Shown piece after piece: positions 1 to 64,000 of a DNA stretch of 64,000 nucleotides. The stretch is from Streptacidiphilus jiangxiensis (GTDB lineage: Bacteria > Actinomycetota > Actinomycetes > Streptomycetales > Streptomycetaceae). The notes under the pieces were generated by a model, which worked only from the letters and a program-made list of their open reading frames with translations, was not told the DNA's origin and ran no database searches. The position numbers were made by a program, and so were the translations under genes. Each line of letters begins with the position of its first letter. Positions within the stretch are counted from its first letter, which is position 1. The stretch covers positions 557,280 to 621,279 of the forward strand of contig NZ_FOAZ01000002.1 of assembly GCF_900109465.1 (NCBI RefSeq), written 5' to 3'.

Positions 1-242
1 ATGACGGCGTTGGCCCGCGGGTACACGGCCAGGGTGCGGCCGAGCGCATGCAGCACGTAGCTCACGTACGCGTAGCGGCGCCCCTCCGCCCGGGCGGCCG
101 CGCGGTGCGCGAGCACGCGCGTCATGTCCGCCTCGGTGTCGAGGAAGACGGCCCGCTGCCGGTCGGCCTGCTCCAGGAAGTAGAGCGTGTGCCGCCGGCC
201 GCGGACCTTCTCCGTCCGCGGGACGGCTTCTTCGGCCGTCAC
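1..242 (-). CDS. E2-type (2-oxoacid dehydrogenase-like) acyltransferase, N-terminal part
   Basis: The first 80 codons of a gene that runs off the left edge. The stretch YAYVSYVLHALGRTLAVYP followed by RANAV resembles the start of the catalytic domain of dihydrolipoamide acyltransferases (CAT-like fold), where a helix ends in a 'hPelNA' motif. No lipoyl domain precedes it. The GTG start overlaps the TGA of the ACP gene in the form GTGA, so the two are translationally coupled and belong to the same operon. Free-standing E2-like acyltransferases occur in 5-methylene-tetronate clusters (Agg4 of agglomerin), where they acetylate the hydroxymethyl tetronate before elimination. That role would fit the FkbH and KAS III genes here but is an inference; the catalytic His/Asp lie outside the window. 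Confidence 0.6.
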   Translation of the reverse strand, partial: MTAEEAVPRTEKVRGRRHTLYFLEQADRQRAVFLDTEADMTRVLAHRAAARAEGRRYAYVSYVLHALGRTLAVYPRANAV

Positions 243-478
243 GCCGCGGTCGCTATCGCGCGGATCTCGTCCAGGGTGCGGGCCTGCAGCACCTGGCCGA
301 CCGGCACGCGGCGGCCGGTGGCCCGCTCCAGCGAGGAGACGAGCTTGAGCAGGTGCAACGAGTCCCAGCCGGCCAGGGCGTCGAAGTCCCGGTGCACGGA
401 GGCCTCGTCGAGGTCGAGGCCGGTGGCCTCGCGCAGCAGGGCGAGGTAGTCCTCGGGGGTGGTGAGCGGGGTCGTCAC
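239..478 (-). CDS. Acyl carrier protein (glyceryl-ACP type)
   Basis: A 79-residue free-standing ACP. The phosphopantetheine attachment site is the Ser in AGWDSLHLLKLV, near residue 40, in the 'WDSL' form typical of ACPs that work with FkbH enzymes rather than the 'GxDSL' form of PKS carrier domains. It is closely related to the ACP at 22850-23086: both share a DFD...WDSL core and a RVPVG-x-VL segment near the C-terminus. The GTG start at 478 is chosen because GGAG lies six bases upstream; a TTG at 490 is possible. It sits 49 bases after the KAS III-like gene and overlaps the acyltransferase gene, so it probably presents the substrate to one of those enzymes. Confidence 0.85.
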   Translation of the reverse strand: MTTPLTTPEDYLALLREATGLDLDEASVHRDFDALAGWDSLHLLKLVSSLERATGRRVPVGQVLQARTLDEIRAIATAA

Positions 479-527
479 GGCTGGCTCCAACGGGTCGTCA
501 CGGGCGGGTCGGGAAGGGGCGTGGTGG

Positions 528-1550
528 TCACAGCTTCTCCAGCGCGAAGCCGGCCTTGATCCACTTGCTGGACTCCACCGCGACGGCCAGCGCCCGCTGA
601 CCGCTCGTCATCTGCCGCAGCAGCTTCTCGGTCTGCAGGAACGGCAGCGCGTTGCCGTTGTTGCCGGTGTCGGCGACGCAGGAGATCTCCGTCGCGCCCG
701 GCACGTCCAGCTCGGCGACGATCCGGGAGGTCATCACCCCGGACAGCTGCGGCGGCAGCAGGTAGTCCAACTCGTTCACCTCCCAGCCGAGTTCGCCGAG
801 CAGCTCCCAGAGGATCTCGGCGGCCATCACCGGCACGCCCTCCTCGATGGCCTTGTAGTCCTCGTGGACGGCCTGCTTGTCGCTGTGGCGGTCGGCGACG
901 CCGAACCACTCGATCACCTGGCCGGGCTTGCGCCCCAGCCCGGTGAGCCGGTTGAGCACCCGGCGCACCGCGACCGCCTCGCCCACGGGCTCCGGGCCGA
1001 GCACCGCCGCGCCCGCTCCGTCGCCGAACAGGACGTAGTTGACCAGTTCGCTCGGCGCCGCCTCGCCGAGGTCCTCGCGCAGCTCCAGGTGCTTGCTGCA
1101 CACGTCGCCGCCGAGCACCAGCCCCGTCCCGCCGGTCTGGGCGACCAGGGTGCGGGCCAGGTCCAGCGCCTGCACCGCACCGGCGCAGCCGGACTGCAGC
1201 TGGTAGGTGGGCACCTGGTCCAGGCCCAGCTGATCGGCGACGTGGTTGACCGTCGCCGGCATCAGGGTGTCCGGGGTGGCGGTGCCCATCACCACGAAGT
1301 CGATCTGCGCGGGGCCGTAGCCGGCCGCGTCCAACGCCCGCTGCCCGGCGGAGGCGGCGAGGTCGGCGAGGCTCCAGCGGACCTCGCCGGTGGCGAAGTC
1401 CCGGGCGAAGTAACGGGTCTTCGTGCCGATGAAGACCTCGATCCACTCCTCGCTGACCCCGAGCGCCTTGGCCAGCTGGGCGTTGTCCACCGGGTCGCCG
1501 GGCAGGGCGGTCCCCAGGGAGACCAGGAAAGCGTCCTGAGTCTGCGTCAC
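528..1550 (-). CDS. KAS III-like (FabH family) condensing enzyme lacking the catalytic His
   Basis: A 340-residue thiolase-fold protein of FabH length. The nucleophile Cys is visible at about residue 122 (QSGCAGAVQALDLA), with a typical FGDGAGA motif near 175-181 and the active-site Asn region TGNNGNA near 296-301. The usual HQAN segment that carries the catalytic His reads PPQLSG, so no His is present there. In tetronate clusters a FabH-like enzyme joins glyceryl-ACP to a 3-oxoacyl-ACP; the neighbouring ACP and E2-like acyltransferase suggest such a role, but the missing His leaves open a plain acyl transfer. The GTG at 1550 has GAAGG eight bases upstream; a GTG at 1559 is the alternative start. 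It lies 35 bases after the PKS gene in the same operon. Confidence 0.8.
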   Translation of the reverse strand: MTQTQDAFLVSLGTALPGDPVDNAQLAKALGVSEEWIEVFIGTKTRYFARDFATGEVRWSLADLAASAGQRALDAAGYGPAQIDFVVMGTATPDTLMPATVNHVADQLGLDQVPTYQLQSGCAGAVQALDLARTLVAQTGGTGLVLGGDVCSKHLELREDLGEAAPSELVNYVLFGDGAGAAVLGPEPVGEAVAVRRVLNRLTGLGRKPGQVIEWFGVADRHSDKQAVHEDYKAIEEGVPVMAAEILWELLGELGWEVNELDYLLPPQLSGVMTSRIVAELDVPGATEISCVADTGNNGNALPFLQTEKLLRQMTSGQRALAVAVESSKWIKAGFALEKL

Positions 1551-1585
1551 CTTCTCCACCTTCTTGTCGGGTCTTGTCGAGAGAG

Positions 1586-4500
1586 TCAGGCCAGGGAGGC
1601 GGCGTCGGCGGCGACGTCGCTGCGGGCCTCGTAGAAGGCGATCAGCTCGCCCAAGGAGCCGAGCACCGGGATCAGTTCGGGCACCGACACCTCGCCCGTC
1701 TCCGGCAGGGCCTTCTCCAGGTCCTTCTTCAGCTCCATCAGCGTCACGGAGTCGAAGCCCAGGTCCTCGTAGAGGCGCGAGCGCAGGGACAGCTCGTCGA
1801 GGCTGTAGCCGCCGACGGCCGCCACCGCCGCCGCGACCTTCTCGGCCACCCGGCCGCGGAACGCGGCCCGGCCGGCCGGTGCCAGCCGCACCACGTGGTC
1901 GTCGTCCACCTGCCCGCCCGAGCCGTCCGCGGCCTCGGCGGTGGTCACGGTCAGGCCCGAACGGCCGTTCCGCGTAGGGGGCTTGACCCAGAAGCGGTGC
2001 GCGTCGGAGAAGGCGTAGGGCGCCAGACGCGTCAGCGTCCGCTGCTCCTCGCCGTACAGCGCGTCCCAGTGCGGGTCGAGGCCGTCCTGATAGAGCTGGG
2101 CCAGCAGGGCGCCCAGGTCGGGGCGGCCGGACTCCCGGGTGGGCAGCGGGTGCAGGGTGCGCAGACCCGCCGGCGGGCGCAGCCGCCGCACCAGGCCGCC
2201 GAGCACCGGCTGCGGGCCGATCTCCACCACGTGGGTGGGCCCGGCCGCGAGCAGCGCCTCGGCCGCGTCGGCGAAGCGGACGGCGGCGGAGACGTGCTCC
2301 GTCCAGTAGTCGGCGTCGAGCGGCTCGCCGGGACGCAGCAGCCGTCCACGGACGGTGGAGTAGAAGGGCAGCCGGGGCACGCCCGCGATGCCGCGTGCCA
2401 CCTCGGCGAACTCGGCCAGCATCGGCTGCATCAGCGGCGAGTGGAAGGCGTGCGAGACGGTCAGCCGTCGCATGTCCAGGTCCGCCTCGCCCAGCTCCAG
2501 GGCGACCCGGTCCAGCACCTCCAGATCCCCGGACAGGACCGTCTGGCGCGGGCCGTTCACGGCGGCGACGCCGATCAGCGGCTCGTCGTGGATCAGCGGC
2601 AGGATCTCGGCCTCCGGCGCGAAGACGGAGAGCATCCCACCGCCGTCCGGCAGCGCCTCCATGAGTCGACCGCGGGCCGCGATCAGGCGGGCCGCCTCGT
2701 CCAGTGTCAGCGCGTCGGCCACCACGGCGGCGGCGTACTCGCCGACGCTGTGGCCGAGCAGCAGCGCGGGTTCGACGCCGAACTCCTCCATGGTCCGCGC
2801 CAGCGCGTAGCCGACGGCGAACAGGGCGGGCTGCGCCGAGCCGGTGCGATGCACCTTCTGGTCCTCGGCGGTCAGCAGCTCGACGACGGACCAGCCCAGG
2901 TGCGGGCGCAGCGCCGCGTCGGCCGCGTCCAGGTGGCGGCGGTAGACCGCCGACTCCCGGTACAGCCGCATCGTCATGCCCGGCGACTGGACGCCCTGTC
3001 CGGCGAAGAGGAAGGCGGCCTTGGGGCGGCCGGTGGGACGGTTGGCGTGCCGGGTGAGCAGGTCGTCGTCCTCGGCGGCCGCGCGCAGGGCCGCGGACAG
3101 GGCGGAGATGTCCTCGGCGGGCAGCGCGAAGCGGATCCGGTGACCGGTCTTGACCCGGTTGCTGGTCCAGCACAGCCGGCCGAGCGGCACCCGGCGCTTG
3201 TCGAGCTCCTCGGCCTGCGCCAGCAGGTTGCGGCGCAGCGCCTCCGGGGTGGTCGCGCTGAGCGTGAAGACGCCGCCGGCCGTGCCGGGAGCCTCGACCG
3301 TGGCCGGGCGCACCGCCTGGGGCGGGGCCGAGGCGAGGACGGCATGGGCGTTGGTGCCGCCCATGCCGAAGCTGCTGAGCCCGGCCACGGAGGTGCCCGC
3401 CGCCAGCCGCAACGGGGCCTTGATCAGCTTGATGCCCTTGGCCGCCAGGTTCAGCTTGGGGTTCTCCCGCACGGCGAACCGGCTGGCCGGGACCACCCGG
3501 TTGTGCAGCGAGAGGGCGACCTTGATCAGGCCTGCGACGCCCGCGGCACCCTCGGTGTGCCCGAGGTTGCCCTTGACCGAGCCGAGCGCCATCGGCTTGT
3601 CCGCGCGCGTGGCGTGCAGCGCGCCCAGGGCCTTGGTCTCGATCATGTCACCCAGCTCGGTGCCGGTGCCGTGGCCCTCGGTGAAGACGACCTCGGCGGG
3701 CTCCACGCCGGCCCGGCGGTAGGCGGCCTCCAGCACCGCCTGCTGCGCCCAGCGGTTGGGCGCGGTCAGGCCGTTGCTGCGGCCGTCCTGGTTGACGGCG
3801 GTCGCGCGGATCACCGCGTAGACCTGCTGGCCGTCGGCGAGGGCGTCCTCGAGGCGCCGCAGCACGACGACGCCGACGCCCTCACCGCGTCCGATCCCGT
3901 CGGCCTGCGCGCTGAACGGCTTGCAGCGGCCGTCCGGCGCGGAGAGACCGGCCTGGGTGTAGAAGATGTTCAGCGCGGGCGAGACCGTGACGTTGACGCC
4001 GGCCGCGATGGCGGTGTCGCACTCGCCCGAGAGCAGCGCGTTGCCCGCCAGGTGGACGGCGACCAGGGACGAGGAGCAGGCCGTGTCGACGGCGAGGCTC
4101 GGGCCCTTGAGGTCGAGGTGGTAGGAGATCCGGTTGGCCGTCATGCAGTAGCCGTTGCCGGAGCCGACCTGGGCGGTGATCTTGTCGTAGTCGGTCAGGT
4201 GCCGGTGGGCCCACTCGTTGCCCATGATGCCGACGAAGACGCCGGTGTCGCTGCCCGCCAGGGAGGCGGGAGCGATGCCGGCGTCCTCCAGCGCGCGCCA
4301 GGAGCACTGCAGCAGCAGGCGCTGCTGCGGGTCCATGGCGGCGGCCTCGCGAGGGGAGATGGTGAAGAACTCGTTGTCGAAGACGTCCGGGTCGTCGATG
4401 AAGCCGCCCCGGTCGGTGTTGGCCCGGCCGTCGCCGCCCTCGGGGGCGGAGAACTCGGCGCCGTCCCAGCGGTCGGCCGGGACCCGGCCGACCGCGTCAC

Positions 4501-4588
4501 CGGAGCGCATCAGCAGCTCCCAGTAGGCGCGCGCGTCGGCGGCGCCGGGGAACCGGCAGTCCAGGCCGACGATGGCTATCTCTCTCAT
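1586..4588 (-). CDS. Type I polyketide synthase, KS-AT-ACP
   Basis: A 1000-residue single-module PKS without reducing domains. The ketosynthase (about 1-420) has its Cys at 171 (DTACSSS) and the two His at 306 (EGHGTGT) and 344 (GNLGHTEG). The acyltransferase (about 525-820) has the GHSVG Ser at 614 and a HAFH motif at 713-716, which marks malonyl-CoA specificity. The C-terminal ACP carries the pantetheine Ser at about 947 (LGFDSVTL). One round would give a 3-oxoacyl-ACP, the form needed for condensation with a glyceryl unit. No thioesterase or docking domain is seen, so release must occur in trans. The ATG overlaps the stop of the upstream ACP gene (TGATG), pointing to acyl transfer from that ACP to the KS. 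Confidence 0.95.
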   Translation of the reverse strand: MREIAIVGLDCRFPGAADARAYWELLMRSGDAVGRVPADRWDGAEFSAPEGGDGRANTDRGGFIDDPDVFDNEFFTISPREAAAMDPQQRLLLQCSWRALEDAGIAPASLAGSDTGVFVGIMGNEWAHRHLTDYDKITAQVGSGNGYCMTANRISYHLDLKGPSLAVDTACSSSLVAVHLAGNALLSGECDTAIAAGVNVTVSPALNIFYTQAGLSAPDGRCKPFSAQADGIGRGEGVGVVVLRRLEDALADGQQVYAVIRATAVNQDGRSNGLTAPNRWAQQAVLEAAYRRAGVEPAEVVFTEGHGTGTELGDMIETKALGALHATRADKPMALGSVKGNLGHTEGAAGVAGLIKVALSLHNRVVPASRFAVRENPKLNLAAKGIKLIKAPLRLAAGTSVAGLSSFGMGGTNAHAVLASAPPQAVRPATVEAPGTAGGVFTLSATTPEALRRNLLAQAEELDKRRVPLGRLCWTSNRVKTGHRIRFALPAEDISALSAALRAAAEDDDLLTRHANRPTGRPKAAFLFAGQGVQSPGMTMRLYRESAVYRRHLDAADAALRPHLGWSVVELLTAEDQKVHRTGSAQPALFAVGYALARTMEEFGVEPALLLGHSVGEYAAAVVADALTLDEAARLIAARGRLMEALPDGGGMLSVFAPEAEILPLIHDEPLIGVAAVNGPRQTVLSGDLEVLDRVALELGEADLDMRRLTVSHAFHSPLMQPMLAEFAEVARGIAGVPRLPFYSTVRGRLLRPGEPLDADYWTEHVSAAVRFADAAEALLAAGPTHVVEIGPQPVLGGLVRRLRPPAGLRTLHPLPTRESGRPDLGALLAQLYQDGLDPHWDALYGEEQRTLTRLAPYAFSDAHRFWVKPPTRNGRSGLTVTTAEAADGSGGQVDDDHVVRLAPAGRAAFRGRVAEKVAAAVAAVGGYSLDELSLRSRLYEDLGFDSVTLMELKKDLEKALPETGEVSVPELIPVLGSLGELIAFYEARSDVAADAASLA

Positions 4589-4890
4589 CAGGCGGCGCCC
4601 GCCTGCGTTGAGAGCTCCTCCAGGATGTGGGCGGCGAGCGCCTCGATGGTCGGGTAGTCCCAGGCCACGGTGGGCTCCAGCACCAGATCGAAGTCCTCCT
4701 CGATGTCGCCGCAGAGGCTGAGGGCGGCCACGGAGTCGAGCCCGTACTCGGCCAGCGGGACGGTCGCGTCGATCTGGTCGGAGGAACGCTTCAGGTAGAC
4801 GGCGATACGGTCGACCAGCCAGACACTGAGCGACTCGGCGGTGTGCTGCTGCGCCGAACTGGTGGTGACGGTGGTGGTCGTGTCGGTCAC
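4588..4890 (-). CDS. Acyl carrier protein (fatty acyl loading)
   Basis: A 100-residue carrier protein with a 4'-phosphopantetheine site in EYGLDSVAALSL near residue 52, and an N-terminal Thr/Ser-rich segment of about 17 residues. Its place between the acyl-AMP ligase/dehydrogenase pair and the PKS suggests that it receives the fatty acyl-adenylate and holds the chain while it is desaturated, then hands it to the KS. It is unlike the two short 'WDSL' ACPs of the cluster. The ATG at 4890 is preceded by GGATCC only, a weak ribosome site; 56 bases separate it from the dehydrogenase gene. Confidence 0.9.
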   Translation of the reverse strand: MTDTTTTVTTSSAQQHTAESLSVWLVDRIAVYLKRSSDQIDATVPLAEYGLDSVAALSLCGDIEEDFDLVLEPTVAWDYPTIEALAAHILEELSTQAGAA

Positions 4891-4946
4891 GGGATCCTCC
4901 AGACGGATCGGACGGGTCGTACGGGACGGGTGCGGGACGGGACTGC

Positions 4947-6674
4947 TCAGCCCGCGAGCGGGCAGTCGTAGAGGTCGAAGCTGCGGTGCTCCTCGAAGCG
5001 GCGCAGCAGCTCCTGGTGGACGCGCTCGGCGCAGGAGGCGGGCAGTGCGGCGGGCTGGTAGCCGAGCCGCCGGACCAGCCGGTCCAGCGCGGCGGCGGCC
5101 CAGGCCGGATCGGCCAGGAACGGGTCGCCGCCGTCGGCGCGGGCCTCGCGCCAGACGCCGAGGACGGCCGCGCCCGCCAGCACCACCGTGTAACGGTCCG
5201 CCAGCGCGAAGCTCGCCGGGGAGGCGAGGGCGGTGCGGTCCTCCAGCGACAGCGTCAGGCTCTGCTCCTGGATCTGCCGCAGCTCGTCCATCAGTCGCAG
5301 CGCCAGGGACTGGACGGCCACCTCCTCGGGCGAGCCGTCGGGCAGCTCGTCCACGGCCGCCACCAGGGAGGCGCTCAGGCTGTCCTTGCCGCTGGCCAGG
5401 GCGAGCCGCCGGAACGGGATCGCGGGCAGGTCCGTGCGCGGCTGGAACAGCTCCGCCGGGGCCGGCGCGTCCTGGAACCAGGCGCGACGGGCGAGCCGGG
5501 GCAGCTGCGGGATGATGGTGGCCTGGCAGGCCGCCGAGCCCGCGTGCCCGAGGCTGAGCACCGGCAGGTCCCGCACGTTCTTCTGGAATCCGCCGAACTC
5601 GCCGTCGCGCACGTAGAAGCGCGCGCCGAGCACGATCGACAGCTCGTACATGGTCTCCTGCAGCAGCTTCGGCACCAGGTACTTGACGGCCGAGGCGTAG
5701 ACGGACGTCTCCTCCGGCAGCAGGTGCACCGCGCGGGTGCCCACCAGGGAGAGGCTGTCGCTGATCAGCAGGTCCAGGAAGGCGTTGCCGAGGGTGGCCC
5801 TGGCGTGCGGGATCTCCATGACCGACCGCCGGTACAGCCGTCGGCCCAGCGCGAAGGAGACGACGGTACGCAGCGCCGCGTCCGCCCCGCCGAGCGCCAT
5901 GCCGGGCACCGCGCTGCGGGTGATCTGGAAGGAGCGCAGCGCCAGTTCGACGCCCTGGCCGAGCGAGCCGACCAGCGCCTCGGCGGCGACCGGGGCCTCG
6001 GTGAAGTCGAGGCCGGCCAACTGGCAGCCGCGCACCCCGACCGTGGTGTAGCGAGGCAGCACGGTGACCCGCTCGGGGTCGACCCCGGCCCGCTCCACCA
6101 TCAGCACCGAGTGGCTGCGCGAGCCGGGGGCGTCGTCGGTGCGGCTGAACAGCAGCCAGGCGTCGGCCCGAGCCGCGTTGTTGATGACCTGCTTGGCGCC
6201 GTGCAGGACGAAGGAGCCGTCGGGCTGGACCCGGGCCTCGAACTCGTTGCGGACGAAGTCGTTGCCGTGGGCCAGCTCGTGGTAGGCCACCGACGCGCGG
6301 CCGCCGTCGAGCAGGATCTCGGCCAGCCGGGCCTGCTGCCGCTCGTCGCCCTCGGTCCAGACGTTGACCGCGGCCATGAACGAGGTGACGCCGTAGCCGA
6401 GGCCGAGCGCCACGTCACGGCGGAAGACCTGCCGCAGCACCCGGACCAGGGTGTCGATCCGTTCCAGCCGGCCGCCGAGCTCCACCGGCACGAACTCGGC
6501 GTTGAGGTTCAGCGCCTCCAGGGCCTTCTCGCCCGCGGCGAGCAGCTCGCCCGCCTCGTCGGCCTCCAGCAGCCGGGCCTGCCCGACCGGGTTGGCCGGG
6601 TCCGCCGGATCGCCCAGCGCGGCCTCGATCTCGGCGATCCGAGCGGCGGCGCGCACCTCCTGGGCGGTCGTCAT
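4947..6674 (-). CDS. Acyl-CoA (acyl-ACP) dehydrogenase-like flavoprotein
   Basis: A 575-residue protein of the acyl-CoA dehydrogenase superfamily, longer than the usual 380 residues because of a C-terminal extension. Typical features are the N-terminal helical region, a middle beta region with SVAYHELAHGNDF and a Lys-Gln-Val-Ile-Asn-Asn segment near the flavin site, and the C-terminal helical block with SFQITRSAVPGMALGGAD. It overlaps the next dehydrogenase gene by ATGA. Pairs of long dehydrogenases next to a fatty acyl-AMP ligase and ACP occur in lipopeptide clusters (for example ramoplanin and enduracidin), where they are linked to 2,4-dienoyl chains. I infer that the pair introduces one or two double bonds. 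I did not place the catalytic Glu with certainty. Confidence 0.85.
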   Translation of the reverse strand: MTTAQEVRAAARIAEIEAALGDPADPANPVGQARLLEADEAGELLAAGEKALEALNLNAEFVPVELGGRLERIDTLVRVLRQVFRRDVALGLGYGVTSFMAAVNVWTEGDERQQARLAEILLDGGRASVAYHELAHGNDFVRNEFEARVQPDGSFVLHGAKQVINNAARADAWLLFSRTDDAPGSRSHSVLMVERAGVDPERVTVLPRYTTVGVRGCQLAGLDFTEAPVAAEALVGSLGQGVELALRSFQITRSAVPGMALGGADAALRTVVSFALGRRLYRRSVMEIPHARATLGNAFLDLLISDSLSLVGTRAVHLLPEETSVYASAVKYLVPKLLQETMYELSIVLGARFYVRDGEFGGFQKNVRDLPVLSLGHAGSAACQATIIPQLPRLARRAWFQDAPAPAELFQPRTDLPAIPFRRLALASGKDSLSASLVAAVDELPDGSPEEVAVQSLALRLMDELRQIQEQSLTLSLEDRTALASPASFALADRYTVVLAGAAVLGVWREARADGGDPFLADPAWAAAALDRLVRRLGYQPAALPASCAERVHQELLRRFEEHRSFDLYDCPLAG

Positions 6675-8452
6675 GATGCCTCCTCCATGGTGTTGCCCGC
6701 GGCGTCCACCGCGTGGTTCGGGTGCAGCGACAGCGACAGCAGCGAGACCAGGCGGCCGTCGGCGTGCTGCGCGCGGACCACGTCCAGCACCTCGTCGAGG
6801 GCCTGCGGGTCGTCCGTGTCGGGCAGCCCGAGGGCGGTCAGCAGGCGTGCCAACGCCGCCCGCAGCCACAGGGCGCCGCGCCACAGCTCCGCCGTGGCGC
6901 CCGTCTCGGCCTCGGCGCGGGTGTGCGCCCACAGGCCCACGCAGGCCGCGGCGGCGAAGCAGAGGGAGAAGCGACGGGCGGCGTCGAAGGCGGCCGGCGG
7001 CACGTCGGTGACGGTGTTCTGGTGCTCGGCGAGCTCCTCGTGCACCTGGTCCACCGCCGTCAGCAGCCGCTCCGCGGCCTGCAGCGCCGGCTTGAACGCC
7101 GGGTCCTCGGCCGCCGCGCGGCGCAGCTGCTCGACGCTGCCCGGCAGCGCCGCGAACACGCCGCTGCCGTGGCGGGCGACCAGGGAGAGCCGCTCGGGCG
7201 CGAACGGCGGCAGCGGCTCGGCCAGCCGGAAGGCGCGCACGGCCCCGGTCACGTCGCCGGTGCCGCGCCGGTGCGCACGGGCCAGCGAACGGAACTGGCT
7301 GACCAGCGAGTTCAGGTTGACCAGGGTGTTGCCGTCGAAGAGGCCGACGATTCGGTGGTCCCGGTCGACCTTCTGGAACTGTCCCCCGGCGAAGACGCCC
7401 TTGAGGAAGGCGCGGGCGCCCAGCAGCCGGGTCAGCGAAGCGATGACCGCCTCGGTGCGGGTGGGCACCAGGTACTTGGTGACGGCGGCCGTGATCGACA
7501 GCTCCGCCGGGGCGGTGTGCACCGCGCGGGAGGCGACCAGAGTCAGTGCCTCGCCCGCCAGGACGTCGGCGGCGCACTCCGCCAGGGTGCGGCGGGCCTG
7601 CGGCAGTTCGACCAGGGCGCGACCGTAGAGCGTGCGCTCGGTCGCGAAGTCCAGGCCCAGGCGCAGCGCGTGGTCGGCGGCACCGAGCGACAGCGCCGCG
7701 CACATGGTGCGGGTCAGCTGCAGGGCCTTGAGCACCGTCTCCACGCCGCCGCCGACGGTGCCGACGACGGCGTCGCCGGGGACGGTGGCACCGGAGAAGG
7801 CGATGCCGGAGATGTCGGCACCGCGGATGCCGTGCGTGCGGATCTTCTCCAGGCAGCGGTAACTCTCCTGCGGCAGCGCGCGCTTGTCGACGAGCAGCAC
7901 GGAGTAGGCGCGCGGTCCGCCGTCCGGATCGGTCCGGGTGAGCAGCGAGATGATGCTGCCCCGGGTGGCGTTGTTGATCAGCCACTTCTCGCCGGCGACG
8001 CTCCAGCCGCCGTCCGGCGTCGGCTCGGCGCAGACCTCGTTCGCCAGCAGGTCGCTGCCGTGGGCACGTTCGGTCAGGCCCAGGGAGACGGGCAGGCCGG
8101 CGCGGATCGCCTCGCCGAGCCGGCGTCCCTGCTCCTCCGTGCCGGACACCCAGACGCAGACGCCGCCGAGGTAGGTCTTGCCGTGCCCGATGGCGACGGT
8201 GAGGTCGCGCCGGGCCACGGTGCGCATCTGCTGCAGCACCTGTTCGTAGTTCTGCAGCCGGCCGCCGTACTCGGCCGGCACGTAGTACTCGTGCAGGCCG
8301 AGCTGCTCCAGCCGCTCGCAGATCGCGGCCGGGAACTCCTCACGCTCGTCGAGGGCGAGGCAGGCGTCGTGGCCGAAGACGGTCTCCGGCAGGTCCGGGT
8401 CGCCGAGCTGCCACTCCAGCTGCTCGGCCAGACGGTAGGGGGCGTGGTCCAC
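6671..8452 (-). CDS. Acyl-CoA (acyl-ACP) dehydrogenase-like flavoprotein, second paralogue
   Basis: A 593-residue relative of the adjacent dehydrogenase. It shows VSLGLTERAHGSDLLANEV, a KWLINNATRG segment at the flavin site, the THGIRGADIS loop and a late FAGGQFQKVDRDHRIVGLFDG region that is well kept in active acyl-CoA dehydrogenases. The ATG start at 8452 lies three bases after the acyl-AMP ligase stop codon, and its own stop overlaps the next gene by ATGA, so all three are coupled. The two dehydrogenases differ enough to suggest different positions of desaturation or an active/structural pair. Substrate and position are inferred from context. Confidence 0.85.
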   Translation of the reverse strand: MDHAPYRLAEQLEWQLGDPDLPETVFGHDACLALDEREEFPAAICERLEQLGLHEYYVPAEYGGRLQNYEQVLQQMRTVARRDLTVAIGHGKTYLGGVCVWVSGTEEQGRRLGEAIRAGLPVSLGLTERAHGSDLLANEVCAEPTPDGGWSVAGEKWLINNATRGSIISLLTRTDPDGGPRAYSVLLVDKRALPQESYRCLEKIRTHGIRGADISGIAFSGATVPGDAVVGTVGGGVETVLKALQLTRTMCAALSLGAADHALRLGLDFATERTLYGRALVELPQARRTLAECAADVLAGEALTLVASRAVHTAPAELSITAAVTKYLVPTRTEAVIASLTRLLGARAFLKGVFAGGQFQKVDRDHRIVGLFDGNTLVNLNSLVSQFRSLARAHRRGTGDVTGAVRAFRLAEPLPPFAPERLSLVARHGSGVFAALPGSVEQLRRAAAEDPAFKPALQAAERLLTAVDQVHEELAEHQNTVTDVPPAAFDAARRFSLCFAAAACVGLWAHTRAEAETGATAELWRGALWLRAALARLLTALGLPDTDDPQALDEVLDVVRAQHADGRLVSLLSLSLHPNHAVDAAGNTMEEAS

Positions 8453-8455
8453 GGC

Positions 8456-10258
8456 TCAGCCCACCGGGGCCGGCTGCGGCTGGGCGGCCGGAGCCTGCGT
8501 CGCGATCTGGTCGGCGACCAGCTGCTCCAGGTGCTGGTGCTCGGCGGTGACCGCGCCCTCCAACAGCAGCTTGCGCATCAGGGTGCGCTGGATCTTGCCG
8601 CTGGTGGTCTTGCGGACAGTGCCCGGACGGGCCAGCACGACGCTCGCGTTGACCTGGAACTCGCGGCTGATCAGCGAGCGGGCGGAGGCCAGCAGGGCCG
8701 GCAGGTCGGCCGCCGCCGGGGCGTTGGGCCGGATCTCCTGGACCAGGACCAGGTGCTCCTCGCCCGCGTCCACCGAGAAGGCCGCCCCGCCGCCGATGCC
8801 GAAGGCCGGGTCGAGGGACTGCACCTGGCGCTCGACGTCGTGGGGGTAGATGTTGCGGCCGTTGATCAGGATCATCTCCTTGAGGCGGCCGGTCACGTAG
8901 AGCTGCCCGGCCTCCAGCACGCCGAGGTCGCCGGTGCGCAGCCAGCCCGCGTCGACGGTCTCCTCGGCGCCCTCGCCCACGCGCAGCTTGGCGTTGAAGA
9001 TCTCCTCGTTGACCTCGGGGCGCTTCCAGTAGCCCGAGGCGACGCTGTCGCCCTTGACCCAGATCTCGCCGACGTGGCCCTCGGGCTGCTCGCGGAAGGA
9101 GTCCGTGTCGACGATCTTCACGGTGAAGTCGGTCGGGTGGACGACGCCGGAGCTGACCAGGGTGCGGGCGCCCGTTTCGGCCACCTCCGCCAGCGCACCC
9201 TGCTCCAGGGCCTGGGCGTCGACGGTGCGGTAGATCGGGGCCTGGCCGTGGGGCGTGCCGGAGACCAGCAGCGTGGTCTCGGCCATGCCGTAGCAGGGGA
9301 AGAAGGCCTCGGCGCGGAAGCCGGCCGGGGCGAAGCGCTCGGTGAAGGCGCGCACGGTCTCGGCGCGGATCGGCTCGGCGCCGTTGGCGGCCTGCTCCCA
9401 GCTGCTCAGGTCGAGGGTGGCGAGCTGCTGGTCGGTGACCCGCTTGACGCAGAGGTCGTAGCCGAAGTTGGGGCCGCCGCCGGCCGTCACCTGGTACTCG
9501 GTGATCATCTGGAGCCAGCGCAGCGGGCGCTTGAGGAACGAGATCGGCGACATCAGGGCACTGGAGCCACCGAGGAAGAGCGGCTGCAGGATGTGACCGA
9601 TCAGGCCCATGTCGTGGTAGAAGGGCAGCCAGCCGCCGAGCCGGGTGTCCTGGTGGCCGTGGATCTGGTGCTGGATCGCCAACTCGTTGGCCAGCAGGTT
9701 GCGGTGAGAGACCATGACGCCCTTGGGCGCGCTGGTCGAGCCGGAGGTGTACTGCAGGAAGGCCAGCGACTCGGGGGTGAGCCGCGGCTCGCTCCAGGCG
9801 GACGCGTCGCCCTCGCCGGGGAGGTCGGTGGCGAGCACCGGGATGTGGGTGATGCCCGCGTCGCGCAGCCAGCCGCTGATGGTGGGCTCGTTGACGCTGT
9901 CCGTCAGCACCGCGCGGACCTCGGCGTCCTGCAGGATGCCGGTCACCCGGGAGAAGTGGTTGCCCTGGTCGCCCGGCAGCGGGGCGGGCACGGCGACGGA
10001 GCCGGCGTAGAGGCAGGCGGTGAAGGCCTTGATGAAGTCGAGGCCGGAGGGGTACAGCAGCAGCACCTGGCCGCCGGAGGCGCCACGCTGCTGCAGCCAC
10101 GAGGCGACGCGCTTGGCCTCCTGGTCCAGCGTCGCGTAGGTGAGCCGCTCGGCGTCGCTGCCGGAGGCGTTGTCGTGCAGGAAGATGAAGGCGTCCTTGC
10201 TCGGCAGATCGGCGGTGCGGTGCAGCACCAGCTCCGTGAAGGTCTCGAAACTCTTCAA
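8456..10258 (-). CDS. Fatty acyl-AMP ligase (FAAL)
   Basis: A 600-residue adenylate-forming enzyme. The AMP-binding motif LQYTSGSTSAPKGVMVSHRN lies near residue 165, followed by FYHDMGLIG (a FAAL signature) and GYGMAETT-like PCYGMAETTLLVSG; the hinge and C-terminal domain show TGRLKEMILINGRNIYP and end with SGKIQRT. FAALs activate fatty acids as acyl-AMP and load them on an ACP instead of CoA. It is the first gene of an eight-gene operon. The TTG at 10258 is chosen because GAGGGA lies about seven bases upstream and homologues begin near this point. The operon operator at 10335-10352 lies 77 bases upstream. Confidence 0.93.
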   Translation of the reverse strand: MKSFETFTELVLHRTADLPSKDAFIFLHDNASGSDAERLTYATLDQEAKRVASWLQQRGASGGQVLLLYPSGLDFIKAFTACLYAGSVAVPAPLPGDQGNHFSRVTGILQDAEVRAVLTDSVNEPTISGWLRDAGITHIPVLATDLPGEGDASAWSEPRLTPESLAFLQYTSGSTSAPKGVMVSHRNLLANELAIQHQIHGHQDTRLGGWLPFYHDMGLIGHILQPLFLGGSSALMSPISFLKRPLRWLQMITEYQVTAGGGPNFGYDLCVKRVTDQQLATLDLSSWEQAANGAEPIRAETVRAFTERFAPAGFRAEAFFPCYGMAETTLLVSGTPHGQAPIYRTVDAQALEQGALAEVAETGARTLVSSGVVHPTDFTVKIVDTDSFREQPEGHVGEIWVKGDSVASGYWKRPEVNEEIFNAKLRVGEGAEETVDAGWLRTGDLGVLEAGQLYVTGRLKEMILINGRNIYPHDVERQVQSLDPAFGIGGGAAFSVDAGEEHLVLVQEIRPNAPAAADLPALLASARSLISREFQVNASVVLARPGTVRKTTSGKIQRTLMRKLLLEGAVTAEHQHLEQLVADQIATQAPAAQPQPAPVG

Positions 10259-10334
10259 GGTCGTTCCCTCGCCTCGATTGGCTGTCGACGGATTCGGGCC
10301 GGGGGGCACCGGTGGTCCGATGCTCACCGGCCGT

Positions 10335-10352
10335 GCTTAAGGCCTTCTTGCG
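10335..10352 (-). promoter_or_regulatory. Putative SARP operator, FAAL operon
   Basis: On the coding (minus) strand the heptamers CGCAAGA and CTTAAGC start 11 bases apart. The site is 77 bases before the FAAL start and overlaps the TAA stop of the preceding small gene. It belongs to a family of eight such sites in the cluster. Confidence 0.6.
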
Positions 10353-10618
10353 GCGCCCACGTGCGTGAGTGTGTGGTCGAACTGCTCCCACAGCGCGGCC
10401 TCGCCGGTGCCCGGCGGCCGACCGGGCACCAGGCGCTCCGGATGCCCCGGGGAGGGCCGGCGCGGACGCTCGGCCGCCACCAGCGCGGCGTACTCCGGGG
10501 TGGTCACACTGAAGTAGGCGCCCAGGTGGACCAGGGCCAACAGGCCCTCCCTGCCCAGCGTCCGCAGCCACCAGCGCACCCGGAAGGAGGGGCGGAACCG
10601 CCCGCGGGCGCGGTTCAC
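10337..10618 (-). CDS. Small DUF6059-like protein
   Basis: A 93-residue basic protein. It has an amphipathic/hydrophobic N-terminal segment (WWLRTLGREGLLALVHLGAY) and a later PGHPERLVPG motif followed by an E-x-ALWEQ segment, a pattern I associate with the small DUF6059 proteins found in Streptomyces secondary-metabolite clusters, often near SARP genes. No function is known to me. The GTG start overlaps the stop of the P450 gene (GTGA), so it is the last gene of the terpene operon. Its TAA stop is part of the CTTAAG half-site of the next operator. Confidence 0.6.
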   Translation of the reverse strand: MNRARGRFRPSFRVRWWLRTLGREGLLALVHLGAYFSVTTPEYAALVAAERPRRPSPGHPERLVPGRPPGTGEAALWEQFDHTLTHVGAARRP

Positions 10619-11862
10619 CAGCTGACCGGCAGGGATGCGACGCCGGTGATCAGTCGCCCGGAGGTGCGCGGCACCTGCTCGGCGGGCACGGCCAGCCGCA
10701 GCGTCGGGAAGCGCTCGAAGAGCGTCCACAGGGCGATCTGCAGCTCGGCCCGGGCCAGTCCGGAGCCGAGGCAGTAGTGGATGCCGTGGCCGAAGCTCAG
10801 GTGGGCGTTGAGCGGACGGTCCAGCTCCAGCCGTTCCGGCTGGGCGAAGCGGGCGCCGTCGCGGTTGCCGGAGCCCAGCGAGGGCAGCACCGCCTCCCCG
10901 GCCCGGATCAACGTCCCGCCCAGGTCCACGTCCTCGACGGCGATCCGCAGCAGCGTCTCGTCGCCGGGCAGGTGCAGGCGGAGCAGCTCCTCGACGGCGG
11001 CGGGCACGCCGTCGGGGTCGGCCCGGAACCGGTCCGCCTGCCCGGGCTCGGCGAGCAGGGCGAGGACGCTGTTGCCGATCTGGTTGACCGTCGTCTCGTG
11101 GCCGGCCACCAGCAGGCTCACGCCGAGGAAGAGCAACTCCTGCTCGCTCAGCCGCTCCTGGTCGCTGTCGCGGACGGAGACGAGCGCGGAGAGCAGGTCC
11201 TCCCCCGGGTTCCGGCGCTTCTCGGCGTACAGGGAGGCGAAGTAGTCGCGCAGCGCGGCGATGGCCCCGAGCATCTCCTCCGCGGTACTGCCCGTGGTGG
11301 CGACGAACGCGCCCGACCAGGCCGTGAACCGCTCCTGATCCGCCTGCGGCACGCCCAGCAGCTCGCAGATCACCCGCACCGGCAGTGGGAAGGCGAGGGC
11401 CTGGACGAGGTCGGTGGTCCGGCCGTCGGCCTCGCCTCGCGCCGCCATCTCGTCGAGCAGGGCATCGGTCAGCTGCTGGATCCGGGGCCGCAGCGCGGCC
11501 ACCCGGCGCGCCGTGAACTCCCGCGAGACCAGCGCCCGCACGCGGGCGTGCTCGGCGCCGTCGAGATTGGGCAGGCTCGGGAAGCGCTGCGGCGCGGCCG
11601 CCAGCCGCGGGGCGCCCTCCGCGAGCGTCGCGGCGCGGCTGAAGCGCGGGTCGGCGAGCACCGCGCGCACCTCGTCGTAGGTGGTGACCAGGTGGGCACT
11701 GTCCCCGCTGGGCATCCGCACCCGGGCGACGGGCTGCGTCTCGCGCAACCGCGCGTAGTGCGGGCAGGGGGTGAGCGCGTCGGGGCGCGGGAACGGGTAC
11801 GGGATCGGCTCCGCCCCGGTCCCGGCCTCGGCCTCGGGCTCGGTCATCTGCTCTGTCGTCAT
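10615..11862 (-). CDS. Cytochrome P450
   Basis: A 415-residue bacterial class I P450. The oxygen-binding I-helix motif is AGHETT, the K-helix ExxR is EELLR, and the haem-binding loop is FGHGIHYCLGSGLAR with the ligand Cys at about 364. It lies in the terpene operon, overlapping the terpene synthase stop codon (ATGA), so oxidation of the cyclised terpene is the natural guess. Electrons could come from the reductase at 19425-20471. A second in-frame Met five codons later is an alternative start. Confidence 0.93.
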   Translation of the reverse strand: MTTEQMTEPEAEAGTGAEPIPYPFPRPDALTPCPHYARLRETQPVARVRMPSGDSAHLVTTYDEVRAVLADPRFSRAATLAEGAPRLAAAPQRFPSLPNLDGAEHARVRALVSREFTARRVAALRPRIQQLTDALLDEMAARGEADGRTTDLVQALAFPLPVRVICELLGVPQADQERFTAWSGAFVATTGSTAEEMLGAIAALRDYFASLYAEKRRNPGEDLLSALVSVRDSDQERLSEQELLFLGVSLLVAGHETTVNQIGNSVLALLAEPGQADRFRADPDGVPAAVEELLRLHLPGDETLLRIAVEDVDLGGTLIRAGEAVLPSLGSGNRDGARFAQPERLELDRPLNAHLSFGHGIHYCLGSGLARAELQIALWTLFERFPTLRLAVPAEQVPRTSGRLITGVASLPVSW

Positions 11863-13037
11863 CGCGCGTTCGCCTCCCGGAAGGGCGTCGGTCGGCCCGG
11901 GCGGAACGCCGGGACGGGCAGTCGGGCGGCCTCCTCGAGGGCGGCCTCCGTCTCGGCGGTGGGGCCGAGGACGACGGTGCGGTCCCGGTGGAGGACGAAG
12001 CGGCCGTGGGTCAGGCCGGTCCAGACGTGGCCCGCGCCGAGATAGCGGCTGGACATGTACTGCCACAGCAGCACCCCGGAGACGAAGTGGCTCATCTCGT
12101 CGAGGAACGCCCGCACCGCCGGGTCGGCGCCCGCCTCGCCGACGAGGATCCCGTCGCGGCAGCGGATGAACTCGTCCTCGCGCCGCTGCGCCAGTCGGGC
12201 GGCGGTGCCGATCGCCGTCTGCAGGTCGCAGCCGGTGTCCGCGCGCACGGCCGCGACCACGTTCATCGGGTCGTCGTGCAGCAACACCTCCTTGCGGTAG
12301 GCGACCACGTCGTTGGCGAAGCAGGTCTGCTCCAGGGCGATGTCGACGAGCGTGCCCAGCTCCGGGTGGAGCGCGAACTGCTCGGTCAGGTCGATGCCGA
12401 GGCCGTACTCGCACATCAGGAACACCCAGTGCATCCCCGAGCAGGCGTAACGGATCTCGAGGTACTCCTCGTAGCCCAGGCGTTCACCGCGGGCGCGGGC
12501 CTCGTCCTCGCGGCGGAAGCCGTCGATGGTGAAGTCGACGCAGGCCAGGAAGCGCCGCCACTGGCCCGGCGTCATCCGCGACCGGAGCCGGTCCCCCACC
12601 TCGGCCAGCACCGTCCCGTAGGGCGGGAGCGAGCCGCGGTCGGCGCCGTGGGCGGCGGCGGCGAGCATGGCGTAGAGATCGGGGAAGCCGCCGACATGCC
12701 GACGCGGATCGCCCTCCGCGCACAGGTCGTCCAGGGCGAACCAGGTGAGCTCCCAGTCGCAGATGTCGGCGAGGCGCTCCGGTTCGGCGCGGGAGTAGGA
12801 GAGCGCGGTGTAGAGCGCGTACCGGTGGTCCAGGAACCGGTCCAGTGCGGCGTCGTCGGGGAACATCGGGCGCAGGTGCCGCCGGGCCCAGCGGTCCGTG
12901 CGCTGCTCCAGCCAGACCAGCGCCGGGTTGCAGCGGGAGCTCAACCGCCGCACCAGTGGCGGCACCTGGACCGAGAGCGGAGCGTCCGGCGCCACGGCGG
13001 AGGCGTCCGGGAGCGCGGGGCGGGCGGTGGTCACCAT
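11859..13037 (-). CDS. Class I terpene synthase (cyclase)
   Basis: A 392-residue class I terpene cyclase. The first metal motif is DDLCAE (D103, D104, E108). The second is NDVVAYRKE (242-250), in which the usual Ser/Thr metal ligand is Ala246. A pyrophosphate-sensor Arg is probably R196 (EIRYACSG), and the C-terminal RY pair is in SSRYLG. The gene overlaps the upstream prenyl diphosphate synthase, so it probably uses that enzyme's product. Chain length (C15 or C20) cannot be read from the sequence. The ATG at 13037 has GAGGAG eight bases upstream. A tail of about 55 residues rich in Pro/Glu follows the RY motif. Confidence 0.9.
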   Translation of the reverse strand: MVTTARPALPDASAVAPDAPLSVQVPPLVRRLSSRCNPALVWLEQRTDRWARRHLRPMFPDDAALDRFLDHRYALYTALSYSRAEPERLADICDWELTWFALDDLCAEGDPRRHVGGFPDLYAMLAAAAHGADRGSLPPYGTVLAEVGDRLRSRMTPGQWRRFLACVDFTIDGFRREDEARARGERLGYEEYLEIRYACSGMHWVFLMCEYGLGIDLTEQFALHPELGTLVDIALEQTCFANDVVAYRKEVLLHDDPMNVVAAVRADTGCDLQTAIGTAARLAQRREDEFIRCRDGILVGEAGADPAVRAFLDEMSHFVSGVLLWQYMSSRYLGAGHVWTGLTHGRFVLHRDRTVVLGPTAETEAALEEAARLPVPAFRPGRPTPFREANAR

Positions 13038-14146
13038 GGTCGGGTCTCCTCGGCGGGCGGGAGGATCGGACGGGTCAGCGCGGCCGCCAGCTCGGCCAGG
13101 GTTCCGTGGCCGGCCGGGTGCAGCGGCTCGCCCACCTCCGCGAGGGCCGCGACGGCAAGTCCGGCGTGGGCGGAGGCCAGCCGGGCGGTCCCGGCGAGGG
13201 CGTCCCCGGCGCGGACCCTGGCCGCCATCTCCTCCGGGCGGGCGAGCAGCGACGCGAGCTCGGGCCGCGCGCGCAGGGTGCGCAGCAGCGGCAGGGTGTA
13301 GACGCCCTGCCCGATGTCGTGTCCGACGGGCTTGCCCAGCTGGGCCGAGTCGGCGGTGAAGTCGAGGATGTCGTCGTTGAGTTGGAAGGCGATGCCGAGA
13401 TGCCGTCCGTACCGGGCCAGTGCTGCGCACTGCGTGGTCGTCAGGCCCGCTGCCATGGCCCCCAGTTCGCAGGAGGCCTCGAAGAGCGAGGCGGTCTTGC
13501 CGTCGACGGCGCGCAGGTAGGACTCCTCGGAGCGGCTCGGGTCGAAGAGGGCGGCGCCCTCCTCGGCCTGGCCCTGGCAGAGCCGGGCGAAGGTGCGGGC
13601 GGCCAGCACGCCTTCCGCGGCGCCGAGCGAGCCGGCCGCGGCCAGCGCCTGGGCGATCAGGAAGTCACCGGTGAGCACCGCCCGGCCGACGCCCGCCTCG
13701 GCGTTGACGGTGGCGACACCGTGGCGCAGCCGGGAGCCGTCCATCACGTCGTCGTGCACCAGGCTGGCCAGGTGCAGCAGTTCGACGACGGCCGCGCTCT
13801 GCACGGTGCGGGCGCGCCGGTGCGGGGTGCCGAGGGGGCGACAGGCGTAGCCGACGGCCAGGACGAGCAGCGGACGCAGCCGCTTGCCGCCCAACAGCAA
13901 CGGCAGCAGGCCGTCGGGGACGATCGCCGGGTCCTCCCCGGCGATCCGGCAGACGGCCTCGACGCAGTCGGCCAGGTCGGCGGTGAGCCGGCTCGGCCCC
14001 ACCAGGGCGGCGACCGCCCGGTGCGGCGGCGCCGTCACGACGCGGGCCACGCGCTCGGTGATGCGTTCGCCGAGCCAGGGCGAGGCCTCGCTCCGGCCAC
14101 GGACGGTGGCGGCGGCCCGCTGCGGCGCGACGGTGGTCGGGGTCAT
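13031..14146 (-). CDS. Polyprenyl diphosphate synthase (GGPP/FPP synthase type)
   Basis: A 371-residue all-helical trans-prenyltransferase. The first Asp-rich motif is HDDVMDGSRLRHG and the second is FQLNDDILDF, both complete, with GKRLRP in the N-terminal region binding isopentenyl diphosphate. It would supply FPP or GGPP to the terpene synthase that overlaps its 3' end. The residues before the first DDxxD (SAAVVELLHLASLVHDD) have small side chains where a bulky residue would stop growth at C10-C15, which slightly favours GGPP; this is weak evidence. The ATG overlaps the P450 stop codon (ATGA). Confidence 0.93.
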   Translation of the reverse strand: MTPTTVAPQRAAATVRGRSEASPWLGERITERVARVVTAPPHRAVAALVGPSRLTADLADCVEAVCRIAGEDPAIVPDGLLPLLLGGKRLRPLLVLAVGYACRPLGTPHRRARTVQSAAVVELLHLASLVHDDVMDGSRLRHGVATVNAEAGVGRAVLTGDFLIAQALAAAGSLGAAEGVLAARTFARLCQGQAEEGAALFDPSRSEESYLRAVDGKTASLFEASCELGAMAAGLTTTQCAALARYGRHLGIAFQLNDDILDFTADSAQLGKPVGHDIGQGVYTLPLLRTLRARPELASLLARPEEMAARVRAGDALAGTARLASAHAGLAVAALAEVGEPLHPAGHGTLAELAAALTRPILPPAEETRPW

Positions 14147-15900
14147 CGCGCCACCTCCACGCTGTCCGGCCCGGGGGCCGCCGTCCGCTGGAAGGGGCAG
14201 ACGTCCTCGGACCCGGCGGCGGTGGTCCCGGTCCCGGCCAACACGGGCACGGGCGCGGCCTTGGCGGCGGCGACCGTCGCGGTGGCGGTGGTCCCGGCCG
14301 CGGCCGTCGCGGTCCCGGCCGTCCCAGTGGCAGCCATCGCGGCCCCAGCCCTCGCGGTTCGGGCCGTCCCGGCGGCGTCCATCGCGGGCCCCGCCGTCGC
14401 GGGCACCGCCGACGCGGGCGCAGCCTTCGCGGGCGCGGGCGCGGTTGCCGCCGTCGCAGGCGCAGCCGTCTCGCGGCGGGGGCGGGCCTGCACGGTCATC
14501 GGCAGCGGGCCGGGGCCGAGGCTGGCCGCGGGGGTGGTGCTGAGCGAGGCGCCCGGAGCCAGCCGCAGCGTCCAGCGGGAGGCGACCGTCGCCAGCGCGA
14601 CGTTCACCTCGATCATGCTGAACCCGTTGCCGATGCACTGACGGTTGCCGGCGCCGAAGGGCAGGAACGCGGTGCGCTGCCGGCGGGTGGTCCGCTCGGG
14701 CAGCCAGCGGTCCGGGTCGAACCGGTCCGGCGCCTCGTAGGTGGCGGGGTCGAGGTGGAGCAGGTAGGGGCTGTAGAGCAGGATCGTGCCCGGCTCGATC
14801 CGGCGGCCGGCCAGCTCGGCGGGACGGGTGGTGGTGCGGGTGGCCAGCCAGACCGGCGGGCGCATCCGCAGCGCCTCGGTGGTGACGCGCGAGGCGTAGT
14901 CCAGGTGGCCGACCGCCTCGCGCAGCGCCTCCCGGCCGGGAGGCAGCGCGTCCAGCTCGGCGTGGAGCCGGGCCTCGACGTCGGGGGCCTCGGAGATCAG
15001 GTGGAAGGCGGAGGCCATGGCGTTGGCGGTGGTCTCGCTGCCGCCCAGGTACATGGTCATGACCTGGTCGTGGATCTCCTGGTCCGAGAGCGGCGCCCCG
15101 GTCTCCGGATCGCGGGTGTTGACCAGCAGGGAGAGCAGGTCGCCCTCGTCGCGGCCGCGCGCGTGGTAGTCCGCGATCGTGCGGTCGATGACCTCGTGCA
15201 TGTGGGTCAGGGCCTGCTCGTAGGCCCGGTTGTGCGCGGTGGGCAGGCGCTCGGCCAGGCGGGTCGGGGTGACCATGCGCCGGTAGACGCCGTCCATGAT
15301 CACCGGCAGGCACTCCTGCACACCGTCGATCGTGGCCTCGCTCGCGAGCTCGCCGAACATGGTGCGGGTGACGATCCGCAGCGTCAGCGCCTGCATCCGC
15401 TGCCGCACGTCGACGACCTCGCCGGAACGCCAACTCGCGGCCTCCGCCTCGAACTCCTCGATCATGATGTCCGTGTAGCCGGGCATCTGCGCGGCGTGGA
15501 AGGCGGGTTGGAGCATCCGACGCTGGCCGCGGTGGTCCGCGTAGCGGGAGGTGACCAGGCCGTTGCCGGTGAGTCGGCGGGCGGTGTCGAAGAGCGGACC
15601 GCCCTTGTCGAAGGTGCGCGGGTCCTGGAGCAGGTCGCGGACCACGTCCGGGTCGGCGGCCAGATAGGCCCGCTTGGGTCCGATCCTGATCTCCAGCAGG
15701 TCGCCCTGCCCGGCCAGGGAGCGCAGGAACGCCAGTGGGTCCCGCCAGAGGCGCCAGACGTGCCCGAGCACGGGAACCGCCCCCGGCGCGGGCCGGACGA
15801 CGTAGGACCGCTCGGGCACGTGGGCGCCGCTGCGGCGGACCGGTTCCGGACCGGGGCGGTCCACGCGGGGCGGGGCCTGAACGGGGGTGGTCGCTGCCAT
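14143..15900 (-). CDS. Cytochrome P450 with a long Ala/Thr/Pro C-terminal tail
   Basis: A 585-residue protein. Residues 1-470 form a complete P450 similar in style to terpene-oxidising actinomycete enzymes: I-helix GGSETT, K-helix EALR, and haem loop FGAGNRQCIGNGFS with Cys422. The last 115 residues are almost only Ala, Thr, Gly, Pro, Val and Lys in short repeats and end in SEDVCPFQR, unlike any P450 domain. The tail stays in frame until a TGA that overlaps the GGPP synthase start, so it is not an obvious frameshift. The start ATG has AGGAG five bases upstream. It follows a strong hairpin that separates it from the KAS III-like gene. Confidence 0.9.
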   Translation of the reverse strand: MAATTPVQAPPRVDRPGPEPVRRSGAHVPERSYVVRPAPGAVPVLGHVWRLWRDPLAFLRSLAGQGDLLEIRIGPKRAYLAADPDVVRDLLQDPRTFDKGGPLFDTARRLTGNGLVTSRYADHRGQRRMLQPAFHAAQMPGYTDIMIEEFEAEAASWRSGEVVDVRQRMQALTLRIVTRTMFGELASEATIDGVQECLPVIMDGVYRRMVTPTRLAERLPTAHNRAYEQALTHMHEVIDRTIADYHARGRDEGDLLSLLVNTRDPETGAPLSDQEIHDQVMTMYLGGSETTANAMASAFHLISEAPDVEARLHAELDALPPGREALREAVGHLDYASRVTTEALRMRPPVWLATRTTTRPAELAGRRIEPGTILLYSPYLLHLDPATYEAPDRFDPDRWLPERTTRRQRTAFLPFGAGNRQCIGNGFSMIEVNVALATVASRWTLRLAPGASLSTTPAASLGPGPLPMTVQARPRRETAAPATAATAPAPAKAAPASAVPATAGPAMDAAGTARTARAGAAMAATGTAGTATAAAGTTATATVAAAKAAPVPVLAGTGTTAAGSEDVCPFQRTAAPGPDSVEVAR

Positions 15901-15927
15901 CGGTTCTCCTGGGCCGGTCGTCGCGGA

Positions 15928-15963
15928 GCGGACCCCGTCGGACGGGGGGCCGACGGGGTCCGC
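15928..15963 (-). terminator. Perfect 14-bp hairpin between KAS III-like and P450 genes
   Basis: GCGGACCCCGTCGG and its exact reverse complement are separated by eight bases. No U-run follows. It lies inside the apparent terpene operon and may weaken read-through or stabilise RNA ends. Confidence 0.55.
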
Positions 15964-15972
15964 AGCTGTGGG

Positions 15973-16010
15973 GGTGGGGACGCGCGGTGGGGACGCGCGG
16001 TGGGGACGCG
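15973..16010. repeat. 13-bp tandem repeat, three copies
   Basis: Three consecutive copies of GGTGGGGACGCGC (the last differing at its final base) lie in the intergenic gap after the KAS III-like gene. Confidence 0.85.
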
Positions 16011-16049
16011 GAGTCGAATGCGGGCGCGGAACGCGGGGAGGCGCGAACC

Positions 16050-17087
16050 TCACCAGGACGGGGCGGACTCGACCTCCAGCACCGCGACGGTCCAGGTGAA
16101 GCCGACGCCGACACCCATGGTCACGATCTTGTCGCCGGCCTTGAGCCGACCGGCCTCGGCCAGGTGGTTGAGGCCGAGCAGCTGGTCCGCGCCACCGCAG
16201 TGGCCGATGTTCTGGCCCCAGTCGTAGGTGGTGGTGGCCCGGTCGACGCCGAGGGTCATGTAGAACGAGTAGGTCGCGATGGACTCGGCGATGTTGGCGT
16301 GCACGAAGTGCTGCGCGTCGGCGAGCTTCATGTCCGCCTCGTCCAGGGCCTCCTGCAGCACCTGGCCGGCGTTGACGGTCATCTGGTTGATGGTCGCCTC
16401 GTACGCGTCCTCGTGCAGCAGCAGGTAGTCGCGCTTGCGCGAGCGCAGGTCCACGGGCTTGCCGTCGGCGAAGGGCGCCTCGGTCCAGCCGGTGACACCG
16501 CGGTAGATCGGCTCCAGCGTCGCGTCGGTGAGACTGGCGGTGGAGACCAGGCGGAGGAAGCCGCCACGCTTGGAGAGCACCAGGGCGCCCGCGCCGTCGC
16601 CGTAGACCTGCTGGTTGTCGGAGGCCCAGCGGTCGAAGTAGGGGGTCTTGAAGGCGTCGGCGACGGTGATCAGCGCCGCCGTCTCGGCGGGTCGGGCGGT
16701 CAGGTAGGAGGCGGCCAGCTCGACACCGGCCAGGCCGCCGTTGGAGCCGGGGTGGATCTCCACGGCGCTGCCGCGCCCGCCGACGGTCTCCTGCTGAACG
16801 TAGTGGGCGGGGGTCCAGAACTCCTGGCCCTGGTGGCCGATGCATGCGTGCACGACCAGGCCGAAGTCCTGCGCGTCGTGGCCCGAGCGGGCCACGGCGG
16901 TACGAGCGGCCGCGGCCGCCATGACCGGCGCGGCCTCCTCGTCGTTCGCGACGCGCACCGCGTGGATGCCGTTGCCGACCCGCTCGTCGGCGTCGTAGAG
17001 GCCGAGAGCGACGGCCTCGTCCGCGGTCTGCACCTGCTCCGGCAGGTAGGCGCCGAGGCCGGCGACGTAGATGTTCTCCCAGCGCAT
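16050..17087 (-). CDS. KAS III homologue of the Ser-His-Asp acyltransferase type
   Basis: A 345-residue FabH-fold protein in which the condensing Cys is replaced by Ser115 (PGSNGGLAG) and the Asn motif by GHCGGADQ, giving His302 and Asp307 five residues apart. This matches the 'xHD' group (CerJ, ChlB3, DpsC and relatives), which transfer acyl groups to alcohols, amines or carrier proteins instead of doing decarboxylative condensation. A His269 in FVHANIAE keeps the HAN-like segment. It begins the terpene operon, so it may attach the acyl part to the oxidised terpene; this is inference. A GGGAG five bases before the ATG supports the start. A closely related gene lies at 25104-26207. Confidence 0.88.
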   Translation of the reverse strand: MRWENIYVAGLGAYLPEQVQTADEAVALGLYDADERVGNGIHAVRVANDEEAAPVMAAAAARTAVARSGHDAQDFGLVVHACIGHQGQEFWTPAHYVQQETVGGRGSAVEIHPGSNGGLAGVELAASYLTARPAETAALITVADAFKTPYFDRWASDNQQVYGDGAGALVLSKRGGFLRLVSTASLTDATLEPIYRGVTGWTEAPFADGKPVDLRSRKRDYLLLHEDAYEATINQMTVNAGQVLQEALDEADMKLADAQHFVHANIAESIATYSFYMTLGVDRATTTYDWGQNIGHCGGADQLLGLNHLAEAGRLKAGDKIVTMGVGVGFTWTVAVLEVESAPSW

Positions 17088-17146
17088 GCTGTCTCCCAGG
17101 TGTGCGTGTGCGCGAGTGCGGGGTCGGCCTCAGTGTGGGCGGGGCC

Positions 17147-17164
17147 GCTAAAGCGCCTCCTGCG
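17147..17164 (-). promoter_or_regulatory. Putative SARP operator, terpene operon
   Basis: On the minus strand CGCAGGA and CTTTAGC start 11 bases apart, 60 bases before the KAS III-like start codon. Confidence 0.6.
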
Positions 17165-17266
17165 CAGAGGGGCCCAGGTCAGGGCGGGTCAGGACGCAAG
17201 CGAAGGCCGCGGCGACCGGGTGGTGACCCGGCCGCCGCGGCCGTGGGGCGGTTCGCCTTGTGGGCG

Positions 17267-18748
17267 TCAGTCCTGGGAGACCGCCGCGGTGCTCTCACCC
17301 GTCGCCGTCAGGCCGCGGAAGCCGAAGACGCCGACCAGCGCGCCCAGCACGATCCAGACCAGCAGCGCGCCGAAGCCCCGGTGCAGGCCCTGCACGAAGG
17401 CCTCCTGCTGGCCCATGCCGTGCGCCATGAGATTGGCGGTGCGGGTCTGCAGCAGCGTCGCCGCCACCGTCAGGCCGAGCGCGCCGCCGATCTCGCTGGA
17501 GGAGTTGAGCAGCGCCGAGACGACGCCCGCGTCCTGCTCGGTGGCCTGCGAGGTGCCGACCATGGAGGCCGTGATCAGGCAGAGCACCAGACCGATGCCG
17601 AGCAGCGCGGTGACCGGCAGCAGCAGCGACCAGTAGCCGGCGTGCACCTTGGCGCCGAGCATCAGGGCCACCGTCGCGCCGAGCGCCACCGTGCCGGCCA
17701 GGTAGAGCGCCATCGGGCCGGTCCTGGCGACCAGCTTCGACGCCATCGGTGCGACCGTCATCATGGCCAGGCTGGTGGGGATGTAGGCGAGACCGGTCTG
17801 CAACGGGCTGTAGCCGAGGACGGTCTGCATGAACTGCGGCAGCAGGAAGAAGCAGGGCAGCATGACCCCGGCCGCCAGGATCTGGCCGAGGCCGGCCGTC
17901 ACCAGGCCCCGGCCGCGGAAGAGCCGCAGCGGCACCAGCGGGGCGCTGCTGCGCTGTTCGATCAGCACGAAGGCGCTGAGCAGCACCGCCGCACCAGCGA
18001 AGGAGCCGAGGGTGACAGGGTTGCTCCAGCCACGGCTGCCGATCGCGGTGATGCCGTAGACCAGCAGCAGCAGACCCGCCGTCGAGGTCAGGCCACCCGC
18101 GATGTCGGCGGGCTGCCGCGCGCCGCCACGCGCCGTGCGTCCGGGGATCAACGTGACGGCGGCGACCGCCAGCACCACGCCGATCGGGATGTTGATGTAG
18201 AAGGCCCAGCGCCAGCCGATGTCGATGATGGCACCGCCCAGCAGGGTGCCGATGCTCGCCCCGACGCCGATGACGGTGCCCCAGATGCCGAACGCCTTGG
18301 CGCGCTCGGTCGGGTTCGGGAAGCTGGTCACCATGATCGAGAGCGCGGCGGGCGCGAGGCCCGCGGCGCCGAGGCCCTGCAGGGCACGGGCGATCAGCAG
18401 CTGGTCGGTGCCGTGCGCGGTACCGGCCAGCACCGAGCCGAAGACGAACAGCGCCATGCCGGCCAGCAGCACCCGGCGGCGGCCCATCACGTCGGCCAAC
18501 CGGCCGCCCATCAGCATCAGGCCGCCGAAGAGCAGCACGTAGATGCTCATCACCCACTGCGTGTTGGCGATGGACAGCCCGATGCCGCGCTGCAACTGCG
18601 GGAGCATCACGTTCACCACGGTCGCATCGAGACCGACCATGAACTGTACGGACGCCACCACGACCAGGATCCACCAACGCCGGTTCTCGCCCTGGGCCGC
18701 AGCAGGCACCTGGGCGACGAGTGGCGCGGTCCTCTCGTCGATACTCAC
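17267..18748 (-). CDS. MFS drug exporter, DHA2 (14-TMS) family
   Basis: A 493-residue membrane protein with about 14 hydrophobic helices. Family motifs are visible: LDATVVNVMLPQLQ in helix 1, GRLADVMGRRR in the first cytoplasmic loop and QGLGAAGLAPAAL in the motif B region. Members export antibiotics by proton antiport, so it is the likely efflux or self-resistance pump for the cluster product. The GTG at 18748 is chosen because AAGGGAG lies five bases upstream; a GTG two codons earlier is possible. It forms its own transcription unit with an operator 61 bases upstream. Confidence 0.92.
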   Translation of the reverse strand: MSIDERTAPLVAQVPAAAQGENRRWWILVVVASVQFMVGLDATVVNVMLPQLQRGIGLSIANTQWVMSIYVLLFGGLMLMGGRLADVMGRRRVLLAGMALFVFGSVLAGTAHGTDQLLIARALQGLGAAGLAPAALSIMVTSFPNPTERAKAFGIWGTVIGVGASIGTLLGGAIIDIGWRWAFYINIPIGVVLAVAAVTLIPGRTARGGARQPADIAGGLTSTAGLLLLVYGITAIGSRGWSNPVTLGSFAGAAVLLSAFVLIEQRSSAPLVPLRLFRGRGLVTAGLGQILAAGVMLPCFFLLPQFMQTVLGYSPLQTGLAYIPTSLAMMTVAPMASKLVARTGPMALYLAGTVALGATVALMLGAKVHAGYWSLLLPVTALLGIGLVLCLITASMVGTSQATEQDAGVVSALLNSSSEIGGALGLTVAATLLQTRTANLMAHGMGQQEAFVQGLHRGFGALLVWIVLGALVGVFGFRGLTATGESTAAVSQD

Positions 18749-18808
18749 CTTCACTCCCTTCGCCCCGGCGCGGTGCCGACGGCTCGCGCAGGAAAGGTTC
18801 CGCGTCGC

Positions 18809-18826
18809 CCTTAAGGCGCGCTTGCG
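18809..18826 (-). promoter_or_regulatory. Putative SARP operator, MFS gene
   Basis: On the minus strand CGCAAGC and CTTAAGG start 11 bases apart, 61 bases before the MFS start. Confidence 0.6.
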
Positions 18827-18844
18827 CCGCCCCGGGCGGGATCG

Positions 18845-18862
18845 CTTAAGCGGGGCGCAGGC
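18845..18862 (+). promoter_or_regulatory. Putative SARP operator, YrdB-like gene
   Basis: On the plus strand CTTAAGC and CGCAGGC start 11 bases apart, 72 bases before the plus-strand gene. The half-sites occur in the opposite order from those at the other minus-strand units. It is 18 bases from the divergent MFS site. Confidence 0.5.
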
Positions 18863-18933
18863 GCGCGTGCGTAGCGTCGCGACCGAGTGTCGCCGTGTGG
18901 CGAACGCCGACTCCCACGCACCTGGAGGACCCC

Positions 18934-19314
18934 ATGAAGGCCACCACCCTGTCGTTCCCGATGCACACCCAGCTGATCGCGTTCGGGCTGGAGTTGGCCG
19001 CGATCGCCAGCCTCGGTGCCTGGGCCTGGCACACCACCTCGGGCACGCTGCGCATCCCCGCCACCATCGGTCTGCCGCTGCTCGCGGCGGCCGCCTGGGG
19101 GACGTTCGCCACCGCGCGGGCCCAGGTGAGCGGCACCAGCGTGGTGGAGATCCCCGGTGTGCTCAGGCTCGGCCTGGAGCTGCTGATCCTCGGCGGCGCC
19201 GCGCTCGCGCTGTTCGACATGGGCTCGAGGACGCCGGCCCTGTTCTACTCCGCGGTGCTGGTGCTGCAGCTGCTGATGACCAAGGACCGCCTGTGGTGGC
19301 TGCTCAACCACTGA
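18934..19314 (+). CDS. YrdB-like (DUF2568) small membrane protein
   Basis: A 126-residue protein with four predicted membrane helices (about 12-33, 42-61, 75-95 and 103-120). The spacing of helices and the final KDRLWWLLNH resemble the YrdB/DUF2568 family, whose function is unknown. GGAGG sits six bases before the ATG. It is followed by a strong terminator, so it may be expressed mainly alone, although the reductase gene downstream lies on the same strand. Confidence 0.75.
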   Translation: MKATTLSFPMHTQLIAFGLELAAIASLGAWAWHTTSGTLRIPATIGLPLLAAAAWGTFATARAQVSGTSVVEIPGVLRLGLELLILGGAALALFDMGSRTPALFYSAVLVLQLLMTKDRLWWLLNH

Positions 19315-19327
19315 CCCGGTCACTGCG

Positions 19328-19356
19328 AAGCCCGGCCTGCGGACAGGCCGGGCTTT
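19328..19356 (+). terminator. Intrinsic terminator-like hairpin
   Basis: AAGCCCGGCCTG pairs perfectly with CAGGCCGGGCTT around a four-base loop, followed by a T. It lies just after the YrdB-like stop codon and before the reductase gene. Confidence 0.75.
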
Positions 19357-19424
19357 AGCTTCGCCGCGGACCATCTCCTGGCCCGGAGGCTCCGGGAGAG
19401 CAACCACGGTGGAGGTGACCACGG

Positions 19425-20471
19425 GTGAACATCATGCGGATCCTCAAGGGGGGCGCGCGACGGCGCCCCCGCGGCGAGGAGTCGGCCGCCCCCGCGTCGA
19501 CGGCGCCGGTCCTCGGCGAGCTGCGGCTGATCGTGACCGCCAGGACCGAACCGGCCGCCGGTATCGCCGCGTTCGAGCTGCGCGCCGTCGACGGCAGCCC
19601 GCTTCCGGCCTGGGCGCCCGGCGCCCATGTCGAGCTGCTGCTCCCCCAGGACGGCGGCCGCACCCTGCTGCGCCAGTACTCCCTCTGCGGCGACGTGGCC
19701 GACCGGGAGCGCTGGCGCGTCGCCGTGCTCCGGGAGCCGGAGAGCCGGGGCGGCTCGGCGCTGCTGCACGAGCAGGTGGCCGTCGGTGACGTGCTGACGG
19801 CACGTGGGCCCCGCAACGACTTCCCCTTCGCGGCCGGAACCGCCCACCTGTTCGTCGCGGGGGGCATCGGCATCACGCCGCTGCTGCCCATGATCGGCGC
19901 GGCGGAGGCGGCCGGTGCCGACTGGCGGCTGCTGTACGGCGGCCGCACCCGGACGTCCATGGCCTACCTGGACGAGCTGGCAGCCTACGGCGACCGGGTG
20001 GAGCCGCGCCCGCAGGACGAGTTCGGCCTGCTGGACCTTGACGCGGCGCTCGCCGCCCTGGACGCCGGGACGTCGGTGTACTGCTGCGGCCCGGAGCCGC
20101 TGCTGGCGGCGCTGGAGGAGCGCTTCGCCGCGCTGCCGGACGCCGCGGCCCGCGGCCTCTCCCTGCACGTGGAGCGCTTCACCGCCGCCCCGCAGGAGCC
20201 CGGTGAGGAGTTCGAGGTCGAGCTCGCCCGGACCGGCAAGGTGCTGCGCATCGCGGCGGACATGTCGATCCTCGACGCGGTCGAGGAGGCCGGCGTCCCG
20301 ACCACCCCCTCCTGCCGCCAGGGCACCTGCGGCAGCTGCGAGACGCCCGTCCTGTCGGGCGAACCCGAGCACCGTGACAGCACCCTCAGCGACTCCGAGC
20401 GCGAGGCGGGCGACATCATGCTGATCTGCGTCTCCCGCTGCCGTGGCGAGCGGCTCGTGCTGGACCTCTGA
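19425..20471 (+). CDS. PDR/VanB-family flavin and 2Fe-2S reductase
   Basis: A 348-residue phthalate-dioxygenase-reductase type protein. An FMN-binding barrel carries RQYSLCG near residue 82, an NAD(P)H domain has GGIGITPLLPM near 145 and YCCGPEP near 220, and the C-terminal plant-type ferredoxin domain binds 2Fe-2S through CRQGTCGSCE and a later Cys. Such single-chain reductases pass electrons from NADH to oxygenases or P450s. It is the only dedicated electron-transfer gene in the cluster, so it may serve the three P450s. The GTG at 19425 has GGAGG about nine bases upstream; an ATG three codons later is less well placed. Confidence 0.92.
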   Translation: MNIMRILKGGARRRPRGEESAAPASTAPVLGELRLIVTARTEPAAGIAAFELRAVDGSPLPAWAPGAHVELLLPQDGGRTLLRQYSLCGDVADRERWRVAVLREPESRGGSALLHEQVAVGDVLTARGPRNDFPFAAGTAHLFVAGGIGITPLLPMIGAAEAAGADWRLLYGGRTRTSMAYLDELAAYGDRVEPRPQDEFGLLDLDAALAALDAGTSVYCCGPEPLLAALEERFAALPDAAARGLSLHVERFTAAPQEPGEEFEVELARTGKVLRIAADMSILDAVEEAGVPTTPSCRQGTCGSCETPVLSGEPEHRDSTLSDSEREAGDIMLICVSRCRGERLVLDL

Positions 20472-20485
20472 GCAGGCTCAACGAC

Positions 20486-20522
20486 GTGGGGCCCGGTCCG
20501 GAGAATCCGGACCGGGCCCCAC
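20486..20522. terminator. Bidirectional terminator between convergent genes
   Basis: A perfect 17-bp stem (starting GTGGGGCCCGG) with a three-base loop lies between the ends of the reductase (plus) and MMPL (minus) genes. Confidence 0.85.
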
Positions 20523-20532
20523 TGTCGTGCAC

Positions 20533-22746
20533 TCAGACGGCGGAGGTGGCCAGGTCCGGGTCGGCGACCGGAGCCGCCTCGGCCGCCGGCTCCTCCTCGA
20601 CGGAGCCGCCCTCGTTCACGCCGAAGCGGGCGTGGAACGCGCGCAGCGGGCCCGGGGCCCACCAGGCCGCCTTGCCGAGCAGCGCCATCAGGGCGGGGAC
20701 CAGCAGGGTGCGGACGACGGTCGCGTCGATCAGGACGGCGAAGGCCGCGCCGATGCCCAGCTCCTTGATGAAGGTGAGGTGGGAGATGCCCAGCGCGCCG
20801 ATGGCGACGACGAAGAGCAGCGCCGCGGAGGTCACGATGCCGCCGGTGCGCGAGAGGCCGACGGCCACCGCGCCGCGCTCGTCCTGGCCCTTGCCGCGGG
20901 CCTCCTTGATCCGGCCGAGCAGGAAGACGTTGTAGTCGGTGGAGAGGCCGAAGGCGAGCGCGAAGAGGATGACCGGCGAGGTCTCCTCCAGTGCGCCGGT
21001 GGCGGTGAAGTCGAGCAGGGAACCAAGGTGGCCGTGCTGGAAGACGAAGACCAGCATGCCGAACGAGGCGGCGACCGACAGGGCGTTCATCAGCAGGCCC
21101 TGGACGGCGAGCCAGACCGAGCCGGTGAACAGGAAGAGCAGCAGCATGGTCAGCGCGGCCAGCAGCAGGCCGGCGGGCAGCAGGTGGTCGCCGATGCTGG
21201 CGCGCTGCGCGAGGAAGTCGGCCGTGGCGCCGGTGAACCGGGCCGTGGTCGGCGCGGCGACACGCTCCAGCTGCTGCACCGCGGTGAGCGAACTCGCCTG
21301 CAGCGGCTGGCCGGAGAGGGCGACGTCGATCTCCTGGTGGTCGGCTCCGAGCGCGACGGGCGCGCTGACGGCACGGACACCGGACACCTGGCCGAGGCGG
21401 GTGGCGTAGTCGGCCACCGCGGAGGCGCTCGCGCCGCCGTCGAGGACGATCCGGGCGGCGGCCGGCTGCTGCGCGAACTCGGTGGAGAGCTGCTGCGCGA
21501 CCTGGCCGGAGCTGGTGGAGAGCGGCAGCACCGAGGAGTCGACGCCGGTGAACTTGATCCCCAGCATCGGCGAGGCGATGACCAGCAGCACCGCCACGCC
21601 GCCGATGGCGTAGACGACCGGACGGCGCATCACGCCGCGGGCGAGCCGCTCCCAGCGGCGCACCACGCGCTCGGCGCTCGCGGCGCGGCCGCGACCGAAG
21701 GAGAGCGCGTCGATCCGCCGGCCCAGCACGGCGAGCACCGCGGGCAGCACCAGCAGCGCGAAGAACGCGGCGGACAGCACCGTCAGGATGCCGGCGCTGC
21801 CGAGCGAGCGCAGGTAGGGCAGCGGGAAGACGAGCAGCGCGGAGAGCGCCACGGCGACGGTGAACGCGCTGAAGGCGACGGTGCGGCCGGCCGTCAGCAC
21901 GGTGCGGCGCAGCGCCGGGGCGGTGTCGGTGACGCCGCGCGCCTGGTCGGCGGCGAGCTCCTCGCGGAAGCGGGAGACGATCAGCAGGCTGAAGTCGATG
22001 CAGAGGCCGAGCCCGAGGGCGAAGATCAGGTCCATCGCGCTGGCGGAGACCGAGGTGACGGTGGTGAGCACCCGGGTCAGCGCCATCGCCAGCATCATCG
22101 CGAAGATGCCGCCGACCAGCGGGATGAACGCCGCCACCAGGCCACGGAAGACGAAGAAGAGCAGGACCAGCAGGATCGGCAGCGCGATCGTCTCGCCGAG
22201 GCCGAGGTCCTTGGTGGAGACGTCGGCGACCTGGACGTGGCCGGGGGTGGCGCCGCCGACCAGGGTGGTGCCCGCCAGCAGCGGATCGGCCGCGACGGCG
22301 GCCTGCAGCGCCTTGACGGCGTCGACGTCACCCGGCGAGGGCAGCGGGCCCAGCTCGGCGACGACGGCAGTGCTGTGGCCGTCGGTGGAGATCAGCGTGG
22401 GCATCTTGGAGTCGGCGAAGTCCAGCACCTGCTTGACCTCGGGCCGCGCCTTGAGCACCTTGACGGCCTCGGCGACGGCGGCCGGGGCGGCCGAGTCGGC
22501 AGTGAGCTTCTCGTCGGAGCGGACCAGCAGCACGTAGCCCTGCTGCGGGTCGATCCCGGTGGCGCGCTGAATGGTCTGCCGCGCGGCCACGTTGGCGCCG
22601 CTCGGGTCGTCGTAGTCGGAGGCGCCGTTGGTCAGCTTCTGCTGGAGGGAGCCGCCGACCGCGCCGGCGAGGACGAGGAGCACCAGGGCGGCGAGGAGGG
22701 CGAGTCGGCGTCGTTTGTGCATCAGCGTGGCGATTGAGGCGAACAT
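20533..22746 (-). CDS. MMPL-family (RND) transporter
   Basis: A 737-residue RND-superfamily transporter with two repeats, each made of one TM helix, a large outer domain and five more helices. The amphipathic N-terminus (MHKRRRLALLAALVLLVLAG) and the segment GLCIDFSLLIVSRFREEL, with its mirrored copy GLSTDYNVFLLGRIKEA, are typical of actinobacterial MMPL proteins, which move lipids and lipophilic metabolites across the membrane. A lipidic cluster product would suit it. It is the last gene of the FkbH unit, after a hairpin. No strong ribosome site is seen before the ATG. Confidence 0.9.
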   Translation of the reverse strand: MFASIATLMHKRRRLALLAALVLLVLAGAVGGSLQQKLTNGASDYDDPSGANVAARQTIQRATGIDPQQGYVLLVRSDEKLTADSAAPAAVAEAVKVLKARPEVKQVLDFADSKMPTLISTDGHSTAVVAELGPLPSPGDVDAVKALQAAVAADPLLAGTTLVGGATPGHVQVADVSTKDLGLGETIALPILLVLLFFVFRGLVAAFIPLVGGIFAMMLAMALTRVLTTVTSVSASAMDLIFALGLGLCIDFSLLIVSRFREELAADQARGVTDTAPALRRTVLTAGRTVAFSAFTVAVALSALLVFPLPYLRSLGSAGILTVLSAAFFALLVLPAVLAVLGRRIDALSFGRGRAASAERVVRRWERLARGVMRRPVVYAIGGVAVLLVIASPMLGIKFTGVDSSVLPLSTSSGQVAQQLSTEFAQQPAAARIVLDGGASASAVADYATRLGQVSGVRAVSAPVALGADHQEIDVALSGQPLQASSLTAVQQLERVAAPTTARFTGATADFLAQRASIGDHLLPAGLLLAALTMLLLFLFTGSVWLAVQGLLMNALSVAASFGMLVFVFQHGHLGSLLDFTATGALEETSPVILFALAFGLSTDYNVFLLGRIKEARGKGQDERGAVAVGLSRTGGIVTSAALLFVVAIGALGISHLTFIKELGIGAAFAVLIDATVVRTLLVPALMALLGKAAWWAPGPLRAFHARFGVNEGGSVEEEPAAEAAPVADPDLATSAV

Positions 22747-22806
22747 GTCATCAGTGCTTTCGTCCGAAGGCGGAGGGGGCAGCAGGTTCAGCGGGAAATG
22801 CCCGAG

Positions 22807-22844
22807 GGGCCGGGCACGGTGCGGGGGAACACCGTGCCCGGCCC
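22807..22844 (-). terminator. Hairpin between ACP and MMPL genes
   Basis: A 15-bp stem containing CGGGCACGGTG and its complement with an eight-base loop lies directly after the ACP stop codon on the minus strand. No U-run follows, so it may attenuate rather than end transcription. Confidence 0.6.
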
Positions 22845-22849
22845 AGCTC

Positions 22850-23086
22850 TCAGGCGGTCAGTACGTCGTAGATGCCGCGCAGGCTCCGCTCCGCGAGCAC
22901 GCGGCCGACCGGCACCCGCTTGCCGGTCCGCTTCTCGACGGCCGCGACCAGGCGCAGCGTCTGCAGCGAGTCCCAGGCGACGACGCGGTCGAAGTCGGAC
23001 TCCAGGTCGCTCTGGGCGAGCGGCAGGGCCAGCTCGTCACGGACGAGCTCGAGGAAGGAGTCCTCGGTCAGCACGGTCACGGTCAT
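22850..23086 (-). CDS. Acyl carrier protein, partner of FkbH (glyceryl-ACP)
   Basis: A 78-residue ACP with the pantetheine Ser in VVAWDSLQTLRLV near residue 40. It lies two bases after the FkbH stop, with its GGAGG ribosome site inside the FkbH coding end, the usual arrangement for an FkbH/ACP pair. FkbH enzymes load a C3 unit from 1,3-bisphosphoglycerate onto such ACPs. It is a paralogue of the ACP at 239-478. Confidence 0.9.
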   Translation of the reverse strand: MTVTVLTEDSFLELVRDELALPLAQSDLESDFDRVVAWDSLQTLRLVAAVEKRTGKRVPVGRVLAERSLRGIYDVLTA

Positions 23087-23088
23087 GG

Positions 23089-25032
23089 TCAGGAGCCTCC
23101 GAGGTCGGCGTCGAGGTGGACATAGGTGGGGACCTCGGGCAGCGCGGCGAGCGAGTGGGTGAAGCCGAGCTCGCCCTCCTCCGTCTCGCTGGTCTGCTCG
23201 AAGCCCAGGCTGGGCCAGAAGTCCTTGACCCGGTGGTTCTTCTTGGTGGGCCGGTAGGCCGCGGTCACCTCGGTGACGCCGAGCCCGTCGCGGGCATGGG
23301 CGAGCAGCGACGCCACCGTCGTCTGCTCGATCCCGCGCGCGAAGACGCGGCAGCTGAGGATCAGGTTGTCGATGTGCAGGCGCTCGCCCTCGCGGTGGGC
23401 GAAGAGCGCGCCGACGACGCCGTTGTCGCCGAAGCGGTCGCCCGAGCGGACCGAGAGCACCAGGTGCGCCGGGTCGTCGAGCCGGGCCCGCACCTCGGCG
23501 GGCTGGAGGCGCTCGGTGGTCAGGTTGAACTGGTTGGTGCGCAGCGTCAGCTGGGCCACCCGGGCGAGGTCGCCGTCACCGACGACCGCCACCTGGACCT
23601 TCACGCCCAGCTTGTCCAGGTACTCCTCCATCGAGCCACTGGAGTCCAGCAGGTCCTGGCGGTCCGCCTCGACCCGGTAGAGCGCGCCGCGCTCGCGGTC
23701 CTCCGCCGTCAGCTCGCGCACGTCGAACCAGCCGTCGGCCAGCAGCTTGTCGATGTGCAGGGCCGGCTCCTCGTCGAGCCGGACCACCGCGACCTCGGGC
23801 AGGCTGGAGGCGACCAGGCCGGTTTCGAACGGGGAGTCGTCGACGAAGACGAAGCTGTCGATCCCCAGGTTGAGCCGGTCGGCGATGTCCCGCAGGTTGG
23901 CGTCCTTCGGGTTCCAGTTGGCGTTGATCCGGACGAAGTCGGTGTCACGCAGCTGCATGTCCGGGTGGGTGCGCAGCACCTCCAACACCGGCTCCTGGTC
24001 GTTCTTGCTGCTGATCGCGAGCAGCACGCCCTGGGAGCCGATCTGCCGGACGATCTTCTGGAAGTTACCGAAGGCCTCGCCGCGGAAGGTGGTCGCGGCG
24101 GCGATGCCGTCCGCGCCGTCGTCCCCGAGGATGCCGTCCCACATGGTGTTGTCCAGGTCGACCACGAGGACCTTCTTGGACCGGCCCTTCAGGGTCCGGG
24201 CCAGGTGGCCGATCTCGCGGGCGTAGCGGGCCAACAGCTCCTCGCCGAGGTTGGCCTTGGCGTAGGAGGCCATCCGCGGCTCGTTCAGCGAACCGCCCTG
24301 GGCGACCAGCGGGTCCAGGTCGACGACCACGACGCGCTCGTGCCTGGCCGCCAGCTTCAGCAGCCCGGCGTTGAACTCGCGCCAGGCGACGCCGAGCGCG
24401 GCACGGGACTTGAGGTCCACCAGCTGGTGGGTGTGGTGGCGGTGCAGCGGCAGGGTGTTGAGAACCAGCGTGCCCGCGCCCTCGCGCGCCGCGAAGCGTT
24501 CGACCAGCACCGCGAGCTGGGCCAGCTTGCCGGTGGCCGCCCGCTCCAGGTCCTCGACCCGCCAGACGGGAGGCAGCTCGTCGAAGACGGCCTGGGCGTC
24601 CAGGATCACCAGCGCCAGGTCGGTGCCGGCGGTGTGCAGGTGGCTCTCGGGGTCCTGCAGCTCACGCAGGTAGCCGTCGAAGTCCCCGAGGGAGAGCCGC
24701 AGCGCGAAGCCGTGCCGGGCCAGTTCGGCGGTGAGCGGACCGGCGACCGGGCCCACCGTGGAGTGGCCGGCCACCGCGACGCTCACGACGGTGGTGTCCG
24801 GGTGGGCGGCCAGGATGTCGTCGGGGGCGACCCGGGCCAGGAACTGCCCGGCGCGGGCCAGGTCCGCGGTGCCGCTCTCCCCGGCCGCCACCTCGGCCAA
24901 CAGGCTCGGCAGCGAGGGGAACTCGGCGGCAAGGCGGCCCTCGGTGTTCAGGGCGCGGAGCCGGTCGAAGGCGGACTCCGGCTCCGGTCCGCTCGCCTCC
25001 GCACCGGGCGGGGTGGTCGCGACCGTGGTCAT
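23089..25032 (-). CDS. FkbH-like glyceryl transferase/phosphatase (HAD superfamily)
   Basis: A 647-residue protein of the long FkbH type. The N-terminal third is an SGNH-like domain. The central HAD domain starts with VVDLDNTMWDGILGDDG, with the catalytic Asp at 292 and 294, followed by ISSKND and FVDDSPFE motifs. The C-terminal part is GNAT-like (LRTNQFNLT, then LILSCRVFARGIEQ). Members take 1,3-bisphosphoglycerate, dephosphorylate it and load D-glyceryl onto an ACP for tetronates or methoxymalonyl-type units. No methyltransferase or C3-oxidising dehydrogenase for methoxymalonyl-ACP is seen, which favours a tetronate-like use. The ATG has GAGGAG nine bases upstream. Confidence 0.92.
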   Translation of the reverse strand: MTTVATTPPGAEASGPEPESAFDRLRALNTEGRLAAEFPSLPSLLAEVAAGESGTADLARAGQFLARVAPDDILAAHPDTTVVSVAVAGHSTVGPVAGPLTAELARHGFALRLSLGDFDGYLRELQDPESHLHTAGTDLALVILDAQAVFDELPPVWRVEDLERAATGKLAQLAVLVERFAAREGAGTLVLNTLPLHRHHTHQLVDLKSRAALGVAWREFNAGLLKLAARHERVVVVDLDPLVAQGGSLNEPRMASYAKANLGEELLARYAREIGHLARTLKGRSKKVLVVDLDNTMWDGILGDDGADGIAAATTFRGEAFGNFQKIVRQIGSQGVLLAISSKNDQEPVLEVLRTHPDMQLRDTDFVRINANWNPKDANLRDIADRLNLGIDSFVFVDDSPFETGLVASSLPEVAVVRLDEEPALHIDKLLADGWFDVRELTAEDRERGALYRVEADRQDLLDSSGSMEEYLDKLGVKVQVAVVGDGDLARVAQLTLRTNQFNLTTERLQPAEVRARLDDPAHLVLSVRSGDRFGDNGVVGALFAHREGERLHIDNLILSCRVFARGIEQTTVASLLAHARDGLGVTEVTAAYRPTKKNHRVKDFWPSLGFEQTSETEEGELGFTHSLAALPEVPTYVHLDADLGGS

Positions 25033-25103
25033 GGTGTCTGGTCTCCTCACTGGGCGTCTGTTCACAGGGCGTGGAATCAGGAGGCGGTGCGGGGCAGTCG
25101 GAT

Positions 25104-26207
25104 TCAGTGGTCCGGTTCGGCTGCGAGGGTCGTGGGTGCGAGGGTCGTGGATGCGGGAGGCGTGGGTGCGAGAGGCGTGGATGCGAGCAGTTGCAGCACG
25201 GCCGCGCTCCACACCACGCCCGTCCCGGCGCCGACGACGAGCACGTGGTCGCCCGCGGCGAGCGGCTCGGTGCGCACGAGGTGGTCGAGGCCGACGAACT
25301 GGTCGGCGGCGCCCATGTGGCCGAGGTCCCGGCCCCACGCGTGGAGGGTGCGTTCGGGGTCCAGGCCCAGCGGTTCCCACAGGCCCCACCGGGCCACCGG
25401 CAGGCCGAGGTTGGCGTGGACGACACGGGCGACGTCGGCGGTCTTCAGCCCGCCGGCCTCGTCCAGGGCCTGTTCCACCACGGTGCGGAGCCGGTCCGTC
25501 ATGGTGGCCATGGCCCCGCGCAGTCGCTGCTCGTCCCCGGCGAAGTGGGCCCGCTTGCGGGCGGCGAGCGAGACCGGCCGCCCGTCCGCGAAGGGCGCGG
25601 GCGTCCACTCCGTGCCCCGGTACACGGCCTCCAGCGAGGAGTCCGCGCGGGTGACCGTGCTCAGCACCCGGGCGAAGCCGCCGGAGCGGGACAGCACGAC
25701 GGCACCGGCGCCGTCCCCGAAGACCTGCTGGTCGTCCAGGGTCCAGCGGTCGACGTAGGGCAGGTGGAAGGAGTCGCCGGCGGTGACCAGCGCCGCCGGG
25801 GTGTCCGGCCTGGCCACCAGCCAGGAGGCGGCGAGTTCGAGGGCGACCAGGCCGCCCACCGAACCCTGCCGCACCTCGGCGGTGGCGGCGTGGCCGCCGA
25901 CGGAGTGCTGTTGCACGTAGGACGCGGGCGTCCACAGGTCCTGGCCCTGGTGGCCGGAGCCCGCGTGCACGACCAGCCCGAACTCCTCGGCGGCGAGGCC
26001 CGACCGGGCCACCGCGAGGCGCGCGGCGGAGGCCGCCATCACGGCCGGGCCCTCTGTCCGCGGGTCGGCCACCCGGACCGCACGGATACCGTTGGCGGCG
26101 TCCGCGTCCGCGGTGTACCGGCCGGCGGCGACGGCCTCGGCGGCCGTCTCCCGACGGTCCGGCAGACAGGCACCCAGGCCCGCCAGATACAGACTGTCCC
26201 AGCGCAC
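25104..26207 (-). CDS. Second KAS III homologue of the Ser-His-Asp acyltransferase type
   Basis: A 367-residue paralogue of the gene at 16050-17087. Ser116 (RQGSVGGLV) replaces the condensing Cys, and GHMGAADQ gives His297 and Asp302, the xHD arrangement of CerJ/DpsC-like acyltransferases; His264 is in RVVHANLG. The last 25 residues are a low-complexity Ala/Thr/Pro/Leu tail encoded by 15-bp repeats. The GTG at 26207 is chosen because GAGGAGGAGG lies about six bases upstream and the resulting VRWDSLYLAG aligns with MRWENIYVAG of the paralogue. It starts the FkbH unit, 71 bases before the FkbH gene. Confidence 0.88.
   Translation of the reverse strand: MRWDSLYLAGLGACLPDRRETAAEAVAAGRYTADADAANGIRAVRVADPRTEGPAVMAASAARLAVARSGLAAEEFGLVVHAGSGHQGQDLWTPASYVQQHSVGGHAATAEVRQGSVGGLVALELAASWLVARPDTPAALVTAGDSFHLPYVDRWTLDDQQVFGDGAGAVVLSRSGGFARVLSTVTRADSSLEAVYRGTEWTPAPFADGRPVSLAARKRAHFAGDEQRLRGAMATMTDRLRTVVEQALDEAGGLKTADVARVVHANLGLPVARWGLWEPLGLDPERTLHAWGRDLGHMGAADQFVGLDHLVRTEPLAAGDHVLVVGAGTGVVWSAAVLQLLASTPLAPTPPASTTLAPTTLAAEPDH
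25123..25182. repeat. 15-bp tandem repeat, four copies, in the KAS III-like 3' end
   Basis: Four imperfect copies of GCGAGGGTCGTGGGT encode a five-residue Ala-x-Thr-x-Leu/Pro repeat in the C-terminal tail of the KAS III homologue. Confidence 0.85.
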
Positions 26208-26230
26208 GGCCACCTCCTCCTCACAGTGCG

Positions 26231-26275
26231 TTCGTCGACGGCGGGTTCTTCGACGGCGGGTACTTCGACAGCAGA
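26231..26275. repeat. 15-bp tandem repeat, three copies, in a 5' leader
   Basis: Imperfect copies of TTCTTCGACGGCGGG lie between the operator at 26294 and the KAS III-like start codon, probably in its untranslated leader. Confidence 0.8.
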
Positions 26276-26293
26276 GCCACCGTCGCAACAGGG

Positions 26294-26311
26294 GCTAAAG
26301 CTGGTCTTGCG
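26294..26311 (-). promoter_or_regulatory. Putative SARP operator, KAS III/FkbH unit
   Basis: On the minus strand CGCAAGA and CTTTAGC start 11 bases apart, 87 bases before the start codon. The TAG inside CTTTAGC is the stop codon of the preceding SRPBCC gene. Confidence 0.6.
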
Positions 26312-26852
26312 TCGCCGCCGCGTGCGCGCGCGGCGCGGCCGACCGGGCCGCCTCGGCGACCCGCTGGAGCTCGGCCATCCAGGAGACGAGCGAGTCGCGC
26401 AGCTTCGCGTCGCTGTAGTAGAGCGGCAGCAGCGGGCCGGACATGGACTCCTCGGCGGTCACCCAGGTGCCGTCGCCGTCGGCGACCAGCAGTTGGCGGT
26501 GGACCGCCTTGGCCAGGAAGCCGCCGCAGACGCCGGTCCAGCTGATCTCCTGCTCGGGCGCGAGCACGGCGATCCGGGAGTCGATCCGGTGGATCCCGTT
26601 GCGCCAGTGGAACGGCCGGTCCACGGCCACCCCGTGCGGCAGCTGCACGTCGGTGATCCCGGCGCTCCAGTCGGGCCACCGCGCGATGTCGGCGAGGTGG
26701 CCCCAGACCACGTCCACCGGCGCGTCGATCCGCACCCGGTAGGTGGCCCGGACGTGGGCGTGCTCGTCCAGGCGGCCGCGCTTGGCGTAGAAGTCGTGCA
26801 GGTCCTCGATGTTCGGCCCGGAGGAGAAGAGCCGCAGCAGCTTCGTCAGCAT
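26295..26852 (-). CDS. SRPBCC (START-like) protein, possible cyclase
   Basis: A 185-residue protein of the SRPBCC/polyketide cyclase superfamily: YRVRIDAPVDVVWGHLADIARWPDW opens the fold and the long C-terminal helix SLVSWMAELQRVAEAA closes it. Members bind hydrophobic ligands in a cavity, and some act as aromatases or cyclases. It lies 11 bases downstream of the FAD monooxygenase gene and probably shares its transcript, so it may act on the same intermediate. No catalytic residues can be assigned from sequence alone. Confidence 0.75.
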   Translation of the reverse strand: MLTKLLRLFSSGPNIEDLHDFYAKRGRLDEHAHVRATYRVRIDAPVDVVWGHLADIARWPDWSAGITDVQLPHGVAVDRPFHWRNGIHRIDSRIAVLAPEQEISWTGVCGGFLAKAVHRQLLVADGDGTWVTAEESMSGPLLPLYYSDAKLRDSLVSWMAELQRVAEAARSAAPRAHAAATQDQL

Positions 26853-26863
26853 CGTGTCGCCCC

Positions 26864-28114
26864 TCAGCCCGCGACCACGGCCGGAGCCTTGCGGCCCAGC
26901 TCCCGGTCGACCGGGTCGATCTCGTGCGGCGCGTTGATGACGCGGTCGAACATCTTGTACTTGACCGGCAGCTTGTCCAGCAGGCGGTAGCGGGCGCGGC
27001 GGGCGAGCTTCTGCAGCGGGCTGTTCTTGGACAGCGCGTCCTCCTGCATCCGCTGGAACTTGGTGACGAACCGCTTGTGCGTCCGGCGCTGCTGCACGAA
27101 TCCGGCCAACTGCCGCTCGGTCACCGGGCCCTGGCCATCGGCCAGGGCCCGGGCGATGACGGGGGTGAGCACGATGGCGTCCTGCAGGGCGACGTTGACG
27201 CCCTGGCCGAGGATCGGGGTGCAGGTGTGGGAGGCGTCGCCGATCAGCACCAGGCCGTCGCGGGACCAGCGGTCCAGCTCGGCGGTGAAGATCTCCAGGA
27301 ACGAGGTGTCGTCCCAGGAGGTCAGGTGCTCGTGGACGAGCGGCGCGATCCGCTCGTCCAGGGCCGCGATGCCGTCGCGGAAGGATTCGAAGCCGGCCCG
27401 CTTCAGCTGGCTGAGGCCCTTCTTGGGCAGGTTGTGGCCGATCCGCAGCAGGTCGGGGAAGGTCGGCAGGACCATGATGTGCTTCTCGCCGTCGGCGATC
27501 AGCTCGGCCTCGTGCTTCCAGCCGGCGGGGCGCGGCAGCTTGAAGGAGAGGAAGTCGCGGGCCATCGGCTGGACGTCGGCCTCCAGCCCGGCCGCCCGCC
27601 GCACCTTGGAGAAGCGGCCGTCGGCGCCGACCACCAGTCGGGCCCGGACGGTGGTGCGCGTCCCGTCGGCCTCCTTGAGCACGGCGCCGCGGACGACGCC
27701 GTCCTCGACGACGAGGTCGGTGAAGGCGGTGCCGGCGCCGTAGGAGAAGCTCGGCAGCGCGGTGGCGGCGTCGTGGAAGATCCCGATCAGGCTCGGCTGC
27801 GGGATGTCGATCGGCAGGGTGCCGATCGGGAAGCGGCGGTAGTCGACATGCAGGACGTCGCGCCCCTCCATCCGCATGGTCACGGCCTCGGTCTCCAGGA
27901 AGCCGTGCGCGTCGAGCGCGGGACCGAAGCCCAGGCCGCGCAGCGAGTCCACGGAGGGCGCGGCCAGGGTCTCGCCGCGGAACTCGCGGTCGAAGGTGGT
28001 CTGCCGCTCGACCACCAGCACCGCGATGCCGCGGCGCGCCAGCAGGGTGCCCAGCAGCGCCCCGGCGGGGCCACCACCGACGATCAGCACGTCGGTCTCG
28101 GTCGTGACAGTCAT
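26864..28114 (-). CDS. FAD-dependent monooxygenase (PHBH family)
   Basis: A 416-residue flavoprotein hydroxylase. The dinucleotide fold is DVLIVGGGPAGALLGTLLA at the N-terminus, with a DG-type motif VVGADGRFSKVR near 165 and the ribityl-binding GDASHTCTPILGQGVNVALQDA near 285-305. The family hydroxylates or epoxidises substrates with NAD(P)H. GGAG lies ahead of the ATG at 28114. It heads a two-gene unit with the SRPBCC protein and has an operator about 50 bases upstream. Substrate unknown; the double bonds of the acyl chain or the terpene are both possible. Confidence 0.9.
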   Translation of the reverse strand: MTVTTETDVLIVGGGPAGALLGTLLARRGIAVLVVERQTTFDREFRGETLAAPSVDSLRGLGFGPALDAHGFLETEAVTMRMEGRDVLHVDYRRFPIGTLPIDIPQPSLIGIFHDAATALPSFSYGAGTAFTDLVVEDGVVRGAVLKEADGTRTTVRARLVVGADGRFSKVRRAAGLEADVQPMARDFLSFKLPRPAGWKHEAELIADGEKHIMVLPTFPDLLRIGHNLPKKGLSQLKRAGFESFRDGIAALDERIAPLVHEHLTSWDDTSFLEIFTAELDRWSRDGLVLIGDASHTCTPILGQGVNVALQDAIVLTPVIARALADGQGPVTERQLAGFVQQRRTHKRFVTKFQRMQEDALSKNSPLQKLARRARYRLLDKLPVKYKMFDRVINAPHEIDPVDRELGRKAPAVVAG

Positions 28115-28164
28115 CCTCAACTCCAAGGCGTGGGGCGGGCTCGGTTGCGACGCTAGGCAGCGCC

Positions 28165-28182
28165 TCTTGCGGTGGGCTTAAG
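28165..28182 (-). promoter_or_regulatory. Putative SARP operator, FAD monooxygenase unit
   Basis: On the minus strand CTTAAGC and CGCAAGA start 11 bases apart, with a weaker third repeat (CTAGGCA on the plus strand) one further 11-base step toward the gene. Confidence 0.55.
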
Positions 28183-28221
28183 GGGTGGGGCGCCGCCCGT
28201 GGGTGGCCGGACGGCGGGACG

Positions 28222-28965
28222 TCAACGCGCGAGCAGGGCCAGGTCGTCGACGGCGCGGCCGAGGTCGTCGAGGAAGAACTGTTCGTCGTCGCGCAGGTAG
28301 AAGTGGCCGCCGGGCAGGGTGCGCATGGTGAAGCCGCAGCCGGCGTACTGGACCCACTCGGCGACCTCGGTCGGCGTCACCAGGGCGTCGTGCTGACCGG
28401 CGTAGGCGTGCAGCGGAACGGGGAGCGGGTCACCGGCGACCGGGGCCGCGCACAGGCGCAGGTCGTCGCGGGCCACGGGCAGCAGCGCGCTGAGCCACTC
28501 GGGATGGTCCAGCAGGATCCTCGGTATGCCGCCGAGGCCGACCAGCGTGTCGATCAGCTCCTCGTCGCCCACGTCGGAGCCGCCGAGCTTGGGCGCGGGC
28601 AGGTGCGGCGCCCGGAAGGCGCTGACCACCAGGGCCTCGGGCAGCCGCTCCCCCAGCAGGTAGCGGTGCTGGGCGAGGGAGAAGGCGAGCAGTGCCCCCA
28701 TGCTGTGGCCGAACAGCACGTGCGGGCGCTCCAGTTCGGGCCCCAGCTCCTCGTGCAGTTCGGCGATCAGCGGGGCCAGCTCGGTGAACCGCGGTTCGGC
28801 GCCGCGTCCCTCCCGGCCGGGCAGCTGGACCGGGAGCACCTCCACCCGGTCGCCGAGCCGGCGCTGCCAGCTCGCGTAGGCGGAGGCTCCGCCTCCGGCG
28901 TAGGGGAAGCAGAGGAGCAGAAGCCGGTCGTCGGGGACTCGTCGCGTGGGCAGGTATCGCGTCAT
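28222..28965 (-). CDS. Type II thioesterase
   Basis: A 247-residue alpha/beta hydrolase of the editing (type II) thioesterase family. It has LLLCFPYAGGGASAY at the N-terminus, the nucleophile Ser in FGHSMGALLAF near residue 95, and the catalytic His in GGHFYLRDD near 225. These enzymes remove stalled or wrong acyl groups from carrier proteins of PKS/NRPS systems. Its ATG overlaps the stop of the upstream hydrolase (ATGA). Confidence 0.93.
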   Translation of the reverse strand: MTRYLPTRRVPDDRLLLLCFPYAGGGASAYASWQRRLGDRVEVLPVQLPGREGRGAEPRFTELAPLIAELHEELGPELERPHVLFGHSMGALLAFSLAQHRYLLGERLPEALVVSAFRAPHLPAPKLGGSDVGDEELIDTLVGLGGIPRILLDHPEWLSALLPVARDDLRLCAAPVAGDPLPVPLHAYAGQHDALVTPTEVAEWVQYAGCGFTMRTLPGGHFYLRDDEQFFLDDLGRAVDDLALLAR

Positions 28966-29951
28966 GCGGACCTCATCAGGATGTCGGCGAGGCGCTGCGC
29001 CCGAGGGTTCGGCTGGTGGCCGCGCAGCATCATCCGCCACTGCTCGGGTCGGTAACCGGCCGGCTCGGTGGTGCTGATGAAGTCGTGCACCACCGAGACG
29101 AAGCGCTGCGGATCGCTGTGGAAGGGGAAGTGACCGGCGTTCTCGAACAGCTCCAGCCGGCTGCCGGGCATGGACACATGGGCGATCCCCGCGTGGATCG
29201 AGGGGACCACCTGGTCGCGCTCGCCCCAGACGAGCATGGTGGGCATGCCCTCGGTCAGGTAGCACCGGTCCAGCAGGGTGCCGACCTGGCCGCGGCTGTC
29301 GACCACGGCGCGCAGGGTGCGGATGAAGGCGTTCCGGGCCGCCGCGTCCGGCAGGGCGTCGACGGTGCGGATCAGGTCCGGGGCGTCCAGGCCGAGCCCG
29401 GTGTCGAGCTTCTGCAGCAGCCTGACCAGCAGGCTGACCTGGTACCGGACGGTCGGCAGGCGCAGGGCGGAGAGCACGAACTCCGCCCCGGGCAGCGAGG
29501 CGGCCCGCAGCAGCGGGGTCACCTCGCGGCCGACGCCGCCGGTGCCGACCAGCACCAGGCGCTCGGTGCGCTCCGGGAACTGGTAGGCGAACTGCATGGC
29601 GACGGCGCCGCCGAGCGAGTGCCCGACCAGCGTGACCCGTTCGATGCCGAGGACCGACAGCAGGTCGCGCATGCCGTTGGCGTAGGCGCCGACCGAGTAG
29701 TCCCCGCGGGGCTTGTCGGAGGCTCCGTGGCCGAGCAGGTCGGGGGCGATCACCCGGTAGTGGGGGGCGAGTCCGCGGATGACCGGGTTCCAGGTCACCG
29801 AGGAGTCCCCGATGCCGTGGATCAGCAGGACCGCGGAGCCCTGTCCGGCCATCCGGAAGGCGCGGCGGTAACCGTGCACCGTCCGGGTGCGCAGCCGCAC
29901 CTCGCCCTTCGGCCTGCCGGGGCTCTGCCCCGGCGTACCGCTCTCTGGCAC
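28962..29951 (-). CDS. Alpha/beta hydrolase
   Basis: A 329-residue alpha/beta hydrolase with oxyanion region LLIHGIGDSS, nucleophile GHSLGG, acid near WGERDQVVP and His in NAGHFPFH. The sequence is of the 2-hydroxy-6-oxo-dienoate hydrolase/haloperoxidase style. In agglomerin-type clusters an alpha/beta hydrolase (Agg5) expels acetate to make the exocyclic methylene of the tetronate; this gene, or the one at 40771-41565, could do the same here, but nothing in the sequence proves it. The GTG at 29951 is chosen because GGAGGGAG lies six bases upstream; an ATG at 30017 has a badly placed ribosome site. Confidence 0.85.
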   Translation of the reverse strand: MPESGTPGQSPGRPKGEVRLRTRTVHGYRRAFRMAGQGSAVLLIHGIGDSSVTWNPVIRGLAPHYRVIAPDLLGHGASDKPRGDYSVGAYANGMRDLLSVLGIERVTLVGHSLGGAVAMQFAYQFPERTERLVLVGTGGVGREVTPLLRAASLPGAEFVLSALRLPTVRYQVSLLVRLLQKLDTGLGLDAPDLIRTVDALPDAAARNAFIRTLRAVVDSRGQVGTLLDRCYLTEGMPTMLVWGERDQVVPSIHAGIAHVSMPGSRLELFENAGHFPFHSDPQRFVSVVHDFISTTEPAGYRPEQWRMMLRGHQPNPRAQRLADILMRSA

Positions 29952-30020
29952 GGCCCACTCCCTCCACCCGGGTCTCTGGCGCTTGCGCGGTCCGAGCGTG
30001 GGACGGCTGATTTGCATCTC

Positions 30021-30038
30021 CCTTAAGCCGCGTCGGCC
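30021..30038 (-). promoter_or_regulatory. Possible SARP operator, hydrolase/thioesterase unit (weak)
   Basis: CTTAAGG is present on the minus strand about 70 bases before the hydrolase start; the half-site 11 bases away (GGCCGAC) fits the consensus poorly. Confidence 0.35.
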
Positions 30039-30079
30039 GGCGGCGAACCACCGCGAGCCCTCGCGGGTCACCACCGGCC

Positions 30080-30097
30080 GCCTAGCGCGGCTTTAGG
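30080..30097 (+). promoter_or_regulatory. Possible SARP operator, phosphopantetheinyl transferase gene
   Basis: GCCTAGC and CTTTAGG start 11 bases apart on the plus strand, 57 bases before the start codon. The first half is degenerate. Confidence 0.45.
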
Positions 30098-30153
30098 CGG
30101 GCTCCACAGACTCGCCGGTGCCGTGCCAATGCCGGGTGAGCCAGGAGGGGACC

Positions 30154-30972
30154 GTGCACCAGATCCCGCATCAGACCGCAGACGGGACCGGACTGCTGCC
30201 GCCCGCGGGCCACCGGCCGGCCCGCGGAGTGGTGGAGCTGTGGCTGCTGCGGCCGGACGCCGCGCAGCTGGCCGCCGCCGAGCGGCTGCTGCCGCTGCTG
30301 GACGCCGAGGAGCGGGCCAGGATCGACCGGTGCGGCGACGACGAGCGGCGCGCCTCGCTGCTCGCCTCGCACGTCTCGCTGCGCCTGCTGCTGGGCGCCT
30401 ACCTGGGGCAGGCGCCCGACCAGGTGCGGGTGGAGCGGGCGCCGTGCCGGGGCTGCGGGCGGCCGCACGGGCGGCCGGTGGTCGGTGCCGAGCCGGGGCT
30501 GCACTTCTCGCTGTCCCACACGAACGGCATGGCCCTGCTCGCCTTCGCCTCCACCCCGGTCGGGGTGGACGTGGAGAGCCTCGCCTCGGTGCCGGGCACC
30601 GAGTTGGTGCCCCTGCTGCACCCGGCCGAGCAGCGGGCGATCCGCGCCCTTCCGCCCGAGGACCAGGAGCGGGCCTTCCTGCACTGCTTCGTGCGCAAGG
30701 AGGCCTATCTGAAGGGCACCGGCGACGGCCTGTGGGCGGAGCTGGACAGCTTCTGCGTCGGCTTCGGCGGGCACGGGCCCTCGACCCTGGAGCCGTCCGC
30801 CCTCGAGCCCTGGGCCTTCGCCCAGGTCGCCACGGAGCCGACCCACGGCGCCGCGGTGGCCCTGCTGATGTCCGGCGCGGTCCGTCCTCGGATGCGTCGG
30901 CGTGACGTCCAACTTCCCGACTGGGCAATGTTCGTGACACATCAAGAGAACAAACCCACCAGTAACGCCTGA
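30154..30972 (+). CDS. 4'-phosphopantetheinyl transferase (Sfp type)
   Basis: A 272-residue Sfp-type enzyme. The Mg2+/CoA motif GVDVES has Asp at about 139, and FVRKEAYLKGTGDGL near 180-195 supplies the second acidic and basic residues; HFSLSHT precedes them. It activates carrier proteins by transferring phosphopantetheine from CoA, here presumably the three ACPs and the PKS carrier domain. The GTG at 30154 has AGGAGG five bases upstream. It is divergent from the hydrolase unit. Confidence 0.93.
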   Translation: MHQIPHQTADGTGLLPPAGHRPARGVVELWLLRPDAAQLAAAERLLPLLDAEERARIDRCGDDERRASLLASHVSLRLLLGAYLGQAPDQVRVERAPCRGCGRPHGRPVVGAEPGLHFSLSHTNGMALLAFASTPVGVDVESLASVPGTELVPLLHPAEQRAIRALPPEDQERAFLHCFVRKEAYLKGTGDGLWAELDSFCVGFGGHGPSTLEPSALEPWAFAQVATEPTHGAAVALLMSGAVRPRMRRRDVQLPDWAMFVTHQENKPTSNA

Positions 30973-31051
30973 GCCCTCCTATACTCCACCGACAACGGCA
31001 TGGCGGAATCGACTCCGCCGGTCGCGGGGGCAGTGTGCTGGTGGGGGGGTT

Positions 31052-34000
31052 ATGGTGTCGGCACCGGAGGGTCTGTCCTTTGCGGTTCTCGGTCCCTTGG
31101 AGTGCTGGCACGACGGGCTACGCGTCCCACTCGGAGGCGTGCTACCCGAACGGATGCTGGCCCTGCTGCTGATCGAGGCCGGACGCACGGTCTCGGTCTC
31201 CCGGCTGGTGGACGCGGTCTGGGACACCGCTCCTCCGGCCACGGCCAACCACCAGGTCCGCAAGATGGTCGCCGGCCTGCGCAACCGGATCCCGTCCGGC
31301 CGCGAGGTGCTGCAGACCGACGGCCTCGGCTACCGCGTCGTGCTCGCGCCCGAGCAGCTCGACCTGGGCGTCTTCACGGTCCGGCTGCGCCGCAGCCGCG
31401 AGGCCGCCGCGGCGGGTCTGCGGGAGAACGCGATCGAGGAGCTGCGGGCGGGCCTGGACCTGTGGCGCGGTCCGCTGCCGGCCGGGAGCGGCGGCGCGTC
31501 GCTGGACGCCGTCTTCGCCGAGCTCTGCGAGCTGCGCCTGACGGCGGTCGAGGAGCTGGTCACCCTCCGTCTGGAGACGGACTCCGGGCCGGACCTGATC
31601 GGGGAGCTGCGTCGGCTCACGGCCGAGCACCCGCTGCGGGAACGGCTGCTGGGCCATCTGATGCTGGCCCTGTACCGCTCGGGCCGCCAGGCCGAGGCGC
31701 TGGCGGAGTACACCAGACTGCGCGAGCGGCTGGCCGAGGAGCTGGGCATCGACCCGTGCCCGCATCTGGTGGAGCTGCACGGTGCCATCCTGCGCGGCAG
31801 CCCCGAGCTGTCCCCGCCCGCCGCCGCCCGCCCGGACTCGCCCTCCCGGACGAGGACCGCGCGAACCGGGACCGCCGAGGAACCCGACAACGGCGCGCCC
31901 GACGGCGCTGCTCCCGAGCACGCGGCCGGCGGCGGTGCGGCCGCGGGCGGTGCGGTCCCCGCCGGTGGGGCTCCCGCGACGGAGCACCGCGCGCCCAACT
32001 CGCTCCCCTACGACGTCCCCGACTTCACGGGCCGCCAGCAGGAGCTGGCGGAGCTGCTGCGCCAGGCCGAGCCGGGGCCGCGGACCACCATCGTGTGCCT
32101 GGAGGGCATGGGCGGCTCCGGCAAGACCACCCTCGCCGTGCACGCCGCCCACCGCCTCGCCGCGCGGTACCCGGACGGGCAGCTCTGCATCGACCTGGCC
32201 GGGTTCACGCCCGGGGCGGCTCCGCTCGAGCCCGGCGCGGCGCTCGACGTGCTGTTGCGGACGCTGAACGTGCCCGGCGAGAGGATCCCCGACGAGCTGC
32301 TCAGTCGCATCGCGCTGTGGCGGGTCGTCACCGCGCACCGGCGGATGCTGGTGCTGCTGGACAACGCCGTCGACGCGCACCAGGTCCAGCCGCTGCTGCC
32401 GGCCTCCCCCGGCAGTCTGGTGCTGGTGACCAGCCGGGTACGGCTGAGCGGGCTGGACGGGGCCCGCGTCGTCCCGGTGGATGTCATGAGCGTGGCAGAC
32501 AGCGAGGAGCTGCTGGCCCGGGTTCTCGGCGACGAGCGGGTCGCCGCCGAACCGGTGGCCACCGGTCAGCTGATCGACCAGTGCGGGCGGCTGCCGATCG
32601 CCCTGCGCATCTCGGCGGGCCGTCTGGCCGACCGACCCCGGTGGACTCTGGCACACCTCGCCGAACGGCTGGGTGAGGAGAACCGACGACTGCGTGAACT
32701 CCGCGACGGTGCCCGCAGCGTGGCCGCGAGCATCAGCCTGTCGTTCGAGGCCATGACCGAGGAGCTGCAGGCCGCCTTCCGAAGACTCGGCGTCCTCCCG
32801 GGCAACAGCTTCGACGCCCACGCCGCCGCCGCGCTGTTCGGCTGCGACGTCTACGAGGCGATGGACCTGCTGGAGGAGCTGGTCGACGTCAACCTGCTGC
32901 GGCAGCAGTCCGAGGACCACTACTCCTGCCACGACCTGGTCCGCAGCTACGCCCACCGGCTGGTGGAGTCCGAGCCGCTGCCCGAGGACGACGAAGCGCT
33001 GGAACGCCTGCTGGACCACTACTACCTGGCGCTGGCCGCCGCATCCGAGCGGCTCCACCCGGGCAAGCAGATCGACCACCGCGAGGGCGCCTGGCGGCCG
33101 GCCCTGCCGCTGCACTTCCCGGAAGCCGAGCAGGCACTCGGCTGGCTGCAGCGGGAACGGGTCAACCTGGTCACCGCCGTCCGACTGGCGCGCCGTCAGC
33201 GACGGTACTGGCACGCCGTGATGCTGCCGCGCCACCTGAGCGAGTACCTCTCCCTCTACGGCCACCTCCAGCAGAGCCTGGAGGTGGAACAGGAGGCCGT
33301 CGCCGCGGCCGAGCAGATCGGCGACGACGAACTGTGGTTGCACGCCCGGCTCAACCTCGCCGCGTCGCTGTGGAACCTGAGCCGCCACGAGGAGGGGTTG
33401 GACCAGACCCGGGCGGCGCTGGAGCTCGCGACCGGGAGCGGGAACGCGCTGGCCGAGGCGATGTGCCTGAGTCGGATCGGGCTCTTCCACAGCCAGTTGG
33501 GCGAGTTCTCGGAGAGCCTGCGGCACCTGGAGCGGGCCCAGGAGATTCAGCGACGGCTCGGCGGGGCGCGCGAGCTGGCCGGGATCGCGGTCTCCATCAG
33601 CTCGGCCTGCGGCTACCTCGGGCGCTACGACCGATCGGCCGAAGCGGCGCGCGAGGCGGCCTCGCTCTACCAGGACCTCGGCGAGGTGCTGGGCGAGACC
33701 CTGGCGCTGGTCAACCTCGCCAACGCCGACGTGGGCCAGGACGACCCCCGGGCCGCTCTCGACCGTCTCCAGCACGCCTGGGGGCTGGCCCAGCAGCGCC
33801 GTGACCGCGCCTACACCTCGCTGGTGGTGGCCCGTCTGACGCAGGTGCAACTGCTGCTCGGCGACCGCACGGCGGCACGTCGCGGCGCCGGGGTGATCCG
33901 GGAGGCGCTCTCCGCCGGCCTCAACCCCTCGCGCGCGGTGACCCTGAAGAACGTCCTCGGCTCCGTGCACTTCGCCTGGTCCCAGTTCCAGGAGGCCCGC

Positions 34001-34192
34001 CGCTGCCTGGAGGAGGCGCTGGAGCAGGCGGAACGCATCGGCTTCCGCCTGGGCGAGGCGGAGGCCCGCCAGGGTCTGGCCCGGGTGCTCACCGCCCTGG
34101 GCGAGACCGACACGGCCACCTCCCACAGGACCAGGGCGCAGGCGCTGTTCGACACGATGGCCATCCCGCTGGGGCACGTGCGCACCAGCTGA
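31052..34192 (+). CDS. Large SARP/AfsR-type regulator (SARP-NB-ARC-TPR)
   Basis: A 1046-residue regulator. Residues 1-95 form an OmpR-like winged helix (LSFAVLGPLECWHDG... then LVDAVWDTAPP), and 100-255 the bacterial transcriptional activation domain with LYRSGRQAEALAEYTRLRERLAEELG. After a Pro/Ala-rich linker comes an NB-ARC ATPase with a P-loop GMGGSGKTT near 352 and a Walker B-like MLVLLDNAVD, then TPR repeats (about 740-1030). SARPs bind 11-bp-spaced direct repeats next to the -10 element and recruit polymerase, so this protein is a candidate for the cluster operators. A TATACT at 30980 may be its -10 box. Confidence 0.93.
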   Translation: MVSAPEGLSFAVLGPLECWHDGLRVPLGGVLPERMLALLLIEAGRTVSVSRLVDAVWDTAPPATANHQVRKMVAGLRNRIPSGREVLQTDGLGYRVVLAPEQLDLGVFTVRLRRSREAAAAGLRENAIEELRAGLDLWRGPLPAGSGGASLDAVFAELCELRLTAVEELVTLRLETDSGPDLIGELRRLTAEHPLRERLLGHLMLALYRSGRQAEALAEYTRLRERLAEELGIDPCPHLVELHGAILRGSPELSPPAAARPDSPSRTRTARTGTAEEPDNGAPDGAAPEHAAGGGAAAGGAVPAGGAPATEHRAPNSLPYDVPDFTGRQQELAELLRQAEPGPRTTIVCLEGMGGSGKTTLAVHAAHRLAARYPDGQLCIDLAGFTPGAAPLEPGAALDVLLRTLNVPGERIPDELLSRIALWRVVTAHRRMLVLLDNAVDAHQVQPLLPASPGSLVLVTSRVRLSGLDGARVVPVDVMSVADSEELLARVLGDERVAAEPVATGQLIDQCGRLPIALRISAGRLADRPRWTLAHLAERLGEENRRLRELRDGARSVAASISLSFEAMTEELQAAFRRLGVLPGNSFDAHAAAALFGCDVYEAMDLLEELVDVNLLRQQSEDHYSCHDLVRSYAHRLVESEPLPEDDEALERLLDHYYLALAAASERLHPGKQIDHREGAWRPALPLHFPEAEQALGWLQRERVNLVTAVRLARRQRRYWHAVMLPRHLSEYLSLYGHLQQSLEVEQEAVAAAEQIGDDELWLHARLNLAASLWNLSRHEEGLDQTRAALELATGSGNALAEAMCLSRIGLFHSQLGEFSESLRHLERAQEIQRRLGGARELAGIAVSISSACGYLGRYDRSAEAAREAASLYQDLGEVLGETLALVNLANADVGQDDPRAALDRLQHAWGLAQQRRDRAYTSLVVARLTQVQLLLGDRTAARRGAGVIREALSAGLNPSRAVTLKNVLGSVHFAWSQFQEARRCLEEALEQAERIGFRLGEAEARQGLARVLTALGETDTATSHRTRAQALFDTMAIPLGHVRTS

Positions 34193-34217
34193 CGACGGGT
34201 GCCGCCCGCGAACGACG

Positions 34218-34247
34218 AGAGCCCGGCTCCTCCAGGAGCCGGGCTCT
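34218..34247 (+). terminator. Terminator after the SARP gene
   Basis: AGAGCCCGGCTCCT pairs perfectly with AGGAGCCGGGCTCT around two bases, between the SARP stop and the convergent small peptide gene; it can serve both. Confidence 0.8.
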
Positions 34248-34262
34248 GCGCTGTTCACCCGG

Positions 34263-34412
34263 TCAGGGCGTCGCCGACGCCGAGTTGGGCGTGACCTGCG
34301 CGGTGTTCCAGATCTGGGTGTCCGCCACACCGGTGCCGGTGGCGGAGACCATGCCCAGCAGAAGACCCGCGAACACGACGACCGCTCTGGTGACCGCACG
34401 CTGCTTGCTCAT
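34263..34412 (-). CDS. Small secreted peptide, unknown function
   Basis: A 49-residue peptide with a clear Sec signal: Lys/Arg at 3, 5 and 9, a hydrophobic core VVVFAGLLLGMVSA, and a possible cleavage after GVA at 30. The mature part (about 19 residues) begins DTQIWN and is rich in Thr, Asn, Ser and Ala, with no Cys. AGGGAGG lies eight bases before the ATG. It is convergent with the SARP gene and divergent from the luciferase-family gene. I do not recognise it. Confidence 0.65.
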   Translation of the reverse strand: MSKQRAVTRAVVVFAGLLLGMVSATGTGVADTQIWNTAQVTPNSASATP

Positions 34413-34615
34413 TGCCTGTTCCTCCCTGGTACGGACTGTCCTGGTGGGGATGGCAACCATCTTTCGTTCCCCCGTTCCCGGATCCGTTCCCACGCGGTAC
34501 GGGGTCGGGGGAACGGCACGGGACTGCAACGGTAACGGCGAGGCCCAAATTTTCGGTGTGCACCAATCCACGAGTCGGCGACAGAGTTCGCGTACACGCA
34601 CGAGGACGGTCGGGC
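34413..34615. other. Divergent promoter region with inverted repeat
   Basis: The 203-base gap between the small peptide (minus) and luciferase-family gene (plus) holds a 10-bp inverted repeat, CGTTCCCCCG at 34465 and CGGGGGAACG at 34506, 31 bases apart. It could be an operator; no clear -35/-10 pair is seen. Confidence 0.4.
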
Positions 34616-35164
34616 ATGGGTGACGACACCGATGACAGGGGTGGCGGGGCTCCCCAACTGCCGCCCCGGAGCGGCCGGCCCCCACTCGTGTCGGTCACCG
34701 GGCGGGTCGAGCAGGTCACCCAGCCCGCGCCGGCGGCACTGCAGCAGGTCCTGTTGGAGATGGCCGCCGCCCTGCCCGGGGTCAGGATCGGACCGTCCCT
34801 GGTGTGCGTCGAGGGCACCCGCGCCTTCCACGTACCCGCGGGCACCCAGCTGGCGAAGCGTCAGCTGCTCCTGGCCGACGGCGAGTTCGGTCATCTCCAT
34901 CCCGTCTACGACGGGAGCCTGCACCTGCGGCTCCCGGACCCGGTGACGGCGCGGGCCGTCGCCGCCGGGTGGGCCCTGGCCGCCGAACCGGAGGGCTCCG
35001 TGCTGGTCTTCGCCCCGCGCGACCCGGAGGAGCTGGAAACCATCTGGCAGCTGGTGCTGGCTGCCTACCGCCACGCGGCGCCCGGTGGCGTGGCTGCGCA
35101 GACGACGAACGACGCCCAGGGAGACCCTCATGACGCAGACCCCGATCCGGCCGCAGACCGGTAG
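34616..35164 (+). CDS. Luciferase-domain (DUF5519-like) protein
   Basis: A 182-residue protein. The core LLADGEFGHLHPVYDGSLHLRLPDP followed by AVAAGWA and a final helix DPEELETIWQLVLAAYRHA resembles the small 'luciferase domain' family (DUF5519), whose biochemical role in actinomycetes is unclear. It overlaps the AfsA-like gene by 35 bases and is probably co-transcribed and coupled with it, which hints at a link to signalling or regulation rather than light emission. GAGGACGG lies upstream of the chosen ATG. Confidence 0.6.
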   Translation: MGDDTDDRGGGAPQLPPRSGRPPLVSVTGRVEQVTQPAPAALQQVLLEMAAALPGVRIGPSLVCVEGTRAFHVPAGTQLAKRQLLLADGEFGHLHPVYDGSLHLRLPDPVTARAVAAGWALAAEPEGSVLVFAPRDPEELETIWQLVLAAYRHAAPGGVAAQTTNDAQGDPHDADPDPAADR

Positions 35165-36125
35165 ACCGGCTCCCCTGCCCGCCCCCGGCTACCACCTGGT
35201 GCACCGCCCCGACTCGCTCGAGGGGCTGATGAGCGGCACCACCGCGGCGGTGCCGCAGGAGTTCGGCATCTCCGTCCCGCTGGTGGTGGACCACCCCGTC
35301 CGCAACGAGGGCTCCCGCCGCCACGAGCTGCACGGACCGGTCGAGACCCTGCGCCAGGGCGCCCTGTTCGTCGCGCACCGCTACTTCCGGGTGCCGGCCG
35401 AGCGCCCCGTGGTCTTCGCCGCCACGGAGCTCACGGTCACCGAGCCCGACGCCTGGCTCCGTGGGCCCGACGGGTCCGGGCATCTGGAGATGGACCTGCT
35501 CCTGGAGCCCGCCGACGTGGTGGGCGGTGTCCCGCGCGGGCTGGAGTGCCGTGCGGACCTGCGCATCGACGGCCGGGACTGCGGCCGGGCCACCGCCCGG
35601 CTCGTCTTCCTGATGCCGAAGGTCTACCAGAACCACCGCCAGCGCGGACGGGTGCTCAGCCGCGCTGACGTGCGCCAGGGACCGCAGGTCATGGCCCGGA
35701 GCGACCGGCCGCAGCCGTCCGAGGTCGGGCGCGTCGACCCGGCCGACGTCGTCATCGGCCACGGCGGGATCGACGAGGACGACACGCTGACCGTGCAGGT
35801 GCTCACCGAGCCCGGCCACCCGCTCCACGCCGGGGGCGCCACGGACCACGTCCCCTCGGCCGTCCTGCTGGAGGCCAGCCGACAGACCGCCTTCTGGCAC
35901 GCGGCGAGCCTCGGCGGCTTCGTCCCCGCCGACTGCCTGCTCACCGAATGGGCGGCGTCCTTCCAGGGCTTCGCCGAGCCCGACCTGCCACTGCACTGCA
36001 CCTCCACGGCGGGGCCGGCCGAGCGTGACGGCGAGGGCCGCCCGCTGCGCCGGTTCACGCTGGTCCTCACCCAGGGCGCACGCCAGGTCGGCGTGATCCG
36101 GACATCGGTGCTGCAGCACTGCTGA
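35130..36125 (+). CDS. AfsA-family gamma-butyrolactone biosynthesis protein
   Basis: A 331-residue protein with the two hotdog-fold repeats of AfsA. The first includes VRNEGSRRHELHGPVETLRQG and VAHRYFRV, the second DHVPSAVLLEASRQTAFWHA, both hallmark segments. AfsA condenses a 3-oxoacyl-ACP with dihydroxyacetone phosphate on the way to A-factor-like autoregulators. It could make a signal that controls the cluster, although no recognisable ArpA-type receptor is adjacent. AGGGAG is seven bases before the ATG. It sits between the two SARP genes. Confidence 0.88.
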   Translation: MTQTPIRPQTGRPAPLPAPGYHLVHRPDSLEGLMSGTTAAVPQEFGISVPLVVDHPVRNEGSRRHELHGPVETLRQGALFVAHRYFRVPAERPVVFAATELTVTEPDAWLRGPDGSGHLEMDLLLEPADVVGGVPRGLECRADLRIDGRDCGRATARLVFLMPKVYQNHRQRGRVLSRADVRQGPQVMARSDRPQPSEVGRVDPADVVIGHGGIDEDDTLTVQVLTEPGHPLHAGGATDHVPSAVLLEASRQTAFWHAASLGGFVPADCLLTEWAASFQGFAEPDLPLHCTSTAGPAERDGEGRPLRRFTLVLTQGARQVGVIRTSVLQHC

Positions 36126-36150
36126 GCGGGCAGGAACACAAGGGGGAGAC

Positions 36151-38925
36151 ATGAGATACCAGGTACTCGGGCCCGTGGTGCTGCGACCGCGCACGCCCAC
36201 GGCGACCAAGGTCCGGGCGCTGCTGGCGACGTTCCTGGTCCGGGCGGGCGAGGTGGTGTCCAGCGAGGCCCTCGTCGACGAGCTGTGGGGCGAGGCGCCG
36301 CCGCGCACCGTCACCACCACCGTGCAGGTCTACATCTCCCAGCTGCGCACCCTGCTGGCCGAGGGCAGCGACGCGGCCCGGCACGAGGTGCTGCGGACCC
36401 AGCCGCCCGGCTACCGACTGCAGGTGGAACCGCACGAGCTCGACCTCTCGCGGTTCGAGGCGCTCGCCGCCGACGGCCGCCGCGCCTACCAGCGCGGGGA
36501 CTACGACGAGGCACGCTCCTGGCTGCGCGAGGCGCTACGGCTCTGGCGCGGCGAGGCGCTGTCGGGCGTCCCGCACGGGCCGCTGCTCTCCGCCGCCGCG
36601 GTCCACCTGGAGGAGGCCCGGCTGACGGTTCTGGAACAGCGGATCGCCGCCGAGCTGCGGCTCGGTCTGCACGGCGAACTGGCCGCCGAGCTGCTGGCAC
36701 TGGCCGCCGAACACCCCTACCGGGAGGCGGTGCACGGCCACCTGATGGTCGCCCTCTACCGCTCCGAGCGGCAGTCGGACGCGCTCCAGGCCTTCCGCAC
36801 GCTGCGGCACGCCCTGGTCGAGGAGCTCGGGGTCGAGCCCGGCGCCGCGCTCACCCGGCTGCACTCGCGGATCCTGCGCTCCGACCCGTCGCTGGCCTGG
36901 CACGGACCGACCACGGCGGGCGAGCGGCCACCGGTCTTCCGGCTGCCGCCGTCGACCCACGAACTGGTCGGCCGGGACCGCGCGCTGGCCGCGGCGGAGC
37001 GTCTGCTCGGCAGCGAGCAGGAGAGCGGCCCCGCTCGCGTGCTCGCCCTCTCGGGCCGTTCCGGCGTCGGGAAGACGGCGCTGGCCGTGGAGCTGGCCCG
37101 TCGGCACGCGGAGCGGTTCCCGGCCGGGCAGGTGCTGGTGCGCACGCGCGGCGCGGACGGGGAACCGCTGGACCCGGCCGGCGTCGCGATGGCGGTCCTG
37201 CGCCACCTGGAGTCCTCCCGGCTGCTGGCCGAGTCCGGGGTCCTCGGCGACGCCGACGCGTTGCGGGAGTTGGGCCGGGTCCTGCGCGGCCGACGTCTGC
37301 TGCTCGTGCTGGACGACGTCGTCGGTGAGCACCAGGTCCAGCCGGTGGCGGGCGCGCTGGACCAGGGACTGCTCATCACCACCAGCCGCCGGGCGCTCGT
37401 CGGCCTCGACGGAGCACGGCAGTTGACCCTCGATCTGCTGGGCCCGGCCGACGCCGGGCGGCTGCTGGCGGTGGTGGCCGGGGAGCGCGTCGCCGACGAT
37501 CCGAGGGCAACCGCCGAGATCGTCCGCCTGTGCGGCCGGCTGCCGCTGGCCCTGCGCGTCGCCGGCGCCGCGCTGGCGGCCAGGCCCCACTGGACGGCCG
37601 CCACGCTGGCGGAGCGGCTCGCCGACGAGCAGGGCCCGCTGGATCTCCTCGCCGCGGGCGAGCTGGACGTGCGCGCCGCCCTGCTCGTCGGCTACCGCGA
37701 GGTCGACGAGGCCGAGCGCAGGGCCTTCCGGCTGCTGTCGCTCGCCCCGGGAACCGGGTTCGCGCCGTGGGCGGCGGCGGCGCTGCTGGGGACCACGCCC
37801 CGGGCAGCCGAACCGGTGCTGCAGCGGCTGGTGGAGGCCCGGCTGCTGCAGGTGGACGGCCCCGCCCAGCAGGGCGAGCACCGCTACGGCTATCACCCTC
37901 TGCTGCACGCGGTCGCCCGGGAACTGCTGGCGGCGGCACCGACGGCGCAGGAGCGCGACGCCGCGACGGACCGGCTGGCGAGCTGCTACCTGGCCCTGGC
38001 CCGGTACGCGGACCGGCAGTTGTTCCCCGGACGCCGCGCCACGCCTGTCGAGGGCCCGGGCACGGGCGAGTTCCTCGTGGAGCTCGGGGCTGCGCCGGAC
38101 GCCCGGCACATCGTCGGCAGCGCCCCCGCACGCTGGTTCCAGCAGGAGGGCGAGGGCCTGCTGACCGCGATCCGCCGCGCCCACGCGGCCGGACAGTGGC
38201 GGCTGGTCGGCGCCTTGGGCGAGGCCTTCGGCGGCTATCTGGAGGCGTCGGCCGGCTCGCACGCCTGGGGCGAGGTGCTGACCCTGGCCCTGGACGCGGC
38301 CGAGCGCGCGGACGACCCGTCGGCAGCGGCCCGCGCCCGCGCCTCCCTCGGCGACCTGGCCTGGCAGCAACGCCGGTTCGGCGAGGCCGCGGACCACCAC
38401 TCGACGGCGCTGCGGGCCTTCGAACGGCTGGCCGACCCCGTCGGTCGCGCGCGCTGCCTGGTCGGCGCCGGGGACACCGCACTCAGCGACGGCGATGTCC
38501 CGCGGGCGGCCGAGCACTTCACCGCGGCCCTCGCCCTGGGCTCGGCCGCGCCCGCCGGGCCTGCCGGGTCTGCTGGTCCGGCGGGCGCGGGGCGGACCAG
38601 CAGACCCGAGCGACCCGACCGGCACGACCGGCACGACCGACGTGAACGGCTCGACCGGGAGGCGGTGGACGCGCAGCGCGGTCTGGCGCTGGCCGATCTG
38701 ATGAGCGGCCGGGCCGAGGACGCGATCCGCCGCTTCCAGGAGTTCTGCCGCTCCGCCGACCAGCTCGGCGACCAGCGCTGGAGCCGCTTCGGTGAGCGCA
38801 GCGTCGTCCGCATCCTGGAGCATCTGGTCGACTGGGGCGGCGCCGAGGGCCTCGCCGTTCCGGCCGCGATCGAGGTCCGGCCGGGCGTCTGGCTCGTGCG
38901 CACCCCCTCGGCGGTGAGTCGATGA
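36151..38925 (+). CDS. SARP/AfsR-type regulator with NB-ARC domain
   Basis: A 924-residue regulator. The winged helix (1-90, with ALVDELWGEAPPRTVTTTVQVYISQLR) and activation domain (95-250, LYRSERQSDALQAFRTLRHALVEELG) are followed by an NB-ARC ATPase with P-loop GRSGVGKTAL at 302 and RLLLVLDDVV as Walker B, and a C-terminal helical repeat region. It starts 25 bases after the AfsA gene and overlaps the TetR gene (ATGA), so synthase, activator and repressor form one operon. It is a second candidate for binding the cluster's direct repeats. Confidence 0.92.
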   Translation: MRYQVLGPVVLRPRTPTATKVRALLATFLVRAGEVVSSEALVDELWGEAPPRTVTTTVQVYISQLRTLLAEGSDAARHEVLRTQPPGYRLQVEPHELDLSRFEALAADGRRAYQRGDYDEARSWLREALRLWRGEALSGVPHGPLLSAAAVHLEEARLTVLEQRIAAELRLGLHGELAAELLALAAEHPYREAVHGHLMVALYRSERQSDALQAFRTLRHALVEELGVEPGAALTRLHSRILRSDPSLAWHGPTTAGERPPVFRLPPSTHELVGRDRALAAAERLLGSEQESGPARVLALSGRSGVGKTALAVELARRHAERFPAGQVLVRTRGADGEPLDPAGVAMAVLRHLESSRLLAESGVLGDADALRELGRVLRGRRLLLVLDDVVGEHQVQPVAGALDQGLLITTSRRALVGLDGARQLTLDLLGPADAGRLLAVVAGERVADDPRATAEIVRLCGRLPLALRVAGAALAARPHWTAATLAERLADEQGPLDLLAAGELDVRAALLVGYREVDEAERRAFRLLSLAPGTGFAPWAAAALLGTTPRAAEPVLQRLVEARLLQVDGPAQQGEHRYGYHPLLHAVARELLAAAPTAQERDAATDRLASCYLALARYADRQLFPGRRATPVEGPGTGEFLVELGAAPDARHIVGSAPARWFQQEGEGLLTAIRRAHAAGQWRLVGALGEAFGGYLEASAGSHAWGEVLTLALDAAERADDPSAAARARASLGDLAWQQRRFGEAADHHSTALRAFERLADPVGRARCLVGAGDTALSDGDVPRAAEHFTAALALGSAAPAGPAGSAGPAGAGRTSRPERPDRHDRHDRRERLDREAVDAQRGLALADLMSGRAEDAIRRFQEFCRSADQLGDQRWSRFGERSVVRILEHLVDWGGAEGLAVPAAIEVRPGVWLVRTPSAVSR

Positions 38926-39473
38926 CGCTGCCGGTCACGCGGCCGGTGCCGGGGGCGCGAGCCCGGGCCCGGCTGGCCGTCGCCGCCGAGATCAAGGAGG
39001 CGGCGTGGCGTCACCTCGCCACCGAGGGCGTCGCGGGCCTTTCCCTGCGCGCCCTCTCCAGGGAGCTCGGCGTCGCCTCCTCCGCGCTCTACCGGTACTA
39101 CCCGAGCCGCGCGGACCTGCTGCACGCGCTGGCCGCCGACGCGCACGCGGCGTTGGCACGGGCGCTCGCCGAGACCGCGACCGGCCGGGAGGAGCAGCAG
39201 CCGACGGCGCGCTGGCAGTCCCTCTGCGCCACCGCCCGCTCCTGGGCGCTCGCCCACCCCGACCGGTTCGCGGTCGTGAACGCCTACCCGCTGCCCCCCG
39301 GCGTCGCTCCGCCGGCCGAGCTGAGCCGACTCACCGGCCAGGACCGGGCCCAGCTCGGCTGGGCCCTGCTCCTCGGCCTGCTCGCCTACGAGCTGCGGCT
39401 GAGCCCGAAGCCTCCGGGCTCCCTCTTCGCGGAGGGTGCCGACGCCGTCGGGTCCTTCCTCTGCGGGGACTGA
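38922..39473 (+). CDS. TetR-family regulator
   Basis: A 183-residue TetR protein: helix-turn-helix LSLRALSRELGVASSALYRYYPSRADLLHALA at about 40-70, then a helical ligand domain with WALAHPDRFAVVNAYP, similar to the TetR_C group with a W-x-L-AHP pattern. It is translationally coupled to the SARP gene. Its last 88 bases overlap the 3' end of the P450 gene on the other strand, so transcription of either would produce RNA antisense to the other. Confidence 0.9.
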   Translation: MTLPVTRPVPGARARARLAVAAEIKEAAWRHLATEGVAGLSLRALSRELGVASSALYRYYPSRADLLHALAADAHAALARALAETATGREEQQPTARWQSLCATARSWALAHPDRFAVVNAYPLPPGVAPPAELSRLTGQDRAQLGWALLLGLLAYELRLSPKPPGSLFAEGADAVGSFLCGD

Positions 39474-40774
39474 CCGTCCACGCCGAGGGCCAGCGGCAGC
39501 GTCTTGATCCCGTTGATGAAGTTGGACACCAGCCGCCGCGGCCGTCCCGCGAGCTCCAGCGCGGGCAGCCTGCGCGCGGTCTCGGCGTAGAGCGCGGCGA
39601 GCTGGATCTGTGCGAAGCGCGCGCCGAGGCAGCGGTGCGGGCCGGTGCCGAAGGAGAGGTGCGGGTCGGGGTTGCGCGCCAGATCGAGGCGGTGCGGCTC
39701 GGGGAAGACGTCCTCGTCGAAGTTGGCGGAGGCGTGGAAGACGACCACCTTCTCCCCCGCGCCGATCTTCACGCCGGCAAGCTCCGTGTCCCGCGCCGCC
39801 GTTCGGCGGAAGCTGAGCACCGGCGGGTGCCAGCGCAGCAGCTCCTCGACGGCGGTGCCGAGCGGCACCGCTCCCGCACGCAGGGCCCGGTAGGCGTCCG
39901 GGTGCTCGGCGAGCGCGAGCAGCCCGCCCGGCGCCGCGCTGCGCACGGTGTCGTTACCGGCCACGGTCAGCAGGAAGAAGAACATCTCCAGCTCCGCGTC
40001 CCCGAGCCGGACACCTTCCCCGGACCGGGCGGCGTGCGCCTGGGCCAGCGCGGTCATGACGTCGTCGCCGGGGCGCCGCAGCTTGTGGCGGGCCAGCTCA
40101 CGCGCGTACGCGAACATCTCGGCGAGCTGCTCGGGCGAGCGCGGGTTGACGGGACGGCCGTCCGCGTCGAGGACCGGCTCGGTCGGCGCCTCGTCCGGGT
40201 CCTGGTACCCGATCACCTGCCGGGTCCAGTGCAGCAGCAGTCCGCGGTCCTCGGGCGGGACGCCCAGCAGGTCGGCGAGGTTCAGCAGCGCGTACTCGTC
40301 CGTCACGGCGGCCACCACGTCCACGGCGCCGTCGCCGTCGCGGGCGGCGGCGCGGGCTCCGTCGAGGAGGGCGCCCGCACGGGCGCGGGCGGTGGCGGCG
40401 AAGCGCTCCATCCGGCTCGGCGCGAAGGCCGCCGAGACGAGCAGACGCAGCCGGGCGTGCTCGGGCGGGTCCTGGTTGAGCATCATCCGGCGGATGAACG
40501 GCAGATCCCCCGGGTCGGGGTCGCGGATCTGGGTGGCGCCGAGGTGGGAGGAGAAGAGGGTGGCCTCCTTGAGCACCCTGCTGACGTCCCGGTGCCGGGT
40601 GACGGCCCAGAATCCGCTGCCGCCGGGCCAGCCCAGCAGCGGTGGCTCGTCCTGCCAGGCCACCGGGTGGTGGGCGCGCAGGCGGCGGAAGGCCTCGTGC
40701 GGGATGCCGTCGGCGTACAGTCGCGGATCGAAGACCTGGGGGACCTCCACGGCGCCGCGCCGTGCTCCGTTCAC
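39386..40774 (-). CDS. Cytochrome P450 (CYP124/125-like)
   Basis: A 462-residue P450. The I-helix motif is VAGNDTVR (Asn instead of the usual Gly/His), the K-helix is EELLR, and the haem loop is FGTGPHRCLGARFA with Cys382. The end SNFINGIKTLPL is typical of actinobacterial lipid and steroid hydroxylases (CYP124/125 style), so a fatty or terpenoid chain is a likely substrate. A C-terminal extension of about 30 residues runs into the opposite-strand TetR gene. The GTG start overlaps the hydrolase stop codon. Confidence 0.92.
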   Translation of the reverse strand: MNGARRGAVEVPQVFDPRLYADGIPHEAFRRLRAHHPVAWQDEPPLLGWPGGSGFWAVTRHRDVSRVLKEATLFSSHLGATQIRDPDPGDLPFIRRMMLNQDPPEHARLRLLVSAAFAPSRMERFAATARARAGALLDGARAAARDGDGAVDVVAAVTDEYALLNLADLLGVPPEDRGLLLHWTRQVIGYQDPDEAPTEPVLDADGRPVNPRSPEQLAEMFAYARELARHKLRRPGDDVMTALAQAHAARSGEGVRLGDAELEMFFFLLTVAGNDTVRSAAPGGLLALAEHPDAYRALRAGAVPLGTAVEELLRWHPPVLSFRRTAARDTELAGVKIGAGEKVVVFHASANFDEDVFPEPHRLDLARNPDPHLSFGTGPHRCLGARFAQIQLAALYAETARRLPALELAGRPRRLVSNFINGIKTLPLALGVDGQSPQRKDPTASAPSAKREPGGFGLSRSS

Positions 40775-41565
40775 TGAGCGCTCTCCGGCTCCGGCTCGTC
40801 GGCACGCAGGAAGTCCTCGACGGCGGTGACGAGCTGCAGCGGGGTCTCCTCCATCGGGTAGTGCCCGGCCGCGGGCAGCACCACCAGTTCGGCGTCCCGG
40901 TACCAGCGCAGCCAGGTCGCCCGCATCACCTCGGCGCCCAGCGCCGGGTCCAGCTCGCCGACGACGACCCGGACCGGCAGGCCCGCGCCCTCGATCGCCT
41001 CGTGGAAGTCCTCCCCCGCCCAGGAGTCGAGCCAGGCCCGGAACGCCTTGGCATCGCTGCACGCCTGCGACTGCGCCACCATCCGGTCCAGCCAGGCGGC
41101 CGGGCGGACGCCGCCGGTGGTGATGTCGATGATCGTGCGCCGGTTCCCGGGGAACTCCGCGGCGCCCGAGAACAGCTCCCACTGCTGCGGCGGCATCGGG
41201 AACCCGCCCGCCGGCACCGGGTTGAGCCCGACCAGACGTCGCACCCGCGCGGGCGCGGCGGCGAGCACCCGCTGCGCGACACAGGCGCCCATCGAGTGGC
41301 CCACGAGCGAGAAGCGGTCCCAGCCGAGGGCGTCGGCGAGGGCGAGCACGTCGGCGCCTCCCTCGGCGGTGCTGTGGGCGCCGGTGCGGTGCATGGCCTC
41401 GCCGTAGCCGCGCAGGTCGACGAAGGCGTAGCTGAACGTCTCACGGTCCAGGTCGGGCAGGATCCGGTCGTAGGCGCGACGGTCCGCGAACCAGCCGTGC
41501 ACGGCGATGACGCGATGCGGGCCGGTACCGATGAGCGTGTGTGGCAGGGGTGCGAGGGGGACCAC
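40771..41565 (-). CDS. Alpha/beta hydrolase
   Basis: A 264-residue alpha/beta hydrolase: VIAVHGWFADRR for the oxyanion hole, GHSMGACVAQ for the nucleophile, GELDPALG for the acid region and AGHYPMEE for the His. It is coupled to the P450 by GTGA and may hydrolyse, lactonise or eliminate during late steps of the pathway. It is a second candidate for an Agg5-like elimination enzyme. Confidence 0.85.
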   Translation of the reverse strand: MVPLAPLPHTLIGTGPHRVIAVHGWFADRRAYDRILPDLDRETFSYAFVDLRGYGEAMHRTGAHSTAEGGADVLALADALGWDRFSLVGHSMGACVAQRVLAAAPARVRRLVGLNPVPAGGFPMPPQQWELFSGAAEFPGNRRTIIDITTGGVRPAAWLDRMVAQSQACSDAKAFRAWLDSWAGEDFHEAIEGAGLPVRVVVGELDPALGAEVMRATWLRWYRDAELVVLPAAGHYPMEETPLQLVTAVEDFLRADEPEPESAQ

Positions 41566-41614
41566 GTCGACTCCGTTCCGTACGAATCGTCAGCACCAGT
41601 GTGCTCAGGTGCGC

Positions 41615-43105
41615 TCACGTGTGCTCGATCAGCGGGAAGGCGCGGTGGCGGCGCGGCGGGACGAGGAAGTTCTGCCGCCGGGTCGCCGTCAGGAACCGCT
41701 CCAGGCCCGAGTCGGACTGCGGGACGGCGTTGGCCCGGGCGAGGTCGACGGAGGCCTGGCTGCGCCGCATGGTGGCGAAGAAGTCCGCGCTCGGCACGAA
41801 CGCGGTGAACTGGAGCTTGGGCTGCACGCTGCCGTCCGGCACGTCCATCGCGTCGAAGCCGGGGCCGTCCATCCGCAGGTGCAGCGGTCGGCCCGCGCGG
41901 TCGCGGGAGGTGCGCTGGAGCGTGGAGATGTGCCCGAGCCGGTGCTCGCCGCCCGGCGTGCCGACACCGCGGGCGCCTCGCAGCGCGTCGCCGGTGCCCC
42001 GGAAGGTGTTGGCGAGGAAGGCCGGTCCGCCGCCGTCGGTGTACTGGTCGCCGTAGCCGGTGGAGGGCGGCGGCGTGGAGCGGAACATGTACTGCACCCG
42101 CTCCCTGTACTCGGCGTCGTCGCCGGGCTTGCCGTGGTCGTCGACGTCGTAGAACTGCTGCAGGTCCATGATCACGTGAGAGAGGTGCTGGATCGAGCCG
42201 TTGTCAAAGTAGTCCCCGGCCACGGCCGTCGCCGGCTCCGCACCGCCGAAGGTCACCCGCGCGGCGGGGGCGCTCGCGTCGACCTGCTGGTCGGCGAAGC
42301 CCATCCACATCGGCGAGTCGGGGTTCACCATGAACGCGTAGACGAGCCCGTTGGCGTCGGCGACCTTGCGGGGCAGGCCGCGCTGCTGGAACATCGCCCG
42401 ACTGGAGGTGAACCGCAGCAGCCCCTCCAGCGCGGGCGACGGCTCCGGCCGGCCCGCCAGCCGGCCGCTGCCGCCGAACCAGGCGAGCACGTCGCGGAGG
42501 TTGTCGGCCCGGTCGCTGCGCAGGGTGAACAGCAGGTCGTTGTCCTCGATGACGACCGGCACGTCGAAACGGTCCTTGGTGACGCCGGGGTTGGCGGGCG
42601 AGACGTCGGTGGGGCCGGGCACGGCCTCCTCCAGCACGTAGCGCGCGGGGTCACCGGCCAGCCGAGGCAGGTGCGCCGCGACCAGCGGCCCGGTCAGCCC
42701 GCCGGGCAGGCGGCGGAAGTAGGGCAGCCCGTAGGCGACGAAGGCGAACACCCCGGCCGGGCTGAAGGGGTAGCGGTGCTCGACCGTCCCGAGCGCGTCA
42801 CGCAGCATCCGCTGGTCGGCCGCGGTCGGGGTGCGCAGCAACTGCGCGGTGGCGAAGACCGTGTGCACCGGGCCGAACTGCACCTCGACGCCCTCGACGG
42901 TCCGCGCGGGCGGCACGAAGGCGGCGATGTCGAACTGCACGTCCCCGGGCTTCCCCGGCTTCGCCCCCGGCACCCGGGTCGGTACCCCGGCCTGCCGCTG
43001 CCACCCGTCCAACGCGACCAGCGCTGCCGCCAGCCCGCCCCCGTACAACACCTGCCGCCTGCTCGGCCCGCCGACCCCCGTCACCCCGCTCGACCGATCA
43101 GCCAT
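41615..43105 (-). CDS. Tat-exported protein of unknown function
   Basis: A 496-residue protein with a twin-arginine signal: SRRQVLYGGG, then LAAALVALDG. The mature part includes FDIAAFVPPARTVEGVEVQFGPVHTVFATAQLLRT, paired DVSPANPGVT and VVIEDNDLLFTLRSD segments, and PMWMGFADQQVDAS; I recall this as a conserved family of Streptomyces exported proteins, perhaps distantly related to Dyp-type peroxidases. No haem ligand is proven. Export by Tat suggests a folded or cofactor-bearing protein. It lies just outside the P450/hydrolase pair and need not belong to the cluster. Confidence 0.6.
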   Translation of the reverse strand: MADRSSGVTGVGGPSRRQVLYGGGLAAALVALDGWQRQAGVPTRVPGAKPGKPGDVQFDIAAFVPPARTVEGVEVQFGPVHTVFATAQLLRTPTAADQRMLRDALGTVEHRYPFSPAGVFAFVAYGLPYFRRLPGGLTGPLVAAHLPRLAGDPARYVLEEAVPGPTDVSPANPGVTKDRFDVPVVIEDNDLLFTLRSDRADNLRDVLAWFGGSGRLAGRPEPSPALEGLLRFTSSRAMFQQRGLPRKVADANGLVYAFMVNPDSPMWMGFADQQVDASAPAARVTFGGAEPATAVAGDYFDNGSIQHLSHVIMDLQQFYDVDDHGKPGDDAEYRERVQYMFRSTPPPSTGYGDQYTDGGGPAFLANTFRGTGDALRGARGVGTPGGEHRLGHISTLQRTSRDRAGRPLHLRMDGPGFDAMDVPDGSVQPKLQFTAFVPSADFFATMRRSQASVDLARANAVPQSDSGLERFLTATRRQNFLVPPRRHRAFPLIEHT

Positions 43106-43179
43106 GCAAGCCCCCTGAGCCCACGAGTTGACGCGACGTCAGTACCGTCCAGCAACCTAACGTCGGCCCCTCGCGCGCA

Positions 43180-44220
43180 TCAAGGGCGCGTGCGGACCCG
43201 AAGCACCTCCGCCGCGCCGCTGCCCTCGGCGCGTTCCGCCGTCAGCCCGCGCCCCTCCAGCGCCCCCGCGAGCCGGGCCACCCACGCCGCCCCGTCCGCC
43301 AGCCCGAACGCCTCACCGTCACCCTCGTCCAGGCGCCAGTCGAGCACCGTCTCCCGCCCCGGAGCCCCGCGCCCGCCACCCTGAGCCGGAACCCGGCGGA
43401 GCAGGCGAGAGGTGAGCCGGGTGCGCGGATGCTCGGCCAGCACGACGGCGTCGTAGAGGTCCTTCGCCTTGACCAGACCGCCACCGGCGCACGCGTCCGC
43501 GGCGAGCCAGCGAAGCTTCCAGGCCAGGCACAACCCCGGCCCCGCCGCCCGGACGACGGCTCGGCTCCGGCCGTCGGCCCTCGGGATCGCCGCCCAGCGC
43601 GGCGCCTCGGGCATCCGTTCGTCCAGCGCGAAGTCCAGGCGCAACTCCCCCGAAGGACCACCCTCGGCACGCCAGGGCAGGACGAGCCGGATCCCGGCCG
43701 CGTCCTCACCCAGGTACGTCCAGTTCTCGTCCTCCCAGACGCCCTGAGCGTCCACCCGCAGCCCCGGGGCGACCTCGGGCCGCCGCCGCAGGCGCGCCAC
43801 CAGGTCGCCGAAGGGGGGACCGCCGAGGCGTTCGCCCTCCCCGGCCCGGATCCAGTGCAACCCCTCGGGCGCCAGGTGGGCGCGCAGCCCGCCGGTGTCG
43901 AGGTCCTCCATCTCCCAGAACTCGTAGACGCCCCCGCCGTGCGCCACCTCGGGCCAGAGCCGGACCGGCAGGAGGTCGTCCAGGAACGGGTACGGGTCCA
44001 GCGGATCCGCGCGGGCGATCTGCCCGCCCTGGACCACCCAGTCGAGATCGGCCGGCTCCCGCGCCGCCGCACCGACCCAGGCCGACATGACCGCGCTGCC
44101 GCGCAACACCAACCCGTCGGCCCAGGGGGCGTCCGCGACCAGCGCCAGGACGTGGTCGAGCACGGCACGGTGGGCCCGGCGGTGAGCCGGGTCCGGCGAC
44201 AGCGCGGTGGTGCTGGTCAT
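43180..44220 (-). CDS. AbiEii-like nucleotidyltransferase
   Basis: A 346-residue protein of the AbiEii/AbiGii nucleotidyltransferase family. The active-site region is LRGSAVMSAWVGAAAREPADLDWVV (Gly-Ser and a DLD pair), and a later AWKLRWLAADA...KAKDLYDAV carries the family's Lys-Asp motif. Members are toxins of abortive-infection systems in some settings. It is the last of three genes in a minus-strand operon, 43 bases after a paralogue. No AbiEi antitoxin is seen. Confidence 0.75.
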   Translation of the reverse strand: MTSTTALSPDPAHRRAHRAVLDHVLALVADAPWADGLVLRGSAVMSAWVGAAAREPADLDWVVQGGQIARADPLDPYPFLDDLLPVRLWPEVAHGGGVYEFWEMEDLDTGGLRAHLAPEGLHWIRAGEGERLGGPPFGDLVARLRRRPEVAPGLRVDAQGVWEDENWTYLGEDAAGIRLVLPWRAEGGPSGELRLDFALDERMPEAPRWAAIPRADGRSRAVVRAAGPGLCLAWKLRWLAADACAGGGLVKAKDLYDAVVLAEHPRTRLTSRLLRRVPAQGGGRGAPGRETVLDWRLDEGDGEAFGLADGAAWVARLAGALEGRGLTAERAEGSGAAEVLRVRTRP

Positions 44221-44263
44221 GGCGGGAATGTAGCCCCCGCCACCGACAGCGCGGGGGCACGGG

Positions 44264-45583
44264 TCACAGCCGGTCGAGGCGCTCCTGCAGCCAGGAGGCG
44301 TAGCGGGGGTGGCCGTGCAGGTGTGCCTCCCACGACGGGTGGGCGTAGAGGAGGTCGCGCACGGTCGGGATGTCGTACGTCCCGGGGCCGAGGACCTCGC
44401 GCAGGACCACGACGTCGAGGCCGGGGGCCAAGGGCTTCGCGGCCATCCGGTCGAGGAGCGCGGGCAGGTCCGTGGTCGCCGCCAGTGCACGGACCGCGCG
44501 GATGTGGTGGGCCATCCACCGCACGCGCAGCGGGTACTCCGGCTCGCCCTGGGCCGGCAGGTCCGCGAAGGTCGGAGCGAGCGCGGTCAGCAGGCGGTCG
44601 ACCAGCGCGTCGAGGTCCTGCGGCAGGTCGGGGTACTCGTCGGTGAAGTGGGTCCACTCGTGCGACATCCGCTCGGCGCGGTCGGCGATGTCGTGGAGGC
44701 GGGCCGGTGCGGTCGCCTCGCTCGGGTCCGAGGCCATGAAGGCGGCGCCGAGGAGCTCGTAGTCGAGGGTGCAGTCTTCCGCCAGCAGCACGGCGTCGTA
44801 GAGGTCCTTGCCCTGCGGGTGCAGGTCGCCCAGCCACCACACCAGCTTCCAGGCGAGCGACAGTTCGGGGCTCGCCGCGAGGAGACGGGCGCCCGCCGTG
44901 CCCGAGCCCGCCGACAAGGCCTCCAGGTCGGTCGGTACGGGCTCCTGCGGCAGTTCCTCGTTGAAGACGAAGTCCAGCTGCACCACCCCGCCCGGCAGGC
45001 CCGCGGCGCTCCACGGCAGGACCAGCCGGCGGCCGGGGACGCGCTCGTACGTCCAGATCTCGTCGCTGACCGCCCCGGCGACGTCGAACCGGACCACGCC
45101 GTCCGCGGCGTCGGCGGCCCGCTGCGCCGCAAGGGCGACGCCGTCCAGCAGCCCGAGCGCCTCCGGCCCGTCGAAGGCGAAGGTGGGCGGCACCACGACG
45201 AAGTCGAGGTCGCCGGGTTCACGCGCGGCCTCGCCGAACCAGGTGCGCAACAGCACACTGCCGCGCAGCACCAACGAGTCGGCCCACGGCGAGGCGGCGA
45301 TCCCGGCGAGCACCAGGTCCAGCGCGGCACGGCGGGCCTCCCGCCAGGCGCGGGCGAGGTCGTGGTCCGCGAACGCCGGGTCGCCGGCCCGGAAGGCGTT
45401 GCGGTACTGCTTCAACGCGGGCTCGAAGTGCCGCAGTTGCCGCGCTCGCTCGTCCCCGACGGGCCGCAGTGTCAGCGGCAGCCTCCGCTCCTGGCGCGCC
45501 TCGTCCCCCAGCGGGACCTGCGGCACCTCACCGTCGGACCACCGCTGCTTCCACGCGTCGTGGACGTTCTGGTACTCGCTCAC
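44264..45583 (-). CDS. AbiEii-like nucleotidyltransferase, longer paralogue
   Basis: A 439-residue paralogue of the next gene. It has LRGSVLLRTWFGEAAREPGDLDFVV and AWKLVWWLGDLHPQGKDLYDAVLL, and an extra C-terminal third of about 150 residues rich in helices. The GTG at 45583 has GAGGGGG seven bases upstream and lies inside the end of the upstream gene (56-base overlap), so translation is coupled. Function unknown; a defence or tRNA/nucleotide-modifying role is possible. Confidence 0.75.
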   Translation of the reverse strand: MSEYQNVHDAWKQRWSDGEVPQVPLGDEARQERRLPLTLRPVGDERARQLRHFEPALKQYRNAFRAGDPAFADHDLARAWREARRAALDLVLAGIAASPWADSLVLRGSVLLRTWFGEAAREPGDLDFVVVPPTFAFDGPEALGLLDGVALAAQRAADAADGVVRFDVAGAVSDEIWTYERVPGRRLVLPWSAAGLPGGVVQLDFVFNEELPQEPVPTDLEALSAGSGTAGARLLAASPELSLAWKLVWWLGDLHPQGKDLYDAVLLAEDCTLDYELLGAAFMASDPSEATAPARLHDIADRAERMSHEWTHFTDEYPDLPQDLDALVDRLLTALAPTFADLPAQGEPEYPLRVRWMAHHIRAVRALAATTDLPALLDRMAAKPLAPGLDVVVLREVLGPGTYDIPTVRDLLYAHPSWEAHLHGHPRYASWLQERLDRL

Positions 45584-46238
45584 TCTCGTCCCCCTCGTCC
45601 GCATCGTCGATCCACCCCGCGTCCACGCCCGCATCGCTGTCGTGGACCACGAACTCCCGCTCCACCTCGGCCCATCGGTGCCCCGCCTGCCGCAGCGACA
45701 CCAGCAGGGCGTCCAGCCGCGCACCCGCGGTCCCGCGACCGACACCGTGGCAGCGCTGCGTGACGAAGCGTCGCTCGAGGCCATCGGCACCGATCCGCCG
45801 GGCGTTCCAGGACAAATGGGCCCGATGGGGCGTCACCAGCTCCGCCAGGGAACCCAGATCAGCGCCGGGCTCGAGCAACAGGCAGACGTGGTGCTCGAAG
45901 TAGCGTCCCGCTGCCATATGGAGGCGCGCGTCGACGTCGTCGAGGACGGGCACGCCGTCGGCCCGGGCCGAGACCTCCAGCTTGACCCGGAGGACGGTGA
46001 AGCCGTCCTCCTCGAGCGCGGCCGTGACGCTCCGAACTGCGGCGAGCTGCTCGTCGAGAGCGCCCCGGCCGCGCAGCGTCAGCATCGGCTGGGAGGGCGT
46101 GCGGCCGCGCGCGAGGACGATGTGGGTGAGCTTGAGCCCGGCCCGGGCCGCCCACGCGTCCAGGCGCGCGTGCTCCGCCTCCGCCTCGCACCCCACGGTC
46201 ACATGGGCCTCGAAAGGCCCCGAGAAGGTCCTGTCCAC
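45528..46238 (-). CDS. Conserved hypothetical protein
   Basis: A 236-residue protein. It starts FSGPFEAHVTVGC and has LKLTHIVLARGRTPSQPM, GRYFEHHVCLLL and RFVTQRCHGVGR segments, with several His residues in beta-strand-like contexts (HVTV, THIVL). This vaguely recalls 2H-phosphoesterase/RNA-ligase folds, but I cannot confirm that. GGAGGGAGGAG lies seven bases before the GTG start. It leads the operon with the two nucleotidyltransferases, and such a partnership suggests a shared nucleic-acid substrate. Confidence 0.6.
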   Translation of the reverse strand: MDRTFSGPFEAHVTVGCEAEAEHARLDAWAARAGLKLTHIVLARGRTPSQPMLTLRGRGALDEQLAAVRSVTAALEEDGFTVLRVKLEVSARADGVPVLDDVDARLHMAAGRYFEHHVCLLLEPGADLGSLAELVTPHRAHLSWNARRIGADGLERRFVTQRCHGVGRGTAGARLDALLVSLRQAGHRWAEVEREFVVHDSDAGVDAGWIDDADEGDESERVPERPRRVEAAVVRR

Positions 46239-46438
46239 GCGTCCGCTCCTCCCTCCGACGCGCCACCCTACGCGGCACCGGCTCCGCGATGCCGGCGGAG
46301 CTGCCGGAGCGGCCGCGGACGCCGTGGGAGGAGCACGATCTCGACGGCGGTGCTCGACCTGCTCGACGGCTGACCGGCCGGTCCACAGAGAATTCACAGA
46401 CTGCCCTGCTGCACTGCGGCCTGGAGGGGAGGACCGCC

Positions 46439-47377
46439 GTGTCGCACACACCCCGTCGGCTCGCGCCGGCGCTGACGCTCGCCCTGCTCGGTCTGCTCAG
46501 CCTACTGGCCGGATGCACGCACCACGGGCCCGTACCGGGCCCCGCGCCGACCGCGCTCCCCGTCGGCAGCTCGACCGGGCAGGTCGTGGTCGGCGGGACC
46601 ACCCGGAGCTACCGGGTCCACCGCCCGGCCGCGCTGCCCGCGCGGGCGCCGGTCGTGGTGATGCTCCACGGCGGGTTCGGCAGCGCCGCGCAGGCGGAGC
46701 AGTCCTACGGGTGGGACCAGGCGGCCGACGCCGGGCACTTCGTCGTGGTCTACCCGGACGGACTGGACCGGGCGTGGAACGCGGGCGGCGGCTGCTGCGG
46801 CACGCCCGGCCGCCAGGGCACGGACGACGTGGCCTTCGTGGCCGACGCCCTGGCGGCCGTGGAGCGGCAGGTCCCGGTGGACACGCGCCGCGTCTACGCG
46901 ACGGGGATCTCCAACGGCGGCATGATGGCCTACCGACTGGCCTGCGACACCCGCCTGTTCGCGGCCGTCGGCGTCGACTCGGGGACCCTGCTGGGTAACT
47001 GCGCCGCGCCCGCGCCGGTCTCGGTCCTGCACATCCACGGCACGGCCGATCACAACATCCCCTACCTCGGCGGCCCGGGCCAGGGACCCGCCCGGATCGA
47101 CGGTCCGCCGGTCCCGCAGGTGGTGGCCGGCTGGCGGACGACCGACGACTGCGCCGCGCCGACCGGCACGACCGCCGGGCCGGTCACGACGCTTCTCGCG
47201 ACCTGCCCGGACGGCCGTGCGGTGGAGCTGCTCACCATCGCGGGCGCGGGCCACCAGTGGCCGGGCTCGCCCGACCGTCCCGTGCTCCAGCGCGTGCTGG
47301 GCCTCGACACCCCCTCCAGGGCCCTGGACGCCACGGCGGTCTTCTGGTCCTTCTTCGCCGCCCACCCCGCGCCCTGA
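46439..47377 (+). CDS. Secreted lipoprotein esterase of the PHB depolymerase family
   Basis: A 312-residue LpqC-like esterase. A lipoprotein signal (LLGLLSLLAGC, lipobox Cys near 25) would anchor it outside the membrane. The catalytic domain has VVMLHGGFGSA, YPDGLDRAWN, the nucleophile in GISNGGMMAYRLACD, the acid region HIHGTADHNIPY and the His in GAGHQWPG. The family hydrolyses polyhydroxybutyrate or feruloyl/acetyl esters. GGAGG precedes the GTG start. It is a single gene, convergent with folD. Confidence 0.88.
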   Translation: MSHTPRRLAPALTLALLGLLSLLAGCTHHGPVPGPAPTALPVGSSTGQVVVGGTTRSYRVHRPAALPARAPVVVMLHGGFGSAAQAEQSYGWDQAADAGHFVVVYPDGLDRAWNAGGGCCGTPGRQGTDDVAFVADALAAVERQVPVDTRRVYATGISNGGMMAYRLACDTRLFAAVGVDSGTLLGNCAAPAPVSVLHIHGTADHNIPYLGGPGQGPARIDGPPVPQVVAGWRTTDDCAAPTGTTAGPVTTLLATCPDGRAVELLTIAGAGHQWPGSPDRPVLQRVLGLDTPSRALDATAVFWSFFAAHPAP

Positions 47378-47399
47378 CCCGCTCCCGCGTCGGCCGCGT

Positions 47400-48293
47400 T
47401 CAGCCGCCGACGGGCAGCCCCAGCTGTCGCGTCGCGGCGGTGACCGTCTGCTCCAGCAGCACGGCGATGGTCATCGGCCCGACGCCGCCCGGGACGGGCG
47501 TGATCAGGCTCGCGCGCTCGCGTGCCGTCTCGAAGTCCACGTCGCCGACGTTGCCGGGGTTGTAGCCGGCGTCGACGACGACCGCGCCGGGCTTGACGTC
47601 CGTCCCGGCGATCAGTCGGGGTCGGCCGACGGCGGCGACCACGACATCGGCCTCACGCACGAGTGCGGGCAGGTCGCTGGTCCGCGAGTGGCAGTAGGTG
47701 ACCGTCGCGTCCTGCCCGAGAAGCAGCATGCCGACCGGCTTGCCCAGGATCGCGCTGCGGCCGACCACGACGGCGTGCTTGCCCGCGAGGTCGACGTCGT
47801 AGGCGTCGAGCAGCCGCATGATGCCGCCGGGCGTGCAGGAGACGAAGCCGGGCAGCCCGAAGCCCATCGCGGCGAAGGAGTGCATGGTCACGCCGTCGAC
47901 GTCCTTCTCCGGCGCGATCGCCTCGAACGCGGCCCGCTCGTCGATGTGCGGCCCGACGGGGTGCTGCAACAGGATGCCGTGCACGTCCGGGTCGGCGGAG
48001 AGGACGGCGACGGCGTCGACCAGCTCGGCGGTGGAGACGGAGGCCGGCAGGGCGACGTGGCGTGAGCGGATGCCCGCCCCGGCGCAGCGGTTCTGCTTCA
48101 TCCGGACGTAGGTGACCGAGGCGGGGTCCTCACCGACGAGGACGGTGGCCAGGCAGGGGGCCGTTCCGGTGCGCCGCAGCAGGTCGGCGGCGGCCTCCGT
48201 GGTCTGCTGGACAAGGCGGCGGGCGAGGCCGGTGCCGTCCATGAGGTTGTCGGTGGGCCGGGTCTTCTCGGAGTTCTGGGTCGTCGTGGACAT
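47400..48293 (-). CDS. folD: FolD: methylenetetrahydrofolate dehydrogenase/cyclohydrolase
   Basis: A 297-residue bifunctional enzyme that interconverts 5,10-methylene-, methenyl- and 10-formyl-THF. It has the Lys-bearing SVTYVRMKQ segment, ILLQHPVGPHIDERAAFEAIAPEKDVDG, and the NADP-binding VVGRSAILGKPVGMLLL. GGGAG lies seven bases before the ATG. Its leader holds a ZTP riboswitch, so expression should rise when ZMP/ZTP signals a shortage of 10-formyl-THF. Confidence 0.95.
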   Translation of the reverse strand: MSTTTQNSEKTRPTDNLMDGTGLARRLVQQTTEAAADLLRRTGTAPCLATVLVGEDPASVTYVRMKQNRCAGAGIRSRHVALPASVSTAELVDAVAVLSADPDVHGILLQHPVGPHIDERAAFEAIAPEKDVDGVTMHSFAAMGFGLPGFVSCTPGGIMRLLDAYDVDLAGKHAVVVGRSAILGKPVGMLLLGQDATVTYCHSRTSDLPALVREADVVVAAVGRPRLIAGTDVKPGAVVVDAGYNPGNVGDVDFETARERASLITPVPGGVGPMTIAVLLEQTVTAATRQLGLPVGG

Positions 48294-48316
48294 CAGCCGC
48301 TCCCGGGCTCGACGGT

Positions 48317-48403
48317 GGGTCGCCCAGGCGCGCGGCATCGACGGATGTCGGGCCGCTCCCCGGTGGTCGTCCACCTCAGCGCCAGTCACGGCCCGGATCC
48401 ACC
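48317..48403 (-). promoter_or_regulatory. ZTP (pfl) riboswitch upstream of folD
   Basis: On the minus strand the leader contains GGGCCGTGACTGGCG, then GGTGG...ACCACCGGGGAGCGGCCC, and finally GCCGCGCGCCTGGGCGACC, the three conserved blocks of the pfl/ZTP aptamer with its P3 hairpin and pseudoknot. It ends just before the folD ribosome site, which suggests control of translation start or of a nearby terminator. Known actinobacterial folD genes carry this element. Confidence 0.9.
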
Positions 48404-48464
48404 CTACTCGCCGTGGGCACGGCAGTCCCGCACCCACGGCGGAGCGCACCGCGGTGCTTCCGGC

Positions 48465-50531
48465 TCAGGCGAGGGCCGCGATCTCGTGGGCGATGTCCTC
48501 GTCGTCCGGGGCGTTCTCGGCGGCGCGACGCAGTTCGGCCAGGGCCTCGGCGGGGCGGCCGGCGTCGCGGTGGACCAGGGCGAGGTTGTAGCGCAGGGCC
48601 GGGTCCTGCGGGTCGAGGGTGACCGCGCGGGTCAGGTCCTCGGTGGCCAGGGCCAGGTCGCCCGCCGCGTAGGCGACGCCCGCCCGGCCGGAGAGGGCGA
48701 TGACCAGGTCGGGGTCGGCCTTCAGCGCGCGGTCGTAGGAGGCCCGGGCGGCGGGCAGGTCCTCGGTCTCGACGTGGTACTGGCCGAGGACGGCGTGGAG
48801 GTAGGGGTTCTCCGGGTCGTGACGCAGGCCGGCCAGCGCGTCCTCGCGGGCCGACTCCAGGTCGCCCGCGTCCAGCAGCAGTCCGGCCCGGTTGACGTAG
48901 GCGTCCACGAAGTCGGGCTGCAGGTCGAGCACGTAGCTGAAGTCGGCGAGCGCGCCGTCGACGTCTCCCTCGCCGAACCGCAGGTCGCCGCGGTTGTAGT
49001 AGATCTCCGGGAACGGCGGCGAGAGCCGCAGGGCCTTCGCGTAGTCGGCGAGCGCCTCCTCGCTGCGGCCCAGCCGCCGCAGGATCGTGCCGCGTTCGAG
49101 GTGGTGCTCGGCGTGGTTGGGGTCCTCGCGGATCACGACCTCGTAGTCGGCGAGGGCGTCGTCGAGACGGCCCAGCGCGAGGTAGACGCGGGCGCGGTTG
49201 TTCTTGAGCACGGAGCGGTGCAGCACGTGCGAGTCGTCCGGCAGCAGCCGGTCCAGCATGTCGATGCACTCGTCGACCAGGCGCAGCGCCTCCTGCGGCG
49301 CACCGAGGTTGACCTCCACCAGCGCCAACCCGTTGCGGTAGAAAGCACTCTGGAAGGCCCGCTCGTGCGGGTCCTCGATCAGCGAGGCGGTGGCGATGGC
49401 GGCGTTCAGCCAGGACTTGGCCTTGCGCTGGTCGCGGCGCTCGGGGTCGTTGTGGCGGGTGTAGAGCATGGCCGTCGAGTAGGCGGCGTTCATGTGCACG
49501 CCGGGCTTGGTGGAGTGGAAGCGGGCCTGGTCGTCCATCAGTTCCGCCTCCTCCGTCCGGCCGAGGATGGAGAGGGCGAGCGTCGTGCCCTTGGCGAAGG
49601 CCCACCAGCGGTCGTGCTCGGTGACGGCGTCGACCAGGGCGAGACCGCGCTGCCCGTACTCGACGCAGGCGGCGTAGAAACCCAGGCAGAGGCAGTGGTC
49701 CATGGCGTGGAAGACGGCCTTCACCCCGGCCTCGCCCGGCTCGCTGCCGTGCTCGCGGTGGTGGGCGAGCGCGCCGACGCGCAGCGACTCCTGGTCGAGC
49801 GCCTCGATCTGCTCGGCGCGCCGGTCGTGCAGGGCCGCGCGGGCGGCGGGGTCGAGGGCGAGGTACGCGGCGAGGTCGGCGGGCTCGTCGCTGACGCAGT
49901 CGGCCATCACGTAGTCGGCGGGGTCGAGCACACTCTCCTCGGTGGCGGCGGCGACCTCGACCAGGACGGCGTGCTCGCGCAGCACGGCGAGCAGGTCCGG
50001 GTCGGCGGGCTCCTGCTGCGGCATGCAGATCACGACCTGGAGCCGGGCCGGATCGACCCGGCGCACCAGATTGGCCAGGAACTCCAGATCGGTCGGGTCG
50101 GCCTGGTCCACCTGCTCGACCACGACGGTGCGCAGGCCCTCGCCGGCGGCGGCGTCGTGGACGAACTCGACCAGGCCGTTGCCGATGCGGACCGTGCGCA
50201 GCCGGGCGTAGTAGCGGGTGCGCTCGGCGGGGATCGCCATCGAGGTCAGGGTCTCGCGGGAGTTGGGCACCAGGTTGTGCAACTCCGGTGCTGCCGACAG
50301 CAGTTCGATGTCATAGCGGCCGACGAGCGCGGGGTCGCGGGGCAGGGTGCCGGGCACCAGGGCGCGGGCGAGCGTCCCGGCGGCGGTGAACGGGCCGCGC
50401 AGCCGGCGGTGGGCGTCGACGACGAGGGTGTCGGGGGCGTCGAGCGAGATCCCGAGGCCGAGCAGCGCCCGGCTCCGGTCCCGACGCAGCCCGCCCCGAA
50501 GCCAGTAGTGCGGGCGCGCGGACTGGTTCAT
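48465..50531 (-). CDS. TPR protein with degenerate ATPase-like N-terminus (RiPP-like operon)
   Basis: A 688-residue protein. Residues 1-300 look like a STAND/LuxR-type ATPase core without a P-loop: RLRGPFTAAGTLARALVP, then VVVEQVDQADPTDLEFLANL as a Walker B-like strand and RLQVVICMPQ. Residues 320-688 are about ten TPR units (for example AEHHLERGTILRRLGRSEEA and FVDAYVNRAGLLLDAGDLE). It follows the membrane protease by 77 bases and is probably the third gene of the peptide operon, where it may act as a scaffold or carrier. I do not recognise a characterised homologue. Confidence 0.75.
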   Translation of the reverse strand: MNQSARPHYWLRGGLRRDRSRALLGLGISLDAPDTLVVDAHRRLRGPFTAAGTLARALVPGTLPRDPALVGRYDIELLSAAPELHNLVPNSRETLTSMAIPAERTRYYARLRTVRIGNGLVEFVHDAAAGEGLRTVVVEQVDQADPTDLEFLANLVRRVDPARLQVVICMPQQEPADPDLLAVLREHAVLVEVAAATEESVLDPADYVMADCVSDEPADLAAYLALDPAARAALHDRRAEQIEALDQESLRVGALAHHREHGSEPGEAGVKAVFHAMDHCLCLGFYAACVEYGQRGLALVDAVTEHDRWWAFAKGTTLALSILGRTEEAELMDDQARFHSTKPGVHMNAAYSTAMLYTRHNDPERRDQRKAKSWLNAAIATASLIEDPHERAFQSAFYRNGLALVEVNLGAPQEALRLVDECIDMLDRLLPDDSHVLHRSVLKNNRARVYLALGRLDDALADYEVVIREDPNHAEHHLERGTILRRLGRSEEALADYAKALRLSPPFPEIYYNRGDLRFGEGDVDGALADFSYVLDLQPDFVDAYVNRAGLLLDAGDLESAREDALAGLRHDPENPYLHAVLGQYHVETEDLPAARASYDRALKADPDLVIALSGRAGVAYAAGDLALATEDLTRAVTLDPQDPALRYNLALVHRDAGRPAEALAELRRAAENAPDDEDIAHEIAALA

Positions 50532-50608
50532 CTGAGTCTCCCTGGGGGCGAGGGCGGGCCGGAGGGGGTGCGGTGCGGAGTCGGTCCTGAGCGGTCGGGC
50601 GCGGGAGG

Positions 50609-51844
50609 TCAGACCGAGGCGGGAGCGGCGCCGGAAGCGGCGGCCTGATCCGCGCCTCGGCGCCGCCGCCCGCGCGCGGCGAGGTACCCGGCGAGGGCCA
50701 GCTCGCCGAAGTTCAGCACCAGGAAGACGCACACGTCGGTGACGTTGAGCACGGAGGTGTCGCGCACCAGCTTGTGCAGGGCGAGCTCGGTGATCCGGAT
50801 CGCGGCCGGCAGCATGACGGTGAAGGCCAGCACGGTCAGCAGCGTGTAGCCGCCCACCATCAGCCACACGTACCAACGGGCCACGCTGCGGTCGCGCGGG
50901 GTCCAGCTCTCCGGGTCGACCAGGCCCTCGCGGCGGCCCAGCAGCGTCCGGACCCGGTTCTGCAGCAGCTGCCGGGAGACCGTCTGCAGGTCGTTGCAGC
51001 CGAGGACGGTGGTGGCGAGGAAGTACAGATCGGTCCGGAGGAAGAAGTAGAACTGCCAGGCGAGCCGCATCAGCGTGCCGAAGGCCATGGCGAGCAGGAA
51101 GCGTCCGGTCAGGCCGGCCGCGCCGGTGTGGGTGACCAGCGGGGCGGCGGCGAGACTCAGGCCGCAGACCACGACCACGTCCACCCCCATGCCGGACAGC
51201 ATCGGCAGGTACCGCTTGCGGCGCGGCACCGCGACGAGCCCGTCGAGGGAGGTGAGGAAGACCAGGTAGTAGAAGCGGCGGCCGATCCGCAGCGTGGAGT
51301 TGAGGCCGAGGCGGCGTCCGGCGAGCGCGTGCGCGCCCTCGTGCAGCAGGATCCAGGGCAGTTGGCCGAGCACGTTGCCCGCGGTCAGCGCGACCAGCGA
51401 GGAGGTGGTGAAGAACAGGTTCTGGTACTGCGGGGTGACGTGGGCGTCCGTCGACATGACGACGATCCCGGCGAGGGTCACCGCCGCGTACAGGCACCAG
51501 GCGGGCCAGGAGAAGACCGCCTGGGCCAGCCGCCGCCAGCGGATCACCGGCGCCTCGGCGACCTGCTCGCCCTCGGGCACCAGGAGCTCGAACTCCTCCA
51601 GGACCTCCAGGAACTCCAGCATGTCGACGCTCTCGCCGTACTGCTGCTCGTACCAGCGGGCGGCCTCGTTGGGGCTCACCCCCTCCTCCAGCCGGCGCAG
51701 CAGGGCGGCGCCGTCGGCGGGGAAGAGGCCGTAGCTGTCGATGTCGGCCCGGCCGACCGTGACCTCCTCCCCCTCCTCCAGAAAGGTCAGGGGGTAGAGT
51801 CTCAAGGGCTGGTCCAGATCAACCGCGCTTCCGTCCACGGACAA
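50609..51844 (-). CDS. Membrane HExxH metalloprotease (M50-like) with PqqD-like N-terminus
   Basis: A 411-residue membrane protein. The first 90 residues resemble a PqqD/RRE-type winged helix (LFPADGAALLRRLEEGVSP...ESVDMLEFLEVLEEFELLVP). After that come about seven to eight TM helices; one contains LLHEGAHALAGRRLG, a zinc HExxH motif inside a helix as in site-2 proteases, and LSGMGVDVVVVCG could give the third ligand Asp. Such proteases with a peptide-binding domain are found with modified peptides. It lies about 100 bases after a 30-residue peptide gene, separated by a hairpin, so it may cleave or export that peptide. Confidence 0.8.
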   Translation of the reverse strand: MSVDGSAVDLDQPLRLYPLTFLEEGEEVTVGRADIDSYGLFPADGAALLRRLEEGVSPNEAARWYEQQYGESVDMLEFLEVLEEFELLVPEGEQVAEAPVIRWRRLAQAVFSWPAWCLYAAVTLAGIVVMSTDAHVTPQYQNLFFTTSSLVALTAGNVLGQLPWILLHEGAHALAGRRLGLNSTLRIGRRFYYLVFLTSLDGLVAVPRRKRYLPMLSGMGVDVVVVCGLSLAAAPLVTHTGAAGLTGRFLLAMAFGTLMRLAWQFYFFLRTDLYFLATTVLGCNDLQTVSRQLLQNRVRTLLGRREGLVDPESWTPRDRSVARWYVWLMVGGYTLLTVLAFTVMLPAAIRITELALHKLVRDTSVLNVTDVCVFLVLNFGELALAGYLAARGRRRRGADQAAASGAAPASV

Positions 51845-51880
51845 CCACCTGCCACCTCGTCGGGGTCGGCTCCAAGGGCC

Positions 51881-51915
51881 CCGGTCCGGGCCGCATTACG
51901 GGCGGCCCGGACCGG
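51881..51915 (-). terminator. Attenuator-like hairpin between peptide and protease genes
   Basis: CCGGTCCGGGCCGC pairs perfectly with GCGGCCCGGACCGG around a seven-base loop. No U-run follows. The position, after a short peptide gene and before its processing genes, would allow more peptide than enzyme. Confidence 0.65.
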
Positions 51916-51949
51916 TCTTACCGGTGTCTCACCTGGGAATGACGCAGCG

Positions 51950-52042
51950 TCAGGCGAGGACGGGGCCGCCGCCGCAGTAGCAGGCGGAAGCAGCCGAGGT
52001 CAGCCGAACGGTGCCGGCCTTGCGCACGGTGATCTTCTTCAT
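51950..52042 (-). CDS. Putative RiPP precursor peptide, 30 residues
   Basis: A 30-residue peptide with a basic leader-like start (MKKITVRK), a central VRLTSAASA and a C-terminal ACYCGGGPVLA with two Cys separated by Tyr and a Gly3-Pro stretch. AAGGAG lies seven bases before the ATG, one of the best ribosome sites in the window, and a TTGACA promoter is placed about 177 bases upstream of the peptide start. It has no hydrophobic signal peptide. The protease and TPR genes follow on the same strand. A modified, cleaved C-terminal core is likely, but no modifying enzyme such as a radical SAM or YcaO is present in the operon. Confidence 0.7.
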   Translation of the reverse strand: MKKITVRKAGTVRLTSAASACYCGGGPVLA

Positions 52043-52406
52043 GGTGCTCTCCTTAGAGCCGGTGACGCCATCCCGGGCGCGGACGCGACCGGGCCCCCGG
52101 GCAGAGCCCGGGAGATCGAGGCGGGGCGGGAACCCCTTGCGCAGGTGGGTCTGTGAAGAAGGTGCGGTGAAACCGTGTGTGAACCGGTGGAGTTGTGGAT
52201 GCACCGTCACGGGCGACGAGATTTGCATGCACCTGACGGGGTGTCAATATGCCACCCCTTCAGTCGGATCGGCCGAATTGTCATGTCCTGATCCTTCGAA
52301 AACGGACGGTGCCGTCCCAGTCGGCCCCGTGGGACAACGGGACCGCCGAACGAACGGTCAGTCGTCCTCTCGACGGCGTAGACGAATCACTCCGTCGGCC
52401 CGGTGT
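52043..52406. other. 364-base intergenic region before the peptide operon
   Basis: This gap holds the minus-strand promoter of the peptide gene and a leader of about 170 bases. The leader includes the stretch GGGCCCCCGGGC with a nearby complementary GAGCCCGGG, which may fold. I see no further gene in it. The other end lies downstream of the secreted Ig-like gene. Confidence 0.5.
52219..52247 (-). promoter_or_regulatory. Promoter of the peptide operon
   Basis: TTGACA on the minus strand (52247-52242) and AAATCT (52224-52219) are 17 bases apart, a good fit for a principal-sigma promoter. It points at the peptide gene with a leader of about 170 bases. Confidence 0.55.
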
Positions 52407-54302
52407 TCAGCTCAGCCGGAACGAGGTGTCGTCCAGCAGGAACGCGGTCCTGGCCGCGCCGGTCTCGTGGGCGGTGAACTTCACGATCACCGTCGACCCG
52501 AACTCGGCGGCGACCGCCGGGGTGAGGTCGAAGCTGACCGGCACGTAGCCCGTCGTCGTGTCCAGGTTCGTCCAGGTGTGCAGGACGGCGATCAGTCGGC
52601 CGCTGTACTGGTCGTCCAACTCCAGCGTGAGGCTGTCCCGTTGCTGCGGGTCCGTGGCGGTGTTGGTCGAGGCGACGTGCAGCCAGAAGGAGAAGGAGGC
52701 GTGGGTGTAGCCGGGGGTCGTCTCGATGCCCTGGCTGAGGGTGTCGTCGGCGGTGGCGCTGTGGCCGAGCCAGGCGTAGCCGATACCCGTGCGCGGGGCC
52801 TGCAGAGGCGACCGGGTGATGATGCCGGGCGCGGACTGGGCCCACCAGCCGGGGTAGGCGCCCTTGGCGTCGGTCGGTACCTCGAAGCCGGGGTCGACGA
52901 CCTGCTCGATCCCGGCGCAGCCGGTCGCGCCGCCGCGCGCGACGGTCAACCGGAAGCTCGTCGACGCCGCGTCACCACTGCGGTCCCGCACGGTCAGCGT
53001 GACGTCGTGGCTGCCGGGCACCGAACTGCGGCCGCCGATGCGGCCGGTGGCGGGGTCGAGAACGAGCCCGCGAGGCAGCCCCTTCGCCGCATAGCGCAGG
53101 CCGGGTCGGCTCAGCCGGTCCGTGGCCAGGACCGGCACGGAGACCGGCCTTCCGGCCTGCACGGTGCGGTCGCAGAGGGTGCTCACGACCAGCGGCCTGT
53201 TCGCGACCACGGGGTGGTCTCCGGAGCAGGTGTGCTGGTCGTTGGACCAGGTGGTCTGCACGGCGAAGTCACCGGTGCCCAGGTGCAGGTCGAACAGCCC
53301 GCCGGGGGTGCCCTCGGTGATCCAGGCGCACTTGTCGCCGTCCTCCTGGCCCGCCGGGTCGATCCAGCCGCCCATGGCGTTCTGGTCGGTGACGGTCTCG
53401 GCGTACTCGTGGCCGCCGAGCAGGCTCCAGCCGTCGAGACGGCCACGCGGGCCGGGGTTGATCCAGTTGGTGCCGCAGTACTTGTAGTCGGTCAGGTACG
53501 GCATGATCGTGTACGCGAGCGTGCCGTAGCTGGAGCGCTCGAAGGTGTGCCAGGCGCACCAGCTGTTCATCTCGTGCCAGTGGTCCGGGTCGACGCCCTG
53601 GGCCGTGGTGACGACGTACTGCACGTTGCGGTTGCTCGCGGCCGTCGTGTTGCCGAAGTGCTTGGCGGCGGCGGCCGCCTCGGCGGCGATCTGCGGCTCG
53701 GTGGCCGCCTGCGGGGAGGGCGCGGCGTTGTCCACCCAGACCCCGGCGAGCGCGTCGCCGTGCGGCATGCCGACATGCGCGGCGCCCGCACCGCAGCCCG
53801 TCGCGCCGGCCGCGACGTTCTCGCAGTACTGGGTCATCACGCCGCTCCAGCTGTGCGGGCCGGCGTCGACGCCGGTGCCCAGGCCCCTGAAGAAGGCCTG
53901 CTGGTACGGGGCGGCGTGGTCGGGGTCGCGGGAGAGGGTGGTGTACCCGTTCGCGTCCTTGGCCGCCTTGCCCCACTGGGCGCCCCAGTAGACGACGTAG
54001 ACCTTGGGCGGCCCGGAGGTGACACCCACGGAGTCCTGGCCGCCGCGGTAGCCGAGGTTCGGCTGGTCGTTGTTGACCACGACGTCGGGGGCACTGTGCG
54101 GGCGCGGGGTGGCGGCGAGGGCGACGTGGGGGTGGCCGGGCTGGATCTGCACCCACTCGCCGTGGGTCCGGACCCAGCCCTCGGCGGCGGGGTGGGGGTC
54201 GGCGGCGGCCGCCGCGTGGACGGGCGCGGCCGCGCCGGTGAGCGCGGCGCCGAGCAACAGGGCGCAACCGACCTTGAGCATCCGTGAGGAGTGACTTCGC
54301 AT
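52407..54302 (-). CDS. Secreted protein with HEYAE motif and Ig-like domain
   Basis: A 631-residue secreted protein. The signal peptide is MLKVGCALLLGAALTGAAAPVHA. The N-terminal half holds PKVYVVYWGAQWG, a Cys-rich middle and GGHEYAETVTDQNAMGGWIDPAGQEDGDKCAW, a HE-x-x-E/TD pattern like that of EXORDIUM-type and related secreted proteins, which may bind metal. A putative Ig-like fold follows (GLPRGLVLDPATGRIGG), then a jelly-roll-like C-terminal domain. Substrate unknown. The ATG at 54302 is chosen so that the signal peptide follows; the ribosome site is poor. Confidence 0.7.
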   Translation of the reverse strand: MRSHSSRMLKVGCALLLGAALTGAAAPVHAAAAADPHPAAEGWVRTHGEWVQIQPGHPHVALAATPRPHSAPDVVVNNDQPNLGYRGGQDSVGVTSGPPKVYVVYWGAQWGKAAKDANGYTTLSRDPDHAAPYQQAFFRGLGTGVDAGPHSWSGVMTQYCENVAAGATGCGAGAAHVGMPHGDALAGVWVDNAAPSPQAATEPQIAAEAAAAAKHFGNTTAASNRNVQYVVTTAQGVDPDHWHEMNSWCAWHTFERSSYGTLAYTIMPYLTDYKYCGTNWINPGPRGRLDGWSLLGGHEYAETVTDQNAMGGWIDPAGQEDGDKCAWITEGTPGGLFDLHLGTGDFAVQTTWSNDQHTCSGDHPVVANRPLVVSTLCDRTVQAGRPVSVPVLATDRLSRPGLRYAAKGLPRGLVLDPATGRIGGRSSVPGSHDVTLTVRDRSGDAASTSFRLTVARGGATGCAGIEQVVDPGFEVPTDAKGAYPGWWAQSAPGIITRSPLQAPRTGIGYAWLGHSATADDTLSQGIETTPGYTHASFSFWLHVASTNTATDPQQRDSLTLELDDQYSGRLIAVLHTWTNLDTTTGYVPVSFDLTPAVAAEFGSTVIVKFTAHETGAARTAFLLDDTSFRLS

Positions 54303-54564
54303 GGCTCGGTACCATGGCACATGTCACGCATGAAGTGGTTCCGTTGAGCAGACATCCGGACCCCCACCCCCATCCGGTGGGCCCACCCCTCCGAACGGCG
54401 GCGCCACCAAGTGCAGTTCAGCGCCCCGCACGCGGCCGCACCCCGACGTCCACCCGTCGGTCGGCGGACAACTCCAGCCGACCGGCCACCCCCCGCAAAA
54501 TGCCGCGCGCCCTCCGGTACGGGAACCGGAGGGCACGCGGAGCAGAACCGGGCTGCGGGGTGGA
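54303..54564. other. Gap between glnII and the secreted protein gene
   Basis: The 262 bases contain no gene I can support. They hold the leader of the secreted protein gene and an inverted repeat around CCTCCGGTACGGGAACCGGAGG (CTCCGGT...ACCGGAG) that probably ends glnII transcription. Confidence 0.5.
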
Positions 54565-55590
54565 TCAGACCTGGCCGGCCTTCTCCAGGGCGGAGCAGCA
54601 GGTGTTCACCAGCAGGCGGGTGACGACGTAGGGGTCGACGTTCGCGTTCGGGCGACGGTCCTCGATGTAGCCCTTCTTGTCGACCTCGACCTGCCACGGG
54701 ATGCGGACCGAGGCGCCACGGTTGGACACACCGTAGGAGTAGACGTTCCACGGGGCGGTCTCGTGCTTGCCGGTGAGACGCTCCTCGACACCCGAGCCGT
54801 ACTGGGTGACGTGCTCCATGACGATGTCCTGGGACGCGCCCAGCGACTCGCAGGCGGTGATGATGGCGTCGTAGCCCTCACGCATCGCCTTGGTGGAGAA
54901 GTTGGTGTGCGCGCCCGCACCGTTCCAGTCGCCCTTGGCCGGCTTGGCGTCCAGGGAGACGACGACGTTGTAGTCCTCGGCGATGCGGTGCAGCAGCCAA
55001 CGGGCGACCCACATGTGGTCGGAGACCTCGAGCGGGCCGACCGGGCCGATCTGGAACTCCCACTGACCCGGCATGACCTCGGCGTTGATGCCGCAGATGG
55101 CCAGACCGGCCTCCATGCAGGCGTCGAGGTGCTTCTCGACGATCTCGCGACCGACGACCTTGCCGGCGCCGACGCCGCAGTAGTACGGGCCCTGCGGGGC
55201 CGGGAAGCCACCCTCGGGGAAGCCCAGCGGACGGCCGTCCTCGGTCAGGAAGGTGTACTCCTGCTCGATGCCGAAGATCGACTCCTGCGCGGCGAAGCGC
55301 TCGGCGACCGTGCGGAGCGCCGCGCGGTGGTTGGTCTCGTGCGCGGTGCCGTCGATGTTCAGCACCTCGCACAGGACGAGGATGTTGTCACCGCCACGGA
55401 TCGGGTCCGGGCAGGTGAACACCGGCTGCAGCACGCGGTCGGAGGCGTGACCCTCGGCCTGGTTGGTGGAGGAGCCGTCGAAGCCCCACACGCCCGGCTC
55501 GGCGCCGTCGGCCAGGACCTTCGTCTTGGAGCGCAGCTCGGCGGTCGGCTCGGTGCCGTCGATCCAGATGTACTCAGCCTTGAAGCTCAC
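54565..55590 (-). CDS. glnII: Glutamine synthetase, GSII type
   Basis: A 341-residue eukaryote-type glutamine synthetase, which makes glutamine from glutamate, ammonia and ATP. The key segments are EPGVWGFDGSSTNQAEGHASD, FGIEQEYTFL, GINAEVMPGQWEFQIG, GDWNGAGAHTNFST and the late ASVRIPWQVE. The length matches GlnII of Streptomyces. The GTG start has GAGGA upstream. A GlnR box is present about 120-155 bases upstream, which predicts induction when nitrogen is limiting. Confidence 0.96.
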   Translation of the reverse strand: MSFKAEYIWIDGTEPTAELRSKTKVLADGAEPGVWGFDGSSTNQAEGHASDRVLQPVFTCPDPIRGGDNILVLCEVLNIDGTAHETNHRAALRTVAERFAAQESIFGIEQEYTFLTEDGRPLGFPEGGFPAPQGPYYCGVGAGKVVGREIVEKHLDACMEAGLAICGINAEVMPGQWEFQIGPVGPLEVSDHMWVARWLLHRIAEDYNVVVSLDAKPAKGDWNGAGAHTNFSTKAMREGYDAIITACESLGASQDIVMEHVTQYGSGVEERLTGKHETAPWNVYSYGVSNRGASVRIPWQVEVDKKGYIEDRRPNANVDPYVVTRLLVNTCCSALEKAGQV

Positions 55591-55707
55591 GGGCGCGTCC
55601 TCGCAGTGATACGGGCGGTGGGTGGAAACGATGCTGTGGCGCTCGGCGTCGCTCCGCTGCACTGGGGAGTTACGTCCTTCGCTTGGGTAGGAGATTCACA
55701 GGACGCA

Positions 55708-55745
55708 ATTTCCCGGCTGTTGCCCGTTTGTGAACAGCAGGTTAA
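55708..55745 (-). promoter_or_regulatory. GlnR box upstream of glnII
   Basis: On the minus strand the half-sites TTAAC, TTCAC, GCAAC and GAAAT follow each other with 11-base periodicity; each fits the GlnR consensus (gTnAC / GaAAC) at four of five positions. Confidence 0.7.
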
Positions 55746-55767
55746 CCGGGCCCCCGAGTGGCACAGT

Positions 55768-56988
55768 TCACACACCGGTGAGCACGAGGCTGACGTTGTG
55801 GCCGCCGAATCCGTACGAGTTCGCCAGCCCCGCACGCCACTGCCCACGCCGCGGCAGGCCGCTGACCAGGTCGAGCTTCACTCCCGGGTCCACGTTCCGG
55901 AGGTTGCGGACGGGCGGGATCCGGCCCTCGTGCAGCGCCAGCGCCGTCACCAGCACCCCCAGTGCGCCGGACGCACCGAGCAGATGCCCCGTCATCGACT
56001 TCGTCGCGGTGACGACCGCGTGAAGTCCGATGGTCTCGGCGATCACGTCCGCCTCGACGATGTCACCGGCGGGTGTGGAGGTGGCGTGCGCGTGGACCAG
56101 GCCGACGTCCAGCGGGTCGACCTCGGCGTCGGCCAGCGCCAGGCGGATCGCCCGCTGCTGCCCGTCCGCGTCGGAGGCGGTGATGTGGACCGCGCTCGAG
56201 GTGATCCCGGCCCCGGCCACCCGGGCGTAGATCCGGGCGCCGCGCGCCTGCGCCAGGTCGGCGCGCTCCAGCACGACCAGGGCCGCCCCCTCGCCCAGCA
56301 CGAAGCCGTCCCGGTCCGCGTCGAACGGACGCGACGCCTCCTCGGGTGCGTCCTCGCGCTTCGACAGCGCCGTCATCTGCGCGAACCCGGCCATCACCGC
56401 CGCCGTGACGCAGGCCTCCGTCCCACCCGCGACGACCACGTCGGCGCGACCGAGCCGGATCAGGTCCAGGCCCATCGCGATCGCCTCCGCACCCGAACTG
56501 CAGGCGCTCACCGGCGTACGCGCTCCCCCGCGCGCGCCCAGGTCCATGCTGACCCAGGCCGCCGGGCCGTTCGCCATCATCTGCGTCACCACGTAGGGCG
56601 AGACCTTGCGGGCCCCGTGCTGCTCCAGCGCGTCGTCCTGGGCCAGCAGCGAGCCCACACCCCCGGTCCCGGTACCGATCACGACGGCCAGCCGCTCCGG
56701 CGCCACCTGCGGCCGCGCCGCGTCCGCCCACGCCTCACGGGCCGTCACCAGCGCCAGTTGCTGGCACCGGTCGAGCTTGCGCGCCTCGACCCGCGGCAGC
56801 ATCTCCGCCGGGTCCACCGCGAGCCGCGCCGCGATGCGCACCGGCAGATCGCGCGCCCACTCGTCCTCGATCACGGCCACCCCCGACCGCCCCTCCAGCA
56901 TCGCCGCCCACGTCGACGCGACATCGCCGCCCAGCGGCGTGCTGGCGCCCAACCCCGTGATCGCGACATCGACCAGCTCACGTGCCAT
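55768..56988 (-). CDS. FabF-like 3-oxoacyl-ACP synthase (KAS II)
   Basis: A 406-residue KAS II enzyme with all catalytic residues: Cys in VSACSSGAEAI, His in HAHATSTPAGD and Lys/His in KSMTGHLLGASG. GFGGHN closes the protein. It condenses acyl chains with malonyl-ACP. It is a stand-alone gene next to glnII without the other fatty-acid genes, so its role in a special pathway is open. GAGGGG precedes the ATG. Confidence 0.92.
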   Translation of the reverse strand: MARELVDVAITGLGASTPLGGDVASTWAAMLEGRSGVAVIEDEWARDLPVRIAARLAVDPAEMLPRVEARKLDRCQQLALVTAREAWADAARPQVAPERLAVVIGTGTGGVGSLLAQDDALEQHGARKVSPYVVTQMMANGPAAWVSMDLGARGGARTPVSACSSGAEAIAMGLDLIRLGRADVVVAGGTEACVTAAVMAGFAQMTALSKREDAPEEASRPFDADRDGFVLGEGAALVVLERADLAQARGARIYARVAGAGITSSAVHITASDADGQQRAIRLALADAEVDPLDVGLVHAHATSTPAGDIVEADVIAETIGLHAVVTATKSMTGHLLGASGALGVLVTALALHEGRIPPVRNLRNVDPGVKLDLVSGLPRRGQWRAGLANSYGFGGHNVSLVLTGV

Positions 56989-57019
56989 GTCAGGTTCCCC
57001 TCATGCGCTCTTGGTAGAA

Positions 57020-57060
57020 GCGCACGATAAGATCATCAGCTTTCTGATCGCTTCGTGCGC
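57020..57060. repeat. Inverted repeat between KAS II and YigZ genes
   Basis: GCGCACGA and TCGTGCGC pair at the ends, then GATCA/TGATC after a 3x3 internal loop. It could end the YigZ transcript or be an operator for the KAS II gene 32 bases away. Confidence 0.5.
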
Positions 57061-57154
57061 TCTCCAGGCCAGCCTGACACGGGCCCTACGGGCAATCGGG
57101 CGTGGAACCACGGCGAGTCGGAGGGTCGACTTCTGTGGGATCCGCACAATCCAC

Positions 57155-57787
57155 TCAGACCACGGGCACGTCGATGAGGGTCGTGCCGGTCCGCTCGGCC
57201 AGCGCCTCGCCCGCGGTCGCCTCGGCGAGCCAGGCCTCGAACATCTCGACGGACTCCTCCGGAACACCGACCTCGACGACCACGCCATGGGCCTCGTAGG
57301 CGACACCCCGCACCGCATGGCCCGCCGCGCGCAGGTCGTTCTCCAGCCGGCCCGCGCGCACGTGGTCCGTGTGGACCGAGAGCAGCGCCACCGGGCGGCG
57401 CTCGACGAGGCCGACCGCGTCCAGCGCCGCCGCGACCGAACCGCCGTAGGCCCGGACCAGACCACCCGCGCCGAGCAGCACGCCGCCGAAGTAGCGGGTC
57501 ACCACGGCCACGGTGTCGGTGACGCCGCGTCGGCGCAGCACCTCCAACATCGGCGCCCCGGCGGTGCCCGCGGGCTCGCCGTCGTCGTTGGAACGCTCAC
57601 GACGCGGGTCGTCACCGACGACGAACGCGGTGCAGTTGTGGCGGGCGTCCCAGTACTGCTTGCGGATCGCGGCGACGAACGCCTGCGCCTCCGTCTCGTC
57701 GGCCACCCGGCCGAGATGGCAGATGAAGCGGGACTTCTTGACCTCGATCTCGTGGACACCCGGTCCGGCCACGGTCAGGTACGGCAC
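57155..57787 (-). CDS. YigZ/IMPACT-family protein
   Basis: A 210-residue YigZ-type protein. It has EIEVKKSRFICHLGRV, the family signature DDGEPAGTAGAPMLEVL and RYFGGVLLGAGGLVRAYGG, followed by a small C-terminal ferredoxin-like domain. The biochemical role is unclear; links to ribosome function have been proposed. GGAGG lies six to eight bases before the GTG. Confidence 0.92.
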   Translation of the reverse strand: MPYLTVAGPGVHEIEVKKSRFICHLGRVADETEAQAFVAAIRKQYWDARHNCTAFVVGDDPRRERSNDDGEPAGTAGAPMLEVLRRRGVTDTVAVVTRYFGGVLLGAGGLVRAYGGSVAAALDAVGLVERRPVALLSVHTDHVRAGRLENDLRAAGHAVRGVAYEAHGVVVEVGVPEESVEMFEAWLAEATAGEALAERTGTTLIDVPVV

Positions 57788-57934
57788 GGACGGGCCTCCA
57801 CGGTTGCTGGTGCTGTTCCGCCAGCCTACTCGGCATCCCCGCAGGCAGGAGGCTGCGCAAGCGGCCACCCGACCGCTACGGTGAGCACGCCGTACGGAGG
57901 TGCCGATCGAAGGCACCGGGGGAGGAACCGAGGC

Positions 57935-59107
57935 GTGTTCGGAATCATCAGGCCTTGCCGGCATCGGCTGGGCGAGCGGTTGTTGGAGAGCTGGACGGCC
58001 CATCTGTGCGGGCTCTGCCTGGCCTTGCGCGACGGGCACGGCCAACTGGCCCGCACCGCCACCAACTACGACGGGCTGATCGTCTCCGTCCTGGTCGAGG
58101 CGCAGACGGCGAGCCGCCCCGACGCGCGGCGCACGGCCGGCCCCTGCCCGCTGCGGGGGCTGCGCACAGCGCCCGTCGCCCGCGGCGAGGGGGCCAGGCT
58201 GGCCGCGGCGGTCTCGCTCGCGCTGGCGTCCGCCAAGATGCGCGACCATGTCGACGACGCCGACGGGGTGTTCGCCCGCCGGCCGGTCGCGGTGGCCGCG
58301 GGCGGCGTCGCGGAGCGGTGGCGCCGGCAGAGCCGCTCGGCGGGCACCGCCCTGGGCTTCGACCCCGAGGTGCTCTTCGCCTCGCTGTCGCGGCAGGCCG
58401 AGGTCGAGGCCGCCGCCGGGATCGGGTCATCCGTGCTGCTGGTCACCGCCCCCACGGAGGAGGCGACGGCGCTGGCCCTGGAGCACACCGCCGTCCTCGC
58501 GGGCCGTCCGGGCAACCGGGCGCCGCTGCGCGAGGTGGGCCGCTACTTCGGGCGCCTCGCCCATCTCCTGGACGCGGTCGAGGACCTGACCGAGGACCAG
58601 GCCAACGGCGCCTGGAACCCCCTGGTCGCCACCGGCACCTCGCTCGCCGAGGCCGAGCGCCTGTGCCGCGACGCGGTCCACGGCATCCGGCTCGCCCTGG
58701 CCGAGGTCGAGGTGACGGACGGCGCCCTGGTGCACCGCCTCCTGGCCCACGAGACGGACGCGGCCGTCGGCCGTGTCTTCGGGCACGCCCAGGCGCACGG
58801 CAGTCGCCAGGACTGGACGCCGCCGCCGATGGGCCCGAACCCGTTCGGTCAGCCGGGGATCTTCCCGCCCCCTCCGCCCGCGCCCACCCGTCGCAACCCC
58901 CTCGTGGCCTGCGGCCTGTGGGCGGTGCTGTGCTGCACCTGCCAGGCGTGCTGCCGCGAGGAGTACGAGAATCCGTGCACGGGTCGACGGATGCACGGCC
59001 CGTGCCGCGACTGCGACTGCGATTGCTGTGACTGCGGGGATTGTTGCGAGTGCTGCGACGGCTGCGACGGCTGTGATGGGTGCGACTGCTGCGACTGCAG
59101 CTGCTGA
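57935..59107 (+). CDS. DUF5685 protein with a Cys-rich C-terminal tail
   Basis: A 390-residue protein. The first 300 residues match DUF5685: FGIIRPCRHRLGERL, HLCGLCLALRDGHGQ, a PCPLRGLRTAPVARGEGARLAAAVSLALASAK block and GRLAHLLDAVEDLTEDQANGAWNPL. The remaining part starts with a Pro-rich linker, then WAVLCCTCQACC, and ends with about 35 residues in which Cys alternates with Asp, Glu and Gly in CDC, CCDC and CDG repeats. Such a tail could bind metal ions. The GTG at 57935 has GGAGG about nine bases upstream. Function unknown. Confidence 0.85.
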   Translation: MFGIIRPCRHRLGERLLESWTAHLCGLCLALRDGHGQLARTATNYDGLIVSVLVEAQTASRPDARRTAGPCPLRGLRTAPVARGEGARLAAAVSLALASAKMRDHVDDADGVFARRPVAVAAGGVAERWRRQSRSAGTALGFDPEVLFASLSRQAEVEAAAGIGSSVLLVTAPTEEATALALEHTAVLAGRPGNRAPLREVGRYFGRLAHLLDAVEDLTEDQANGAWNPLVATGTSLAEAERLCRDAVHGIRLALAEVEVTDGALVHRLLAHETDAAVGRVFGHAQAHGSRQDWTPPPMGPNPFGQPGIFPPPPPAPTRRNPLVACGLWAVLCCTCQACCREEYENPCTGRRMHGPCRDCDCDCCDCGDCCECCDGCDGCDGCDCCDCSC

Positions 59108-59110
59108 CGC

Positions 59111-60019
59111 TCAGCTGCGTGTGAGCTCCCCGGTCGCCGCCAGGTCCGCGAGGGCGCGGATCTCGACGGCGTAGAGGGGCCACGTCTCGCGGGAGAGGAA
59201 GTGCCCGACGCCCGGCATGATCCGCAGCCGGGCGCCGGGGATCGCCGCAGCGATGTCGCGGGCGGCGGCGACCCGCACCAGCGGGTCGTCCTCGCCGTGC
59301 AGCACCAGCGCCGGCGCGGCGATCGCGCCGAGCGCTCCGCCGTTCCACTTCGCGCCGACCTGGCGGCTCTCCGCTTTCGGGTCGCGGAAGCTGCGCAGCC
59401 CGCGCTCGGCCTCCCGCTCGACGAACTCACGCACGTCCCACTCCCCCAGCTCCTGCCGCGGCGACGCGAGCAGGCGGGCGACGGCGACGGCCATCGCCAG
59501 GTTCCCCTCGGGAGTCTCCGGGTGGCGCAACCGCGTGAACGCGGCGGTCCGCGCCAACTGGACGTAACGCAGGACGCGCAGGCCCTTCACGTCCCCGGGC
59601 ACGGCCCCGGACGTCGTGACGGTGCGGACCCGTCCCGGGTGGCGCACGGCGGTGCGCTGGGCGACGGCGCCACCGAGGGAGTGACCGAACAGGTGGGCCC
59701 GCCCCCAGCCCATCGCGTCCATCACGGCGACGGCGTCGTCCGTCTGGTCCTCGGCGCTGTAGGCGGGCGCACTGCGCCGCATCAGCGCCGCGAAGGGCGA
59801 GCCCCCGGGCGCCTCGGCCAGGTGGGTGGACTGGCCGGCGTCGCGCTGGTCGTAGGCGACGACGTGGAAGTCCCGTCGCACCAACTCCTCGACCAGGCCG
59901 TCCGGCCACCAGAACCGGGAGGTACCGAGCCCCATGATCAGGAGCAGCGGCTCGCCGCCGGCACCTCCGAGGTCCTCGTAGGCGAGCTGGACCTCTCCAT
60001 TGCGGGCATAGCGCGTCAT
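59111..60019 (-). CDS. Alpha/beta hydrolase
   Basis: A 302-residue alpha/beta hydrolase: LLLIMGLGTSRFWWP for the oxyanion hole (Gly-Leu-Gly in place of His-Gly), YDQRDAGQS, nucleophile FGHSLGGAVAQ, acid in HGEDDPLV and His in GVGHFLSRE. The family includes aclacinomycin methylesterase-like enzymes. It is divergent from the TetR gene at 60117, with shared operators, so the regulator probably controls it. GGAGG precedes the ATG. Confidence 0.88.
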   Translation of the reverse strand: MTRYARNGEVQLAYEDLGGAGGEPLLLIMGLGTSRFWWPDGLVEELVRRDFHVVAYDQRDAGQSTHLAEAPGGSPFAALMRRSAPAYSAEDQTDDAVAVMDAMGWGRAHLFGHSLGGAVAQRTAVRHPGRVRTVTTSGAVPGDVKGLRVLRYVQLARTAAFTRLRHPETPEGNLAMAVAVARLLASPRQELGEWDVREFVEREAERGLRSFRDPKAESRQVGAKWNGGALGAIAAPALVLHGEDDPLVRVAAARDIAAAIPGARLRIMPGVGHFLSRETWPLYAVEIRALADLAATGELTRS

Positions 60020-60061
60020 CGGACTCCTCCCGGGCTTCGCAAACACCGTTCGCAATCAACG

Positions 60062-60082
60062 TTCGCGAACACTGTATGCGAA
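60062..60082. promoter_or_regulatory. TetR operator between hydrolase and TetR genes
   Basis: TTCGCGAACA and TGTATGCGAA form a dyad (8 of 10 pairs) around one base, and TTCGCAA/TTCGCAAT copies lie at 60036 and 60049. Repeated TTCGC cores in this 98-base divergent gap suggest autoregulation. Confidence 0.6.
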
Positions 60083-60116
60083 ATGTAGTCTGAGCGGCAA
60101 CAAGGGAGGACGATCG

Positions 60117-60794
60117 GTGGCAGAGGAACAACCGGTGATCTGGCTGCGGCCCGAACAGGCCGGCGTCGGACGGCCGGCCGAACGCAGCCGCGCCGAGATC
60201 ACGGCAGCCGCCGTCGACCTGGCCGACCGCGAGGGCCTCGACGCCGTCTCGATGCGCCGCGTCGCCGCCGCACTCGGCACCGGCGCCGCCTCGCTCTACC
60301 GCTACGTCGCCACCCGCGACGACCTGCTCGACCTGATGACGGACAGCACCGCCGCCGAGTACGACTTCACCGCCCGCAGCGGCGACTGGCTTCCCGACCT
60401 GCTCGACGTGGCCGCCCAGGCCCGGGACATCATGCGCCGCCACCCCTGGCTGCCCGCGCTCGTCGTCACCCGGCCGACCCTGGGACCGCACGGCGTGGAC
60501 CTGCTGGAGCACGTCCTCGACGTGCTCGCCGACCACCCGGCGCCGCCCTCCCGCAAGCTGGAGGCCTTCGCCCTGCTCAACGCCGCCACCGCGCAGTTCG
60601 TGCAGCACGAGCTCGCGACCACGGACGCGAGCGCCCAGCGCCAGGCCGCCTACCTTGCCCACGTCGCCGTGGCCGGCCACCACCCGCGCATCGCCGCCCT
60701 GCTCACGTCGGCCGCGACCACGCAGACGGTGGACGGGAACGAGGACAGCTTCACGACCCTGCTCGGCCGGGTGCTGACGGGAGTACTGGGCTGA
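60117..60794 (+). CDS. TetR-family regulator
   Basis: A 225-residue TetR protein with the helix-turn-helix VSMRRVAAALGTGAASLYRYVATRDDLLDLM (about 45-75) and a TetR_C-type ligand domain. GGAGG lies eight bases before the GTG start. It is divergent from an alpha/beta hydrolase and probably represses both genes. Confidence 0.92.
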   Translation: MAEEQPVIWLRPEQAGVGRPAERSRAEITAAAVDLADREGLDAVSMRRVAAALGTGAASLYRYVATRDDLLDLMTDSTAAEYDFTARSGDWLPDLLDVAAQARDIMRRHPWLPALVVTRPTLGPHGVDLLEHVLDVLADHPAPPSRKLEAFALLNAATAQFVQHELATTDASAQRQAAYLAHVAVAGHHPRIAALLTSAATTQTVDGNEDSFTTLLGRVLTGVLG

Positions 60795-60801
60795 AGCCCG
60801 G

Positions 60802-61719
60802 TCACACCGCCAGGTGGCGCCCGAGGAACTCCAACTCGGCGGCGACGGCCTTCTCATGGGCGTCCTGGAACGGCGCGTAGTGCCCGCCGGGCAGGTGCAC
60901 GACCTCCGCGCGGGGCGCACGAGCGGCCGCCTTCAGCGCCGATCCTGGCGGCGCCGACTGGTCCCCGTCGCAGACCACGACCAGCAGCGGACAGCGAACC
61001 CGAGAGGCCTGACGGCCGGGGCGGTAGCCGCCCAGCGGCAGCACGGACCGGGCGGCGACCTGCCGGCGCCACTGCGGATACACGCCGTCCGGGTCGAGCG
61101 GGCTCGGGTCGACCCCGCCGTCGGGCGTGGTCACCACCGCGACCTCCCCCGGTCGGCCGCCGAGCGGCACCGCCAGCGGCGCCCGCCCGAACCACGAGCC
61201 GACCTGGTCGACGATCCCCCGCCCGACCAGCCGCACCATCGCCGTCGGCCGCTGGAACGCCGCCGCGTTCCGTGACGCCACCAGTCCGTCGACGGTGGGC
61301 GACTGGGCGACGACCGCCGCCACCTCCGGCTCGACGGCTGCCACCTGGAACAGCTGCCCACCCGGCGCCGAGAACGACCAGAGCCCGACCCTGGCCGGAT
61401 CGACCCCCGGCAGCGTCCGCGCGAACGCGAACGCCGCCCGCCAGTCGGCCAGTTGCCCGCGCGGCGTGAGCACCGGGCACGGCCCGTCCGCGCTCTGCCC
61501 GTGGGCGGATTCGCCGAGCCCGCGAAAGTCGAAGGCCAGCACGTCGAAGCCGGCCTCCTGGAACCGCCTGGCGAATCGGTCCGTCCCGGGCTCCTTCGGG
61601 ACGGCGAAGCCCCCCGCCATGACCACGCAGGCGCCGTTGCGCCCGGGGTAGTACCAGGCCGCGCACTCCGCGCCCGCGCTGGTGAACCGAACGCCCTGCC
61701 GCTCGACCGATACCCGCAT
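60802..61719 (-). CDS. Alpha/beta hydrolase (dienelactone-like/acyl transferase type)
   Basis: A 305-residue alpha/beta hydrolase. It has CVVMAGGFAVPKE, FDFRGLGESAHG, a nucleophile elbow GLWSFSAPGG with Ser in the GxSxxG position, CDGDQSAPP as acid region and GGHYAPFQ as His. It is 57 bases downstream of a MerR-family gene on the same strand and may be co-transcribed or controlled by it. GGAGG is five bases before the ATG. Confidence 0.85.
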   Translation of the reverse strand: MRVSVERQGVRFTSAGAECAAWYYPGRNGACVVMAGGFAVPKEPGTDRFARRFQEAGFDVLAFDFRGLGESAHGQSADGPCPVLTPRGQLADWRAAFAFARTLPGVDPARVGLWSFSAPGGQLFQVAAVEPEVAAVVAQSPTVDGLVASRNAAAFQRPTAMVRLVGRGIVDQVGSWFGRAPLAVPLGGRPGEVAVVTTPDGGVDPSPLDPDGVYPQWRRQVAARSVLPLGGYRPGRQASRVRCPLLVVVCDGDQSAPPGSALKAAARAPRAEVVHLPGGHYAPFQDAHEKAVAAELEFLGRHLAV

Positions 61720-61776
61720 GTCGACCTCCGCGTCGACCCGACCGGATTCGCCTACCCTTGAAGTGAACCACACGGT

Positions 61777-62145
61777 TCACTTTTCGTCCATGCCTCCGGC
61801 CGACGCGATGACCTCGTCCAGCACCTCCCGCGACCGGAGCAGGTCCGCGATCAGGCCGTTGATGCGCTCGCGCTCCGTGCCGAGCTGAGCGACGAGCTCC
61901 GGCGTCGCGATCTCACTCGGGCGGCCGTCCTCGTCCCGCAGGCACGGAAGCAACTGGGCGATCTTCCTGCTGTTGAGGCCCGCCGCGTAGAGCGTCTGGA
62001 TCCGCACGACCCGATCGACGGCCCACTCCCCGTACTCGCGCTGCCCACCGGGACTCCGCTGCGCGGGCAGCAGCCCCTGCGCCTCGTAGTAGCGCAGCGA
62101 CCGCTCACTCACCCCACTGCGCCGGGCCAGTTCACCGATCCGCAT
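61777..62145 (-). CDS. MerR-family regulator
   Basis: A 122-residue MerR protein: MRIGELARRSGVSERSLRYYEAQGLL forms the winged helix-turn-helix, followed by a coiled-coil dimer helix (residues 80-115). No metal-binding Cys pair is seen apart from a single Cys in LLPCLRD, so it probably senses a small molecule. It is divergent from the SDR gene, whose promoter has a MerR-type spacer. Confidence 0.93.
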   Translation of the reverse strand: MRIGELARRSGVSERSLRYYEAQGLLPAQRSPGGQREYGEWAVDRVVRIQTLYAAGLNSRKIAQLLPCLRDEDGRPSEIATPELVAQLGTERERINGLIADLLRSREVLDEVIASAGGMDEK

Positions 62146-62166
62146 CTCTCCCCCTGCTGCGGCGAC

Positions 62167-62198
62167 TTGAACCTCACACCTGTGTCAGCTTCTACCGT
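62167..62198 (+). promoter_or_regulatory. MerR-type promoter of the SDR gene
   Basis: TTGAAC (62167) and TACCGT (62193) are separated by 20 bases that contain the dyad CTCACAC-CT-GTGTCAG. An overlong spacer with a central dyad is the usual form of MerR-activated promoters. Confidence 0.65.
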
Positions 62199-62239
62199 GC
62201 CAGAGACACGAACGATCGACATCTGGAACGGACCTGACG

Positions 62240-62980
62240 ATGAATGAGCTGACTGGAAAGATCGCGCTGGTCACCGGCGGCAGCCGAGGAATCGGCGCCG
62301 CGATCGCGAAGAGGCTGGCCCGCGCAGGGGCAGTGGTGGCGTTGACCTACGTCGAGGCGGCCGACCAGGCATACGCCGTCGCCAAGGAGATCGAGGCGGA
62401 CGGCGGACGGGCCCTGGTCATCCAAGCGGACCTGACCCGCCCGGACGCGGCAACTCACGCGGTGGCGCAGACCGTGCGGGAACTGGGCGGCCTCGACATC
62501 CTGGTCAACAACGCCGGCTTCCTCACCTACGGGCCACTGGCGGAGGTGTCGGCCGAGGAGCTGGACAGCGTGCTGGCCGTGGACATCCGATCGGTCTTCC
62601 TGGCGGCCCAGGCCGCGGCCCCGCACCTGGGCGAGGGGGGCAGGATCATCAGCATCGGCTCGTGCTTCAACGGGCGCGTCCCGGGCGAGAACTTCGTCCT
62701 CCAGGCGATGGCCAAGTCCGCTCTGGTCGGCTTCACCAAGGCACTGGCGCGGGAACTGGGACCGCGCGGAATCACCGCGACCATCGTCGACCCCGGCCCG
62801 ATCGACACGGACATGAACCCTGGCGACGGCGAGACCGCCGACGCCCAGCGGTCCCTGACGGCGCTGGGACGGTACGGCCAGGCCGAGGACATCGCCGCGG
62901 CTGTCGCGTTCCTGGCCGGCCCCGGCGGCCGGTACGTCACCGGCACCTCCCTCGCCGTGGACGGCGGCTACACCGCCTGA
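62240..62980 (+). CDS. SDR-family oxidoreductase lacking the catalytic Tyr
   Basis: A 246-residue classical SDR. It has TGGSRGIGAA for NAD(P) binding, NNAGFLTYG, Ser141 (IGSCF) and Lys159, and DPGPIDTDM after the active site. At the position of the catalytic Tyr (YxxxK) there is Gln155 (LQAMAK). Family members with Tyr reduce ketones; here the Tyr is missing, so activity may be altered. It is divergent from and probably activated by the MerR gene. Confidence 0.88.
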   Translation: MNELTGKIALVTGGSRGIGAAIAKRLARAGAVVALTYVEAADQAYAVAKEIEADGGRALVIQADLTRPDAATHAVAQTVRELGGLDILVNNAGFLTYGPLAEVSAEELDSVLAVDIRSVFLAAQAAAPHLGEGGRIISIGSCFNGRVPGENFVLQAMAKSALVGFTKALARELGPRGITATIVDPGPIDTDMNPGDGETADAQRSLTALGRYGQAEDIAAAVAFLAGPGGRYVTGTSLAVDGGYTA

Positions 62981-62986
62981 GGGAGT

Positions 62987-63619
62987 TCAGATCGCGGCCT
63001 CCTCGCGCTCGAGCGCACGCAGCAGCGCCTCGAATCCGGCCGCCACGCCCTCCTCGTCGCCGCTGATCAACCGCTCCAGCAGGAATCCGCGCAGCGCACT
63101 GAGGATCATCTCCGCGACCCCCTGCTTGCGCCGCTCCGACCACTGCGGCGGACAGAGCGCGACAAGGATCGGCAGGTACTGCTCGGAGGCGTGCCGGCCG
63201 AGCTCGCGATAACGGTCCGGGTCGTACATGGCCAGCCCCATCGCCTGGTCCAACACCCGCGCCAACCCCGGCTCCTCGCCCGTCAGCATCGGCCAGGCGA
63301 CGCGGATCCTGTCGGCAAGGGACGCCTCTGCGGGCCCCTCCGCCACCGCCGCCATCGCGTTCTCGATGCGCCGCTCCCGCAGCTTGGCAACGGCCTGGCG
63401 CAGCAGGTCCTCGGCTCCGTCGAAGTGGTACAGCAACACCTTGTGCGTCGTACCGGCCGCCCGCGCGGCGCGACGCAGCGAGAAATCGACCAGCCCGTTC
63501 ACCGCGAGGTCGTCGGTCACCACGGCCAGAAGTTCGAGCCGACGCGCCTCGCCCCGCGGAGAACCGGTCGACCGTCGATAGCCCGCGTTCGTCTCCACCT
63601 GCGGAGCGTACAACGCCAC
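62987..63619 (-). CDS. TetR-family regulator
   Basis: A 210-residue TetR protein with the helix-turn-helix FSLRRAARAAGTTHKVLLYHFDGAEDLLRQA (about 45-75) and a helical C-terminal domain. It is convergent with the SDR gene, with only six bases between them. The GTG at 63619 gives the longest form; a GTG at 63598 is possible because no strong ribosome site is seen at either. Confidence 0.85.
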   Translation of the reverse strand: MALYAPQVETNAGYRRSTGSPRGEARRLELLAVVTDDLAVNGLVDFSLRRAARAAGTTHKVLLYHFDGAEDLLRQAVAKLRERRIENAMAAVAEGPAEASLADRIRVAWPMLTGEEPGLARVLDQAMGLAMYDPDRYRELGRHASEQYLPILVALCPPQWSERRKQGVAEMILSALRGFLLERLISGDEEGVAAGFEALLRALEREEAAI

Positions 63620-63624
63620 AACGC

Positions 63625-63661
63625 AGTGAAGCCCCCTGACCGATAGTCAGGGGGCTTCACT
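63625..63661 (-). terminator. rRNA operon terminator
   Basis: AGTGAAGCCCCCTGAC pairs perfectly over 16 bases with GTCAGGGGGCTTCACT around five bases. It lies nine bases after the 5S rRNA 3' end. Confidence 0.9.
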
Positions 63662-63670
63662 GTAAAAGTT

Positions 63671-63789
63671 GTTCGGCGGCGTCCTACTCTCCCACAGGGT
63701 CCCCCCTGCAGTACCATCGGCGCTGTGAGGCTTAGCTTCCGGGTTCGGAATGTAACCGGGCGTTTCCCTCACGCTATGACCACCGAAAC
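63671..63789 (-). rRNA. rrf: 5S ribosomal RNA
   Basis: About 119 bases on the minus strand beginning GTTTCGGTGGTCATAGC, with CCCGGTTACATTCCGAACCC in the middle and GGGAGAGTAGGACGCCGCC near the end, the standard actinobacterial 5S sequence. The ends are set by the closing GTTTCGGTGG / CGCCGCCGAAC stem. Confidence 0.95.
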
Positions 63790-63849
63790 ACGGTGAAACA
63801 AGCGATAGTCGCTGTCTCAGAACAGCACAGTGGACGCGTAGCAGCTATG

Positions 63850-64000
63850 GACAAGCCCTCGGCCTATTAGTACCGGTCAGCTCCACCCCTCACAGGGCTT
63901 CCACATCCGGCCTATCAACCCAGTCGTCTACTGGGAGCCTTACCCCATCAAGTGGGTGGGAGTACTCATCTCGAAGCAGGCTTCCCGCTTAGATGCTTTC
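63850..64000 (-). rRNA. rrl: 23S ribosomal RNA, 3' end
   Basis: The minus strand carries the conserved 3' end of 23S, with CTGACCGGTACTAATAGGCC and GAGGGCTTGTCC. The rest lies beyond the window. A spacer of about 60 bases separates it from the 5S gene. Confidence 0.93.

Follow-up and report, generated by a model that had tools for sequence, protein, structure and literature searches.

The closest known system to the locus described here is that of the daptides, in which an RRE is fused to a site-2 protease, MpaP, and the precursors are short, carry a conserved leader motif, sometimes occur several per cluster and are found in actinobacteria, all of which resembles the present case (PMC10036551). 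The fusion of RRE and site-2 protease is seen here too, as a predicted fold, but the precursors differ, since ELExMEAP and a C-terminal Thr each occur in 0 of 99 of them, ruling out membership of the daptides, and a TPR partner is present here. The pathways of EpeP, TglG and TmoG have other modification enzymes, and the present locus differs from them in having its protease fused to an RRE and partnered by a TPR protein. EpeP (epipeptide), TglG and TmoG (pearlin) are M50 membrane proteases releasing RiPP products, and EpeP is thought to cleave and also to export (PMC10885120). Lasso B proteins combine an RRE with a leader peptidase on the same plan (PMC7470986), but the protease here is of the membrane M50 type. 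Among the literature matches listed for leader strings and topics, in which subscription journals are thinly covered, the combination of peptide, M50 protease and TPR protein was undescribed.

The locus lies in a stretch of 64,000 nucleotides from Streptacidiphilus jiangxiensis, hereafter the window, and its features are collected in Table 1. The precursor peptide reads MKKITVRKAGTVRLTSAASACYCGGGPVLA and is encoded ahead of an M50-like membrane protease and a TPR protein. This cassette is probably a RiPP-type pathway in which the RRE likely binds the leader and the site-2-protease-like domain would cut off the tail with its Cys and Tyr.

Table 1. Features of the cassette in the window (positions are those of the window)
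Feature	Position	Strand	Remark
Promoter-like island: TTGACA (52242-52247), 17-nt spacer, AAATCT (52219-52224)	52219-52247	-	
Ribosome-binding site of precursor, AAGGAG	52049-52054	-	Read from sequence
Precursor peptide gene, 30 aa	51950-52042	-	Leader-core layout; codon differences to S. anmyonensis
Leader, residues 1-15 of precursor	51998-52042	-	
Variable core, residues 16-30 of precursor	51953-51997	-	Holds C21, Y22, C23
Hairpin between precursor and M50 genes, 14-pair stem, 7-nt loop	51881-51915	-	Without T tract
Membrane metalloprotease, site-2-protease-like with an RRE, 411 aa when started at TTG	50609-51844	-	Start codon uncertain
RRE (PqqD-like) domain, residues 12-91 of M50-like protein	51572-51811	-	
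HExxH zinc motif, H168, E169, H172	51329-51343	-	Invariant in 93 aligned homologues
TPR protein, 688 aa	48465-50531	-	Degenerate AAA_16-like N-terminus, then TPR superhelix
AAA_16-like N-terminus of TPR protein, about residues 1-215			
TPR superhelix, about residues 228-688			

Distribution of the cassette and layout of its precursors

The cassette of precursor, M50 and TPR genes is present in dozens of actinobacterial genomes, and the recurrence of this gene order, anticipated in a preliminary description of the window, was thus found. It occurred in at least 4 of 396 genomes drawn from the phylum and at least 17 of 394 drawn from the class, counts that are lower bounds because in most genomes the genome-wide M50 search scored no more than four candidates. 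A single genome can hold up to four different cassettes, and the window genome has a second one of its own. Loci were first taken from 99 of the 139 places of the main M50 search, from one place of another search and from this second cassette, the other 40 of the 139 being dropped before counts were made. Exclusions concerned duplicates (L003-L009, L012 and L013), loci with neither a TPR gene nor a matching precursor (L136-L145, L015 and L017) and 13 loci (L157-L169) of a later set of 20, of which L158 coincides with L017; L170 repeats L014.

A short ORF stands immediately 5′ of the M50 gene in 93 of 93 M50 and TPR loci of the first sets and in 6 of 6 loci from other families, and between the window and S. 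anmyonensis the precursor gene shows six codon differences, six synonymous and none nonsynonymous. A chance ORF is thereby ruled out and the 30-residue ORF with its ribosome-binding site is a real gene, as first described, its reading frame being under selection to judge from the sequence comparison. The precursors combine a leader that hardly varies with a hypervariable tail (99 loci, 107 precursors, 82 unique cores), which is the arrangement of conserved leader and variable core in a short ribosomal precursor that characterises RiPPs, and some loci carry tandem precursor copies, each with its own start. Both Cys and Tyr are present in all 82 unique tails, in either order and with a spacing of 1 to 16. 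Conservation had been expected around the CYC of the window peptide; a conserved region and a variable core were both found, but the conserved part is the N-terminal leader, and CYC is ruled out as a conserved motif, the tail keeping merely the presence of Cys and Tyr. The disulfide between two Cys that had also been suggested is ruled out as the general product, since 39 of the 75 unique cores in the first set hold a single Cys.

The protease and the TPR protein

The M50-like protein, which in its database version (P0004) has 398 aa, shows in the predicted model an N-terminus of bbb-aaa order that matches an RRE, with lasso B1-leader complexes as the closest fold of this domain, so that the RRE expected in a RiPP pathway is here as a predicted fold. 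Like the HExxH motif, D272 is invariant among the 93 aligned homologues, giving the hallmark of a site-2 protease (M50), an HExxH motif and an Asp as third ligand within membrane helices. Neither Pfam nor NCBIfam has a family for the protein at E≤1, and the M50 profile searched against PDB sequences gave no match up to E 1. The earlier assignment as a membrane HExxH protease with a PqqD-like N-terminus agrees with these features.

The N-terminus of the TPR protein matches the rear part of AAA_16 only, below the cut-off, and the Walker A P-loop GxxxxGK[ST] of STAND/AAA_16 NTPases was found in 0 of 93 TPR proteins (the window and 92 loci, one locus being omitted because the frame taken had 39 aa). 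By its sequence this N-terminus is best described as a P-loop-less AAA_16 remnant, much as in the initial account of an ATPase-like part free of a P-loop. Apart from TPR and the one sub-threshold AAA_16 piece, Pfam reported nothing on the window protein, including HTH or phosphatase domains, and the matches listed by a VIA search with the TPR model were to TPR repeats only. A defence system was rejected, PADLOC giving no match to the M50 protein and only weak generic matches to the TPR protein; with PHROGs the M50 protein was without a match and the TPR protein matched unknown families only.

RRNPP systems have a short variable peptide, a membrane protease and a TPR protein in one locus, and Agr resembles the cassette in the first two; the TPR protein here differs from that of RRNPP by its AAA_16 remnant and by the HTH not found in it. 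Peptide signalling of this type, with the protease freeing a pheromone, modified or not, the TPR protein as its receptor and the pseudo-ATPase as signal output, would account for hypervariable peptides adjoining a TPR protein, for the different cassettes within one genome and for the lack of a recurring exporter, none of which was found adjoining the cassettes. It would also suit the observation that core distance follows that of the central TPR repeats over and above the M50 protein (Mantel-type test, 69 loci with distinct cores), a co-variation that is suggestive at most. It is nevertheless a rather unlikely explanation, as the TPR protein shows no output domain of the kinds searched for with Pfam, a common target gene nearby is absent, and the flavoprotein found next to C-terminal-Cys cores points to peptide chemistry.

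Neighbouring genes and the proposed pathway

The absence of a recognised modification enzyme, stated in the preliminary description, holds beside the window cassette but not for its sister cassettes. A flavin reductase adjoins 27 of 93 cassettes, a PF02441 flavoprotein adjoins 5 of 93 sister loci, the precursor ending in Cys in each (five of the eight cassettes with such a core), and in one cassette, L134, a RiPP radical SAM C-methyltransferase (TIGR03975) lies directly behind the TPR gene. In six genomes, to which that of L134 does not belong, the nearest PF04055 among the matches listed was about 12 kb from a cassette. Pairing of a PF02441 flavoprotein with a precursor whose last residue is Cys is the rule for Avi(Me)Cys peptides in PMC11162475, and the five sister loci follow it, unlike the window cassette, whose core ends in PVLA; the flavoprotein subset may be among the 1172 pairs of that source (PMC11162475). 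A scan of 20 recurring neighbour families recognised none of MpaB, MpaC, MpaD and MpaM. Neither a lasso cyclase nor a transglutaminase-like B2 was recognised among the recurring families scanned, nor was a lanthipeptide synthetase among the recurring neighbours of the five PF02441 loci.

That most cassettes are without a modification enzyme, together with the universal Cys and Tyr of free spacing and order, would suit a small metallophore in which the thiolate and phenolate of the freed core bind copper or iron with no covalent change. This is very unlikely, because a metal transporter is found in none of the 20 neighbour families scanned and one Cys with one Tyr at such varying distances would make a poor common chelate.

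The RiPP-type reading, already put forward for the window, is supported by the gene order, the leader-core layout and the predicted RRE and site-2 protease folds. The genes for the precursor, the RRE-M50 protein and the TPR protein are strictly co-located. In the pathway envisaged, the RRE domain would dock on the near-constant leader, MKKITVRKAGTVRLT, cleavage would fall just past the LT.A boundary, and the core, about 6-21 residues long once released, would exit at the membrane, in analogy to the proposal for EpeP. The TPR superhelix may serve as a maturation partner that holds the core until release, and in the branch with C-terminal Cys, decarboxylation by the flavoprotein would turn this residue into an enethiol, making the mass change of the product there predictable. 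Given the near-constant leader, the variable Cys/Tyr tail and a protease predicted to grip the leader, the cassette would represent a new processed-peptide family, widespread and undescribed in the literature searched, compact enough for one plasmid and with a core that keeps its Cys and Tyr through great changes of sequence. Least certain is that this Cys and Tyr are modified, for instance crosslinked, in a redox step with the flavin reductase. A new RiPP class with an obligatory Cys-Tyr crosslink, for which the P-loop-less TPR protein would be the maturase scaffold folding any core about one Cys and one Tyr, reduced flavin would power the oxidative bond formation and the RRE-protease would release and expel the macrocycle, the enethiol being joined instead in the C-terminal-Cys branch, is unlikely; if true, it would mean core-tolerant macrocyclisation by three genes. 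New chemistry may be performed either by the TPR protein or by some enzyme encoded elsewhere, or the cassette may be an actinobacterial peptide-sensing system.

The promoter-like island and the hairpin

A promoter of its own had been ascribed to the peptide gene. The consensus promoter scan upstream of the precursor called none, but the island of Table 1 lies within a near-invariant 30-nt block in which a single base differs among four Streptacidiphilus species. The hairpin reported behind the peptide gene was recovered, and its stem is kept in 4 of 4 Streptacidiphilus species. With this hairpin ahead of the M50 gene, and Cys and Tyr codons close to the end of a short ORF, the ORF could be imagined as a cis-acting attenuator (uORF) sensing charged tRNA and tuning the M50-TPR operon. 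This has next to no likelihood, as it is the amino acids of the N-terminal half that are conserved, with synonymous drift, the tandem precursor copies have starts of their own and the partner protease has a predicted leader-binding RRE. The folding statistic of the window hairpin is weak when taken alone (105-nt precursor-M50 spacer, z = -1.74, 12 of 200 shuffles equally stable). Over the 87 loci in which the strict leader motif is present and the precursor and M50 genes lie 50-400 nt apart, the spacers between these genes were more stable than their own shuffles (30 per spacer), with a median z of -2.8 and z < -2 in 60 of the 87.

Gene order and occurrence of the cassette

The cassette joins a precursor peptide gene to genes for an M50-like membrane protease (site-2-protease-like, S2P), with a PqqD-like leader-binding domain (RRE) predicted at its N-terminus, and for a TPR protein. 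The TPR repeats are the sole part named by Pfam and NCBIfam, in which neither the peptide nor the M50-like protein has a family.

Features of the window at and around the cassette
Feature	Position	Strand	Remark
Precursor peptide ORF, 30 aa	51950-52042	-	ORF reading
M50-like ORF, 411 aa	50609-51844	-	ORF reading
TPR ORF, 688 aa	48465-50531	-	ORF reading
folD	47403-48290		next after cassette
30-nt upstream block	52219-52247		TTGACA, TGAC-N5-GTCA inverted repeat, GCATGCAAAT
ORF with extreme Cys/Asp/Gly run at its end	about 58800-59107	+	CDCDCCDCGDCCECCDGCDGCDGCDCCDCSC

The closest named relatives of the window protease (88-93% identical) are in Streptacidiphilus anmyonensis, S. melanogenes and S. 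neutrinimicus, and a second cassette on another contig of the same genome has an M50 protein 49% identical to that of the window and its own peptide, MKKIAIRKAGSVRLTSSASALYGGCGCPA. A peptide of this kind begins 163-227 nt upstream of the M50 match in each of the 8 loci from named genomes. M50 relatives were found at no fewer than 139 places in at least 99 of 394 genomes of the family, and about 15 kb was fetched around 99 of these places and around one place from another search. The TPR gene lies directly downstream of the M50 gene in 93 of the 105 distinct loci compared but not in the other 12. A precursor was found upstream in 93/93 M50+TPR loci, 91 by motif and two (L134 and L014) by eye, which together with synonymous drift in the peptide gene bears out the peptide gene put forward in the preliminary description. 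Precursor and TPR gene were likewise present in 6/6 loci from other families. Of 53 precursor matches in 101 drawn genomes, 51 adjoined an M50 match, the exceptions being two weak peptide matches; 56 of 57 TPR matches did so too, with one TPR fragment as the exception. Among the 34 genomes that have M50+TPR, 21 had one such pair, seven had two, four had three and two had four. Two to four tandem precursor genes stand upstream of M50 in loci L064, L065, L087 and L080, their cores mostly related but different; two of the three precursors of L065 share an identical core.

The 30-nt upstream block differs in one base among four Streptacidiphilus species, between flanks that are no longer alike, and is read as a promoter with a possible operator.

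A near-constant leader and a variable core with Cys and Tyr

Compared with S. anmyonensis, the peptide gene of the window shows six differences, all synonymous, and against two other species 5-6 synonymous and two nonsynonymous codons. Third-position drift is also seen in the leader codons. These substitution patterns suggest that the 30-aa ORF is translated and that the leader is under protein-level selection. The leader follows the consensus MKKI.[VI]RK.G.[VI][RK]LT in most members, and the tail after LT, of 9-24 residues, is highly divergent, as in SAASACYCGGGPVLA (window), SSASALYGGCGCPA, SAARALYLPWSCAVQN, SAACQCPYSVNA, SASSQYGTWPWC, TAACHMYPAA and SAAYYCCSF. Cys and Tyr each occur in 82/82 unique tails (99 loci, 107 precursors); Ala is the sole other universal residue, and Glu is absent from all 82. 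Letter shuffles of the first 75 tails gave Cys and Tyr together in a mean of 40 and a maximum of 51, and when related tails were collapsed to 19 clusters both occurred in 19/19 (shuffle mean 11.1, maximum 17). A single Cys is present in 39 of the 75-core set. A search for the same gene order with a conserved CYC region and a variable core had been proposed; gene order and variable core were recovered, but the conserved part is the leader and not the CYC region. Cys and Tyr vary freely in their spacing and order. Because both residues are required in otherwise free tails, a chemical role is suggested for them, of which a Cys-Tyr bond would be the boldest form.

The two-gene relative L158, with a protease 34% identical to that of the window and no TPR gene, has a precursor-like peptide MKKLVVRKLEPIKTSANADCVPAAA, encoded between about 190 and 117 nt upstream of the M50 match, with Cys and without Tyr, which suggests that the Cys and Tyr rule, and the Tyr requirement in particular, goes with the TPR protein. 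In the TPR-less loci L160, L166 and L168, leader-like upstream ORFs, as judged by eye, contain neither residue. A more distant RRE-M50-like set, about 30% identical (L136-L145, L015, L157, L159-L169), lacks both a TPR gene and an MKKI-type precursor; many of its members stand behind a ThiF-like protein, the one scanned of which also gave a weak PaaA-like N-terminal match.

The TPR protein and a possible route for the core

The structure prediction of the TPR protein is of high confidence (pLDDT 93.5, pTM 0.90) and models a TPR superhelix from about residue 228 onward. The N-terminus had been described as ATPase-like but P-loop-free, and this agrees with 250-residue N-terminal pieces, of which 5/8, including that of the window, align solely with the latter portion of AAA_16, at scores under the curated threshold (best E 1.3e-4), while 3/8 show no match, and with a Walker A motif in 0/93 TPR proteins. 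The protein looks like a STAND-type ATPase that no longer binds nucleotide. Cores that differ more tend to go with TPR proteins that differ more at residues 341-540, over and above the M50 effect (partial r about 0.20); the N-terminal domain and the last repeats show no such correlation. This hints at contact between the central superhelix and the core, although relatedness inflates such tests.

The analysis established the cassette, the leader-core layout, the universal Cys and Tyr, the predicted RRE and S2P folds and the flavoprotein association described below. In the proposed route the leader would dock on the RRE, the protease would cut after the LT.A boundary, the core would exit at the membrane by analogy with EpeP, for which both cleavage and export have been proposed (PMC10885120), and the TPR protein would handle the core. 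The chief rival is peptide signalling, in which the TPR protein would be the receptor.

Genes beside sister cassettes and relation to known RiPPs

One member from each of 20 neighbour families recurring in at least 4 loci was scanned, including a minority of the families seen in just 4 loci. A flavin reductase gene directly follows the TPR gene in 27/93 cassettes (two members scanned were PF01613, the rest being assigned by similarity); each of seven genomes scanned holds 5-10 PF01613 genes, so the association is not one of chance. A PF02441 flavoprotein gene is the nearest upstream gene, divergent and 40-1080 nt from the M50 match, in L010, L106, L112, L131 and L132, whose cores all end in Cys (SSASLYSPDGC, SSAPLYCTDCC twice, SPASYILTVC and SPASYVLVVC). 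It was found in 5/8 loci with a Cys-ending core versus 0/85 others (hypergeometric 1.1e-6, kinship uncorrected). The cassette flavoproteins contain PATANT or PATAHT and P.MN..MW stretches, which we take to be signatures of Cys-decarboxylating flavoproteins. In Avi(Me)Cys RiPPs, PF02441 flavoproteins perform oxidative decarboxylation of the C-terminal Cys (PMC11162475). The TPR gene of L134 is directly followed by a gene (10723-12639, +) for a radical SAM C-methyltransferase of RiPP maturation (TIGR03975, 603 bits against a cut-off of 282). These flavoprotein and methyltransferase findings slightly raised our confidence in the RiPP reading, which we now hold to be reasonably probable. The window cassette has no flavin reductase, PF02441 flavoprotein or radical SAM C-methyltransferase beside it, as expected from the earlier remark that it lacks a known modification enzyme.

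Daptides, discovered via an RRE-site-2-protease fusion (PMC10036551), share this fusion with the cassette, but daptide precursors have the ELExMEAP motif and a C-terminal Thr, both of which are absent from the present precursors. The word "tetratricopeptide" was absent from the searched text of a 2025 RRE survey (PMC12710340) and of the RRE-Finder paper (PMC7470986), the leader strings had no match in the literature searched, and no description of the cassette was among the matches listed there. On the daptide differences and this literature result, we regard the cassette as a RiPP-type family, undescribed in the literature searched, with an RRE-S2P protease at its centre and a TPR protein as partner.

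Flavoprotein relatives of at least 55% identity occupy six places in the 394 genomes, four at these cassettes and two at other genes. Of the latter, one (L179) adjoins a class III lanthipeptide synthetase LanKC (680 bits, cut-off 575) and the other (L180) a protein that reads like LanKC; both places (in L179, 5707-10424, -) are class III lanthipeptide clusters of LanKC, related flavoprotein and MFS-type transporter, L180 by reading only. A regulator of the LuxR family that contains an AAA_16 domain (neighbour cluster F12) occurs near the five flavoprotein loci and L121. In the L047-L146 set (for example L050, L051 and L054), an XRE-like family, a SARP-type regulator (PF03704) and an ImmA/IrrE-like HExxH family were near 14, 13 and 13 of 94 loci, respectively, the XRE-like and ImmA/IrrE-like names coming from sequence reading.
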